A DNA stretch of 47,409 nt from assembly GCA_030149525.1 (NCBI GenBank), contig JASBRJ010000385.1, positions 1 through 47,409 on the forward strand, in the 5' to 3' direction. Position numbers and translations under genes: made by a program. Positions within the stretch are counted from its first letter, which is position 1. Each line of letters starts with the position of its first letter. The notes below the pieces were generated by a model. That model was not told the DNA's origin. It saw only the letters and a list, made by a program, of their open reading frames with translations, and did no database searches. This DNA comes from a bacterium. GTDB taxonomy: Bacteria; Vulcanimicrobiota; Xenobia; Xenobiales; JADMJV01. Below are positions 1 through 47,409 of this stretch, in pieces.

Positions 1-27
1 TGCGGGCCACGTGCGGCTCTGCCTATT

Positions 28-52
28 CGGAGGTAATCCGCGTTTTTTCTTT
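28..52 (+). terminator. weak terminator-like hairpin before first gene
   Basis: A 4-bp stem (CGGA/TCCG, positions 28-31 and 37-40) with a 5-nt loop is followed by a T-rich run from about 43. The stem is short, so this is only a possible rho-independent terminator for a plus-strand gene lying left of the window. Nothing else recognisable is present before the first gene. Confidence 0.25.
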
Positions 53-133
53 TTAGGGGTTAGCTGGTCCGTCCATCTTAACTAGAGCAGTTCATCCGTT
101 AGGAGAACCCGAACGCTCGTCGAACAACCGGAG

Positions 134-2002
134 GTGGAAACTCAACTTTGGGCTCAGATAGAGCGAATTGTTCAAGGCGGTGAGAAAGAGGATATTCGAC
201 TCTTTGTCGCTCTGACTCGCGAGGAGATGGCCCGGCGGTTTTCCACGGCGGAGGAGTTGCAGCGAGGCTATCAACAGTTGGCCGTACATCTTCATCGGCT
301 GAAAGCGCGAGACGATTTTTGGGGCTGGGTGGATCAGCAATTTCCCCTGGGGGAAACAACCGAACTGGTTGTGACTCCCGGGCTCGAGGAAGCGATTGTC
401 AACGATCTGAGTCGGCTGAGCTTGAAACGCCCGGTGGCGTTTTCCCTGCGCGATATTCCCAATCGGTTGTTGGCCGGTGGGTGGGCTTTTTCTTTAGTCT
501 GGTTTGGTCTGGCGCTGGTCTGTGGAGAGTTTGACCAAGCTCGAATCATGGGCGGTCTTGAACTGGCGGGGTACGGATTGGAACTGTTACCGCATCTTTT
601 GACCATCGCTCTCTGGTCTGTTCTGTGCCAAATCATCCTGGCCCCCGTACGCCCGCGCTGGCGAGGAATGGTTCATGGAGTGCCGCCTCTTCTGTCAGGA
701 GCTATCACGGGGGGGGTTCTGTGCGGTTTGGGTCTCATTGTTTACCTTTCGGGCCGCTATTCGCTGTTGATCCTCCAATTTGAAGAGAAGCTCAGCACAA
801 ATCTGGCGCTCACACTTGTGGCGTTTCTGCGCCCCGGCGCCTTTCTTCTGGATATACAAGAAAGCGAAACGGTTGCAGCGGGAGTTCTTGTTGCCTGGTT
901 GGCCATCTCATTTCTGTGCGGGCTCTTGCGCAAGCGGCCGTGGCTGGTACAGCGTCAACCCGGGCCTGGAAACTGGATTTTGAGTGGGGCAATCGTTCTT
1001 GGGCTCTCGCTCACTTTGGTCCACTATTTGAATCTAGTGCATCGGACCCATGAACTGTCCCGGACTTTAATGGCTAATGAAGCAACGGCAACACCGGTGA
1101 AGCCGGACTCTGAACTGGCTCGTAGATTTGTTGCCAAAGCCGGCAAGATCGACCGCCCCGCGGGAGAAAGCACCTACTTCAACGAGCATCGTGAGGAGTG
1201 GAAATCGGCCCGAGAGCAGGTCTACAAAATCTTTTTAGATACCGGCAAAGAGCTGTGGAATCGTTCCAACTGGTGGGAGGACCCGGCGTTTGCCCCCCTG
1301 GCTCGACAGACCATTACTGAACTAGACCGATTTCGCATTCCCGGTGACCCGGTGATGCACAAGGCAAAAGCGATCGAAGCAGAACTTCGCCTCTCCTTTT
1401 TCGAGTTTTCGCCCGATCTTCTCTCCATGGTGGAAAAGGTTCAGCTCACGGAAAGCGAGTGGAATCGGCTCCTTCCGCTCACCGATGAGATGGTTGGCCG
1501 CCCGCTCACGCCGGCTTTCGACTTCTCACAAAACTTCAGAGAGGTTGTGAGAGAACGAAGCTTTTCGTTTTTGGAGGGCTGGTTCTTTAACTCGTCCGAG
1601 GTCCGAGACGCCCTGGAGTTTCAGAAGCAGTGGGAGAGCTATCAGTCGCACAAGGCTCTCCTGGAGCGAGAGACGTTCTACTCCAGAGAGGAGTCTTTTG
1701 AGGTCGAAAGACAGCTTGACTCGCGCACTTTGAATCTCTTCCGCCTCCGAATTCAGTACGCTACGTTGAAACGAAAAAGATTGCTCCTATGGTTTCTGGT
1801 GAGAATTCGGGCCGAAATGGCGGCCGGTCGACCGCTGCCGAAAACACTTGAAGACTTTCACCCTCCCTGGTCACACGGCACTGTCGACTGGTTCGAATAC
1901 GATGTCAGGAAAAACTGGGCGACGTTAGCGCTTAGGAGCGGGTATTTCCTACCGGATTATCCCTTACGAATCAAGCTTCCTCAGCCTCAACGCTCTCCAT
2001 AG
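134..2002 (+). CDS. polytopic membrane protein of unknown function
   Basis: I do not recognise a family. The 622-residue product has a soluble N-terminal stretch of about 110 residues and then about five hydrophobic segments between residues 115 and 305, for example LAGGWAFSLVWFGLAL and a last one beginning at NWILSGAIVLG. A charged, probably extracellular or cytoplasmic C-terminal domain of about 310 residues rich in E, R, W and F follows. The start is GTG at 134. It is the only start codon after the in-frame stop at 83-85, but the purine-rich GGAGG sits so close to it that initiation is not well supported. The 3' end overlaps the convergent Uma2 gene by 16 nt. Confidence 0.7.
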   Translation: METQLWAQIERIVQGGEKEDIRLFVALTREEMARRFSTAEELQRGYQQLAVHLHRLKARDDFWGWVDQQFPLGETTELVVTPGLEEAIVNDLSRLSLKRPVAFSLRDIPNRLLAGGWAFSLVWFGLALVCGEFDQARIMGGLELAGYGLELLPHLLTIALWSVLCQIILAPVRPRWRGMVHGVPPLLSGAITGGVLCGLGLIVYLSGRYSLLILQFEEKLSTNLALTLVAFLRPGAFLLDIQESETVAAGVLVAWLAISFLCGLLRKRPWLVQRQPGPGNWILSGAIVLGLSLTLVHYLNLVHRTHELSRTLMANEATATPVKPDSELARRFVAKAGKIDRPAGESTYFNEHREEWKSAREQVYKIFLDTGKELWNRSNWWEDPAFAPLARQTITELDRFRIPGDPVMHKAKAIEAELRLSFFEFSPDLLSMVEKVQLTESEWNRLLPLTDEMVGRPLTPAFDFSQNFREVVRERSFSFLEGWFFNSSEVRDALEFQKQWESYQSHKALLERETFYSREESFEVERQLDSRTLNLFRLRIQYATLKRKRLLLWFLVRIRAEMAAGRPLPKTLEDFHPPWSHGTVDWFEYDVRKNWATLALRSGYFLPDYPLRIKLPQPQRSP

Positions 2003-2589
2003 ACAGGAACCGTCTCCCTCACCTCATCCTCGATAGGCGGCTGCGGGGGCAGGGCGGCCTGGATGGGTCCTAGTTCCACCTGGAGTTCAGGAAAGATGAT
2101 GCTCTCTACACAATGTTCGGCATCGTAGACCCCTCGGGTAGAGAAGACTCCCTCACGGTTTTCCAGCACCTCGACCAGAAGAGGGTTGGGGGTGACCAGC
2201 CAGTATTCGGAAACCCCTTCGCGGGCATAGAGATTGAGCTTGCGAAGCCTGTCATGCCGTAAGGTTGAGGGAGAGAGAACCTCCACCACCAATTCCGGAG
2301 GCCCCTCCTGAAATCGGTGACCGAGGCCTTCGTTGCAACTGACAAGGAGATCCGGCTGAACCACATCGACATCCGAGAACTTGACATCGAAAGGAGCCAG
2401 GACCACCCGGCAAGGACCGCCGGCGAAATGTTTTTTGAGCGCGAAGTGGAGTTCGCCCACTATGGACTGATGGAGCAGAGAGGCCCCCGACACGCTGTAC
2501 GGCGTGCCGTCGATCAGCTCCCACCTCTTGTCGGGGTCGAACTGCTCCAGGTCCTGGTATGTGAAGCGCCGGGGCTGCGGGCTATCCAT
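1987..2589 (-). CDS. Uma2 family endonuclease (PD-(D/E)XK fold, DUF820)
   Basis: About 200 residues, the usual size for the Uma2/DUF820 family, which has a restriction-endonuclease-like fold and is often present in many copies in cyanobacteria and other deep-branching bacteria. The biological role of the family is not established. Visible family features are FTYQDLEQFD near the N-terminus, WELIDGTPY, an early His (SLLHQSIV), the acidic residue in VQPDLLV (D80), the ELVVEVLSPST motif (E103), the DRLRKLNLY stretch and SEYWLVTPNP. The ATG at 2589 was chosen. An upstream in-frame TTG at 2631 would add 14 residues but has no ribosome-binding site. No restriction partner or toxin-like neighbour is present. 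The C-terminus is proline-rich. Confidence 0.85.
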   Translation of the reverse strand: MDSPQPRRFTYQDLEQFDPDKRWELIDGTPYSVSGASLLHQSIVGELHFALKKHFAGGPCRVVLAPFDVKFSDVDVVQPDLLVSCNEGLGHRFQEGPPELVVEVLSPSTLRHDRLRKLNLYAREGVSEYWLVTPNPLLVEVLENREGVFSTRGVYDAEHCVESIIFPELQVELGPIQAALPPQPPIEDEVRETVPVYGER

Positions 2590-2672
2590 ATCTCTCACTT
2601 CGACCTGCCCCGAGAGAACTCTTCGTGCCAAGAATCACATAAGGCTCGCAGACAACCGCTCATAATGAGCCT

Positions 2673-2882
2673 ATGAGATTTTTTGAGCTTCCAGCTGTAA
2701 TGCAGTGGATATTGGTTTTCGCAACGCTTTCCGTGGTCTTTGGAGGGATGTGTTGGCTTGGCTCCACGTCGTGGGGTCGACCGTTATTGCTCCTGTCGGC
2801 GAGCGGTCTGATGATCTTCCACAAGGTGGGATTTCGAAGCTGGTCCTCCCCCGGGGGACCGAGGCGGTATTCCCGGTTTTAA
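2673..2882 (+). CDS. possible small membrane protein
   Basis: A 69-residue reading frame starting with ATG, divergent from the Uma2 gene and ending 3 nt before the stop of the convergent ATP-grasp gene. It contains one or two hydrophobic segments (MQWILVFATLSVVFGGMCWL and a second at PLLLLSASGLMIF) and a basic C-terminus. There is no clear Shine-Dalgarno sequence. It fills the only gap between two minus-strand genes and its composition is typical of a small inner-membrane protein, but coding status is uncertain. Confidence 0.4.
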   Translation: MRFFELPAVMQWILVFATLSVVFGGMCWLGSTSWGRPLLLLSASGLMIFHKVGFRSWSSPGGPRRYSRF

Positions 2883-2885
2883 AAC

Positions 2886-3629
2886 CTAACGAGAGACGGC
2901 GGTCTTTTCCAAAACCTTTAAGACCGAGACTGCCTCCGAGCCGTAAAGCCCGGAGCCCCAGGCGGGGTTGGCCTCGATGACCGACCAGCCTGAACCTTGA
3001 ATATACCCCGTGTCGATAACAACACCGGCAGGCAACCCTTCCGAACAGTCGGCGTAAGCTCGCTCGGCCGTCTCCCGAGCCAGGGCAAATTCTTCCTCGC
3101 CACAAGGCCACTCGCCGTTTCCCTCGGCGCTCTCTCCAAAGCGAAAGTAAACGGAGCCTGTGAGCGCTTTCCCGTCGAGCATGAAAAAACGGAATTCGCT
3201 CTCCCACACGACAACCTCTGAGACTAAAACCGGATTGTCACCATCGGCTTTGTCCTCCTCGGGAAGCTCGGCTCCGCTCTCGTACACTCCGGCTCTGAAC
3301 GTCTTGAAGGAAGCGGGCTTGAAGAAAGAGCGCTCCTTGATTTGGCGGGCCTCAGCCAGAGTTGTGGCTTCCACTTTTCGGTTCAACAACGAGGCATCAA
3401 GTTTGGTGAGCCACCGGTCGTCGGGTTCGGGGAAGTCGATAGGGAGCAACTGGGAGACTCTTTCGGCAAAAAGGGGGGCGGCATAGAGCACCAAATCCGT
3501 TTCAGGAAGCCCCTCGGGAACACGCCAATCGGCCCAGCGAACCACCTTCCAATCGAGGGACCCTGCTGCCCTACTCAACCTCTGCGAGTCCTCACACATA
3601 CGAGGACTTAGCATAAGCGTCTTGCTCAA
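2886..3629 (-). CDS. ATP-grasp protein, R2K-clade type
   Basis: The 247-residue product looks like a short ATP-grasp protein of the R2K type (often annotated as an ATP-grasp domain protein, DUF4343). The evidence is the FFKPASFKTFRAGVY segment around residue 102, the VVWESEFRFFMLDGKAL strand pair near 140, and the C-terminal VVIDTGYIQGSGWSVIEANPAWGSGLYG region, with the metal-binding E-x-N and a glycine loop. R2K ATP-grasp proteins are predicted to form peptide or amide bonds in peptide tagging or conflict systems, but no substrate is established. No obvious peptide substrate gene or partner ligase is adjacent. It lies 12 nt downstream of the secreted protein gene on the same strand. Confidence 0.65.
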   Translation of the reverse strand: MSKTLMLSPRMCEDSQRLSRAAGSLDWKVVRWADWRVPEGLPETDLVLYAAPLFAERVSQLLPIDFPEPDDRWLTKLDASLLNRKVEATTLAEARQIKERSFFKPASFKTFRAGVYESGAELPEEDKADGDNPVLVSEVVVWESEFRFFMLDGKALTGSVYFRFGESAEGNGEWPCGEEEFALARETAERAYADCSEGLPAGVVIDTGYIQGSGWSVIEANPAWGSGLYGSEAVSVLKVLEKTAVSR

Positions 3630-3641
3630 TTCTCTACTTCC

Positions 3642-4814
3642 TTACAAGCGCTTATCAAACCAGCGCGTCAAGTAGATCTTTGCCTGAGACGCCTCGGAGG
3701 CCTCTCCCTCGTTGTAGAGACCCTCCAACCAGCTTTCCAAGGCTTGGCGATGAGTAGAGTTGAGAGAATTCAAGACCGGCAAGGTGGTTTGGGTGGGGGC
3801 CTCCTTTAGAAGTTCCGGGACTCTGGATGAACAGTTCAAGGCAAGACCGCGAAGCTCTTGAACGTCGGCCGTCTTCAAATCTTCTCGAAGGTAGGGGAGA
3901 AAGGCCTCACCGGGGCTGTACCAACAGGCCAGGTAGGCGGCGGTGGCTTTATTGTCGGGCCAGGTTTCTCGTTGTTCATGGCCACGACGCCACCACTGTT
4001 GGGGGTACCATTCATGGTCCGTAAATTTCAGATCGAATCGTTTGTAGACCGAGACGTAGGCCGGGTCTCTTCCTCGCTTCACAAGCTCCTGACGAAGTTC
4101 CGGGGGAAGGGCCACCGGGGTGGCTTCCGCCGAATCGACCACCATCTGAATATGAAGTTCCGGCTCGGCCACCGTTCGGCCGGAAGCCGCCTCCACCAGA
4201 CCTTTGCCCTCTTCCCAGCGGAGATGTTCGGGAAGTCCGATATTCAGGGCGATGGGCCGACCCAGAATCTTGGGATTGTTCTCCCAGGCCACACAGTGAA
4301 GTTCGTAGTCTCCGGGGTGCTCGGGGTAAGACCAACGAGAGAGGGGGAAAAAGTAGGAGAAGCGTTGACCGGGGCGGACCAACTTGGGAACACTCAAGCC
4401 TCCCAGAAGAAGAACTTTGCCGTAGCGGTCCGGGAGCCATCCGTCGTCCCCCTTCTTCCTCAACAGAAAGGCAAAATTCTCGTCCCGGCCACTCCCCCGG
4501 TAATTGCCGCCGATGGTCTCGTTCCAGTTCTCCCCGTCCACCCGATACTCGATGAGAACGGGCTCCCCGAAGGCCGGCTCCTGCTCTTCCACATAGAAGC
4601 GTCGCCGGAGGCTATCCTGGACCTTGGGGAGCGGCTTGATAAGGCGACCGTTGAAACGGTTTCGGGCGCGCAAAAAATGGACCGCCGAATTCTCTTCCAG
4701 GCTCACCCATTCGGACTTGACCAAAAGACGCTGTGCGATCCGCTCGCGACCGAGGGCGGCCGACCCCAACAAAAAGATGAGAATTAGGGCTGTAAAACGG
4801 AGATACGGGGCCAT
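3642..4814 (-). CDS. secreted protein of unknown function
   Basis: The 390-residue product has a clear signal peptide (hydrophobic LRFTALILIFLLGSAALG, then a charged mature region). The middle part is beta-rich, with YRVDGENWNET and a stretch YPEHPGDYELHCVAWENN that resembles an immunoglobulin-like domain. The last 110 residues look alpha-helical (VQELRGLALNCSSRVPELLKEAP). I recognise no catalytic motif. ATG at 4814 lies 35 nt from the inverted-repeat element, so its promoter is inside or next to that element. It probably forms a unit with the ATP-grasp gene 12 nt downstream. Several antisense open frames over this gene look like codon-bias shadows. Confidence 0.7.
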   Translation of the reverse strand: MAPYLRFTALILIFLLGSAALGRERIAQRLLVKSEWVSLEENSAVHFLRARNRFNGRLIKPLPKVQDSLRRRFYVEEQEPAFGEPVLIEYRVDGENWNETIGGNYRGSGRDENFAFLLRKKGDDGWLPDRYGKVLLLGGLSVPKLVRPGQRFSYFFPLSRWSYPEHPGDYELHCVAWENNPKILGRPIALNIGLPEHLRWEEGKGLVEAASGRTVAEPELHIQMVVDSAEATPVALPPELRQELVKRGRDPAYVSVYKRFDLKFTDHEWYPQQWWRRGHEQRETWPDNKATAAYLACWYSPGEAFLPYLREDLKTADVQELRGLALNCSSRVPELLKEAPTQTTLPVLNSLNSTHRQALESWLEGLYNEGEASEASQAKIYLTRWFDKRL

Positions 4815-4848
4815 TCTTTCAATTTATCGGTCGGCCATGGAGATGATT

Positions 4849-5008
4849 TAGAGCAGTTCTCGAAAGTCTTGTCTTCAGGATTTTCTTCCAAGGGCTTCCG
4901 GACAAGGACCGAAGAGCGCGTGTATCGGGAATACATAAGTGATGAGGGACGCAGGCCGGGAGTTCTTGGGGGGAAATGATGAGGACAAGACTTTTGAGAA
5001 TTGCTCTA
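4849..5008. mobile_element. MITE-like element with terminal inverted repeats
   Basis: A 160-bp segment starts TAGAGCAGTTCTCGAAAGTC and its other end, read on the opposite strand, starts TAGAGCAATTCTCAAAAGTC. The inverted repeats match over about 28 bp with 3-4 mismatches. The outermost bases are TA at both ends, as expected for a TA target duplication made by IS630/Tc1-mariner-type transposases. No transposase is encoded. A second, shortened copy lies at 5441-5552 in the same orientation. The element separates two minus-strand secreted-protein genes. Confidence 0.7.
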
Positions 5009-5012
5009 GGCC

Positions 5013-5366
5013 CTATTTCGAACGGCGCCAGGTGGCCCACATCTCTCCCTGGTCGGTGAGACGGAAGAGATTCTCGGAAGCGAAGTAATGCCCCGATATG
5101 GGGGTTCCGTCGGGCAGGCCGAAATAGATAGCGACGGTATTATGGCTGTCTTCTTTGAGAACGGCCGGAACAGCTTTCTGACCGTTGATACTCACCATGA
5201 CCTTCTCACTCGTGTCACCCGGGAAAGGCGTGATGGCGATGTGGCTGCCGTCAGACGAGGTGTAGTTACCCGTGACCATAGAGTCGAGGGCCTGCTGACC
5301 CCAGGACGGAACCAAGCAGCTCAGGAGAAAAAGAAACACCAGCGAGAATCTTACGGAGTTCTTCAT
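5013..5366 (-). CDS. small secreted protein of unknown function
   Basis: The 117-residue product starts at ATG 5366 and begins with MKNSVRFSLVFLFLLSCLVPSWG, a typical signal peptide with cleavage near SWG-QQ. The mature 95 residues contain MVTGNYTSSDGSHIAITPFPGD and a C-terminal FRLTDQGEMWATWRR, suggesting a small beta-barrel-like domain. The open frame extends upstream into the repeat copy at 5441-5552, but that part is not plausible protein. The gene is flanked on both sides by copies of the inverted-repeat element. Confidence 0.7.
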   Translation of the reverse strand: MKNSVRFSLVFLFLLSCLVPSWGQQALDSMVTGNYTSSDGSHIAITPFPGDTSEKVMVSINGQKAVPAVLKEDSHNTVAIYFGLPDGTPISGHYFASENLFRLTDQGEMWATWRRSK

Positions 5367-5440
5367 TCTACTCGCTTTCGAGTGGCCGGATTGAACTCCC
5401 GTTGAACGGGACGACCGGTCGATGACAGCACGCGACCGGT

Positions 5441-5552
5441 TAGAGCAGTTCTCGAAAGTCTTGTCTTCAGGATTTTCTTCCAAGGGCTTCCGGACAAGGA
5501 CCGAAGAGCGCGTGTATCGGGAATACGTAAGTGATGAGAGACGCAGCCCGGG
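5441..5552. mobile_element. truncated second copy of the MITE-like element
   Basis: The 112 bp match positions 4849-4960 with about three substitutions, then diverge exactly before the stop codon of the neighbouring gene at 5553. The left terminal inverted repeat (TAGAGCAGTTCTCG) is intact. The right inverted repeat is missing, so this copy is truncated or was overrun by a rearrangement. It lies 74 bp upstream of the small secreted protein gene. Confidence 0.7.
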
Positions 5553-6143
5553 CTAGAGGTCGTCGGTCTTGCGAGTGCTCGCGGGGGGATTCACGTTGAG
5601 CATGAGGCTTGAGAACTCGTAGGCCTTCCACAGTCCTTTGTCGTTTCTTTGCAAAGTGATGGGGCGAGCGCGAAAGCCGTCGGTATTGACGAAGACTTTG
5701 ACCCTACCGCTTGAGTCGGAGCCGCTGTTCTTCTGACGATAGGTCTCGATGGCCAGAGGTCCGGATACGGCGTAGTTCTCAGAAGCTTTGGCCCCTTTGA
5801 TGTAGGCGTATCCCAAATAAGGCCAGAGGTTGTAACCGCTGATCCGATTGATGTGATACATGACCGAGCCGCCGGGGGCGTAGCCTTTGTAGACGTTGCC
5901 CTGAATGAGGTTTCGTTGATCAATGGCGATAGTGAAACACTGCATCCCCACCTCTTTGGACTTGGAGAAAGCCAGAAGGCTCGCCACAAAGCAGGCGGCC
6001 CCGCCTTCGGGGGTTGTGGCCAGTTGATTTCTCATTTCCACAAACTGTTCGGCAGATTCGGGGATTGCCGGAATGACGGTGTCTTTGGCAAGAGCCGGAC
6101 AAAGCAGGGAGACAAAAAGCAAAAGGGTCAGGAGTTTCTTCAT
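5553..6143 (-). CDS. secreted protein, possibly DUF6935-like
   Basis: The 196-residue product begins with a signal peptide (MKKLLTLLLFVSLLCPALA) from ATG 6143. Thirteen further residues are possible from a TTG at 6182 but would spoil the signal. The mature part has a helical N-terminal half (GGAACFVASLLAFSKSKEVGMQCFTIAID) followed by YKGYAPGG, LWPYLGYAYIKGAKASENYAVSGP and a beta-rich C-terminus (RVKVFVNTDGFRARPITLQRND). The pattern of a helical hairpin, then 'SYIKGA.PEN.Y' and a 'kvfi..sG.dsaRPi.l' strand resembles proteins I know as DUF6935. That assignment is from memory and uncertain. Function is unknown. Confidence 0.65.
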   Translation of the reverse strand: MKKLLTLLLFVSLLCPALAKDTVIPAIPESAEQFVEMRNQLATTPEGGAACFVASLLAFSKSKEVGMQCFTIAIDQRNLIQGNVYKGYAPGGSVMYHINRISGYNLWPYLGYAYIKGAKASENYAVSGPLAIETYRQKNSGSDSSGRVKVFVNTDGFRARPITLQRNDKGLWKAYEFSSLMLNVNPPASTRKTDDL

Positions 6144-6242
6144 ATCACCGGCTTCGAAGCGGGGGCTTGGCATCCTGGCCAAAGTAGCTGACCGCTCCGC
6201 TCAACAGGCAACCACCTCCTCGAACCGAACAAAAAGAGCCTC

Positions 6243-8246
6243 ATGGATCAGTTTGTTGAGCAGCAAAAAGACGTGGGTTCCACCGACTCCACCGGCACCT
6301 TTACCCTTAACCCCGTGCGCGCTCGGGAGAAGATGCGGCAGTTTCAGCTGGCGTTGGCAGGCTCCTACATAGGCAAAGTCGTGCAGGCCGCCACCCGAAC
6401 GGGGGCCGCTCACATCGAAGTCAAAGTGACCCGCGACGCCCTAACCGTGTCTTTCACCTCCGCAAATCAGGAACTGCTCGACCTCGACAGCCTTTTGGAG
6501 GTCCTCTTATCTGTCCATTCTCACCCGGACTCGGCCATACGCCATCTTGCCGTGGGCCTCAACGCCGCCGCCAACGCCGGGACAAAGGAAGTCCGGTGGT
6601 GCACTCCGGGGGGCTCCATTCTTCTCACAGACACGGAGATTCGAAAGACCGAGGACGTAAGTAAAGACCTCCGTTTTGTGGTGCGGAAAAATCGCTCCCT
6701 TTTCACCTGGTTTCGAGGCACCGTCTATCTGGAGGAGACGGAGTTTCTCCGGGAACGATGTTTATTCGGTCCCTGCACCGTGACTCTAGACGGGCGGCAA
6801 CTCAAGCCAGAAAAACGCTGGGACAGCTTTGCTCCGAGTGACATCGACCATTTCGGCCTGGGGAAACTGACCCAAAAGTTTCATGTTTTAGAGGTTCTAG
6901 AAGAGGCCGGCTCCGCTCCGTCGGTCTGCGCCTACCCGCCTCGAGCCGCCGAATTCAGACTGCTCCAGGACCCCGCATCGGAGGAGGAACGACCTCTTTA
7001 CGTCTGGCAGGCGAAGTCGTCTCAATCCCCCGCACTCCCTTTGCTTTACTCCGGAGTAACGAGCGACGAGCGGCCCCTCTTTCTCAATCGTGCTCTCTCC
7101 TTTCGCCCCACCCTCCACGGAACAGGTTACCTGGCCTTGCTCAAGGATGGTGTTCTGTTAGATCCGATAGAGGTTGATCTCGGTCACCCCGGAGCGGTTT
7201 TGATGACCGGTGCAGGTGATCTCAAAACCGATCTTTCGGAGTTCGGAGTGGTTGAAGACGACATGTTTCTGGACTTCTTGCTCGATCAGCGACCCTGGGT
7301 CGGCCGACAATCGGAATGGGTAACCTCGGAACATCTTGAGGCCGCCTTGCAGGCTTGCGGTCTGGAACCCAAAGATTACGAAAAAAGGCTCAGCCACTAC
7401 GTCTACTGGCTTCACAACCATCGACTCCCCATAGTCTCCAGCATTTCCGATCTTGTTATTCAGCACTTCCCCGACCGGGGCTTTGTCAAGCACCCAAGCG
7501 AAGAGCACTCACTGCTCCCACGACTGCGCAAAATTCATCACGACCATCTCCCCAAGGATGAACCGATTCTTGGTTTCTACGACGACACACTGATGGGGTC
7601 AGGGAAGTCCGGATTTCTTATCACACCTAAACGACTCTGCTGGAAGAACACGATGTTTCCACCCCAATACATTCTGTGGCAAAATCTCCTTTTAGACGAC
7701 CTAGATTTCCCTCCCAAAAAGGTGGCGTTTATGAGAACGGAGATCTCTATCTCGCTCAACGATAGCGTTCTCGATTGCCTTCCCATCTTTCTCCTAGACG
7801 TCGACCGACTGAATCTGCCCCCCGCCTACAAACTGAGTACCGGTCAGAGTCAAATTCTCCATCTCGCCTACCAAAGTATGGGAATTCAAGACGGCGTCTA
7901 CTTCTATCCCCACATTCCCCGGGCGAAATTGAGCGCTGCCGAAGAGTTTTACTGTGGGGCTTTGCCGGACAGCGAACGCCCCTTGTTGCTCTACGACGAC
8001 ACCTTCTTCGGAGGTGCCGATACGGGATTTCTTCTCACCGAAAAGAATCTCTACTGGAGAAACATGTTTGCCCAATCCAAGAGTTCCTCATTGGAACGAC
8101 TGAGCCGTCTTGAGGTGACCGAGACCTCCGGCGGCATCAAAGTGGGAGAGGACGAGATCTCCGTTTACCTCTCGGCTTTGCGCCCTCTGGTCAAGATTTT
8201 TCTGCAAGAACTTCTGAAGAGCCGCGTCTCTCAAGAGCTTTCTTGA
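6243..8246 (+). CDS. degenerate GHKL-like protein with two PH-like repeats
   Basis: The 667-residue product has three parts. Residues 18-185 match the N-terminus of the 1383-residue protein at 24999 (GTFTL.. versus GNFTI.., and RCLFGPCTVTL 172-182 versus RVLFCPCQVTL). They also align to the N-box of the HSP90-like protein at 23485, but the catalytic Glu is Lys45 and the Mg-binding Asn is Ala49, so ATP hydrolysis is unlikely. The middle (190-430) is a unit of unknown fold. The C-terminus holds two related copies of a domain, starting near 438 (EPILGFYDDTLMGSGKSGFLIT) and 575 (ERPLLLYDDTFFGGADTGFLLT), each followed by 'LyWrN'. This resembles a bacterial PH-like domain. It overlaps the convergent gene by 56 nt. 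Confidence 0.75.
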   Translation: MDQFVEQQKDVGSTDSTGTFTLNPVRAREKMRQFQLALAGSYIGKVVQAATRTGAAHIEVKVTRDALTVSFTSANQELLDLDSLLEVLLSVHSHPDSAIRHLAVGLNAAANAGTKEVRWCTPGGSILLTDTEIRKTEDVSKDLRFVVRKNRSLFTWFRGTVYLEETEFLRERCLFGPCTVTLDGRQLKPEKRWDSFAPSDIDHFGLGKLTQKFHVLEVLEEAGSAPSVCAYPPRAAEFRLLQDPASEEERPLYVWQAKSSQSPALPLLYSGVTSDERPLFLNRALSFRPTLHGTGYLALLKDGVLLDPIEVDLGHPGAVLMTGAGDLKTDLSEFGVVEDDMFLDFLLDQRPWVGRQSEWVTSEHLEAALQACGLEPKDYEKRLSHYVYWLHNHRLPIVSSISDLVIQHFPDRGFVKHPSEEHSLLPRLRKIHHDHLPKDEPILGFYDDTLMGSGKSGFLITPKRLCWKNTMFPPQYILWQNLLLDDLDFPPKKVAFMRTEISISLNDSVLDCLPIFLLDVDRLNLPPAYKLSTGQSQILHLAYQSMGIQDGVYFYPHIPRAKLSAAEEFYCGALPDSERPLLLYDDTFFGGADTGFLLTEKNLYWRNMFAQSKSSSLERLSRLEVTETSGGIKVGEDEISVYLSALRPLVKIFLQELLKSRVSQELS

Positions 8247-9342
8247 TAAGACGGAAAAAGCGAACCGCTCTGTAGCCGGGTGCCAACCGTGATGGAAGTT
8301 CGATGGATTGGATATCATCGATGGCAGGACAGAACAGGGCATCTAAAGAGCGGACGATAGCCTCGGAAGATTGGCACGACCAGTAGCGGGGGTGGAGAAG
8401 CTTGGATTGGGGAGACTTGGGCGATTGAGCCATCTTAAGCCAAACCGAGAGGGCGTGCTCGAAGTCTCGGAAATGATGGGTAAGTTGGGCCGGATGGGGA
8501 ATGTCGAACAGTCTCACACACATTTCCACCGCCTGCTCTACCAGGACGGCTCGATACCCCGCCACTCTCAGAACCTCCGACCAATCAAAGTCGAGAACTT
8601 CGAGAGCCACCGCCAGATCGAGAAACTGCTTGAGTTTGGGCCAACCGTCTTGAAAGCCGTGAAGAGCTGCGAAAACGAGATTGTCCACATCTCCTAAGCT
8701 CCTCCACGGCGTCAACCCGTCACGCTCGAGAACCTTGCTTCGGCCCCACAGCTCTTCGAACGGCAAAAGATCGACTCCCACCCAGGAAGAGAGAAGTCTC
8801 CAGTGGAGATCCAACTGACCTCGACCTTCAGACGCCACAAGATTCTGGGCTTTCAAGTATTTGAAGAAAGCAAACTCCTGACCCGGCTTCATTTTGCCGG
8901 GGTAAGAGCGGTGCAGACCGTCGGCCTCCAGGACTTCCACGGCCCTTAGGGCGTCCTGGGGTGAGACGAGAAGATCGATATCCCCGAACTCACGGGCTGA
9001 AATATCGCCGTAAAGGGTGAGGGAGAGAGAGAGACCCTTTACGGCCAGGGCCTGGATCCCCGAACTGTTCAAGCTCTTGAGAACACTCTCTTGGAAAGCT
9101 GCCAGGCGCAGGGCTGATGCTGCCGTCTCAAGGCGGTATTGTTGAGCAGGCTGGATACCTTCTCGGGGAGGGTCGTCGGTGATACGAGACCACAAATGAG
9201 GAAAGGTCTGGAGATAGCCACGAATCCCCTGAGCCTGGCAATTCCGAACGAACTGCACTCTGTTGCCTTTGGGATGCAACAGACGAGTCAACTCCAGAAG
9301 TCTTGCCGCGAAGGCCTCATCCCTGAAACTTAGTCCCACCAT
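8191..9342 (-). CDS. nucleotidyltransferase-family protein (NTP_transf_5-like)
   Basis: About 383 residues. The central AVKGLSLSLTLYGD followed by REFGDIDLLVSP is the signature of the uncharacterised nucleotidyltransferase family PF14907, with the two carboxylates of a polymerase-beta-type active site in the GDIDLLV segment. The LDLHWRLL motif about 70 residues later is also typical. The C-terminal half is helical (FAALHGFQDGWPKLKQFLDLAVAL). Such proteins are often found near glycan or peptide biosynthesis genes, but the substrate is unknown. I prefer the ATG at 9342. An upstream ATG at 9408 would add 22 residues of low-complexity basic sequence. It is divergent from the phosphatase gene. Confidence 0.75.
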   Translation of the reverse strand: MVGLSFRDEAFAARLLELTRLLHPKGNRVQFVRNCQAQGIRGYLQTFPHLWSRITDDPPREGIQPAQQYRLETAASALRLAAFQESVLKSLNSSGIQALAVKGLSLSLTLYGDISAREFGDIDLLVSPQDALRAVEVLEADGLHRSYPGKMKPGQEFAFFKYLKAQNLVASEGRGQLDLHWRLLSSWVGVDLLPFEELWGRSKVLERDGLTPWRSLGDVDNLVFAALHGFQDGWPKLKQFLDLAVALEVLDFDWSEVLRVAGYRAVLVEQAVEMCVRLFDIPHPAQLTHHFRDFEHALSVWLKMAQSPKSPQSKLLHPRYWSCQSSEAIVRSLDALFCPAIDDIQSIELPSRLAPGYRAVRFFRLIKKALERRGSSEVLAEKS

Positions 9343-9474
9343 AAGAATTGGGCCGCTTCCGGCGAAACGGACCGTCCACCTTCCTCTCTTTTGAGTACCC
9401 CCCCGCATCTTGCCTATCGGCAGAACAACTCTTACACTCAGTGTGGGTTTATAAGGCCCAAGGAGTTTTTAATC

Positions 9475-10188
9475 TTGCGAACCGCTATTCTCGTGTTTTT
9501 TTTGCTCGTGCTGCCTGTGTTGGGACAACCGACCACCTATCCCGACGGAGATCAGAGAGCCGTCGTCTTGAAAGGGACGAGAAACACCCGTGAACTGGGT
9601 GGACTCCCGGCCGGCGGAGGAACCGTCAAGAAAGGCAGACTGTTTCGTTCCGGCGCACTCTGTTTCGCTTCCAGAGACGACGCCGCCAAGCTGCATGCTC
9701 TGGGTATCCAAACGATTCTTGAACTTCGACTGGATCAGGAGATCGGCAAAGACGGCCCCGATAAGAGCTATCTCGTGGAGAAGATTCCCAACCGACTTCA
9801 CTGGCCCATGGGCAACAGCCACGGTCTGGGGAAGCAAGCCTACCAGTCCTACATGACAGACAATCGAAAATTGTTCCGCGATTTCTTCCGCCTGATGTCC
9901 AAGCCCGAAAGCTATCCCGTTCTTTACCATTGTTCGGCCGGTAAGGACAGAACCGGAATTCTCACCGCCCTTCTCCTGGAGTCCCTGGGGACTCCCAGAG
10001 AGGTGATCACCGACGACTACATCCACAGTCGTCGTATCACACCGAAGCTGAAGGTTGAGGAAGATTGGCTCCAGGTTGTTTACGACGAGATCGATGCCGG
10101 CGGGGGGATTGAGAGCTACCTGAAAAAGATAGGTGTTACTCCCAAAGAGTTGAAGGACGTTCGCAACCTACTGATCCAAAAATCATGA
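9475..10188 (+). CDS. secreted tyrosine-protein phosphatase
   Basis: The HCSAGKDRTG loop (catalytic Cys153, Arg159, numbered from the TTG start) identifies a cysteine-based phosphatase. The upstream NTRELGGLPAGGGTVKKGRLFRSGAL pattern is typical of the Y_phosphatase3 family (PF13350). Initiation at TTG 9475 is favoured because AGGAG at 9461-9465 is 9 nt upstream and the product then starts with a clean signal peptide (MRTAILVFFLLVLPVLG). The frame is open upstream to an ATG at 9391, which would bury the signal. A secreted enzyme of this family probably acts on phosphotyrosine or phosphoinositide substrates in the envelope or outside the cell. It overlaps the next gene by 4 nt (ATGA), so the two are translationally coupled. 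Confidence 0.85.
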   Translation: MRTAILVFFLLVLPVLGQPTTYPDGDQRAVVLKGTRNTRELGGLPAGGGTVKKGRLFRSGALCFASRDDAAKLHALGIQTILELRLDQEIGKDGPDKSYLVEKIPNRLHWPMGNSHGLGKQAYQSYMTDNRKLFRDFFRLMSKPESYPVLYHCSAGKDRTGILTALLLESLGTPREVITDDYIHSRRITPKLKVEEDWLQVVYDEIDAGGGIESYLKKIGVTPKELKDVRNLLIQKS

Positions 10189-11111
10189 GAAAAACTCTAC
10201 TTCTTTGCATAATCCTGCTGGCGCTCCAACAGGTTGCCCCAGCCGACCAGGTGTGGGTGAAAAATCAGCCCTTTCAAGGTGTCGTGAGAGGGTCCGGTAC
10301 GAGTATTCTGGTGGAGTTGCGAAGCATCCTTAAAACGCTGGAAATTCAGGCCGACGATCAGGGTGACACAATCGTTGTGGGCGGCTTCCCTATTCCGGTG
10401 GAGGATATTAACGGAATCAGGATGGTGTTGCTGAGAGATCTGGTAGATGCTGCCGGGTTGAAGATGCACAGCCATCCGGAACTGGGGACGATCGACGTTC
10501 GAGCCGCCAAGGCCGGTGAAGGAAGCCGCGGAGATTGGAGCGGCCAGGCATCGACGACTCAAGCCGGCTCAGAAGACGTGAAAGGGACCAAAACCCTTCT
10601 TGACGGAGACTTTTTTCGTCTAACGATCCCTGCGAATCTGGAGGTTCTGGCCAATCCGCGCTACCTCAAAAGCGAGGAGTCTGCCAACGCCAGAGCCCTG
10701 CCGGTAGAGGCCCTCTATTCTCCCCAACTCAACGCCGAGGTCCTGTGTACGGCACGGAAGCTCAGCGGGGTGAAAGACGGACACTTGCTGCTCGCCGTGA
10801 TTCACGACATAGGGGGCCAGGCGAGTCTTGAGGAGCAGCGAGTTTACGCCGAAGTGGTGCGAGAAAGCGCCACCTCCCAGGGCGCTCAAGCCGTCTCGGA
10901 TATCTCCTCCTCGAGTCTTGCCGGGAAAAGATTCTTCAAATTCTCCTTTCAGGAGCGTGAAGACGGCGTCATGACTCAAAATGAGGTCTACCTCCATTTC
11001 AGCAGCAAGCACAACAAAGCGTTTATGGTCACGATGAAGGCTCCCACGAAGAGCTTCAAAAAGGTCTTTCCACAACTCCGTCTCGTGGTGACGAGCCTCC
11101 AGATCAAATAA
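10185..11111 (+). CDS. secreted protein with copper-amine-oxidase-N-like domain
   Basis: The 308-residue product begins with a signal peptide (MRKTLLLCIILLALQQVAPA). Residues about 21-108 carry the pattern of the copper amine oxidase N-terminal domain used as a cell-surface stalk or wall module in Armatimonadota-like and Gram-positive bacteria: a strand with an extended 'vRGSGTSILVELRSIL' then GGFPIPVEDINGIRMVLLRDLVDAAG. The C-terminal region (140-308) contains FFRLTIPANLEVLANPRYL and ends in LRLVVTSLQIK, resembling a PsbP/DUF1795-like beta sheet; this second assignment is weak. It is translationally coupled to the phosphatase. Confidence 0.65.
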   Translation: MRKTLLLCIILLALQQVAPADQVWVKNQPFQGVVRGSGTSILVELRSILKTLEIQADDQGDTIVVGGFPIPVEDINGIRMVLLRDLVDAAGLKMHSHPELGTIDVRAAKAGEGSRGDWSGQASTTQAGSEDVKGTKTLLDGDFFRLTIPANLEVLANPRYLKSEESANARALPVEALYSPQLNAEVLCTARKLSGVKDGHLLLAVIHDIGGQASLEEQRVYAEVVRESATSQGAQAVSDISSSSLAGKRFFKFSFQEREDGVMTQNEVYLHFSSKHNKAFMVTMKAPTKSFKKVFPQLRLVVTSLQIK

Positions 11112-11214
11112 TCCGTTCAATTAGAGATCAGGGTCGACCGGCGGGGGCGTCCCAGTCTCATCAGGCTTCTCGACGAGCAACTGAGGGAAATTTAGAGCCG
11201 GTTGAGAAGCCGGA

Positions 11215-11703
11215 GTGGTGAAGGATCTTTTGCTCATTATGTCATTTCTACTGTTCTGTCTTAGCAGCGCCCTAGCTCTTCCCAGCTCCGAACAGACAAC
11301 CAGTGGAGGCCGTTACCACGCTTTACGTCTCAACCCGGGTCAAGACCTCAAGGTCGAACTCACCCGCTACATCAAGGAGCACGAGCTGAAAGCCTGTTCC
11401 GTGGTGACCTGTGTCGGCTCTCTCACCGAGGCAAATATTCGTTACGCCAACGAACCCGGAGGCAGTCTGGTGGAAGGCCCCCTGGAAATTGTTAGTTTGA
11501 GCGGATGTGGCGGTCTAGGAAAATGGCATCTCCACCTGTCGGTGGCCGACAAGACCGGATCCATGAAAGGCGGACACCTCATGGACGGCTGCCTGGTCCG
11601 TACGACCGCTGAAATCGTCCTGGTGGAACTGCCGGAACTTCAGTTTGACCGCGTGCACGACCCCGAATCGGGCTACCCTGAGCTGAAGGTTAACCGCCGA
11701 TAG
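11215..11703 (+). CDS. secreted PPC/DUF296-domain protein
   Basis: The 162-residue product has a PPC domain (PF03479) from about residue 33: RYHALRLNPGQDLKVELTRYI, then CSVVTCVGSLTEANIRYA, EGPLEIVSLSG, and the HLHLSVADKTGSMKGGHLMDGCLVRTTAEIVLVEL block with the conserved metal-ligand-like His residues. Known PPC proteins include plant AT-hook DNA-binding factors and stand-alone bacterial cytoplasmic trimers. Here an apparent signal peptide (LLLIMSFLLFCLSSALAL) precedes the domain, pointing to export. The start is uncertain: GTG 11215, GTG 11218 and ATG 11239 are all in frame and give a usable signal peptide. The 3' end overlaps the convergent gene by 14 nt. Confidence 0.75.
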   Translation: MVKDLLLIMSFLLFCLSSALALPSSEQTTSGGRYHALRLNPGQDLKVELTRYIKEHELKACSVVTCVGSLTEANIRYANEPGGSLVEGPLEIVSLSGCGGLGKWHLHLSVADKTGSMKGGHLMDGCLVRTTAEIVLVELPELQFDRVHDPESGYPELKVNRR

Positions 11704-12379
11704 CCGATAGGTTGCGGCGGTCCTTGAAACGGTTGCGCCGGCTGGAGTAGGGTCGACGAGTGGCCGATAGACGGTAAGCCACCTTGAGCGAGAACACCTC
11801 GTCGGGATAGGAACTCGGCGCCTTGGGAAGATCGGACCACTGATGCTGGCCGTAGAGCCACTGGAAGAAAGTCTTCTTCTGCTCAATGGATATTTGGGAC
11901 GTTTGCCAGACTCGACGGAAGAATTTGGTCTGGTGATCTCGTTTTATCCACCCTCGTGACATGAGACTGGCCAGGTTCCAGGCCGGTTCCTCGCTATCGG
12001 GCGAGAAGGCGACATCCTCCAAAACCTCGATGAGCGAGGACCAATCCAGCGGCTTCCAGCCATTTCCGCTACCTCGCAGAGTGAAAGCGATGAAATTCGC
12101 GTACTCCTCGGCGCTCAGACAACCCTCCCGTCGCATCAAAGCTGCGGCCAACAGACCACCGGGAGATGGCTGCAAGAGAGCTGAGCAAGCCTTGAGAAGC
12201 GCATCTTTTTCCACCGCGTCGGTGGTACAAAGGTTGCGCAGAAAGATATCGACGAACTCTTCATCTCCCAAGAGACCCCAATCGATATTGGTAGCCCCCC
12301 ACTCCTCAAGGGTGGTCAGAAAGAGCGAACATAAGCTTGGATGGGCGCGGAACAACTCCATGATTGAAAAATATTCCAA
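11690..12379 (-). CDS. hypothetical protein, mostly helical
   Basis: A 229-residue product with no recognised family. It is rich in helix-forming segments (VEKDALLKACSALLQ, SAEEYANFIAFTLRGSG, SLIEVLEDVAF), has no signal peptide and ends in a strongly basic tail (RLSATRRPYSSRRNRFKDRR). The start TTG 12379 has AGAGGAG about 11 nt upstream. The ATG at 12361 gives a protein six residues shorter and has no such site. It is divergent from the glycosyltransferase-like gene and overlaps the end of the PPC gene. Confidence 0.6.
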   Translation of the reverse strand: MEYFSIMELFRAHPSLCSLFLTTLEEWGATNIDWGLLGDEEFVDIFLRNLCTTDAVEKDALLKACSALLQPSPGGLLAAALMRREGCLSAEEYANFIAFTLRGSGNGWKPLDWSSLIEVLEDVAFSPDSEEPAWNLASLMSRGWIKRDHQTKFFRRVWQTSQISIEQKKTFFQWLYGQHQWSDLPKAPSSYPDEVFSLKVAYRLSATRRPYSSRRNRFKDRRNLSAIGG

Positions 12380-12433
12380 ACTTCAAGTGTCTCCTCTTGG
12401 AGGTGCGAAATTTCTTGGAAAGAAGCGGCCGAG

Positions 12434-14383
12434 GTGAAGCTTGTCACTATCACAACCGGGCTGGAGGAGCTGCAGGAGCTGGTCCCCCTCCTAAGAGATC
12501 TCTATTTTTCGGGGTCCGTGGAGCTGCTGTCTCTGGTCAACACCGAGGCCGAGGCCAAGCTGAACGCCTATCTCAATATTCATCGACGGCTGCGCGAGTA
12601 CGCGTGGCCGCCACCGGCAAGCGACGAACCCCTCAAAGACCAGAAACTTCTCGCAGCAGCGAGAGCTGCCGTGATGGAGGAGCGTCCGGATCTCATCCTT
12701 TGGGGCCGTAGGTCTTTTCTACAAGACGGTCTGAAGGCTTTGTTGAGGGACCAGGGGATTGCCGAATACGTTCTGGGCCAATCCTCTGAGACATCTGTCA
12801 AAGCTATTCTCTCCACCCTTCGAACCTTGGATGTCCAGAGAAAGCCTGTGGCCCCGGGCCTGGTGACGGTGGATGAATTCTTGACCCCACACTGGAGAAA
12901 GCTCGCCCAAACTCTGCGGGAAGGCCCTTGCCTGCTCCACACAACCCCCCATCTGGAGAAGCAGTGCCGTGAAAAACTCCCGGCTATAGATTGGCATACT
13001 CAACCGACCCTTGAGCGTTATCCCCAGGGGCTCTCCTTACTGGAGTCGAGTTTTGCCGAGACCCCGGGATTGAGATTGCAGGAACTCAGGGAGAAATGTG
13101 ACGAGACCTACTCTTTGGAACCGGTCAACTCCCCTATCAGCGGTGCGCGCTTCAATTTTTGCTACCATGATTACGACAACGAGTTTGCCCTTGCCAAGCC
13201 GGACTTTGATCTCAAACAAGCCCTTGGCGAGGGGCACCACACCGTGATCTGGGATGCTCGCTCAGGTCAGGCCGGTAGCCACCACCTCCCCCACCCCGAT
13301 GGTAAGTATCCCGCCTTCTTCACGACTTGGAGCGAGCGGCAACCGCTTTGGTATGAAAAGTATCACTTACCCGAAGGGGAGAAGCTCAAGATCGTCTTCG
13401 CCGACTCTCAGAATGTGGCGGGCTCGGTGCTACATCACGCCGATGCAGTGAACCGGTTCACCTCAAGTGTTGCCTGGGCGGTCACCGATCAGCCCCACCC
13501 CTTCATCGGGCCTCGCGAAGGCGACGAGCATACCCACTACCTCCGAGGAGCGAAGGAACCGAGCCCGGAACTGCGCCGGCTCTTGGAATCAGCCGACTGC
13601 TTCGTGTTCTTCGAAGATGATGATGAGAATTCCGACCACTGGCCCTTTTCGCTGGCTCCTTTCGTGGAGGGAAAAGCGGTGCTCCACCTCTACATCGGAT
13701 TTCGAGTGCATGCCAAAACCCCGTTGATGTGCCGGGCAGGGCGGACCATTCTCACTCCTCTGCCCCACCTGCTTAAGATGTATCCCGAGAGTCACTTCTA
13801 CGCCGGGTTTCCGCCCCGAATTCCGGATAGCGAGGTAGAATCACCGCCTCGCTCCACCGAGGACGGTATATGCCGGTTTCTCCACACCCCGAGCCTTCCT
13901 CATTGGACCACCTCCCGATATCCCTACCATAAAGATACGGAAGCCTTTCTTCGGGTTGCCCGCTCCCTCAAAGCAAAATACAAGGACCGGGTGGAGTTCG
14001 TTCAGGTGGCAGGCTGGGATCACAAAGGGGTGTTGGAGGCCCGCAAGATTTGTGATGTGACCTTCAATCAGTTAAGAGGATTTCACGGGCTCTCAGGGGA
14101 TGAAGCCATGGCTCTCGGCCGAGTCTGCGTGCAATATTTCGACCAACTCAACACCAACCGGCATCGAGAATACTGGGGTTTGGGAGCAGACTTCCCCTGG
14201 CTCAACAGCAACGCTGAGAGTCTGGAAGAAACCTTTTGCAGATTGGTCGAGGATCCTGATTGGCGGAGTCGAGTGGGAGAGAGATCTCGTCACTTCATGA
14301 GGAAATATTTCAGCCCACAGAAGGGAATTTTGCCTCTTCTGTATCACTGTTATCGAGCGGTTAGGGGCGGAACAACTGACTAA
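12434..14383 (+). CDS. glycosyltransferase-like protein (GT-B type C-terminal half)
   Basis: The 649-residue product starts at GTG 12434. The first 220 residues contain a Rossmann-like beginning (KLVTITTGLEELQELVPLLRDLYFSG). The C-terminal 150 residues look like the donor-binding half of a GT-B glycosyltransferase: FLHTPSLPHWTTSRYPYHKDTEAFL, then KAKYKDRVEFVQVAGWDHKGVLEARKICDVTFNQLRGFHGLSGDEAMALGRV, where the late Glu/Gly-rich segment fits the EX7E-like region. It heads a plus-strand cluster with sugar-nucleotide genes, which supports a role in surface glycan assembly. The donor and acceptor cannot be told from sequence. Confidence 0.6.
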   Translation: MKLVTITTGLEELQELVPLLRDLYFSGSVELLSLVNTEAEAKLNAYLNIHRRLREYAWPPPASDEPLKDQKLLAAARAAVMEERPDLILWGRRSFLQDGLKALLRDQGIAEYVLGQSSETSVKAILSTLRTLDVQRKPVAPGLVTVDEFLTPHWRKLAQTLREGPCLLHTTPHLEKQCREKLPAIDWHTQPTLERYPQGLSLLESSFAETPGLRLQELREKCDETYSLEPVNSPISGARFNFCYHDYDNEFALAKPDFDLKQALGEGHHTVIWDARSGQAGSHHLPHPDGKYPAFFTTWSERQPLWYEKYHLPEGEKLKIVFADSQNVAGSVLHHADAVNRFTSSVAWAVTDQPHPFIGPREGDEHTHYLRGAKEPSPELRRLLESADCFVFFEDDDENSDHWPFSLAPFVEGKAVLHLYIGFRVHAKTPLMCRAGRTILTPLPHLLKMYPESHFYAGFPPRIPDSEVESPPRSTEDGICRFLHTPSLPHWTTSRYPYHKDTEAFLRVARSLKAKYKDRVEFVQVAGWDHKGVLEARKICDVTFNQLRGFHGLSGDEAMALGRVCVQYFDQLNTNRHREYWGLGADFPWLNSNAESLEETFCRLVEDPDWRSRVGERSRHFMRKYFSPQKGILPLLYHCYRAVRGGTTD

Positions 14384-14401
14384 TGGAGAGGACCAGGTTT
14401 A

Positions 14402-15247
14402 GTGCAGAGTAGCAGCAACTCAGCAAACGGACAGAGAGCAGACCGAGTACCGGTCAAAGTCGCTGTTATTCCATGTGCAGGCCTGGGAACGCGAATGCTC
14501 CCGCTCACGCGAGTGGTTCCCAAAGAGCTTCTTCCCCTCGGCCCCAAGCCACTTATCGAACACACTCTGGCAGAGCTGGGAGAGGCTGGATTCGAACTGG
14601 CGATCATCGTTCTTCGAACCGGCAAAGAGATCATCAAGCAGCATCTCACCGAGCCTTACCCCTTTCCCGAGCGAGCCCACTCACCAAGTCCTATTCCCAA
14701 CGGTCTGAAGCTGGAGTTCGTGGAACAAGACGACCCCAGAGGCCTGGCCGACGCCTTGAAAATGGCCCTCCCTTTGTTGGAGGGGCGTCCTTTCTTGATG
14801 ATTCTCCCTGATCAGTTGATGATGGGCTCACCCGGCGCCACCGCCCAACTGGTCAGGCACTACACAGGCCAAGACTCCCTCACCTCTATGGTAAACATTC
14901 CCAAGGAAGAGCAAGAGCATTTCGTGGGCTCTCGCGGGGTGGTGGTCGAAGGAGAGGGACCCTGTTACAAGCTGAAAGATCTGCTGGGAGAAACCGGTGT
15001 GCCGGGCCTCTCCGACGGTCGATACTCGGTGCGGGCCTTCGGACGCTCCATCTTTAAGGCCGCTTTCCTGGAATCCATTGAAGACAACTCCGACGAATCG
15101 GAATTTTCGTTGGCTTTCACCAAATATTGCTCCCAAGGCAGTCATGATTGCCTCCTTCTCAACGGTCGGCCCATCGATGTTGGGACTCGAGTTTCTTATC
15201 AGTATTTCTGGAAACAGTGGGAGTCGATCTTGACAGGGGCCATGTGA
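14402..15247 (+). CDS. GalU-like UTP-glucose-1-phosphate uridylyltransferase
   Basis: The 281-residue sugar-phosphate nucleotidyltransferase shows the nucleotide-binding motif AVIPCAGLGTRMLPLTRVVPKELLPLGPKPLIEHTL at residues 21-56, including GLGTR and the KE(L/M)LP signature that favours GalU over RmlA. The middle has FLMILPDQLMM (sugar/metal loop with Asp) and the end contains PIDVGTRVSYQYFWKQW. It would make UDP-glucose or another NDP-sugar for the glycan cluster. The GTG start follows a GGAGAGGA sequence. The stop overlaps the GTG start of the next gene by 4 nt. Confidence 0.75.
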   Translation: MQSSSNSANGQRADRVPVKVAVIPCAGLGTRMLPLTRVVPKELLPLGPKPLIEHTLAELGEAGFELAIIVLRTGKEIIKQHLTEPYPFPERAHSPSPIPNGLKLEFVEQDDPRGLADALKMALPLLEGRPFLMILPDQLMMGSPGATAQLVRHYTGQDSLTSMVNIPKEEQEHFVGSRGVVVEGEGPCYKLKDLLGETGVPGLSDGRYSVRAFGRSIFKAAFLESIEDNSDESEFSLAFTKYCSQGSHDCLLLNGRPIDVGTRVSYQYFWKQWESILTGAM

Positions 15248-15948
15248 CTCGGCTCGTTGTCCTCCAACCCTCCTTTCTTCCCTGGCTCGGCCACCTGGAT
15301 CAGTACGACTGGGCGGATGTTTTCGTTCTCTACGACGACACCCAGTACGACAAAAATGGGTGGCGTAACCGAAACAGAATTCTGACCCCCAACGGGGTCA
15401 ACTGGATCACCGTTCCGGTGAAAACGAAAGGGCTGAACAAACCTCTCAATACCGAGGTGCCGATCAACAATCAGTCCAACTGGCAGAAGAAGATGATCGC
15501 TTCCTTGCGCCAGAGTTACTCGAAGACTCCTTATTTTGGAGACTATTTCAAGGGCCTGGAAGAGATTCTCAGCCGCCCTTACGAGCTTCTCGTCGACCTG
15601 AATATCGACACTCTCCGATGGCTCACCGAGAGCCTGGGAATGCCCTGGAAAGTTGTCCGCTCGTCGGAGTTGGATGTTCCGGGAAGGAAGACCGAAAGAC
15701 TTGTCGCAATTTGCGAAAAATTTAAGGCCACCGATTATCTAACCGGGGACGCCGCCAGAGACTACCTGGACGAACAACAGTTCGAAAATATAGGAGTTAA
15801 GGTTCACTGGCACGGCTACGAACACCCTGTCTACGACCAGGGGAACGACGAATTCGTCCCATATTTATCGGTGGTCGACCTGCTTTTTAGAGAAGGCCCA
15901 AGAAGTCTCGAAATCTTGAGCCGAAGCAAAATGAGGAGTATCGGATGA
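15244..15948 (+). CDS. WbqC-like family protein
   Basis: The 234-residue product starts at GTG 15244 (GTGA overlap with the GalU-like gene) rather than at the upstream in-frame ATG at 15148. It matches the WbqC-like family (PF08889) in the N-terminal LVVLQPSFLPWLGHLDQYDWADVFVLYDD, the KNGWRNRNRI segment and the PVKTKGLNKPLNTEVPINN stretch. Members occur in O-antigen and aminosugar clusters and are thought to act on sugar nucleotides or lipid-linked intermediates, but their reaction is not settled. It is coupled to the following SDR gene by an ATGA overlap. Confidence 0.85.
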   Translation: MTRLVVLQPSFLPWLGHLDQYDWADVFVLYDDTQYDKNGWRNRNRILTPNGVNWITVPVKTKGLNKPLNTEVPINNQSNWQKKMIASLRQSYSKTPYFGDYFKGLEEILSRPYELLVDLNIDTLRWLTESLGMPWKVVRSSELDVPGRKTERLVAICEKFKATDYLTGDAARDYLDEQQFENIGVKVHWHGYEHPVYDQGNDEFVPYLSVVDLLFREGPRSLEILSRSKMRSIG

Positions 15949-16985
15949 AAACGATTCTAGTAACCGGTGGCGCCGGGTTTATCGGCAGCAACTTTGTACG
16001 CTATATTTTGGACAAATATCCTGACTATCGCGTCATAGTTCTGGATATCCTGACCTATGCCGGCAACACCGACAATCTGCCCCAGGACTTGCTCCAGCAA
16101 GCCGACGCGGACAATCCCAGACTATCTTTCTGGTACGGCAATGTGGGCAACGCAAGCCTTGTCAACACGCTTATGGCAGAGTCGGACATGGTCGTGCACT
16201 TTGCGGCTGAAAGCCATGTGACGCGATCGATCTACGACAATAGAATTTTCTTTGAGACCGACGTCATGGGAACGCAAGTGATTGCCAACTCCGTTCTCAA
16301 TCACGCCGACCGAATCGAGAAATTCATCCACATCTCCACATCCGAGGTTTATGGAACCGCCGAGGGGCAAGTTATGGACGAAGAGCACGCGCTCAAACCC
16401 ATGAGCCCCTACGCGAGTGCTAAGGCCGGTGCCGACCGCCTGGTCTACTCTTACTGGGCCACTTACGACATTCCGGCCACCATCATCCGTCCTTTCAACA
16501 ACTACGGACCTTATCAGCACTTGGAGAAGGTCGTCCCTCGTTTCATCACGTCGGCCATCCTGGGTGAGCCCATGACAGTCCATGGTCAGGGTCAAGCGAG
16601 CCGTGACTGGCTTTACGTCAAAGACCACTGTCAAGCTCTGGATAAAGCGCTCCACAAGCAAGGAGACGACCTTAAAGGCGAGGTCATCAACCTCGGCTCC
16701 GGTCGCTCCATCTCAGTTCTTGAGATCGCCGAGAAGATCAAAGAACTCACCAACGCCAGTTCCGAAATCGTTTTCGTCGGCGACCGACCCGGCCAGGTGG
16801 TCAGACACACCAGCAGCACCGAAAAAGCAAAGAGACTGCTGGATTGGTCTGCCGAGACATCTTTCGAGGACGGCCTGCGCAAAACCATCGAGTGGTACGA
16901 AAAAAATCCACGCTGGTGGGAAAAATCTCTCTGGCTCCGCCAGGTGCCTATCCGCACCGCGTCCGGCAAAGTCGAGTACCACTAG
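15945..16985 (+). CDS. RmlB-like SDR nucleotide-sugar dehydratase/epimerase
   Basis: The 346-residue extended SDR has the NAD-binding GGAGFIG at residues 8-14, HFAAESHV, the YASAK Tyr-Lys pair (Tyr156, Lys160) and the RPFNNYGP segment. The N-terminus (MKTILVTGGAGFIGSNFVRYILD, LDILTYAGNTDNL) is very like dTDP-glucose 4,6-dehydratase RmlB. However, the catalytic TDE triad of RmlB reads TSE here (Thr132-Ser133-Glu134), as in GDP-mannose-dehydratase- or LegB-like enzymes. The substrate is therefore uncertain, and no rmlA, rmlC or rmlD lies nearby. It is coupled to the WbqC-like gene. Annotating it simply as rfbB would be premature. Confidence 0.75.
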   Translation: MKTILVTGGAGFIGSNFVRYILDKYPDYRVIVLDILTYAGNTDNLPQDLLQQADADNPRLSFWYGNVGNASLVNTLMAESDMVVHFAAESHVTRSIYDNRIFFETDVMGTQVIANSVLNHADRIEKFIHISTSEVYGTAEGQVMDEEHALKPMSPYASAKAGADRLVYSYWATYDIPATIIRPFNNYGPYQHLEKVVPRFITSAILGEPMTVHGQGQASRDWLYVKDHCQALDKALHKQGDDLKGEVINLGSGRSISVLEIAEKIKELTNASSEIVFVGDRPGQVVRHTSSTEKAKRLLDWSAETSFEDGLRKTIEWYEKNPRWWEKSLWLRQVPIRTASGKVEYH

Positions 16986-16991
16986 GCCACG

Positions 16992-17537
16992 GTGGACCGT
17001 TCCACTCTGCAAGAACTCAATCGCGCCCCCTTTGGGCGCGATTTGCATATTCTGGCTCATCGCTTGCCTCGAAGCTGCAAGCTTGGACATGATTGGGAGT
17101 TGGAGCGAGGATTCCAGCTCTCCGTCTTGAGCGACGAGCATTTCGAATTCATTCTAGCTCCTCGGGATATGAAACTAGGGTCTCCTCCCAGTCTCCTCTC
17201 CCGGGAGTTCCAAGAGCAGGAAGAGCGATTTTTGATCTGGCATGCCGCCGGTTCCTACGACTCCAGCCGACTGGAAGAGTTCCGGGACCTGCTGGCGGCG
17301 AGGCCCGAGGTTCCTATCGGCCTCATCCTCAGCCGCTCCGACGAACGAACCCGTGCCCTTGCCGACTATCCCAGGTATCGTGGCATGTGGGCAAAGCTCG
17401 AACAGCCTGTTCTACAGGTTTTTCAGAACATACCCGAGGCCGACTATTTTTCGGTGGAGAAAAGCCTCTTCCAACTGGGTCGCGTGGGTCGTCGCCTCCT
17501 GAGACTGGGCAAGTATCGGCGACTCCTGCCCTGGTAG
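16992..17537 (+). CDS. hypothetical protein in the glycan cluster
   Basis: A 181-residue frame from GTG 16992, 6 nt after the SDR stop. I recognise no family. Recurrent features are acidic/Arg-rich segments (LSREFQEQEERFLIWHAAGSYD), an LLAARPEVPIGLILSR segment and a C-terminal GRVGRRLLRLGKYRRLLPW basic tail. A perfect 10-bp hairpin lies at codons 10-18 (17019-17043), so the true start may lie further downstream. The gene ends 19 nt before the stop of a convergent gene. Confidence 0.5.
   Translation: MDRSTLQELNRAPFGRDLHILAHRLPRSCKLGHDWELERGFQLSVLSDEHFEFILAPRDMKLGSPPSLLSREFQEQEERFLIWHAAGSYDSSRLEEFRDLLAARPEVPIGLILSRSDERTRALADYPRYRGMWAKLEQPVLQVFQNIPEADYFSVEKSLFQLGRVGRRLLRLGKYRRLLPW
17019..17045 (+). 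terminator. strong hairpin after the SDR gene, possible terminator
   Basis: AATCGCGCCC (17019-17028) pairs perfectly with GGGCGCGATT (17034-17043) around a CCTTT loop, followed by only a few T residues (TGCATATT). It sits 33 nt after the SDR stop and inside the first codons of the next frame. Either it terminates the glycan operon and the next gene starts later, or it is a coding palindrome. The T-tract is weak. Confidence 0.35.
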
Positions 17538-17556
17538 CTTCAGCCTGTTCCGCCTC

Positions 17557-18003
17557 CTATTCCCGACTCTTCCAGAGATTAAAAACTCTCTTATTTCGCC
17601 AACTCCAGCCGTCGCCGTCGGCTTGGATGTAATGACTCATAAAATGGTAGTCCAACCTCCACCCCTCGCCGGGCTCTTGAACCCGCAAGAAAAGTGGAGG
17701 CACCGACTCTTTATCGAACCAAACGATCGCTCGCTTCTTGTTCACCTTTTCAATCTTGTAGCTGAGTTTCTCCATCTGCTCCGCCATCATCTTCAGAGCT
17801 TCAGGCTCCGGGGCGGACTCTTCGGGCATTTGGCTCACCAATTCTCGTGAGGATTTCGTGTAGCAATTCTGGGCAGCCTTATAATCCCCGCGGCTACAAG
17901 CTTCTAGATAGGTTTTGTAGGCCTCTTCCGGGGTGGAAAAACTGCTCGCTCCCATGATCGGAAGAGTGAGAAAGAGAAGACAAAGTAGGACGGTTCTTTT
18001 CAT
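17557..18003 (-). CDS. secreted NTF2-like/DUF4878-type small protein
   Basis: The 148-residue product starts at ATG 18003 with a signal peptide (MKRTVLLCLLFLTLPIMGASS). The mature part begins with FSTPEEAYKTYLEACSRGDYKAAQNCYT, the helical opening of NTF2-like/DUF4878 domains of exported proteins. It is followed by a region that is half helical (ALKMMAEQMEKLSYKI) and half beta (GWRLDYHFMSHYIQ). Seven upstream residues are possible (from 18024) but would lengthen the signal. Such domains are found in many envelope proteins of unknown function. Confidence 0.6.
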   Translation of the reverse strand: MKRTVLLCLLFLTLPIMGASSFSTPEEAYKTYLEACSRGDYKAAQNCYTKSSRELVSQMPEESAPEPEALKMMAEQMEKLSYKIEKVNKKRAIVWFDKESVPPLFLRVQEPGEGWRLDYHFMSHYIQADGDGWSWRNKRVFNLWKSRE

Positions 18004-18140
18004 CCTGACAACTTTTGAGGCCACACCCCGATCCCTTGATCCAACCTGACGAAAGCAGGATTTCCCCTCCGATACGACAACATTAAAACAAAAGTTTTGA
18101 CCACCGAGGGCGGGGGTCGTCGGCCTGGGCCGACAACTGT

Positions 18141-18173
18141 GGGCAAGCCTCTAACCGGCTTGCCCCTTTTTAT
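18141..18173 (+). terminator. rho-independent terminator upstream of lgt
   Basis: GGGCAAGCC (18141-18149) and GGCTTGCCC (18157-18165) form a perfect 9-bp stem with a 7-nt loop, followed by CTTTTTATT. The T-tract is only on the plus strand. No plus-strand gene ends nearby (the last stops at 17537), so it terminates an RNA begun in the intergenic region, a readthrough transcript, or acts as an attenuator. Confidence 0.75.
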
Positions 18174-18203
18174 TGACTCTCGGGATGTCGGCCGTAGGCC
18201 GAG

Positions 18204-18233
18204 TTGACAGGGCCGAGCAAAGAAGACTAGAGT
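18204..18233 (+). promoter_or_regulatory. candidate sigma-70 promoter for lgt
   Basis: TTGACA at 18204-18209 and TAGAGT at 18228-18233 are separated by 18 nt, placing transcription start near 18240, about 40 nt before the lgt ATG. The -35 box is perfect. The -10 box matches three or four of six positions. It is downstream of the intrinsic terminator, so lgt is insulated from upstream transcription. Confidence 0.45.
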
Positions 18234-18282
18234 GTGGGCCACCGGAACTTCGACCTCCGGTCTCGGTTAGCCATTAAAGATC

Positions 18283-19089
18283 ATGCATCCTATCCTATTC
18301 AAACCGTTCGGATTCGCCATCTACAGCTACTCGCTGGCCCTCTTGGTGGCTTTCATCGTGGGCATTGCGCTAGCTGTTAAGATCGCCCGGAGCCGAGGCC
18401 CCACCGACGCAGAGTTCGTTCAAGAGGTCGGCATGATGGGCGTGATCTGGGGTCTTCTTGGCGGTCGAGTGGGTTGGGTTCTCTGGGAGTTCGGCTACTA
18501 CTCGTCCAACCCCATGGAGATCTTCAATCTGCGGGCCGGAGGAATGACGATTCTGGGCGGAATCGTGGTTCCGATTATAGCACTGTTCATCTACTTTAAG
18601 CGCAAAGGCTGCGGGGCTCGAGACGTTCTCGACGTTTATGCCGCACCGCTCTTGCTGGGGATGGCAATCGGTCGATTCGGCTGCATTCTTCACGGATGTT
18701 GCTTTGGGAAAGTTTGCGATCCTCACTTTCCTCTCAGCCTAACCTATCCCGACGGCTCTCTCACTGTTCCGCCTCCGCTGGGGCCACGATACGCCAGTCA
18801 ATTTTTTGAAACGGTTGCCGATCTGGCCCTGATGGCCTTCATCATCTGGTTCATCCCTCGCCTGAAATTTGCCGGTCAGGGAATCTTCATTATGCTCTCC
18901 GGATACGGCGTCATCCGATTCTTCAACGAAATGACTCGTGACGACATCAAGTATATCGGACCCATTACTCTGGCTCAGTGGGTAGCTCTGGGAATGTTTG
19001 CCTTCGGTGTTCTGGGCCTGCTTGGAGTCTGGGGTAAGCCACCGATCGACAACACATGGCAGAAAGGCTTCGACGGCAAAGCCGACTAG
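18283..19089 (+). CDS. lgt: prolipoprotein diacylglyceryl transferase
   Basis: The 268-residue polytopic membrane enzyme transfers diacylglycerol from phosphatidylglycerol to the lipobox cysteine of prolipoproteins, the first step of lipoprotein maturation. The family signature is GRFGCILHGCCFG at about residues 130-142, preceded by the conserved GRVGWVLWEFGYY and GGMTILGGI loops. About seven transmembrane segments fit the family, and 268 residues is a normal length. The window itself contains two lipobox-bearing substrates (genes 19676-22108 and 22108-22374). The next gene starts at the base after its stop, so they probably share an operon. Confidence 0.95.
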   Translation: MHPILFKPFGFAIYSYSLALLVAFIVGIALAVKIARSRGPTDAEFVQEVGMMGVIWGLLGGRVGWVLWEFGYYSSNPMEIFNLRAGGMTILGGIVVPIIALFIYFKRKGCGARDVLDVYAAPLLLGMAIGRFGCILHGCCFGKVCDPHFPLSLTYPDGSLTVPPPLGPRYASQFFETVADLALMAFIIWFIPRLKFAGQGIFIMLSGYGVIRFFNEMTRDDIKYIGPITLAQWVALGMFAFGVLGLLGVWGKPPIDNTWQKGFDGKAD

Positions 19090-19689
19090 ATGCAACGCCT
19101 CGCCCAACAGGTCGCTTTCATCACCGAAATCGACAAACTCAAGAAAATTCAACGCCAGACCATCCTTCTCGATCGCTCGCGCCGGGAGAACGACGCCGAA
19201 CATTCCTGGCACCTCGCCATGATGGTGATTCTCCTAGCCGAGCATTCCAACGAGCCCATCGACTGCTTAAAAGTGTTAAAGATGGTTCTTATCCATGACC
19301 TGGTGGAAATCGACGCCGGCGACACCTACGCCTACGATGAAGCCGGCCATCATGACAAGGCGGAACGAGAACGTGCCGCCGCCGACAGAATCTTCGCCAT
19401 TCTTCCCCCCGATCAGGCCGCCGAACTCCGCCGGCTTTGGGATGAGTTCGAGGAGCAGAAGACGGCCGACGCCCGCTTCGCCAATGCGGTAGACCGTATG
19501 CAACCCCTTCTCCACAACTGCCTTACCGAAGGGCAAACCTGGCAGCAGAACGGGGTGACACGCTCTCAAGTGATCAAGCGCTGCCGGCCCATGGAGAACG
19601 GATCGACGGTGTTATGGGACTATATGCTGGATCAGGTCAACCGCTCCGTGGCCGCCGGTCATCTGCGCGATGACTCTACTGAGCCCTGA
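19090..19689 (+). CDS. HD-domain phosphohydrolase (YfbR-like)
   Basis: The 199-residue product has the HD-superfamily metal pocket: His38 in AEHSWHLA, the HD pair His69-Asp70 in VLIHDLVEIDAGD, and a late Asp in ANAVDRMQPLLHN. This is the pattern of the HD_3 family (PF13023), of which YfbR is a 5'-deoxynucleotidase that dephosphorylates dNMPs. A nucleotide pyrophosphohydrolase-type function is therefore likely, but the substrate is unproven. ATG 19090 follows the lgt stop directly. The last 14 nt overlap the stop region of the convergent transglutaminase-like gene. Confidence 0.8.
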   Translation: MQRLAQQVAFITEIDKLKKIQRQTILLDRSRRENDAEHSWHLAMMVILLAEHSNEPIDCLKVLKMVLIHDLVEIDAGDTYAYDEAGHHDKAERERAAADRIFAILPPDQAAELRRLWDEFEEQKTADARFANAVDRMQPLLHNCLTEGQTWQQNGVTRSQVIKRCRPMENGSTVLWDYMLDQVNRSVAAGHLRDDSTEP

Positions 19690-22108
19690 TTTCGTACTTC
19701 ATCAGTGAGCGATACGCGTTTCCGTTAAGATAGGAAATCACCATATCGCCCGGCACACCATCATGTCGAATGACAAAGGTCCCGTTTTTGGCTCTAACCT
19801 CCTGGTGCCGTCCATCGCCCTGCTTCAGAAAAAGACTGTCTTTTCCCGGAACTCGCAGGGCGATCACTCCTGGATTTCCCGGGGGAGGCTCTCCCTGGGT
19901 GCCCTTACGGAGTTCGCACTGCAAGCTGAAGAAATCGCCGTAGCAAAGGGGGAAACGAGACCCGCCACGTGCTGCTTCCAACTCTAGAGTGGCGACGCTC
20001 TGAATCTTCTCCGCGCCCTGGCCTCCCGCGAAGAGTACCAGTTTGTAACGGCCGCTTGCCGGGCATCGCGCCCGCACTTCAACCTCGGAATCGCTCTTGG
20101 TATTGACCAAAGTCATTTGCTCCAAAGCCGAACCGTCGCTCTTATAGACCTGGGCGCTGATGCGAGTGGAAGGCGTAGGGCGAAAGAGTCTCACTTTCAC
20201 CTCGTCCTCAAACTGATAAAGCCCCTTATCGGGTCGCTCCAGCCGCAAGCCCAACGCGGAAAAATTAGGCTCATAATCGGGCAAGGGACCCTTCTTCCCC
20301 ACGGTGGAACGAACGTAGATCTTACCTACCGACTGACCCTGATTCTTACCCGGCTCAAAGGCGAAAAGGATCAGTTCGTATCGACCCGGCTGCGGGAATC
20401 TTGCTTTCACCGTGTTCCGGGAGCCCGACTGCATGACATTGGCGTAGCCAGGCAGTTCTTCATCGTTGAATTGGACCTGGGCCGAAACTCTAGCGCCTTT
20501 CAGACTGTCCACCACCAATTCCATCTCGCCGGGAGCCTCGTAGATACCCGTCCGCTCATCGGCAAGCTTAAGCCCCCTCTTAAAGAAAAGCGGGCTGAGC
20601 TCCGGCAGCATCTCAAATTCTGATCGAGTCAGCTCCTCAGAAGTGAGCAGCCACTTCGAATCGTTGGGGAAATGAGAAAAGCGAAATTGCTCGGCGGGAG
20701 GAAAAAACCAGTCGTCGCTCGGCTTTGGCGTGAAGCTGCGCGTCTTGTCGCTCACACTTCCGGCTCCCCAGGTGGAGTCTAGCAATTGCCAGCGGCCGTC
20801 GACCTTCACCGCATTCCAGGCGTGCAGACGGCGGTCTTCGGGAGTGCCCGGAGAGCCTTTGATAAGACCCTCCACCACTTCCGATTCCAGCCCCACAGAC
20901 TTGGCCATTTCGTTGAACAGGTTGGAGTATCCGGCACAAACGGCGTTGCCTCTTCTAAAGACGGCCAAAGCTTCCTGATCCGGATACTGAGTATTCTCCA
21001 GATTGTAGTAGGAATCGGTATCGTAGCGAATCGTCTCGGCAAGGTAACGGTAAAGAGCGTAAGCCTTCTCTCTCTCGGTGGGCAGATGACCGGCCAACTG
21101 AAACGCTTTCAGCTGTATCTCCTGGGCAATCCCTTCCACAGGTTGAAATACCGGAGCCGGCTGAGAGGTCGAGGGACTTGGAGAGGCTACGGCGACAGAG
21201 GGCGTAGGACGGGCGTCGAGGGCCACTCCTTCACCGGCTTTGAGAATGTGGGAGCCCACAAATACCGACGCGGAGGCTCCTTTGGAATGAGACCACAGCC
21301 GGAGTTGATAATCTCCCGCCGAGGGAAAATAAACCTTCACATCGGCCCCACCCTGAGATTGCTGAATCTGAACGGCGCCTTCGATGTCGGAGCCGTCCAC
21401 CCCAACGAGGGTCCCTTCCAGAGAAACGTCCTCCGCCTTCTCCACCGAGATCTGAAAGACACCGGCTTTGGACTCGCCCAACGGATTCGGACCTGGCTTA
21501 AATCCAGCCCGAAAAAAGCTCGGCAAAAGCCGGGGCCAACGCTTCCAATCGGCCGGGGTTGCTCCGAACTCGGGTGCCGAGTGGGTGAAACGCATCTCCT
21601 GGGGAGAGACCTCGGACCAAACAGCCTTCTGTCCTTCATCGGCCTCGATACCTTGAGCCACATCAAAGTAGACCCACCCCCGGGGAAGCCTCACAGCGTT
21701 CCAATAGTGCGGCTCCCGGATGTCACCGGAAAATGTTTTCACTTGCCCGGAGACAACTTTGCTTTTCAAGCCGGCCGAAGTTGCCAGAGAATGAAAAAGC
21801 TCGGCCAGACCCTTGCTGTTCCCTCTCTGCTCTCGGAGAACTACCGAGGGGCCTTGCTGAGTGGACTCAGGGGAATACACCATCTTTGAGGTGAGATGGG
21901 AATAAATAGCCTGCGCCATCTCACTGGGAGAGGCGGCTTTTCCCGTAAGTTCGAGAGCGAGCTTTTCAATCGCTTCACTTCGAACGACCACAGCGGGCCT
22001 TTCAGCCGGTGAAAGCGAGGCCGACGGTGTAGGCGTCTGAGCCCCGGGCTCCGGCCGACATCCAGCCAGACTCAACAGTGCGAAAAGCAAGAGAAGGCGT
22101 CTCATCAT
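19676..22108 (-). CDS. lipoprotein with two transglutaminase/KY-type domains
   Basis: The 810-residue lipoprotein has lipobox LSLAGC (Cys17). The second transglutaminase core has Cys391 (GNAVCAGYS), His429 (HAWNAV) and Asp444 (LLDSTWG), a complete catalytic triad, followed by FRFSHFPNDSKWLL, the downstream signature of kyphoscoliosis-peptidase (KY) type transglutaminases. The first core (residues 40-155) matches around RGNSKGLAELF, HYWNAV (His134) and VYFDVAQG (Asp149) but lacks the cysteine, so it is inactive. About three Ig-like repeats follow the second core (from about 500). Related proteins act as peptidases or cross-linkers at the cell surface. The start forms a TGATG junction with the upstream small lipoprotein gene. 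Confidence 0.8.
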   Translation of the reverse strand: MMRRLLLLFALLSLAGCRPEPGAQTPTPSASLSPAERPAVVVRSEAIEKLALELTGKAASPSEMAQAIYSHLTSKMVYSPESTQQGPSVVLREQRGNSKGLAELFHSLATSAGLKSKVVSGQVKTFSGDIREPHYWNAVRLPRGWVYFDVAQGIEADEGQKAVWSEVSPQEMRFTHSAPEFGATPADWKRWPRLLPSFFRAGFKPGPNPLGESKAGVFQISVEKAEDVSLEGTLVGVDGSDIEGAVQIQQSQGGADVKVYFPSAGDYQLRLWSHSKGASASVFVGSHILKAGEGVALDARPTPSVAVASPSPSTSQPAPVFQPVEGIAQEIQLKAFQLAGHLPTEREKAYALYRYLAETIRYDTDSYYNLENTQYPDQEALAVFRRGNAVCAGYSNLFNEMAKSVGLESEVVEGLIKGSPGTPEDRRLHAWNAVKVDGRWQLLDSTWGAGSVSDKTRSFTPKPSDDWFFPPAEQFRFSHFPNDSKWLLTSEELTRSEFEMLPELSPLFFKRGLKLADERTGIYEAPGEMELVVDSLKGARVSAQVQFNDEELPGYANVMQSGSRNTVKARFPQPGRYELILFAFEPGKNQGQSVGKIYVRSTVGKKGPLPDYEPNFSALGLRLERPDKGLYQFEDEVKVRLFRPTPSTRISAQVYKSDGSALEQMTLVNTKSDSEVEVRARCPASGRYKLVLFAGGQGAEKIQSVATLELEAARGGSRFPLCYGDFFSLQCELRKGTQGEPPPGNPGVIALRVPGKDSLFLKQGDGRHQEVRAKNGTFVIRHDGVPGDMVISYLNGNAYRSLMKYEIRAQ

Positions 22109-22374
22109 CAGTGGGTTTTGATCTTTCGGGACTGACTTCCCTCAAGGGGAACCTTTTTCCCTACCAGGTCTTCCATCTTGACCGTGGCCGAAGGAGTCGG
22201 AGCAGGGGGTTCCGGCTGACAACCCGACAAGCCAAGACACGCGAGAGCTAGAATGAAAAGAAGATTTCTGAGCGGATGGTTGGATTGATGAGAAGAGCGA
22301 GAAGTACGGAAACGGCGAGGCCGAGGCTGACTCTGGCGATATCCTTGAAAATGATGTTTCTGGTGGATTTCCAA
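22108..22374 (-). CDS. small lipoprotein
   Basis: The 88-residue product carries a signal sequence ending in a lipobox (FILALACLGLSGC, with Cys followed by QPEPPAPTPSATV), then a short Pro/Thr-rich spacer and MEDLVGKKVPLEGSQSRKIKTH. The start is TTG 22374, with AGGGAG about 9 nt upstream, but this gives an unusually long 36-residue basic region before the hydrophobic core and lies inside the last 127 nt of the PiT-like gene. No ATG, GTG or TTG lies nearer. The stop and the ATG of the next gene share one base (TGATG), so the two lipoproteins are translationally coupled. Confidence 0.6.
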   Translation of the reverse strand: MEIHQKHHFQGYRQSQPRPRRFRTSRSSHQSNHPLRNLLFILALACLGLSGCQPEPPAPTPSATVKMEDLVGKKVPLEGSQSRKIKTH

Positions 22375-23285
22375 CTTGTTTGCTCCCTCTCTCGAAGCTT
22401 AAAGCCCACCTCTCGTCCGGCCAAGAGTCCGATGAAGACCCAGGTGGTACTCATGGGGATGGAACTTTTTACTTTGAAGTAGTATAAGATCAAGGCATAG
22501 ACCATGTCGATGAGGGTCGCTTGCCGCACATCGGCCACGCGAGTTTTCTCCTCCACCACCTGCTGAATCTCTCCGCCGCGACCGCGCAGCAGAAAGTAGA
22601 GGGTTCCGCTAAGAATCACCAGGTAGATAGCCGCCTCCCCGATGGACAGACGTCGGGGCAAGAAAACGGCTACGTTCGCCGCGTCCTGCATGATCCAGAT
22701 GGACCACAGCGCCCCGGAGGTCACCCACTGGAGCGGATACCAGAGCCTGGCCGGAGGTTGGTCTTCATATCTTTTCATGACCTCCGAGCCGATCACCCAG
22801 AGAGCCATAGAACTGGCGAAGGCCAGGAAATACCCGGAGACACTCTTCTGCACGACCCCGTAGATGCTGGAAGCAGAAGTGGCGAAGGCTGAGAGAATAA
22901 GAAAAGTGGTGGAGACGGGGATGGCGTAACGGGTGAGGAGAAGCAAAAACAAAGGCGCCATAATTTGCAGTGGTGTAAAACTCGCAGGCGCCTGATCGAA
23001 TCCTTTGCTGGAGAGACGTTCAAAAGTCACGTCTCCTCCGTGCACCCACCAACTGTAGGAGCTTGTGGCGATGAGTAACCCTCCTACAAAGAGCCAGAGT
23101 ATCCATACCGGCACCTTTTTATTGGCGGCGAGGAACGTCCCGAGAGTTTGAATGCTGTCGTTGGCGATAACCGAGTAGGCGGCGAAAGTGAAGCCCAGCC
23201 ACATAGCTATTCCGGGGAACGGTGCGGCCACGACAGAGAGAAGTGCGCCCACGACCAGGAGAGTGTAAAAATTTTTATGAGACAT
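22248..23285 (-). CDS. PiT-like inorganic phosphate transporter family protein
   Basis: The 345-residue membrane protein starts at ATG 23285 (MSHKNFYTLLVVGALL). An upstream in-frame extension to 23501 is not supported. It has two inverted-repeat halves with the PiT hallmarks: ANDSIQTLGTF in the first half, and two PxSTT motifs, IPVSTTFLILSAFATS and IPMSTTWVFIGLLAGRE. About nine to ten hydrophobic segments are visible. The canonical GANDVAN motif is replaced by IANDSIQ, so substrate specificity may differ from phosphate. It heads the operon of the two lipoprotein genes, and its end overlaps the small lipoprotein gene. Confidence 0.7.
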   Translation of the reverse strand: MSHKNFYTLLVVGALLSVVAAPFPGIAMWLGFTFAAYSVIANDSIQTLGTFLAANKKVPVWILWLFVGGLLIATSSYSWWVHGGDVTFERLSSKGFDQAPASFTPLQIMAPLFLLLLTRYAIPVSTTFLILSAFATSASSIYGVVQKSVSGYFLAFASSMALWVIGSEVMKRYEDQPPARLWYPLQWVTSGALWSIWIMQDAANVAVFLPRRLSIGEAAIYLVILSGTLYFLLRGRGGEIQQVVEEKTRVADVRQATLIDMVYALILYYFKVKSSIPMSTTWVFIGLLAGREVGFKLREREQTSWKSTRNIIFKDIARVSLGLAVSVLLALLINPTIRSEIFFSF

Positions 23286-23374
23286 GATATTCCAGTTATT
23301 GGATTCAGTTGAAGAGTGTCGGAGTGATTGTTGTTTCGTCGTAAGTTGTTGACTGAGGCTGAAGAGCGCTCCCC

Positions 23375-23425
23375 AGGACCTCAGATAAGGACACGGACAT
23401 AATCGCGACAATCCCATGAGGTCCT
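23375..23425. promoter_or_regulatory. perfect 9-bp inverted repeat between divergent genes
   Basis: AGGACCTCA at 23375-23383 and its exact inverse TGAGGTCCT at 23417-23425 are 33 nt apart, in the 199-bp gap between the PiT-like gene (minus) and the HSP90-like gene (plus). It could be an operator for a dimeric regulator of either operon, or a long stem in the leader. No T-tract follows, so it is not a terminator. Confidence 0.35.
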
Positions 23426-23484
23426 CCCAGTTTCTAAAGATTTTCGGAAGTAATCCGGAAACGGGTTGAGAAGAGACCTCCATC

Positions 23485-25002
23485 TTGAACGATTCAAACA
23501 ACGCACTCGAACAGCTGGTAAGACAGTTCTCTCAACCGCTTTCTTTCTTCAGGGAGCTTATTCAGAATAGCCTCGACGCCGGGTCGACCCAGATCGAGGT
23601 GACCGTTGATAAAGACCCGCAAACTCACCAGATCTTTTTGCGCGTCCATGACAACGGCCAGGGAATGAATGAGGACGTCATCGACAATCGACTCACTCGC
23701 CTCTTCAGCAGTACAAAGGAAGATGACTTTACCAAAATCGGAAAATTCGGTGTTGGATTCGTTTCCATATTTGCTGTCCATCCTGAACTTGTCGTCTTGG
23801 ACACAGGTTGCGAGGGAGAGAATTGGCGAGTGATTTTCAAGGCGAACAGAAGCTTTGAGAAACGGCGACTCCGGCAGCCGATTGAAGGAACGTCGGTGAC
23901 TCTTTACCTCCCCCACGATCACGATAAGGACCTCAACTACTACCTGGAAGGCGGGCTCAACACCGTAAGGTTTTGGTGCAAATTCGCAGAGACCGAGATT
24001 CTCTTTAACGGAGAGCGCATCAATCAGGAATTCGGTTTCCAGGAGACCACCTATCAATATCGTTACGCCACCGCAGGAACGGAAGCCGTTCTCCTCCCCG
24101 ACCCGTCTCCGGAGGGCTTTCAAGGCTACTACAACCGTGGCCTCACCTTGCTGGAGGGACCGGGCTCCCCCATTCCTCATCTACGCTTTCGTATGCGCAG
24201 TCGCTATCTGGAGCACACCCTCAGTAGAGACAATATTCTTCAAGATGAAAACTACCGAAAAGCTATGGAGCATCTTCACCGGGCCGCATTCGAAGAGATG
24301 CCTCTCCATCTGTTCGAGCAAATTCAACGAGCGCCCAGCCCCCAACTGTGGAGAATGGGTGCGAACTGCCTGAAACTTGCCGGTGTCAAAGACCGGGTCG
24401 GCAGGGTGGAATGCCTGCCTACAAGCCGCGGCCTCCTCTCATTGAACCAACTCACCTCCACGATTCACTACCGGGAGAAGGAGGACGAGCTATGGGAAGC
24501 TGTGGGAGAGCTTGACGAAACCATTCTGGTGAAGGGCTCAACCGCATCCGGCCTCGTGTACTTTCTCGAAGCAGCAGGCTGCCAATTACGCCCTTTGGAA
24601 GAGTCCTACATACTCTACTCCAAAGTCACTCCCGATGAAGACGACGAACGCGTGCTCCGCCTGTTAGCCGAGCGAGCCTCCCATCTGCCCTCACCCTTCC
24701 TGGTGGACATAAAAATGAGTCCGCCGGGCTGGCTGGGCTCAAGATTGGGCCTGTATCTAAATCCCTCAAGCAAAGCCAGGAGTCGCTCCCGGCTCGACCG
24801 GCAAAAAGGTGACTTCCCCGCCATCGTGGCGAATTCTTTGCTCTTCAAAAAAGTACGGGAACTGGCTAAAGTGGACAGGAAACTCGCCCTTTCAGTGCTG
24901 GTCCGAAAACTTCACCTCGATCTCGGCCTGGGTAAGAAAAAGGAGAAGCAAATCCTCACCGACTCTCTTCTGCGTCTCAAATCTCAGGAGGCCAAAGTAT
25001 GA
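23485..25002 (+). CDS. HSP90-like GHKL ATPase
   Basis: A 505-residue protein beginning at TTG 23485. Residues 1-150 form a complete GHKL/HSP90-type ATP-binding domain: N-box RELIQNSLDAG with Glu24 and Asn28, G1 box HDNGQGM with Asp56, G2 box GKFGVGF (86-92), and the G3-like GTSVTLYLP (135-143). The remaining 350 residues are unlike the HSP90 middle and C-terminal domains. They include a CLPTSRGLLSLNQL unit of the type repeated in the partner protein. It overlaps the next gene by 4 nt (ATGA), so the two products are made together and probably interact. It is much shorter than HtpG (about 620 residues), and the client is unknown. Confidence 0.85.
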   Translation: MNDSNNALEQLVRQFSQPLSFFRELIQNSLDAGSTQIEVTVDKDPQTHQIFLRVHDNGQGMNEDVIDNRLTRLFSSTKEDDFTKIGKFGVGFVSIFAVHPELVVLDTGCEGENWRVIFKANRSFEKRRLRQPIEGTSVTLYLPHDHDKDLNYYLEGGLNTVRFWCKFAETEILFNGERINQEFGFQETTYQYRYATAGTEAVLLPDPSPEGFQGYYNRGLTLLEGPGSPIPHLRFRMRSRYLEHTLSRDNILQDENYRKAMEHLHRAAFEEMPLHLFEQIQRAPSPQLWRMGANCLKLAGVKDRVGRVECLPTSRGLLSLNQLTSTIHYREKEDELWEAVGELDETILVKGSTASGLVYFLEAAGCQLRPLEESYILYSKVTPDEDDERVLRLLAERASHLPSPFLVDIKMSPPGWLGSRLGLYLNPSSKARSRSRLDRQKGDFPAIVANSLLFKKVRELAKVDRKLALSVLVRKLHLDLGLGKKKEKQILTDSLLRLKSQEAKV

Positions 25003-28000
25003 GCCTTCTGGACCGATACAGAGAGGATAGCGACTTTGCCGCCGACGGTAACTTCACCATTGACCGTGAGAAAGCACGCCTAAAACTTTCTCGCTACCAG
25101 TTGGCTCGACTGGAAGACTTTGCCCTTTTGGTTGTGCAGGCCCTGGTAGCCGCTCAAGCCACATCGATCAGTATTGGGATTGATAAAAGAGCGGGACGCC
25201 AGGGCCCCGAGATCCAGATTCGGGGAGAGGATGTGAAGCTTGACTCGAAACGCCTGGACAAGCTCCATGAGGAGATCTTTTCCGCCAACCGCGCATCGGA
25301 GCCGTACAGGTTGCTGGCCATTGCCTGTAATGCCGCAGAACCGTTTTGCCAATCCGCCCCCCAGATAATCCCGGAACAGACTGCCGTTCTCTTCACACTG
25401 ACCCTTAAAGACCCGCTCCCCAAATTGGAAAAGGCGATCAAGACTCGAGTTCTTTTCTGCCCCTGTCAGGTGACGCTCAACAGTGTTGCACTGCCTCAAA
25501 CGGACCCGGACTCCCAGCCTTTACGCCCCATAAAATTTCCAGAGTGCTTTGTCAAGCTAGTCCGCTTCGGCGTGGAGATTGAGAGTAAGCGCTTCCCGGC
25601 GACACCAGCCTATTCAACAATTCTTACTCACCCCGATTTCGTCCTCGACGCGTCCTGCAGCCATGTTGTGGAAGACGAACTCTACTTCGAGTGCCTGGCC
25701 CGTTCCCAGGCAGAGGCGGAACGCCGCCTGGTGGAACTCGCCGCCGACCAACCCGACGAAGAAACCCTCCAGCTCATCTTCTACTGGCTCCCTCGCATTG
25801 CCCGCTCAAAAAACTTTTATGAACTAGCTAGACTGCCGCTCTTTCCTCGAGCGGACAGCACCGAGTTCAGCGACCTCCTCTCCATGCATCGCTGGAGCAA
25901 AGAGCACGGCTCTCTAGCTTGCTCGAAAACTCCTCTTGAAGTCGATATCGGGCGCCCTGTTGTGCTGCTAACAAGCGCTGAAATGGGAGAATGCCTCACT
26001 CATCTCTTTGCCCCTTACGGCGGCCTTCAGGATGCCGCTCCTCTCGTAGCCAGAAAAATCCAGGCTCTTCAGAGACAACAAGAGTGGGAGAAAAAGGCTC
26101 GCCCCACCCAGCTTCCTCCCGGCAACTATCTGTCCCAAAAACAGATCTCAGGACCGGGTTGGCAGGCAGAGGTCGGTTTCCAGGGCGCGCCCGGAGGTCC
26201 CAGGGTTGTGGATATCCTCTATCAGAACAAGCTTCTTTGCAGTGAGACCTTACCGTCTCATCTGCCACCGGGAAGTCAGGCTGTTCTCAACCTTGACCGA
26301 GCCACCGTAAACTTCGACTGGACGGGTCTTGAAGGCGAAGAGTTCGAAGGCGCTATGAAGGGCCTTGTGGACCACCTCGAATCTTTTTTTCACGATATGG
26401 AAGCCTTATCGCCCTCGCAAATCTATCCATGCCTGCGAGACTACCTTCTCGACTGCCTCAGCGGCACCAAACGCCCCATCCCTACGCCCGCTCTCAAATC
26501 CCCACTTTTCCAACTGGCAAATGAAGAAAGGTTCGTCTCGGCAGAGGAATTGAGCCGGGAAGAGTCTGTCTGTATCGCCCCAAGATATACACCCGTTTCT
26601 CCTAATTTCCCCGGGGAATTGTTTCCCTATCCGTGTTTGGTGAGTAGCCCGGAAACAGTGGCCGTCCTGAAGCGCTTTCTGCTCCCTTCTCGACTGAACG
26701 ACCGGAGCGACTGCTTAGACTTATATCGTCGGATCGATGAGCAACTTCAAAATCCCCAACTCCCTCAATTGAAAGGCCAGCCGTATCTCATCAAGTGGTC
26801 CTTAGAATCTGAAGACGTGCGGGGCGAACTGGCGGTGCTCGATCAGCCGTCTCTGGGCACATCCGTGACCTGTTATTACCACGGTGTGAAAATCTGCACG
26901 ACCACCTTCTATCTTACCCAAGCGCTCGGTGCAATTGCAGAAGTAGACTCGACTTTATGGCGTCCCAATCGCGATTGGACAGCCATTGAAGAAGACCGCG
27001 GGATGCTCAAGACTCGAAAAATCTTGCGCCAACAATTCCGTGAAATGGAGAAGAAAGCGCTCTCCGACCGCGCACTCGAACCGGAACGCAAGATCGTTAT
27101 CTTACTGGCTTATCCAGAACTTCACCCCTCCGCCTGGGACATCCCCTTATACTTGAGCCGAGATCGTAAGAAACGCTTCTCTCTCAGAGAGTTGGATGAT
27201 GTGTTACGGAATGAGGGCCTGATCCTGATGGACAACAACAGCGGCCCGGACTTCGGAAAACCCGTGCTCGCCACTCCCGGAACAGACGGCATGTCTCTCT
27301 TACGCCTCGTTTTCAAGGACCGACTGCGAATAGAAAATGCTCAACGCTTCCTGGAGATCGAAGCCCGCAGAAGAAGCTATCTTTCTCAAGAGGCGCAAGA
27401 GAGCCTTCGGTTGCCGGGCGAATACAAACTGGTGCGCGAAGTGGCACAACGAGAGGGCCTCCTCGGCTTCCAAAGAGTCGACGAAGGTGAGACGGGACAA
27501 GCCCTTTGTTACGTGGAGGGGCGGTTCGTTATCTCGAAGTCGGATCTTTTGCCCCCCGGCTTCACCGCCGTTCTCTCCTTCACGAAGGAGTATCTTCTCA
27601 ACGATTACTCCGATGTCATCTTGCTACCTACCGAAATGGACGAATTAGAAAAGCAATGCTTCGATATACTCGTTGAAGCCCTGGAAGATCCGGACTCTCG
27701 AGAATCGACCATAGAATATCTCACAACTCACAAGCCGTGGCCTACCCTGCCCATCGAAAGGCTCAAAGAGGTCGCGTTTCTTCAAGGTCACGGCGGAAAG
27801 CTGTATTCTCCGAGAACGGTGATGGACAGGAGTCCGAGTGTCATCTACTACCTTTCTCCGGACTTTGACGAAGAAGTGGTGTGGGACACTCTCCCTCTTT
27901 TGAGACACGAGGAAGAAGAACTCAAATCCCTCTTCAAGCTTCTTCAGCAAACGGCCCACTTTCTCAACGTCGAACGCCGGATTCGATTAAGAAACCGAGA

Positions 28001-29150
28001 CAGAGCCTATCTTCGCGAAATCGAACAGACACCACTACCCAACCCGGCACAGACACAGGAGTTTAGCCATCCTAGGCTGAGAGCGAGACTTATGCCGGCC
28101 AAAGAATCCGTGATCGTCGGCCGCGATCTTGAGGGCCAAGTCGTGGGCCTTTACCCTTGGTACGGGCTGCCCATTTGGGGTGAAGTCTGGGGACTTTACC
28201 CGGGCGGCGGGGGCGAACATAGCCTTCCCTTCGCCGAACTAGACCAGAACGCAGAGGAGCTACTAGAAGACTGGGTCCACGAGGTCTACCTCACCTGGTG
28301 CCGAGAACTTGTGGGCAAGTCTCTCATTCGCGAAGAGCGAATGAAAGCACTCGATATTCTCAGGAGCACGGCCCGCCTGATCGGCTCTTCCACAACCTGC
28401 AAGCTGGCTCGAATCGCTCAGATGCTTTGGACTCTTCCACTCTTTTTGAGAGCCGACTCCACCTTCATTTCCGGAGCGGCCCTCGCCACCGAATTCGTGG
28501 ACAATGAGCGTCCCGTTTTGCTCGCTCCCGACGGTCGCGGTAAGCCTCCACACACGGTCGTGGCCAGTGACGTGTCCGAGGAGTACAAGCTCCTAAAAGA
28601 CGTCTTTGGCTTGGGTTCGCTGCAATGGTACGCCATAGAAAAACCGGCTGAGGCTGTGGAGTCTGCCGATATGGCGACGGTCCAGGAGGAAACCAACGAC
28701 CGGGTCGCTCGAATGAGTAGCTGGAGCTTCAATCCTTGGCGAACGATGAAGAATCGTCTGTTCGGTCCTCTGGAGCTTGACGAGAGCAAAGAAGATCCGG
28801 AAAAAACTCTTCTTCGTGAACTCCACTCCGATCTTACGAACCTTCTTCAGGCTAGCCATTTCGAAAGCGCCGCCCCTTACTTTTCCACCCTGCTGTTTGG
28901 TTCTTGGCCCCTGGGTCCCGCCTACTACCGCTCCCTTTCCAGCGGGCGCTACAAGCTGAATCGATTGCACCCCGGAGTGCGCTGGCTGCTCTCCCACAGC
29001 GGAGATCCAAAGCTTCTCCATCGAGGTCGAATGCTGCTTCTTCTTCATTGGGTAGGAGACGTCAACATCGTCTCCCAACCCTTCTTGGACGACTACGAAG
29101 ACGAGTTTCTGGTGAATCTTGTCACACGGCTGGAACAAACCCTGAACTGA
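24999..29150 (+). CDS. giant repeat protein with degenerate GHKL domain, partner of HSP90-like ATPase
   Basis: The 1383-residue product has at residues 17-165 a domain homologous to the N-terminus of the protein at 6243 (GNFTIDREKARLKLSRYQ; RVLFCPCQVTL at 150-160). Its pseudo N-box (40-60) lines up with the ATPase next door, but Glu is Leu44 and Asn is Ala48, so it should not hydrolyse ATP. The rest appears built of about five divergent units, each with a 'LPPG..AVL' or similar strand, a helical stretch and a 'LPLF.(R)AD' segment (LPLFPRADSTEFSDL, LPLFLRADSTFISGA). This resembles sacsin-type chaperone repeats. It has no signal peptide and no transmembrane segment. It is coupled to the upstream ATPase and followed by the dehydrogenase gene after 15 nt. 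Confidence 0.8.
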   Translation: MSLLDRYREDSDFAADGNFTIDREKARLKLSRYQLARLEDFALLVVQALVAAQATSISIGIDKRAGRQGPEIQIRGEDVKLDSKRLDKLHEEIFSANRASEPYRLLAIACNAAEPFCQSAPQIIPEQTAVLFTLTLKDPLPKLEKAIKTRVLFCPCQVTLNSVALPQTDPDSQPLRPIKFPECFVKLVRFGVEIESKRFPATPAYSTILTHPDFVLDASCSHVVEDELYFECLARSQAEAERRLVELAADQPDEETLQLIFYWLPRIARSKNFYELARLPLFPRADSTEFSDLLSMHRWSKEHGSLACSKTPLEVDIGRPVVLLTSAEMGECLTHLFAPYGGLQDAAPLVARKIQALQRQQEWEKKARPTQLPPGNYLSQKQISGPGWQAEVGFQGAPGGPRVVDILYQNKLLCSETLPSHLPPGSQAVLNLDRATVNFDWTGLEGEEFEGAMKGLVDHLESFFHDMEALSPSQIYPCLRDYLLDCLSGTKRPIPTPALKSPLFQLANEERFVSAEELSREESVCIAPRYTPVSPNFPGELFPYPCLVSSPETVAVLKRFLLPSRLNDRSDCLDLYRRIDEQLQNPQLPQLKGQPYLIKWSLESEDVRGELAVLDQPSLGTSVTCYYHGVKICTTTFYLTQALGAIAEVDSTLWRPNRDWTAIEEDRGMLKTRKILRQQFREMEKKALSDRALEPERKIVILLAYPELHPSAWDIPLYLSRDRKKRFSLRELDDVLRNEGLILMDNNSGPDFGKPVLATPGTDGMSLLRLVFKDRLRIENAQRFLEIEARRRSYLSQEAQESLRLPGEYKLVREVAQREGLLGFQRVDEGETGQALCYVEGRFVISKSDLLPPGFTAVLSFTKEYLLNDYSDVILLPTEMDELEKQCFDILVEALEDPDSRESTIEYLTTHKPWPTLPIERLKEVAFLQGHGGKLYSPRTVMDRSPSVIYYLSPDFDEEVVWDTLPLLRHEEEELKSLFKLLQQTAHFLNVERRIRLRNRDRAYLREIEQTPLPNPAQTQEFSHPRLRARLMPAKESVIVGRDLEGQVVGLYPWYGLPIWGEVWGLYPGGGGEHSLPFAELDQNAEELLEDWVHEVYLTWCRELVGKSLIREERMKALDILRSTARLIGSSTTCKLARIAQMLWTLPLFLRADSTFISGAALATEFVDNERPVLLAPDGRGKPPHTVVASDVSEEYKLLKDVFGLGSLQWYAIEKPAEAVESADMATVQEETNDRVARMSSWSFNPWRTMKNRLFGPLELDESKEDPEKTLLRELHSDLTNLLQASHFESAAPYFSTLLFGSWPLGPAYYRSLSSGRYKLNRLHPGVRWLLSHSGDPKLLHRGRMLLLLHWVGDVNIVSQPFLDDYEDEFLVNLVTRLEQTLN

Positions 29151-29165
29151 GAGAACCCGCAGCTT

Positions 29166-30224
29166 ATGCAAACTCCCAAACTCTTATGCGGAAACGGCTG
29201 CCTGTCTCAATTGATAAACCACCTTCAGGGGCCTGTCGTCGTGATCAGTGACCAGGGTCTGGCAAGCGCCGGAGTGACCCGGAAAGTGGCCACTCTGCTA
29301 GGGGCCGAAGAATGCTTCGCCTTTCTCTGCGGGGAGCCGACCACCGCGGATGTGGACCGGGCTGCCGCGCTACTGAGAGACAGGCCCGCCACGGTGGTGG
29401 GACTGGGCGGCGGCTCGGCCCTTGATCTGGCCAAACTCGCCGCCTCAGTCGCCTTGGGCGAGGCCTCGGCAGATACTTATGGTGAGTGCCTCACACCTCT
29501 ACCCGGCAAGCTGAAAACAGTTCTCATACCCACCACCGCCGGGACTGGCTCGGAGATGACAAGGACCGCGGTTTTCACCAACAGCCTGGGAAGAAAGACC
29601 TGGGCCTGGGGTGAGGAGTTGCAAGCCGAGGTAGCCGTCCTCGATCCAGACTTGACCTGCGGACTGCCTCTCGCTCCCACCATCTTCACAGCTGTCGACG
29701 CTCTCTCTCACGCCCTGGAAGCCTCCACAGGGAAAGCTGCCGACAAGCTGACTCTTCAGTTAGCCCGACAGGCCGTAGAGATCATCCCCAGGGCGCTGAA
29801 GAAGGTCATGCTCGATCTTTCGGACCTGGAAGCCCGGGAAGACCTCCTGAACGCCTCGGGCCTCGCCGGGATCGTTTTGAACTCCGGCGGAACGGGATTA
29901 GCTCACGCTCTGGCTCACGCCCTGGGAACACTGGTAAAAGTTCCTCATGGCCTGGCCATCGCCTGGGCCCTTCGTACCACGGTGGAGTGGAACGGTGCCG
30001 ACTGTTACCGACCCTTCCCCTGGCTTGCTCCAGACCCGGCAAAGATTTTGTGCGGTTGGCTGGACTCCCTACCCCTTGCCGCTTTGCCGGACTTTGAGAC
30101 GGATGAACTCGCTCGAGCGTTGCGCTATCCGGAGAACCGGATCATTTTGGACAACAACCCGCGCCCGGTCACCGATGAGGACATCCCCCATCTTTGTCGC
30201 GCCTTCAAGAAAGCTCCGTTATAA
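29166..30224 (+). CDS. iron-type alcohol dehydrogenase
   Basis: A 352-residue group III (iron-type) alcohol dehydrogenase. The NAD-binding GGGSALDLAK is at residues 81-90 and IPTTAGTGSE at 121-130. The metal ligands are Asp178 and His182 in TAVDALSHALE, with His251 and His261 in AHALAHALG...VPHG. It is slightly shorter than the usual 380-390 residues. The spacing between the last two His is shorter than in FucO-like enzymes. It sits 15 nt after the giant repeat protein on the same strand, so it is probably cotranscribed with the chaperone-like pair. The overlap with the convergent gene is 20 nt. Substrate unknown. Confidence 0.85.
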   Translation: MQTPKLLCGNGCLSQLINHLQGPVVVISDQGLASAGVTRKVATLLGAEECFAFLCGEPTTADVDRAAALLRDRPATVVGLGGGSALDLAKLAASVALGEASADTYGECLTPLPGKLKTVLIPTTAGTGSEMTRTAVFTNSLGRKTWAWGEELQAEVAVLDPDLTCGLPLAPTIFTAVDALSHALEASTGKAADKLTLQLARQAVEIIPRALKKVMLDLSDLEAREDLLNASGLAGIVLNSGGTGLAHALAHALGTLVKVPHGLAIAWALRTTVEWNGADCYRPFPWLAPDPAKILCGWLDSLPLAALPDFETDELARALRYPENRIILDNNPRPVTDEDIPHLCRAFKKAPL

Positions 30225-31425
30225 TTTTGCTGTTGTCCGAGGGGAGCGGTGTCTGGCACATCTCGAGATGGAGTCTTCCGCCTGAACGATAGGGATGGGC
30301 GAGAATCACATCCTCATTGAGTTCGATTCCTAGACCCGGCTCCTTGGGAGCCTCAAAATAGCCCTCGTTCCACTCCAGCGGCTTCTTCACTATGGCGTTG
30401 TGGAAGTCTGTTTGAATCGTCTCAAGAATAAGAAAATTCGGGCAGGTGAAAGAAAGATGAGCTGCCGCCGCGTGGGCCACGGGACCACAATAAATATGTG
30501 GCGCGATCTGTGCGTTGTACAGTTCCGCTGCAGTGGCGATTTTTTTGGTTTCCCACAGACCACCGCTTCGCCCAATGTCCGGTTGAAGAATGGAGACTCC
30601 GTTCTTCAAGGCCTGGTGAAACTCCATCTTGGTGGTGAGTCGCTCTCCCGTGGCCACAGGAATGGAAGTGGCTTGAGCCACCCGCCCGATGGCTTCCATC
30701 TGGTCCGGCGGACAGGGTTCTTCAAACCACAGCGGGTCGTATTTCTCAAGCCGTCGGGCCAGCCGGATAGCCGAAGAGGTCGTCATCTGGCCATGGGTTC
30801 CGAAGAGAATATCGGCCCGGTCGCCCACTGCCTCCCGCAGACACTTCACATTGTGTTCGCAACGGGCAAGTTCGGGCAGAGAAAGTTCGCGGCCGCCCTG
30901 GAAGCTGTAAGGCCCTGCGGGGTCTTGTTTGAGAGCCGTGAATCCCATCTCGAGGTACTTCAGGGCCGCCCGCGCCGCTGCCTCGCCGTCGTGGTAAACA
31001 TCGCCGGCATTCTCCCCTTCCAGAACATCCGGGTAAATGTAGGTATAACTCCGTATCCTGGGATGAAAACGACCTCCCAGAAGGTTATAGATCGGCTGAT
31101 CATGGGCTTTGCCCAGGATGTCCCACACGGCGATTTCGATTCCGCTGAAGACACCCATCATGGAGAGGTCCGGCCGCTGGGTGAAGCCTGCAGAGTAGAC
31201 TTTGCGAAACATGGTCTCGACATTGTGAGGGTCTTCACCGGCGATGAAGCGATGAAAGGTGTCCTCTACCATTCGGCACGCTATATCGCCGGAGACGGGG
31301 ATACCGTAACACTCTCCGATACCTTCAACACCGTCGTCTGTGGTGATCTTGAGTAGGACCCAAAACGAACCGCCAATACCGGTTGGTGGAACGGTCACGT
31401 AAGTTTGTATTTTTTCCAGCTTCAC
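30205..31425 (-). CDS. mandelate racemase/muconate lactonizing family dehydratase-like
   Basis: A 406-residue enolase-superfamily protein. The N-terminal capping domain (TIGGSFWVLLKITTDDGVEGIGECYG-like start) is followed by a barrel with GFTALKQDPAGPY (general base Lys region), WFEEP, TGERLTTKMEF, LQPDIGRSGGLWE and APHIYCGPVAHAA. The position usually holding the first metal-binding Asp reads FGTHGQ. I have seen this in a subgroup of the family annotated as D-galactonate dehydratase-like. It probably dehydrates or racemises an acid sugar. The start is GTG 31425, with GGGGAGG about 12 nt upstream. The closest plus-strand neighbour overlaps its end by 20 nt. Confidence 0.8.
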   Translation of the reverse strand: MKLEKIQTYVTVPPTGIGGSFWVLLKITTDDGVEGIGECYGIPVSGDIACRMVEDTFHRFIAGEDPHNVETMFRKVYSAGFTQRPDLSMMGVFSGIEIAVWDILGKAHDQPIYNLLGGRFHPRIRSYTYIYPDVLEGENAGDVYHDGEAAARAALKYLEMGFTALKQDPAGPYSFQGGRELSLPELARCEHNVKCLREAVGDRADILFGTHGQMTTSSAIRLARRLEKYDPLWFEEPCPPDQMEAIGRVAQATSIPVATGERLTTKMEFHQALKNGVSILQPDIGRSGGLWETKKIATAAELYNAQIAPHIYCGPVAHAAAAHLSFTCPNFLILETIQTDFHNAIVKKPLEWNEGYFEAPKEPGLGIELNEDVILAHPYRSGGRLHLEMCQTPLPSDNSKIITELS

Positions 31426-31460
31426 CCGTTCAAGCTACCTCCCCGTCCAGTGGAAACCTG

Positions 31461-31493
31461 CAAAACGCAAAACACCGCTCTAACGGCGGTGTT
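31461..31493 (-). terminator. rho-independent terminator of the small gene
   Basis: On the minus strand AACACCGC (plus 31486-31493) pairs with GCGGTGTT (plus 31471-31478), an 8-bp stem with a 7-nt loop, followed by TTTTGCGTTTTG. It ends 20 nt beyond the stop of the 57-aa gene and prevents readthrough into the enolase-superfamily gene. Confidence 0.65.
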
Positions 31494-31513
31494 GGCAAAG
31501 CTTCTTTTCAGAT

Positions 31514-31687
31514 TTAGCGACCGCGGACCGCCCGGCGACGAAGTCGTGCGCAGTAGCGATCAAAGGTGGCCTGGTCTTCTTCATCTCTGGAGTAAAGGCT
31601 TCGAACTACGGAGAGGGTCATCAGTCGTTGGTAGGCAGAGCGTCGCACTCCGCTGTTGGGTTTTTTGTCTGTATCGATGCCTTTCAT
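31514..31687 (-). CDS. 57-residue basic small protein of unknown function
   Basis: The frame runs from ATG 31687 to TAA at 31514. CTGGAGG lies 7 nt upstream of the ATG, a very strong ribosome-binding site, and a rho-independent terminator lies 20 nt downstream of the stop. The product begins MKGIDTDKKPNSGVRRSAY, has a central LMTLSVVRSLYSRDEEDQATFDRYC and ends CARLRRRAVRGR; it is strongly basic at the end. I recognise no family. It looks like an independent small transcription unit, and is too short for many gene callers. Confidence 0.65.
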   Translation of the reverse strand: MKGIDTDKKPNSGVRRSAYQRLMTLSVVRSLYSRDEEDQATFDRYCARLRRRAVRGR

Positions 31688-31814
31688 GGCGTAACCTCCA
31701 GGGTGATATTCTTCTTGGTAGTGTCAGAATACGACCTTGAACTTTGGAGACTGTTGACTTGACCGGTGGATTTGTGAACAAGAGTTTGCGAGTTCGTGAA
31801 CAATCTGACACGCT

Positions 31815-32894
31815 TTAGGGTTGGCTCAGATAATAGACGGCAAAGGAAGCCAACCAGTGCTCTCCCTCGTATTCACCGCTGGTCACATGAGCCAAAGCCG
31901 CTTTACCGTGAACCGCTGCCGACGTTCTCAAAACGTCTACCCTCGGGTCCTTTACAGGTAAACTCTCGGCTATACCGTTCATGGCCCAGGCGCGGCTCAG
32001 GTTCAAACCGTCCAGGTGGACAATCTTAGGATCGGAGCGGTCGCTCACTATCGCCGGATTCAAGAGAGACTCCGGCTTGTGGGCCTCTAGTCCAGGGAGA
32101 AAACCGCTCAGCCACCTGGAGTAATCCTCTCGGTTGAGAACTCTCCGCATCAGATCAGCTTCTGTGAGAGCAGGTGAAAGGAAGTGGTCGCCGCCGGGCT
32201 CCCAGCCGGCCGGATAATCGCGATCCTGGCCAAAGTAGTCCTGGGCTCGCTCTACCATTAGCTTCTCAAGCTCCTCGTGCCCCACGGCCCTGGCGTAGTC
32301 GAGGGCAAACGTCATGCCCAGACAGGTGTTGTTATGAGTTCCGCTTCGGATGGGATACGTTTGGCGAGGGAAAAAGTCCAGATACTTTTCCACCACAACA
32401 GTGGTGAGCGGTTGGAGATGCGTCGCCCATTCCCGGCCTTGCGGGTCGTCCCAGGTGTGGAGCTCCTCGGCAAGCTTGAGAAGCCAACCCCATCCATAGG
32501 GCCGCTCAAAACTGGATCTCTGAGGATGGGAGAGATACTCGGCCTCCACCTTAATGTTCTCCAGGGACAAGTTCTCATTCAAAACCTGTCGTATTCTCGG
32601 CGCCTCAGGCATCTCGGGATAGAGCTTCAGGAGTCTCACCAGCATCCAGTGGCCATGAACGCTTGAGTGCCAGTCGTAAGAGCCGTAGAAGGCGGGATGA
32701 AGCTGCTTGGGTCCGGCCACATGTTCGGGCCCGGTCAAGACATGAGCTATCTTATTGGGGTACTCTCTTTGCAAACTCTTCAAAGGGAGCGCCGCTAAAC
32801 GGGACGCCTCTTGGGCGGTCAAACTAGGAACATCGGCCAGAGCCAAGGGGCTCACCGCCAGACATAATATTATGGAAAGAACAAGGCATTTCAT
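31815..32894 (-). CDS. secreted DUF2891 family protein
   Basis: A 359-residue product with a signal peptide (MKCLVLSIILCLAVSPLALA). It matches DUF2891 (PF11199) in the early HPAFYGSYDWHSSVHGHW, ENIKVEAEYLSHPQRSSFERPYGWGW, IRSGTHNNTCLGM, YPAGWEPGGDHFLSPALTEADLM and VHLDGLNLSRAWAM. It is an all-helical, glycosidase-like barrel of unknown activity, here exported. It is divergent from the diguanylate cyclase gene, and an upstream gap of about 110 bp holds no obvious repeat. Confidence 0.85.
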   Translation of the reverse strand: MKCLVLSIILCLAVSPLALADVPSLTAQEASRLAALPLKSLQREYPNKIAHVLTGPEHVAGPKQLHPAFYGSYDWHSSVHGHWMLVRLLKLYPEMPEAPRIRQVLNENLSLENIKVEAEYLSHPQRSSFERPYGWGWLLKLAEELHTWDDPQGREWATHLQPLTTVVVEKYLDFFPRQTYPIRSGTHNNTCLGMTFALDYARAVGHEELEKLMVERAQDYFGQDRDYPAGWEPGGDHFLSPALTEADLMRRVLNREDYSRWLSGFLPGLEAHKPESLLNPAIVSDRSDPKIVHLDGLNLSRAWAMNGIAESLPVKDPRVDVLRTSAAVHGKAALAHVTSGEYEGEHWLASFAVYYLSQP

Positions 32895-33005
32895 AGCAGA
32901 GCATTACCGATGCGCCGGTATTTGCCCTGGTGTGACCATGTGAGGGAACCCGGCAAAGACTTTTCTCTTCGCCCAAACAGCCGATAACTCGCAAGGAGCA
33001 AGAAA

Positions 33006-34037
33006 CTGAAGACCACAACCACTGAAGACCCGCTGGACCGTTATAGAAATCAGGCCGTAGTGAAATTTGGCCTACTTTCGTTGGCATTTATGTTGCCCTT
33101 CGCCGCTCTCGGCTTCTACCAGCGCTCCCTTCCCCGGGGTGTTGTTGTAACTTTGCTTTGTCTTGCTCTCGGGGTAAACAGCTATCGCGCTTCTCGCCGG
33201 CGCCCTCTGGTCATATCTCAGGAGGGCCTCTATATTCTGATGCTTGTGGCCATGAGCGTGGGCTTCAACGAAATGAGCCTGGCCGCAACCTTTTGGTGCT
33301 ATCCGCTCCCGTTATACTTTCTGTTCACGGTTCGACAACGTCTGAGCAATCTTGTCGCGGGAACATGGTTGCTCTTCGTGACCTCTCAATGCTTTGCCAG
33401 GTTGGATATGGAGATAGCCCTCAGGGTCAGTCTTACTCTGGCACTGGTGATGCTCATGGGCCGAACTTACGTCTCTATGATCGACGAACTGAGAGAAAGC
33501 CTCCGTAAACAGGCTTTCATCGACCCTCTGACAGGGCTCTATAACCGAAACACCTTGCACAAAAAGCTCGTCCATTGTCGAGAACGGCTCAACCGAGGCC
33601 AGGAAAAAGCCTCCATCTGCCTTCTGGATATCGATCATTTCAAGAGAGTGAACGATCTCTTCGGCCATCGAGAAGGCGACGTCACCTTGCAGAAGGTGGC
33701 TCACACCACACTCTCCAGGATGCGAAAAATTGACGATGTCTTTCGTTTCGGAGGAGAAGAGTTTCTGGTACTCCTCAGCAACGCGGACGCCTCTGAGGCG
33801 GCCGCCGCAGGTGAGTCTCTACGAGCCCTCATTGAAGATGAGTGCGAACGACCCGATGGAGTCCCCGTCACAGTGAGTATCGGAATTGCCGAATTGGAAG
33901 CCGGGGAGTCGATTCAAAGCTGGCTTCATCGAGCCGATCTTGCTCTCTATGAGGCAAAAAACACAGGCCGAAACCGAGTCGCCGTGGCCCCCCCGAACCC
34001 TGCGTCTCCGGCGCTCAAGCCGGCTGCCGGTAGCTGA
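33006..34037 (+). CDS. membrane diguanylate cyclase (GGDEF)
   Basis: Five or six transmembrane segments precede a GGDEF domain. The active loop reads GGEEF (FRFGGEEFLVLLS), preceded five residues before by RKID, a complete RxxD allosteric I-site, so c-di-GMP synthesis with product inhibition is expected. The conserved LTGLYNRNTL and DIDHFKRVNDLFGH segments are intact. I propose a rare CTG start at 33006, because AAGGAG at 32993-32998 is 7 nt upstream and the leader LKTTTTEDPLDRYRNQAVVKFG reads as protein. GTG 33060 is the only standard start near the frame beginning and has no ribosome-binding site. Its sensory input is unknown. Confidence 0.85.
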   Translation: MKTTTTEDPLDRYRNQAVVKFGLLSLAFMLPFAALGFYQRSLPRGVVVTLLCLALGVNSYRASRRRPLVISQEGLYILMLVAMSVGFNEMSLAATFWCYPLPLYFLFTVRQRLSNLVAGTWLLFVTSQCFARLDMEIALRVSLTLALVMLMGRTYVSMIDELRESLRKQAFIDPLTGLYNRNTLHKKLVHCRERLNRGQEKASICLLDIDHFKRVNDLFGHREGDVTLQKVAHTTLSRMRKIDDVFRFGGEEFLVLLSNADASEAAAAGESLRALIEDECERPDGVPVTVSIGIAELEAGESIQSWLHRADLALYEAKNTGRNRVAVAPPNPASPALKPAAGS

Positions 34038-34529
34038 TGAAACAGCGAAGCTGAAGGAAGTCTCCTTTCATCGGCCCAACCTTGCGGTTGTGACCAGAAC
34101 TCTTCAAAACCGGGCGATGTTCATCACCCTCCTTGCCTGCGCTCTCATAATCGCCTGGTTCGGTCACGACATTTTTCGCACCGACTATCATCGTGAACTG
34201 GGGCAGGCCTCCTGGGACACAGGTTCTTGGCGAAGCCAGGTCGACGACTCTTCCGAGCTAACGAATCTGACTGTTCTGCCAACGAGCCTATTCCGTTGGG
34301 TGGCGCCGAGAGTGGTTATCGAGCCGTTCACATCACCGGTGGAGGACAAACCTTGTCCACTCCTAGCAATACCCTTCTGCCTGAGCATTCCCCGACCACC
34401 GCCGGCCTGTCTTCCCTCCTAAACCACCATGCCTCCACCGACCTCAACGCAGTCGGTACATTCCGGCAGGCTGAGGAAGCGCCCACTTCTCCGACAGCAT
34501 CAGCCCGCCCCCAAAAAGGAAAGAATCCA
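34038..34529 (+). other. 492-bp stretch between diguanylate cyclase and CDF gene
   Basis: The region has two overlapping plus-strand open frames. One (about 34090-34422) reads as a short membrane protein. The other is open from 34227 into the CDF gene and would add 101 low-complexity residues (Ser/Thr/Pro-rich) to it. A supported CDF start at 34530 leaves that second frame as doubtful. I see no terminator or repeat here. Confidence 0.35.
34090..34422 (+). CDS. possible small membrane protein
   Basis: A 110-residue frame from GTG 34090 with one strong transmembrane segment (MFITLLACALIIAWFGHDIF; its internal ATG at 34117 is an alternative start) and a soluble C-terminal part. The last third (LLAIPFCLSIPRPPPACLPS) reads less like real protein, and the overlap with the frame leading into the CDF gene leaves a frameshift possibility. 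The gene, if real, would lie between the diguanylate cyclase and the CDF transporter. Confidence 0.35.
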   Translation: MTRTLQNRAMFITLLACALIIAWFGHDIFRTDYHRELGQASWDTGSWRSQVDDSSELTNLTVLPTSLFRWVAPRVVIEPFTSPVEDKPCPLLAIPFCLSIPRPPPACLPS

Positions 34530-35408
34530 ATGAACTACGGAATACTCGCTATTGTAGCGGCTGTGGTAACTTTGGCCATAAAGTTCTACGCTGCCTGGCT
34601 CACGAACTCCGTCGGACTGTTCTCCGACGCCATGGAATCCATCGTCAATGTGGTGACCTCGATCTTGCTCGTTGTCCTGTTGAGAATCGCCCAATCCCCA
34701 CCGGACGACGACCACCCTCACGGCCACGACAAAGCCGAGTACTTCGCCAACGCTGTTCAGGGCGTTCTCGTTCTGCTGGCGGGTGCGGGTATCGCCCTGG
34801 CCTCACTGAAGCGATATCTGTCGCCTGTACCGCTAGTAGACGGTTGGCACGGCCTCTCTTTGAGTGTCCTCGCCGGGGTTATCAATCTGCTCTCCGCCCA
34901 ACTCCTCCTGAAGGCGGGTGAACAGACTCGCTCAGCGGCTCTCAAAGGGGAAGCCTCCCACCTCATGAGTGACGTCTGGACGTCGGTTGCCGTGCTCCTG
35001 GGGGTTGGCCTGGTCTACCTCACAGGATACCAGTGGCTCGACCCTTTGACCGCAGCGGTTCTCAGCGTGGTGGTTCTCCATACCGGTTGGCAATTGCTCA
35101 AACAGTTCGTGGCCGGGATGATGGACTCTTCCGTCACTCCTGAAACACAGGAAAAACTGGAATCTATCCTGGAGGAATTCAAGACCGAACAGGGCATCGA
35201 CTACCACGCCCTTCGGACCCGGGTTTCAGGAGCCAGAACCTTCGTCTCCGTCCACATCCTGGTACCCGGAGATTGGTCGGTCCATAAGGGGCACGATCTG
35301 ATCGACCGAATAGAAGGCGATATTCAAGAACAACTGACAGGAAGTTCCGTCATCACACACCTCGAACCGTTGGAATCCAAAAAGTCTTTTCAGGATATCG
35401 ATCTGTGA
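34530..35408 (+). CDS. cation diffusion facilitator (CDF) metal transporter
   Basis: A 292-residue cation-diffusion-facilitator transporter with a cytoplasmic C-terminal domain. The TM2 metal site reads LFSDAMESIVNVV, and TM5 has HLMSDVWTS (HxxxD). The HPHGHDKAEYFAN loop follows TM3. These proteins export divalent metals (Zn, Fe, Mn or Co) as proton antiporters. The DAMES-type TM2 motif, with Glu and Asn at positions usually His and Asp, belongs to a common subgroup, and I cannot name the metal. ATG 34530 has AAAGGAAAG about 8 nt upstream. The stop shares 4 nt with the PepSY gene (GTGA). Confidence 0.85.
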   Translation: MNYGILAIVAAVVTLAIKFYAAWLTNSVGLFSDAMESIVNVVTSILLVVLLRIAQSPPDDDHPHGHDKAEYFANAVQGVLVLLAGAGIALASLKRYLSPVPLVDGWHGLSLSVLAGVINLLSAQLLLKAGEQTRSAALKGEASHLMSDVWTSVAVLLGVGLVYLTGYQWLDPLTAAVLSVVVLHTGWQLLKQFVAGMMDSSVTPETQEKLESILEEFKTEQGIDYHALRTRVSGARTFVSVHILVPGDWSVHKGHDLIDRIEGDIQEQLTGSSVITHLEPLESKKSFQDIDL

Positions 35409-36457
35409 TCAACCGCGCTACTCTGGCCAAAATTCACCGCTTCCTGGGCCTCACCCTGGGCCTCGTCTTTGCCCTCATGTGCTGTACCGGCATGATTCTC
35501 GCTTTGGAAGATGATCTGGTGGACTATCTGGACCGCGATCTCAAACAATCCGGCACCTTTCAGTCCCTGGAGAAAGTCTATCTGGCGGCGTCCCAACAAC
35601 TTCAACCAGGGGAACGGGTGGGTCGAATCTATCTGCAGACCAACTCGGTAAGAATCCAGTCGAAGTCTCCCTCTCGAATTCTTTATTTTGATCTGGAGGA
35701 CGGGCACTATCTCGGCCAGGGGACCCAATTTCTTAACAATGTCCTTTATCTCCACCGGCAGCTTCTTCTTGGCAACTTCGGCAGAATGTTTACCATGTCT
35801 ACGGCTCTCGCTCTTCTGTTTCTCACCCCCTCCGGACTCTCCATGTGGTGGCCGAGAAAGCTGAAGAACCTCTCCAAAAACCTGAAGATAAAGACAGGAG
35901 GCTCCAAGCGGCGACTCCTGTTCGACATCCACCGGGTCGGCGGCGCCTACGTTGCTGTCCCCCTCTTTCTCATCGCCCTCACCGGACTCAACTTCAGTTT
36001 ACTCAAGAGCCCCTACCAGAGCGCTGTCTACTTTCTCACGGGGTCCGGGCCGCTTCCCAAACCGGCCCCCGTTGAGGCCTCCCACAACTCCCCCATATCC
36101 TTCCAACAGGCCATCAAGATCTCCCGACAAGCTCTTCCCAAAGCCACCCCCACCGAACTCCACCCCCCGGCCAAGGCCGGCTCTCCCATTGTCGTTAGGC
36201 TTCTCCAACCCGGAGCAGCCGGACCCAGTATCGTGACCATGCACCCAACCACGGGTGAGATTCTTCTGACTCAGGACACAGAGACTATGCCGTTAGGACA
36301 CAAGCTCACCAGAACCTGGCTCTACCCCTTCCATTCAGCTCGCCTCTTCGGCCGACCTCACCAAATCCTCTGGGTCATGATCGTGTTCACCGGCTTGCTC
36401 CTGCCCCTTACGGGTATGCGTCTGTGGTGGACCAAAAGAGGCAAGAAGGAAAGCTGA
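35405..36457 (+). CDS. PepSY-associated membrane protein
   Basis: A 350-residue product starting at GTG 35405. It has the PepSY-TM architecture (PF03929): a first helix with HRFLGLTLGLVFALMCCTGMILA, a periplasmic PepSY-like segment, further helices after LYLHRQLLLGNFGRMFTMST and IHRVGGAYVAVPLFLIALTGLNF, and a last helix near LWVMIVFTGLLLPLTGMRLWW. Such proteins often accompany iron or metal uptake. The neighbouring, translationally coupled CDF transporter is consistent with a metal-related role. Function is inferred from context only. Confidence 0.8.
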   Translation: MINRATLAKIHRFLGLTLGLVFALMCCTGMILALEDDLVDYLDRDLKQSGTFQSLEKVYLAASQQLQPGERVGRIYLQTNSVRIQSKSPSRILYFDLEDGHYLGQGTQFLNNVLYLHRQLLLGNFGRMFTMSTALALLFLTPSGLSMWWPRKLKNLSKNLKIKTGGSKRRLLFDIHRVGGAYVAVPLFLIALTGLNFSLLKSPYQSAVYFLTGSGPLPKPAPVEASHNSPISFQQAIKISRQALPKATPTELHPPAKAGSPIVVRLLQPGAAGPSIVTMHPTTGEILLTQDTETMPLGHKLTRTWLYPFHSARLFGRPHQILWVMIVFTGLLLPLTGMRLWWTKRGKKES

Positions 36458-36480
36458 AACGAGGGCTCTATTGGTAGCCT

Positions 36481-37335
36481 ATGAACTACGGCAACACCAC
36501 TCCCTCCATGGTCGGCCTGGCCATGAAAGAAATGGTACGACGAGCTATCCGAGAGATTCGGAACCAACGATTCGTCTTCGATGCGTCGCACAAAGCGAGT
36601 CTGGACGACGGCTCCATGACCGACCTCGTCACCACGGCCGATCTGGCGGCTCAGAAGATCTACTTAAGAGTTATTAAGAACTGCTTTCCAGATTACGGAG
36701 TGATAGCCGAGGAAGAAGAGCTACGTGTTCCGTGTCAGGCTCAAAATCGGAATCTCTGCTTCACTATCGATCCTTTAGACGGCACCAAGGCGTTCGCCCG
36801 TCGCCAGTCTGCAGGCGTGGGAACAATGATTGCGCTCCTGGACAATCGCAACGTCCTGTCGGCTTACGTGGGGGATGTCATGACTCAGGAGATTTACGGC
36901 TTTCGACCCGAGTCTCATTGGGTTTACCGGATCAGCGAATATGATGTGGCCGAGTCTCTGCAAAAGGCCGAAGTCCCTATTGAGAAGGCGTATCTCCTCC
37001 TACGAGATCAGCCTAAAAACTATCCCCCGTCCCTGGCTCGCATGATCGACAGATTTTGCGGAGTCGATGTTGAGGGCGGAAGTATCGGGATCAGTTTCGC
37101 CAGGCTATGGAAACGAGAGGTCGAGGCCATCCTCACCGGCTTCTACTTTGCTACTCCTTGGGACTCTGCGCCCATCATCGGCATCTCACGAAAGCTGGGT
37201 TATCGCTTCGCTCAGATCGACCCGGATGGGACTATCCGAGAAATTGAGCTTCAGCCCCCTTTAGAACCGGCCAAAAACGATCACTATCTCCTGGTGGCGG
37301 GCGACCAGGTTATGAGAGAGCTTGGACTCCCTTAA
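36481..37335 (+). CDS. inositol-monophosphatase/CysQ-family phosphatase
   Basis: A 284-residue enzyme of the FIG superfamily. Motif 1 reads FTIDPLDGTKAF, motif 2 lies near the C-terminus as FATPWDSAPIIGI, and upstream GVIAEEEE provides the metal-binding carboxylate. LVTTADLAAQK matches the 'D.VT.AD' start. These Mg-dependent, Li-sensitive enzymes remove phosphate from inositol phosphate, 3'-phosphoadenosine 5'-phosphate (CysQ type) or fructose bisphosphate. The substrate cannot be fixed here. The gene is 23 nt downstream of the PepSY gene. The end overlaps purN (convergent) by 26 nt. Confidence 0.85.
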   Translation: MNYGNTTPSMVGLAMKEMVRRAIREIRNQRFVFDASHKASLDDGSMTDLVTTADLAAQKIYLRVIKNCFPDYGVIAEEEELRVPCQAQNRNLCFTIDPLDGTKAFARRQSAGVGTMIALLDNRNVLSAYVGDVMTQEIYGFRPESHWVYRISEYDVAESLQKAEVPIEKAYLLLRDQPKNYPPSLARMIDRFCGVDVEGGSIGISFARLWKREVEAILTGFYFATPWDSAPIIGISRKLGYRFAQIDPDGTIREIELQPPLEPAKNDHYLLVAGDQVMRELGLP

Positions 37336-37876
37336 CCATACCCTCCACAACCGATACCAGCAGTCGGTGTTCGGCACTGTGCATACGTTCTTCCAACTCA
37401 GCCAGGGTATCAGTGGGTTTTATCTCCACCTCGGAAACCCCCAGGACTTCGCCCACATCCACTTCCAAGGTCACTCGGTGAACCATACAGCCGGTCCGGT
37501 CGACTCCATCTTCAAAGGCTCTCTTTATGGCGTGAGTGCCGGGATACTGTCCGGGTAGAGCCGGGTGAAGATTGATGGTTTGCCCCTGAAAAACATCCAG
37601 AAACCGGGCTCCCAGAATGTGCATCCACCCGGCCAGAACGACGAGATCAATGGCCTGCTGATTGAGATAGTCCGCCACCGCCTGATCGTAGATGTCTCGG
37701 CTAGAGTAGTTTGCTTTGAGCATGGAATGAGTGGGCACCCCGGCCTTCCGGGCCCGTTCAAGACCGAATGCCGACGCCTTGTTGGACACAACCAGCTGAA
37801 TATTCTCCCTCACGGAACTGTCCAGAAGAGCCTGAAGATTACTTCCGCTGCCGGATATCAAAACAGCTATTTTCAA
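37310..37876 (-). CDS. purN: phosphoribosylglycinamide formyltransferase
   Basis: A 188-residue enzyme that transfers a formyl group from 10-formyltetrahydrofolate to GAR (step 3 of de novo purine synthesis). The signatures are SGSGSNLQAL (residues 8-17), INLHPALPG with Asn102 and His104, and TGCMVHRVTLEVDVG with the catalytic Asp140, matching the Asn-His-Asp triad. It is the last gene of the purine operon, overlapping purM by 4 nt. The segment just after Asp140 (EVLGVSEVEI) differs from the usual 'GPII', but the catalytic triad is intact. Confidence 0.95.
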   Translation of the reverse strand: MKIAVLISGSGSNLQALLDSSVRENIQLVVSNKASAFGLERARKAGVPTHSMLKANYSSRDIYDQAVADYLNQQAIDLVVLAGWMHILGARFLDVFQGQTINLHPALPGQYPGTHAIKRAFEDGVDRTGCMVHRVTLEVDVGEVLGVSEVEIKPTDTLAELEERMHSAEHRLLVSVVEGMVKGVQALS

Positions 37877-38883
37877 GACTGAACCTCGACGGAGTGACCC
37901 TCGACGATTTCACCCAACTCAAAAAGCTCGGGCAGAAGAGAAAGCGCCTTCTCTCCATCCTCGGGTCTCAAGACGATCATCATACCGACTCCGAGGTTGA
38001 AGGCAGGCTCCATATCCTCGAACGATAACCCGCCCAACTCGGCGACGAGATCGAAAATCGGCGGGCGGGACAGACCTTTCAAAGACAACTTCGCTCCCAG
38101 GCCGTCGGGCAACACACGCTTGAAGTTGCCGCGTATTCCCCCGCCGGTCACATGAGCCAGACCTCTCACGGAGATTCCGCTCTCTCCCAGCGCCTTCACT
38201 TCGGAAAGATAACAACGGTGAACTTTGAGTAACTGCTCCCCGATGCTCTCACCGGCGTGGAGGTCGCGAATCCAATCCTTGTCCTGGAGAACCTTGCGGG
38301 CCAGGCTATACCCGTTGGTGTGTAAACCGGTGGAGGGCAGGCCGAAAACCTTATCACCGGCTTTAATTCCTGAGCCGGTGAGGAGACGCTCCTTCTCCAC
38401 CACCCCAACGATAGTGCCGGCCACTTCGTATCCGCCTTCGGCGTAAACCTTGCCCATCTCGGCGGTCTCACCGCCCAACAACGCCACACCGTTCTCGGCG
38501 CACGCTTTGGCCATACCTTTAACGATGTCGGCCACTTTGGAAGGCTCAAGTTTATGGCATCCGATGAAATCGAGAAAGAAGAGCGGTTCGGCTCCCTGTA
38601 CTAGAATATCGTTGATACAGTGATTGACCAGACACTGCCCCACGGTATCCCAGCGGTCCATCACCCGGGCCACTTCCACCTTGGTGCCAACTCCGTCGGT
38701 GGAGGCCACCAGAACAGGACCCTTCTTCTGCATCACAGCCGACAGATCGAACAATCCACCGAAGTCTCCCAACTTGGAAAGGACCTGGGGATTGAAGGTG
38801 GCCGAAACCGCCTCTTTCATAGACTCGACAGCTTCTTCGCCTGCAGCGATATCAACGCCCGCCTCTTTGTAAGCTTGACTCAT
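37873..38883 (-). CDS. purM: phosphoribosylformylglycinamidine cyclo-ligase
   Basis: A 336-residue AIR synthase. It has the AIR-synthase N- and C-terminal halves, with typical motifs GLFDLSAVMQKKGPVLVASTDGVGTKVEVA near residue 45, CLVNHCINDILVQGAEPLFFLDF, and GLHTNGYSLARK, followed by AHVTGGGIRGNFKRVLP. It converts FGAM to AIR with ATP. Length is normal. It overlaps purD and purN by 4 nt at each end, consistent with coupled translation. Confidence 0.95.
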   Translation of the reverse strand: MSQAYKEAGVDIAAGEEAVESMKEAVSATFNPQVLSKLGDFGGLFDLSAVMQKKGPVLVASTDGVGTKVEVARVMDRWDTVGQCLVNHCINDILVQGAEPLFFLDFIGCHKLEPSKVADIVKGMAKACAENGVALLGGETAEMGKVYAEGGYEVAGTIVGVVEKERLLTGSGIKAGDKVFGLPSTGLHTNGYSLARKVLQDKDWIRDLHAGESIGEQLLKVHRCYLSEVKALGESGISVRGLAHVTGGGIRGNFKRVLPDGLGAKLSLKGLSRPPIFDLVAELGGLSFEDMEPAFNLGVGMMIVLRPEDGEKALSLLPELFELGEIVEGHSVEVQS

Positions 38884-40115
38884 GGCACCGACCTTGAAAG
38901 CATGGCACCACCGATATCCTTGCGATGACAGGCCCCTTGAAATTGTATTTGAGAGACGATTTCGTAGGCGTTGGCTCCAGCCTCGGCAAGGTCCTCACCG
39001 CATCCCACCACGGCCAATACACGGCCTCCGTTGGTCACAACATCGTCGCCTTTGAGAGCAGTTCCGGCCTGAAAGACCAGTCCGCTGCAACTGTCCAGAC
39101 CTCTGATCTTAAAGCCTTTTTGATAAGCTCCGGGATAGCCCTCGGAGGCCAGAACCACGGTGGTCCAACTCTTGTTCCCCCAGCGAATGTGCTCCTCATT
39201 GAGAGACCTCTGGGCACAACTCAGCATCAACTGAGCGAGATTGCCTTCGAACTGAGGAAGAATCACCTGAGTCTCCGGATCCCCGAAGCGGCAATTGAAC
39301 TCCAGAACCTTGGGCCCGTCGGGGGTGAGTTTCAAACCGGCGTACAGCACACCCACGAACGGCGCACCGTCGTCGGCCAACCCCTTGAGAACAGGCTTGA
39401 TGACCTCTTCGCCAACTCGCTCTAACAGATCGTCTTCGATATCCACTACAGGGCTAATCGCTCCCATACCGCCGGTATTGGGGCCCTCGTCGTTCTCAAA
39501 ACGACGTTTATAGTCGCGAGCCGGGGGCATCAAGGCGAAGTTTTCACCGTCGCAAAAGCAGAGAACCGACAACTCTGGTCCTGGAAGGAACTCCTCCAGC
39601 AAGATGCGGTCGGTGGACCGGCAAAGTTCGGCAAAAAACTCGCAAGCCGGTTCCAGGTCTTCAAAAACTCCCACACCTTTGCCCGCGGCCAGTCCATCGT
39701 CTTTGATCACAACCGGCGTTCCGAACGCTTCCAGGTCTTCGGTTCGACCTTTGACCAGAACCTTATGACGAGCCGTGGGAACGCCGTATCGGTTCATCAA
39801 GTCTTTGGCGTACAGTTTGGAGGCTTCTATCCGGGCGGCTCGAGCCGACGGCCCAAAAACGGGCACTCCCTGAATCTTGTCGGCCAGGCCCTCCACTAGA
39901 GGGGCTTCCGGTCCAACCACCACGAGATCGTAGTCGCCGGCGGCCTCCAGAGGCTCACGCAACTCGCAAAAGCAACGGCATCGGCCCTCGGAGGCCTCCC
40001 AACGCGTGCCCCCGTTGCCGGGAGCCACTCCAACCTCAACCACACCTTCGGACCGGGAAAGAGCCCAGGCCAGAGCGTGTTCGCGCCCACCGGAGCCCAC
40101 GACCAAAATCTTCAT
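38880..40115 (-). CDS. purD: phosphoribosylamine--glycine ligase
   Basis: A 411-residue ATP-grasp enzyme that joins glycine to phosphoribosylamine to give GAR. It begins MKILVVGSGGREHALAWALSRSEGV and shows VVVGPEAPLVEGLAD, the VVIKDDGLAAGKGVGVFED lysine motif, LLEEFLPGPELSVL and the C-terminal metal site VLEFNCRFGDPETQVILPQF. Length is normal. It overlaps purF and purM by 4 nt each. Confidence 0.95.
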   Translation of the reverse strand: MKILVVGSGGREHALAWALSRSEGVVEVGVAPGNGGTRWEASEGRCRCFCELREPLEAAGDYDLVVVGPEAPLVEGLADKIQGVPVFGPSARAARIEASKLYAKDLMNRYGVPTARHKVLVKGRTEDLEAFGTPVVIKDDGLAAGKGVGVFEDLEPACEFFAELCRSTDRILLEEFLPGPELSVLCFCDGENFALMPPARDYKRRFENDEGPNTGGMGAISPVVDIEDDLLERVGEEVIKPVLKGLADDGAPFVGVLYAGLKLTPDGPKVLEFNCRFGDPETQVILPQFEGNLAQLMLSCAQRSLNEEHIRWGNKSWTTVVLASEGYPGAYQKGFKIRGLDSCSGLVFQAGTALKGDDVVTNGGRVLAVVGCGEDLAEAGANAYEIVSQIQFQGACHRKDIGGAMLSRSVP

Positions 40116-41590
40116 ATCGTCACCTTACTGGGAGTGGCCCACACCGCTTCAAGTTTCTGCTTCGTCTTCTCCCCGAAGAGGTCGTCGGGAACGGTGAGAG
40201 GATAGACTCCTGAGAAACAGGCGGAACAGTGTCCCCGTCGGTCTTCATCGCCCGACTTCACGATATCTAGCATGCCGTCCTCAGAGAGGTAGGCCAGACT
40301 GTCGGCCCCGATGTGGCTACGAATACGATCCACTTTGAGGCGGTAGGCGATGAGCTTCTCCTGGCTGGCCATATCCACCCCCAGAAAGCAAGGGTGGCGA
40401 ACAGGAGGTGAGGCCACCCGAACATGAACCTCCTTAGCACCCGCCGACCGCAGCAGCGCCACCAAAGGTCCCGCCGTGTTGCCGCGAACGATGGAATCGT
40501 CCACCATAACAACTCGTTTATCTTTCAAAACATGAGGAAGTGGATTGTATTTAAGCCCCACTCCCATCTTTCGAACATGATCGTCGGGTTCGATAAATGT
40601 CCGCCCGATGTAACGATTCTTAACCAGGCCGTCGGCAAACGGGATGCCCGTTCTATCAGCAAAGCCTTGAGCTGCCACCGTCGCCGAGTCGGGAACTCCG
40701 ATAACGATATCCGCTTCGGCCGGTGCCTCGTCGGCGAGTCGTCGTCCCATCTCAAAGCGGACACCATGAACGCTCTTCTCTTCGATGACAGAATCAGGGC
40801 GAGCTAGATAAACGTACTCGAAGACGCACAGAGCTTTTCGTTTGGGAGGCACGCCTTCAAAGGAGGTGAGACCGTTCTTATCAATGCGCACGATTTCACC
40901 CGGCTTCATCTCACGAATCGGCTTGGCACCGATAGTGGAGAAAGCACAAGTTTCCGAGGCCACCGCCCAACCGGTTTCAAACTCTGCCAACGATAAGGGG
41001 CGAATTCCCCTGGGATCTCTCACCGCGTAAATGGCGTTCCGGGTGAGAACGGCCAAACTGTAGGCTCCTTCGGCTACCGACATCAAGGCTCGAATGGACG
41101 TCACCCAGCGATCCTCCTCAGCGGGAAGATTGGAACTCCAAACATCGGGCGGAGCGGCCAGAATCTGAGTCAAGACTTCACTGTCGGTGGAGGAAGAGAG
41201 GCCCACTCCTCGCTCCATCAGAGCGTTCCGTAAAGCTGTGGTGTTCACCAGGTTACCGTTGTGCGCCACGGCCAGGGGGCCACTCATGGTCTCGATGCAA
41301 ACAGGCTGGAGGTTGCGCACATGATTTGAGCCTGTGGTGGAATAACGAGTGTGACCCACAGCCAGATGGCCCTGCAGCGGTTTCAAATTCTCCTCGTTGA
41401 ACACCTGACTCACCAGGCCTACGTTCTTATGTTGAGCGGCTCGAGCACCATCGCAGGTGACGATCCCCGCGCCCTCCTGGCCGCGATGTTGCAAGGCATA
41501 GAGAGCAAAGAACGTTGTCTTCGAAACGTTATGCCCGGGGGCGTAGATTCCGAAGACGCCGCACTCTTCTCTTGGTCCGGGTTCAATCAT
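40112..41590 (-). CDS. purF: amidophosphoribosyltransferase
   Basis: A 492-residue enzyme for the first committed step of purine synthesis. Maturation would remove nine residues to expose Cys10 (ECGVFGIYAPGHNVSKTTFFAL), the N-terminal nucleophile glutaminase. The glutaminase core includes LQHRGQEGAG, VGHTRYSTTG and ALRNALMERGV. The phosphoribosyltransferase half has VVMVDDSIVRGNT and LVALLRSAGAKEVHVR. Four-nt overlap with purC. Confidence 0.95.
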   Translation of the reverse strand: MIEPGPREECGVFGIYAPGHNVSKTTFFALYALQHRGQEGAGIVTCDGARAAQHKNVGLVSQVFNEENLKPLQGHLAVGHTRYSTTGSNHVRNLQPVCIETMSGPLAVAHNGNLVNTTALRNALMERGVGLSSSTDSEVLTQILAAPPDVWSSNLPAEEDRWVTSIRALMSVAEGAYSLAVLTRNAIYAVRDPRGIRPLSLAEFETGWAVASETCAFSTIGAKPIREMKPGEIVRIDKNGLTSFEGVPPKRKALCVFEYVYLARPDSVIEEKSVHGVRFEMGRRLADEAPAEADIVIGVPDSATVAAQGFADRTGIPFADGLVKNRYIGRTFIEPDDHVRKMGVGLKYNPLPHVLKDKRVVMVDDSIVRGNTAGPLVALLRSAGAKEVHVRVASPPVRHPCFLGVDMASQEKLIAYRLKVDRIRSHIGADSLAYLSEDGMLDIVKSGDEDRRGHCSACFSGVYPLTVPDDLFGEKTKQKLEAVWATPSKVTI

Positions 41591-42513
41591 ATCTTCACCC
41601 CACGCAAAATGTTCACCAGGTCCTCCTTGGGAGGCTCCAAAGTTTGGCCCGTCAGACGCTCGAAAGTGTCCACATAGTGGCCTGCCAACTTCAATGCCAG
41701 GTCATCGGGAATCGCGGGAGCCTTACCTTCGCCTCGAAACCCTTGTTCCACTAACCACAGTCTTAAAACTTCTTTATCTTGATGGAGAGGCAAAGCGTTC
41801 TCCTCCGAACCGGCAACCCAGTAGCGACTGGAGTCGGGGGTGTGAATCTCGTCGATCAAGATCAGTTCGCCCTGGAGAAGGCCGAATTCGTACTTGGTGT
41901 CGACGAGAATCAGGCCCGCTTGAGCAGCAAGCTCCTGCCCTCTTTGAAAGAGGCGAAGAGCCGTGTCCTTAACCTGAGACCACAATTCGTCCGTCAACAA
42001 ACCTTGCTCTAGAATCTGGGTCTCGCTGAGCGGGGTGTCGCTCTCGTCCTTGGTGGTCGGAGTTACCACGGGGCTCTCAAGCTTGGTATTCTTCTTTAGC
42101 CCCGGAGGTAAAGAGAGCCCGTAGACTCCCTCCTCCCCTCTCTCGTAGAGCGTCCAAAGAGCGGTTTTCGAACTTCCTGTGAGATAGGCTCGAACCACCA
42201 CTTCGATGGGAATCGGCTGAGCTTCCGACACCAGCACCGCATTAGGGTGAAGCTCGGTCAGAAGGTGGTTGCCCACGATGTCCTGGGTTTTTGTGAACCA
42301 CCAATTGGCCAACTGACTCAACACCTGACCCTTGTAGGGAATCGTGCCGAGCACGGAGTCGAAGGCCGACACCCGATCAGTGGTCACGATAATACGTTTC
42401 TCCCCCAGAATGAAGCTATCGCGCACCTTGCCTTTGTAGGCTTGCGGCAACCCTTCCACCTCGACTCCTGTGAAAGGCTCTCTCAAACGCTGTTGCAGCA
42501 GTTGCTGGTTCAT
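41587..42513 (-). CDS. purC: SAICAR synthetase
   Basis: A 308-residue enzyme that condenses CAIR with aspartate. It has GKVRDSFILGEKRIIVTTDRVSAFDSVLGTIPYKGQVL near the start and the signature ILVDTKYEFGLLQGELILIDEIHTPDSSRYW in the C-terminal half. The length is that of the longer 'yeast-type' purC proteins rather than the about 240-residue bacterial form. Four-nt overlaps with purL and purF on both sides. Confidence 0.95.
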   Translation of the reverse strand: MNQQLLQQRLREPFTGVEVEGLPQAYKGKVRDSFILGEKRIIVTTDRVSAFDSVLGTIPYKGQVLSQLANWWFTKTQDIVGNHLLTELHPNAVLVSEAQPIPIEVVVRAYLTGSSKTALWTLYERGEEGVYGLSLPPGLKKNTKLESPVVTPTTKDESDTPLSETQILEQGLLTDELWSQVKDTALRLFQRGQELAAQAGLILVDTKYEFGLLQGELILIDEIHTPDSSRYWVAGSEENALPLHQDKEVLRLWLVEQGFRGEGKAPAIPDDLALKLAGHYVDTFERLTGQTLEPPKEDLVNILRGVKI

Positions 42514-45500
42514 TTCAAATTCCTCAACACGTTGGTAAAAAGCGCCAACCCAGAAAGCGGCGCGGGTTCCGAAAGATCGGCCTGCCAGGAGAAGATATTG
42601 TTCTCGGGGTGGGGCATCAGCCCTAGAATGTTCCCCTTGGCGTTCGTGAGACCGGCTATGTTGGACAAACTGCCGTTGGGATTAGCCGGATAGCTCCCGC
42701 CGTCGTAGAAAATCGGAACTCTCTCAGCTTTGAGCAAGGCGTCCAGTTGCTCCGGCGAAGCCACAAAACGACCCTCCCCGTGCGCGATAGGGCACCGAAG
42801 CGCTCCTTCCAAGCCGTGGGTGAAGAGACAGCGACTCCTCGGATTGACTTGAAGATCAACCCAGCGGCACTCGAAGTGATCGGAACTGTTGTGGGTGAGC
42901 GTGGCCTGCTCCCCCTCTTCAAGCAGCAGACCCGACTTGAGAAGGCTCTGAAATCCGTTGCAGATGCCGAGAATCGCTCCCCCGGCATCGGAGTACCGGC
43001 GTAACTCATCCAGATAGGGCTGCAGGGTGAGCGCCCACAGCCGTCCCGCCCCCAGGTCATCTCCAAAAGAGAAGCCACCGGGTAGAACGGTCAGGGCGTA
43101 GTCTTTGAGAGAAAAATTCTCCTCTCGATCCGGATAGATCACTTGGGGTCGACCGCCGGCCACCTCAATGGCTCGCTTGGCGTCTTCTTCCCGATTGATA
43201 CCGGGGGCACAGAGCACCGCTACCCGGGGCTGTGACGACACCACGGGTGGAACCCTCAGCAGTCCGGCTTGGCGAGGCTTGGAACGACCGGACGGCCCCC
43301 CTAAAGCTTCAAAACAGTTGGTCTCAAAGCTTTCTCTCAGCTCTTTGAGGGAAAGTTCGAAAATATTCTCTACCAACAGACATTCTCGCCTTTGAACAGT
43401 GCCGATATATCGGACTGGAAGCTCTTTCAGAGCCGCCAGGAAATCATCTTTCTTGTCCTGAGCCACACTCACTAGAAGGCGACCCGGGGCCTCGTTAAAG
43501 AGCGACGCTTCCTCCGTCTTCACCAGGGCGCCCAGGCCTCCACCCAGACAGCTCTCAGCGAGCGCTACAGCGAGACCCCCTTCGGAGATATCATGGCAAC
43601 TCTCTACCAAACCTGCCTTAACCGCTCGATGGAAGGCCCGGTAAAGTTCTGGGACACGCCCTGAAAGCTCGGGAAGCTTGCTCGACGAGCCGCCAAACAG
43701 CCGAAGATAGGTACTTCCTCCGAGTGCATCGTTCTGCTCCTCACCTAACAAGTAGATGTCGCTGCCGGCCGTTTTGAACGGGCTGGTTACCCTATGTTGG
43801 ACACTCTCAAGAAATCCCACAGCAGTGATGAGGATCGTCCCCGGAATAGCTCTTCGGGAGCCGTCGGACTCAAGAAACTCGTTATTCAGACTGTCTTTGC
43901 CCGAAACGAAGGGCGCCCGAAAAAGCTCCGAGCCCTCAGCGCATGCGAGAACACTTCGAGTGAGTTTGCCCAGGCGGTCGGGAAGCTTCGGATTCCCCCA
44001 ACTGAAGTTGTCCAACAAAGCGATCTTGTCGGGGTCGGCTCCCACGGCCACCACCTGACGTACAGCTTCATCGATACCGGCAAGCGTCCCCAAACGCGGA
44101 TCAAGCTCGGTTAGCCAGGGATTCACCCCACAACCCAGGGCCACGGCAGGAGGATTTTCCTTCCCCTGAACTTCCAAAGGCACCAACACGACCCCGTCGG
44201 AAGGTCCATCTTGCCCCACCAGCGGCTTGACCGACGTGCCCCCCTGCACTTCGTGGTCATAGCGCCTTAGCACCGGCTCACGGCTGCAAATATTTGGGTC
44301 GGAGAGTAGCTTCTTGAGTGCTATGGCCGGCTCCACATCCACCCCAATGTCTGCCAGTTGAGGTTGTTCCCAAACCGCGTCCAATTCGTGGCGCGGTAAG
44401 CCCCCATGAAGAAACTCGGTATCCAGGTCGGCAAAGCACACTCCGTTGTAGAGAAGCTCCAACCGCTTGTTATGACCGAAGTGACCCAGCTCGACGCATG
44501 TGGTGTTGTAGAACTTTGCCAATTCTTGGAGAGCGGGCCAACTCTCGGGCGGCACTGCCAGAACCATCCGCTCTTGAGCCTCGGACAGCCAGAGTTCTCG
44601 AGGAGAGAGACCGGGGTATTTGGTGGGAACTCTCTCTAGATGAACCAGAGCGCCAAGCTCTTCCCCCATCTCTCCGATAGCGGAGGCCAATCCACCGGCC
44701 CCGCAGTCGGTGACCGCATTATAGAGTCCACGCTTACACGCCTCTAGGACAAGCTCCCCGGCTATCTTCTCGGCAATGGGATGTCCGATCTGGACGGCGG
44801 TTCCACATTCTTGTGCCGTGGACGTGTTCATCTCAAGACTTGAGAAAGTGGCTCCGCCCAATCCGTCGCGACCGGTTTTGCCACCGATCAAAACGATGAG
44901 GTCCCCCTCCTTGACTTCACAGGGGCGCTCACCCGAACACAAGATACCCAGACAACCGCAGTAAACCAGGGGATTGGCTAGATAGCCTTCGTGAAACAGT
45001 ACGGCCCCCGCCACAGTGGGAATCCCCATCTTGTTTCCGTAGTCCGCAACCCCCTCGACGACACCCTTCATCACCTGTTTGGGCGGCAAAGTTCCGGACG
45101 GCGCAGGCGCATCCAGTGGCCCGAAACAGAGCACATCCCAGTTGGCGAAAGGGCGGGCACTCACTCCCAGAATATCTCGAATGACGCCACCTACACCGGT
45201 ATTGGCGCCTCCGAACGGCTCCAAGGCGGAAGGGTGATTATGAGTCTCCGCTTTAATGGCAATATTCCATTCATCGGTAAACGTCACAATGCCGGCGTTG
45301 TCCACAAACGCAGAAACCACCCAGTCGCGGTCAAGCTTCTCGGTGGTCTTTCTGAGTATGGGGAGCAGTCCGTCGATCACACTTTCTGTCTGCTCGGTCT
45401 TATAGTTGATCTTGGCTCGAAAGGTTTTATGGACGCAGTGCTCGCTCCAGGTTTGGGCGAAGGTCTCCAACTCGCAGCGAGTGGGCTCTTTCCCTAACTC

Positions 45501-46127
45501 CGAGTAGTGGGCCTGAATGGCCCTCATCTCTTCCTCGTTAAGAGCCAGACGAAGCTCGGTGCTGAGTCTAGTCAGGTCATCGCCATGGAGATCTTTCAGG
45601 GGAATGGTTTCCGGATCTCCCGGCTTTTCAAGGTGTTGAATAAACGGATTGACCAGCGGGTCGTCCACCGACAATCTCTCGATCACCTCGTTGGCCAAAC
45701 GGGCTGCGGCAAACTTTTCCAACTCACTTTTCCGCAGAACACCCTCTGCAGAGAAGAAATATCGGTGAGCGCGACTGGCCTCTACCACTTCCGTGAAGCC
45801 CAGGCGGTGAGCCGCACTCACCAGACTTTCCCCTTCCGTATCGGTGACACCGGGGAGCAAAGCGACATCCACCGTATGGTTTCCAGTCACGGTGTGGCCG
45901 TTGGACATAGTGGCGATTCTCTCCACGGTGGGGTCCAACAGGAGGGCTTCGGTTAGGTCGTTGAGACGGTCGGGCTGGATCTCTCCCTTCAAAAAGAAGA
46001 GCTTAGCGGCAGTACAATCGGTAACGGTAGACAAGCCGAAATCTCGGGCTTGTGCCCCCACGCGCTTGCCGACCACATCGAATTCCTTCTCTTTCGGAAC
46101 CACCAGAACGGTGTAACAGTGAGCCAT
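42510..46127 (-). CDS. purL: fused PurS-PurL-PurQ phosphoribosylformylglycinamidine synthase
   Basis: A 1205-residue fused FGAM synthase. Residues about 1-75 and 83-160 each resemble PurS (the second has VALLPGVTDTEGESLVSAAHRLGFTEVVEA, close to the family pattern). PurL follows, with AIKAETHNHPSALEPFGGANTGVGG and two AIR-synthase-like halves. The end is a PurQ-type class I glutaminase with LGICNGFQ (Cys about 1056) and HPENNIF. Such duplicated PurS-like N-termini are unusual. The start is ATG 46127; a GTG six codons upstream is possible. It is the first gene of the operon and shares a divergent promoter region of about 100 bp with cdsA. Confidence 0.9.
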   Translation of the reverse strand: MAHCYTVLVVPKEKEFDVVGKRVGAQARDFGLSTVTDCTAAKLFFLKGEIQPDRLNDLTEALLLDPTVERIATMSNGHTVTGNHTVDVALLPGVTDTEGESLVSAAHRLGFTEVVEASRAHRYFFSAEGVLRKSELEKFAAARLANEVIERLSVDDPLVNPFIQHLEKPGDPETIPLKDLHGDDLTRLSTELRLALNEEEMRAIQAHYSELGKEPTRCELETFAQTWSEHCVHKTFRAKINYKTEQTESVIDGLLPILRKTTEKLDRDWVVSAFVDNAGIVTFTDEWNIAIKAETHNHPSALEPFGGANTGVGGVIRDILGVSARPFANWDVLCFGPLDAPAPSGTLPPKQVMKGVVEGVADYGNKMGIPTVAGAVLFHEGYLANPLVYCGCLGILCSGERPCEVKEGDLIVLIGGKTGRDGLGGATFSSLEMNTSTAQECGTAVQIGHPIAEKIAGELVLEACKRGLYNAVTDCGAGGLASAIGEMGEELGALVHLERVPTKYPGLSPRELWLSEAQERMVLAVPPESWPALQELAKFYNTTCVELGHFGHNKRLELLYNGVCFADLDTEFLHGGLPRHELDAVWEQPQLADIGVDVEPAIALKKLLSDPNICSREPVLRRYDHEVQGGTSVKPLVGQDGPSDGVVLVPLEVQGKENPPAVALGCGVNPWLTELDPRLGTLAGIDEAVRQVVAVGADPDKIALLDNFSWGNPKLPDRLGKLTRSVLACAEGSELFRAPFVSGKDSLNNEFLESDGSRRAIPGTILITAVGFLESVQHRVTSPFKTAGSDIYLLGEEQNDALGGSTYLRLFGGSSSKLPELSGRVPELYRAFHRAVKAGLVESCHDISEGGLAVALAESCLGGGLGALVKTEEASLFNEAPGRLLVSVAQDKKDDFLAALKELPVRYIGTVQRRECLLVENIFELSLKELRESFETNCFEALGGPSGRSKPRQAGLLRVPPVVSSQPRVAVLCAPGINREEDAKRAIEVAGGRPQVIYPDREENFSLKDYALTVLPGGFSFGDDLGAGRLWALTLQPYLDELRRYSDAGGAILGICNGFQSLLKSGLLLEEGEQATLTHNSSDHFECRWVDLQVNPRSRCLFTHGLEGALRCPIAHGEGRFVASPEQLDALLKAERVPIFYDGGSYPANPNGSLSNIAGLTNAKGNILGLMPHPENNIFSWQADLSEPAPLSGLALFTNVLRNLK

Positions 46128-46200
46128 AACAGCGCGCGCCTTCACGACACGTCCCAGGGGACCTGCAGGTGGAGGTATAGCAGCTTTTTACCGGAAGCAC

Positions 46201-46220
46201 CCCTCCAACTTTGGGAGGAG
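46201..46220 (+). promoter_or_regulatory. hairpin occluding the cdsA ribosome-binding site
   Basis: CCCTCC (46201-46206) pairs with GGGAGG (46213-46218) around a 6-nt AACTTT loop. The 3' strand is the strong Shine-Dalgarno sequence (GGGAGGAG) 7 nt before the cdsA ATG. If the hairpin forms, ribosome access would be blocked, suggesting temperature- or ligand-dependent translation. The stem is short and could simply be chance. Confidence 0.4.
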
Positions 46221-46227
46221 TCAAACT

Positions 46228-47169
46228 ATGGCCGACAGCGAACTCTATCATCTTTATCTCGGGATTCTCATCTTTCTCACCATCGCAAGCCTTATCGGCG
46301 CCGTCATCAAGTGGAAAGTCAAAGACCCAAAAAAAGAGAACACGGTGAAAAATCTGAACGACCGGATCAAGGCGTGGTGGGTCATGGTCGGAGTCTTTAT
46401 GGTGGCAAACGTCGCCGGCCTGACCGCCACAGTGCTCCTTTTTCTGGGACTCTCAGTAGTAGCGCTCAAGGAATTCACCTCGCTGATTCCCAGCAAAGCC
46501 GGCGATCTCAAGGCACAGCAACTAGCTTTTATGGTGCTCACTCCACTTCAGTATCTCTTGATCTGGATAGAGTGGTACGGAATGTTTGCCCTCCTCATCC
46601 CTGTCTACGCCTTCCTCTTTATCCCCACCCTGAATGCCGCCCAGGGAGATCCGGAGCGCTTTCTGGCCCGAACGGCCAAACTGCAGTGGGGCTTAATGAT
46701 CAGTGTCTACTGTGTCAGCCACGCCCCCGCGCTTCTGACTTTGAACATTCCGGGCTACGAGGGAGAAAACGCTAAGCTGCTTCTTTACATGGTCCTGGTG
46801 GTTCAACTCTCCGATGTTCTGCAATACGTTTGGGGCAAGACAACGGGCAAGCGAGCCGTCGCCCCCACCATCAGTCCCAATAAGACCGTGGAGGGTTTTG
46901 TGGGCGGTGTGTTGAGCGCCTCTCTGGTGGGCACCGCTCTGAGCTTTGCCACCCCTTTCAGCCCTCTACAAGCCTGGATGATGGCGCTTCTCATCGCTCT
47001 TGCCGGTTTTGCCGGGGGCCTGACCATGTCGGCCATTAAACGCGACGCAGGGGTGAAAGACTTCGGAACGCTCATCGAAGGCCATGGAGGCGTCCTGGAC
47101 AGAATCGACTCCATCTGCTTCGCCGCCCCGCTCTTTTTCCATGTGGTAAGATACTTCTTCACTGCTTAG
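46228..47169 (+). CDS. cdsA: phosphatidate cytidylyltransferase
   Basis: A 313-residue integral membrane enzyme that makes CDP-diacylglycerol from phosphatidate and CTP, the entry to phospholipid synthesis. The family signature runs over residues 268-294: SAIKRDAGVKDFG followed by GHGGVLDRID. About eight hydrophobic segments are visible. The central VLQYVWGKTTGKRAVAPTISPNKT stretch is the typical nucleotide-substrate loop. The gene has an excellent ribosome-binding site and is followed after 8 nt by a TPR gene. Confidence 0.95.
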   Translation: MADSELYHLYLGILIFLTIASLIGAVIKWKVKDPKKENTVKNLNDRIKAWWVMVGVFMVANVAGLTATVLLFLGLSVVALKEFTSLIPSKAGDLKAQQLAFMVLTPLQYLLIWIEWYGMFALLIPVYAFLFIPTLNAAQGDPERFLARTAKLQWGLMISVYCVSHAPALLTLNIPGYEGENAKLLLYMVLVVQLSDVLQYVWGKTTGKRAVAPTISPNKTVEGFVGGVLSASLVGTALSFATPFSPLQAWMMALLIALAGFAGGLTMSAIKRDAGVKDFGTLIEGHGGVLDRIDSICFAAPLFFHVVRYFFTA

Positions 47170-47177
47170 GAGAAGAA

Positions 47178-47378
47178 ATGCTGAAATCTACACCCGACCA
47201 AGAACCGGAAGCCCACAGACGCGGTGTCGCGCTTGAGAAAGAAGGCAAACTCGAGCAAGCCCTGGCAGCTTTCAGCGAACTTTCCACCCAAGACGACTAT
47301 TCCCATCTGGCAAGGTCGCTCTGTCGAGGGAGAATTCTCTGGAAGCTTCAGCGGCTGGAAGAAGCCGTGGAGACATGA
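47178..47378 (+). CDS. small tetratricopeptide-like protein
   Basis: A 66-residue product starting at ATG 47178 with TAGGAG 6 nt upstream, overlapping the cdsA stop. The sequence AHRRGVALEKEGKLEQALAAFSELS matches one TPR motif (W/L-x2-G-x-Y pattern with conserved Ala and Leu) and the rest forms a second partial helical pair (SHLARSLCRGRILWKLQRLEEAVE). It is too short for a full TPR scaffold. Its stop overlaps the next start by 4 nt (ATGA). Confidence 0.65.
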   Translation: MLKSTPDQEPEAHRRGVALEKEGKLEQALAAFSELSTQDDYSHLARSLCRGRILWKLQRLEEAVET

Positions 47379-47409
47379 AACGTCTCGATCCGTGGAAGGT
47401 CGCGCTCGA
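47375..47409 (+). CDS. start of an unidentified gene, cut by the window end
   Basis: ATG 47375 overlaps the TPR gene stop (ATGA) and reads MKRLDPWKVAL before the window ends. Only eleven residues are visible, too few to identify a family. It continues the cdsA operon. Confidence 0.5.
   Translation, partial: MKRLDPWKVAL

Follow-up and report, generated by a model that had tools for sequence, protein, structure and literature searches.

The window, i.e., the whole stretch of 47,409 nucleotides analyzed, contains two overlapping genes on the forward strand. ORF1 (positions 23485..25002, 505 amino acids) starts with TTG, and ORF2 (24999..29150, 1383 amino acids) starts with ATG. The stop of ORF1 and the start of ORF2 overlap in the four nucleotides ATGA (24999..25002), and both the coordinates and the overlap agree with the preliminary description of this locus. 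A phosphate-transporter-like gene is located upstream of the pair and an iron-type alcohol dehydrogenase gene downstream; no third conserved partner was found beside it. The host also encodes an ordinary HtpG of 642 amino acids.

The N domain of ORF1 (23485..23961, approximately residues 1-159) shows the complete GHKL fold, and its lid is short. The Pfam families HATPase_c_3 (3e-14), SACS (7.6e-11; 42.7 bits relative to a cut-off of 32.8) and HATPase_c all matched above cut-off, as did the NCBIfam sacsin N-terminal domain NF047352 (55.1 relative to 50). Glu24, Asn28, Asp56 and the G-box, initially read as intact, were found to be invariant: all 57 ORF1 relatives keep E24, N28, D31, D56, G58, G60, G86, G89, G91, and T136. 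The lid, measured from Asp56 to Gly86, has 30 residues compared to 43 in the host HtpG. The M domain (24040..24582, residues 186-366) is short, about 180 residues, and scored 127 bits with an M-unit HMM whose training set was this domain and the repeat units of ORF2 themselves. It carries a catalytic-type Arg248 in the motif HTLSRDN, present in 57 of 57 relatives; the profile alignment places it one position off the Arg of HtpG LNVSRE. The C-terminal domain (24610..24999, residues 376-505) is related to that of HtpG (hhalign probability 89, score 40), and a second stretch of ORF1 was aligned to HtpG residues 343-604 by HMMER.

Over its full length ORF1 aligned to the HtpG of its own lineage in 488 columns spanning N-M-C (profile-profile probability 99.55, E 1.9e-23). 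The AlphaFold2 (AF2) model (pLDDT 87.5, pTM 0.82) had full-length TRAP1/Hsp90 as its top Foldseek match (E 3e-22). ORF1 thus shares with HtpG, Hsp90, and TRAP1 the N-M-C order, the GHKL boxes and the M-domain Arg, and by homology it has the N, M and C-terminal domains of the Hsp90 family. It differs from HtpG in its length (505 compared to 642 amino acids), short lid and compact M domain, and in being paired with an inactive paralogue bearing five M domains. It also scored far below the NCBIfam cut-off for HtpG proper (NF003555, 44.9 relative to 371 bits). Judged from sequence, ORF1 is a relative of HtpG and not an HtpG; together with the model, this identifies it as a predicted minimal Hsp90 with a complete active site and a sacsin-type short lid.

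ORF2 as a single sequence gave no match in Pfam, NCBIfam, PADLOC, or PHROGs, and profiles alone gave its relationships. The family profile was built without the one fused protein described below, since ORF1 was drawn into the family when the fusion was part of an iterative HMM search. Residues 1-345 aligned collinearly with ORF1 over 315 columns (probability 98.5, E 1.9e-15). The N-terminal part is a degenerate GHKL domain (24999..25433, residues 1-145) in which Leu44 and Ala48 occupy the columns of Glu24 and Asn28 of ORF1, exactly the replacements first proposed. With a deeper profile the GHKL domain alone matched ORF1 with a probability of 97.9 and E 3.3e-13 (score 95.9, reversed control 21.5), and the GHKL domain plus the first M unit with E 1.7e-26. 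Reversed and unrelated profiles were preferred as controls for the deep profile over column permutation, which gave a score of 141 from one seed in 20, with 13-33 aligned columns, a numerical artefact. The claim of a dead N-box held for the Asn, which is replaced in 55 of 55 ORF2 relatives, but needed refinement for the Glu, which is retained in 28 of 55. The position of the M-domain catalytic Arg holds an Arg in 1 of 55. ORF2 is therefore predicted to lack the active GHKL site of the Hsp90 family. The AF2 model of residues 1-590 (pLDDT 89.9) had the N-M part of TRAP1/Hsp90 as its top Foldseek matches (E 3.6e-9).

The M-unit HMM found one unit in ORF1 and exactly five in ORF2, in line with the five or so divergent units suspected at first. 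These are unit 0 (25527..26015, residues 177-339, 95 bits), unit 1 (26124..26690, residues 376-564, 90 bits), unit 2 (26781..27323, residues 595-775, 91 bits), unit 3 (27435..27950, residues 813-984, 72 bits), and unit 4 (28056..28616, residues 1020-1206, 49 bits), the last being the weakest. The LPPG..AVL and LPLF..AD segments seen earlier do lie in the repeats, but they belong together as portions of one and the same M unit and are not separate motifs. Pairwise profile scores were 45-118 between ORF2 units and 34-62 between ORF2 units and ORF1, compared to at most 16.6 in 192 column-permuted and at most 19.8 in 90 reversed-profile controls. Unit 1 compared to ORF1 scored 75.5 (reversed control 16.7). 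The HtpG M domain matched unit 0, unit 2 (score 39), and unit 3 (score 37); it gave no direct match to units 1 and 4, which are linked to it only through the other units. The C-terminal domain (28761..29147, residues 1255-1383), with the motif LNRLHP, is weakly related to that of ORF1 (hhalign score 27 in an alignment of 31 columns, with no control above 19.8). By homology ORF2 has the same N-M-C order as HtpG and ORF1, with M present five times; the assignment is firm for N and M and weak for C. Sequence and model together indicate that ORF2 is a paralogue of ORF1 that lost the Mg-binding and catalytic residues, multiplied M to five and kept the C domain. Up to seven M units were found in ORF2s from Myxococcota.

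Adjacent ORF1-ORF2 pairs were found at 65 non-redundant loci in four phyla, Eremiobacterota (the phylum of the genome of the window), Myxococcota, Elusimicrobiota, and Planctomycetota. The gap between the genes ranged from -10 to +97 nt, with 19 of the 65 pairs at -10 to -3, and at one locus (L085) the two are fused to a single protein of 1901 amino acids. Culturable carriers include Nannocystis and Plesiocystis. Tree distances of ORF1 and ORF2 had a correlation of 0.876, while 1000 permutations reached at most 0.16; the co-inheritance is partly owed to species history. The dN/dS ratio was 0.15-0.28 overall and 0.09-0.30 for the dead GHKL domain of ORF2. These data indicate that the two genes are passed on as one unit and evolve in step under purifying selection, which for ORF2 extends over its full length including the dead domain. 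The genetic coupling of an Hsp90-type ATPase to a giant repeat protein thus stands, and the GHKL fold, the repeats and the side-by-side conservation on which the preliminary description depended were all found. ORF1 also occurs without ORF2 (e.g., L071, L074, L092, and L094) and ORF2 without a nearby ORF1 (L107 and L098), so not every lineage requires the two to be paired.

While the pair in the window stands alone, representatives from all four phyla have it in a five-gene operon in the order coiled-coil protein, unknown protein, AAA+ ATPase, ORF1, and ORF2. This larger operon, seen in other genomes, went beyond the preliminary description. The AAA+ and unknown proteins have no close known family, and the AAA+ protein gave nothing in the PDB at E ≤ 0.01. 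A suspected likeness of the first operon protein to TelA was discarded, as TelA is absent from its listed Pfam families. The open-access papers searched hold no description of the pair or of the five-gene operon.

The usual picture of Hsp90 is a homodimer of one N-M-C chain, and the M domain is a main client-contacting domain. We find it very probable that the architecture is that of an Hsp90 together with a pseudo-Hsp90 carrying five M domains. The reading we favor, and consider fairly probable, is a two-component Hsp90-family machine of an active ORF1 and a non-hydrolyzing multi-M ORF2. ORF1 would bind and hydrolyze ATP and drive clamp opening and closing, while ORF2 would supply the non-hydrolyzing half and pair via its pseudo-N and/or C-terminal domain. 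Such a heteromer is probable. A role of the row of M domains in holding large or extended clients is plausible but more tentative, at slightly less than even chances.

Dead paralogues often act as regulators, and ORF2 could instead regulate or inhibit ORF1, its pseudo-N and C domains poisoning or gating ORF1 homodimers while the row of M domains attaches to a membrane, a filament or an operon partner. Four operons (L074, L077, L082, and L084) have ORF1 and the other three genes but no ORF2, suggesting that ORF1 may work alone, and TPR repeats, a module for interactions, occur in the ORF2 of L070. A simple inhibitor, however, would not need as many as five to seven M units, and purifying selection acts on the whole of ORF2. 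We consider such a regulator unlikely.

Somewhat less likely still is the split two-gene sacsin of the preliminary description, in which ORF1 and ORF2 would be orthologous pieces of a single-chain eukaryotic sacsin-type protein. The part of this proposal that stood is the ATPase domain: the N domain of ORF1 clears both sacsin cut-offs, its lid is 13 residues shorter than that of the host HtpG, near the roughly 12 by which the sacsin lid is shortened (PMC9880540), and its M domain is short. ORF2 is a giant repeat-containing partner as well, and the L085 fusion shows that a single chain occurs. Sacsin, however, repeats N+M in three blocks, each of which keeps Glu/Asn/Asp and the catalytic Arg (PMC9880540), whereas the pair repeats only M, has a dead second N and consists, save for L085, of two genes. 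Sacsin is also one chain with UBL, XPCB, J, and HEPN domains (PMC9880540, PMC3629688), while ORF1, ORF2, and 20 ORF2 members gave no Pfam match to UBL, J, or HEPN. Moreover, the same lineage has separate, genuine single-chain SACS-domain giants (L209 and L210), which gave no M-unit HMM match.

An anti-phage or conflict system, with the Hsp90 pair sensing an invader, is improbable. PADLOC TmtA models, which share a GHKL/sacsin-like N domain, matched ORF1 (E 1.3e-12), several paralogous pairs occur per genome, and the carriers include Myxococcota and other large-genome bacteria. The TmtA match is confined to residues 13-103 of ORF1, a generic GHKL region; there is no full-length similarity to the profiles, which are 1063-1782 positions long, and no match in ORF2. 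Neither protein has a nuclease or other effector domain in Pfam, NCBIfam, or PADLOC, dN/dS is low, and the AAA+ gene is single-copy in most genomes that have it. Plasmids and phages gave only distant partial matches to the pair and no close one, and a mobile-element origin was dropped. Literature searches found nothing relevant on TmtA, and the conflict-system papers found there make no mention of Hsp90 components. A further reading, which takes the ORF2 repeats for an unspecific solenoid or a chance similarity and the GHKL likeness for a coincidence, agrees with ORF2 alone being without a database match. It is highly improbable, since the unit-unit scores greatly exceed those of the permuted, reversed, and unrelated controls and the ORF2 model (pLDDT 89.9) has Hsp90s as best PDB matches.

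With the two-component machine of ORF1 and ORF2, ATP hydrolysis and client holding would be split between two proteins, one of which gave up its ATPase and acquired five to seven M domains, and the debated contribution of each half would become genetically testable. The pair may also provide a small bacterial system for the sacsin-type ATPase domain. In eukaryotic R2TP the RuvBL AAA+ proteins work with Hsp90. The parallel to RuvBL1/2 is functional only, an Hsp90-type protein being tied genetically to an AAA+ ATPase, and the operon protein is likened to them by function and not by any PDB match. By this analogy the AAA+ ATPase of the five-gene form might take over or remodel the client. A bolder and rather doubtful possibility is a new Hsp90 branch that is an obligate heteromer of an active minimal Hsp90 and a multi-M pseudo-Hsp90, with the five-gene form (a dedicated AAA+ ATPase, a coiled-coil protein, and a protein of unknown fold) being ancestral and a bacterial assembly or remodeling machine like Hsp90-R2TP. 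The existence of the five-gene operon hints at a chaperone pathway beyond the HtpG/DnaK set. Its AAA+ gene and ORF1 were detected in an identical set of 13 relatives, one weak extra match of the AAA+ gene aside.

The gene pair in the window consists of ORF1 (23485-25002, + strand), which encodes 505 aa from a TTG start, and ORF2 (24999-29150, + strand), which encodes 1383 aa; the two overlap by 4 nt (ATGA). ORF1 is a compact Hsp90, and ORF2 is a pseudo-Hsp90 carrying five copies of the Hsp90 middle (M) domain. In the host's 8.27-Mb genome, of which the window forms contig C121, a canonical HtpG is present as well (782 bits); ORF1 is therefore an additional Hsp90.

ORF1 passed the cut-offs of Pfam HATPase_c_3, SACS and HATPase_c and of the NCBIfam sacsin N-terminal model. 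A profile of 57 ORF1 relatives matched HtpG in two stretches, the first over the ATPase (N) domain and the second spanning the M and C-terminal (C) domains. The profile-profile alignment of ORF1 with the lineage's own HtpG covered 488 columns (probability 99.55, E 1.9e-23) and extended from the N-box, across the M domain, to the C-terminal 'LNxxHP' segment, with the Arg of 'TLSRDN' in ORF1 one residue off the Arg of 'LNVSRE' in HtpG. Glu24, Asn28, Asp31, Asp56, the G-box glycines, Thr136 and Arg248 were invariant in all 57 relatives. Counted on the sequences, the lid (Asp56-Gly86) has 30 residues in ORF1 and 43 in the host HtpG; the lid of sacsin is reported to be about 12 residues shorter than that of Hsp90 (PMC9880540). 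ORF1 was modeled by AlphaFold2 with a pLDDT of 87.5 and a pTM of 0.82, and the best PDB matches of the model in Foldseek were full-length TRAP1 and Hsp90 (E 3e-22).

Residues 1-345 of ORF2 were found to be collinear with ORF1 by profile-profile comparison (probability 98.5, E 1.9e-15); with a 55-sequence profile the E-value was 1.7e-26 and the score 209, compared to 18 for the reversed control. AlphaFold2 gave a pLDDT of 89.9 for residues 1-590, and the top structure matches were Hsp90 N-M. In the alignment ORF2 Leu44 and Ala48 take the places of ORF1 Glu24 and Asn28. Among 55 ORF2 relatives the N-box Asn was never present and the catalytic Arg was found once, while the Glu was kept in 28; the hydrolysis site has therefore been lost across the family. 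Judged from these residues ORF2 would be unable to carry out Hsp90-type ATP hydrolysis, although members of the family may still bind nucleotide.

The five M domains (units 0-4) span residues 177-339, 376-564, 595-775, 813-984 and 1020-1206, as located with an HMM trained on these units and the M domain of ORF1. The same HMM detected one unit in ORF1 and matched several true HtpGs weakly. Units scored 45-118 against each other and 34-62 against the ORF1 M domain, with permuted controls at or below 16.6 and reversed-profile controls at or below 19.8. A direct match to the HtpG M domain was obtained for three units (scores 36-39); units 1 and 4 are linked to it only through the other units. The repeat segments 'LPPG..AVL' and 'LPLF..AD' of the preliminary description are present, but turned out to be two pieces of one M unit. 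The C-terminal segments of ORF2 and ORF1 matched weakly (score 27).

A scan of 84,980 genomes returned 205 stretches with ORF1 relatives, 80 of which were kept for analysis. By an automatic rule an ORF2 relative directly followed ORF1 in 61 of the 80, an undercount, as more pairs were missed through offset starts or contig ends. Carriers include Eremiobacterota, Elusimicrobiota, Planctomycetota and Myxococcota (Nannocystis, Plesiocystis, Enhygromyxa); the nearest searchable relatives were labeled Candidatus Eremiobacterota, UBP9 or just 'bacterium' by their depositors, and a few relatives Armatimonadetes or Burkholderiales. Over 65 non-redundant pairs the gap between the genes ranged from -10 to +97 nt, and the ORF1 and ORF2 tree distances correlated at 0.876 (0.16 or less in 1000 permutations). 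The nearest neighbor of the window pair in both trees is a paralogous pair on contig C30 of the same genome, thus pairs duplicate as units. In one relative (L085) ORF1 and ORF2 are fused into a single protein of 1901 aa with six M units. The dN/dS was 0.15-0.21 for ORF1 and 0.16-0.28 for ORF2, and the dead domain by itself gave 0.09-0.30; these low values indicate no decay of ORF2 or of its dead domain.

Adjacency, fusion, co-inheritance and the common domain order make a heteromer of ORF1 and ORF2 the simplest reading. The invariant residues suggest that ORF1 would bind and hydrolyze ATP with Hsp90-like opening and closing, and the extended row of M domains in ORF2 might contact the client. 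A regulatory or inhibitory function of ORF2, or a role in docking, fits nearly as well. A role of the pair in defence is possible, with little in its favor. The two-gene system is best filed within the Hsp90 family. Sacsin is the closest described protein, and differs in having intact N+M blocks repeated in a single chain together with extra domains (PMC3629688, PMC9880540). No paper on a bacterial pair of such composition was found in the open-access literature (subscription journals and preprint servers lay outside the search).

Neighbor clustering and HMM mapping placed the pair last in an operon of five genes on a single strand, in the order coiled-coil protein (~360 aa), unknown protein (~350 aa), AAA+ protein (~550 aa, PF00004 barely over cut-off), ORF1 and ORF2. 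It was found in Elusimicrobiota (L139, L144, L164, L170, L172, L187), Planctomycetota (L141), Myxococcota (L126) and a relative from the window's own class (L095), and without ORF2 in several Eremiobacterota (L074, L077, L082, L084). The AAA+ gene and ORF1 share the same 13 relatives, with one weak extra AAA+ match. No close known family was found for any of the three upstream proteins. These three genes are present on contig C250 of the window's own genome (L217) with no ORF1 or ORF2 beside them; the window pair is therefore a stand-alone derivative.

Other arrangements were also observed. The ORF1 and ORF2 relatives are convergent in L099 and about 5 kb apart in L106, in neither case head to tail, and ORF1 without ORF2 adjoins a small conserved gene (126-171 aa) in L071, L090, L092 and L094. 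One ORF2 relative (L070:2217-6167) has TPR repeats: it alone among 20 ORF2 members gave TPR matches, and the alignment shows a TPR-like tail. This suggests that the repeat array is exchangeable for another interaction module. In L075, L078 and L081 (and L101) a nearby gene on the strand opposite to the pair encodes a protein of about 560 aa with a partial match to the ORF2 N-terminal profile; the L078 copy has TPR repeats. Two giant single chains, of 2511 aa (L209:3226-10758, - strand) and 2097 aa (L210:7852-14142, + strand), each have one SACS domain and no M-unit HMM match, and are a different sacsin-like kind within the same lineages.

Elsewhere in the window, positions 6243-8246 encode a 667-aa protein with an ORF2-type degenerate N domain (99 bits to the ORF2 profile) and no GHKL partner alongside. 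Similar solo proteins were found in L071, L102, L103, L104, L105 and L106; that of L105 ends in a zinc ribbon. Positions 19676-22108 (- strand) encode a protein of 810 aa that combines two transglutaminase-like core domains with immunoglobulin-like domains of the KY type.
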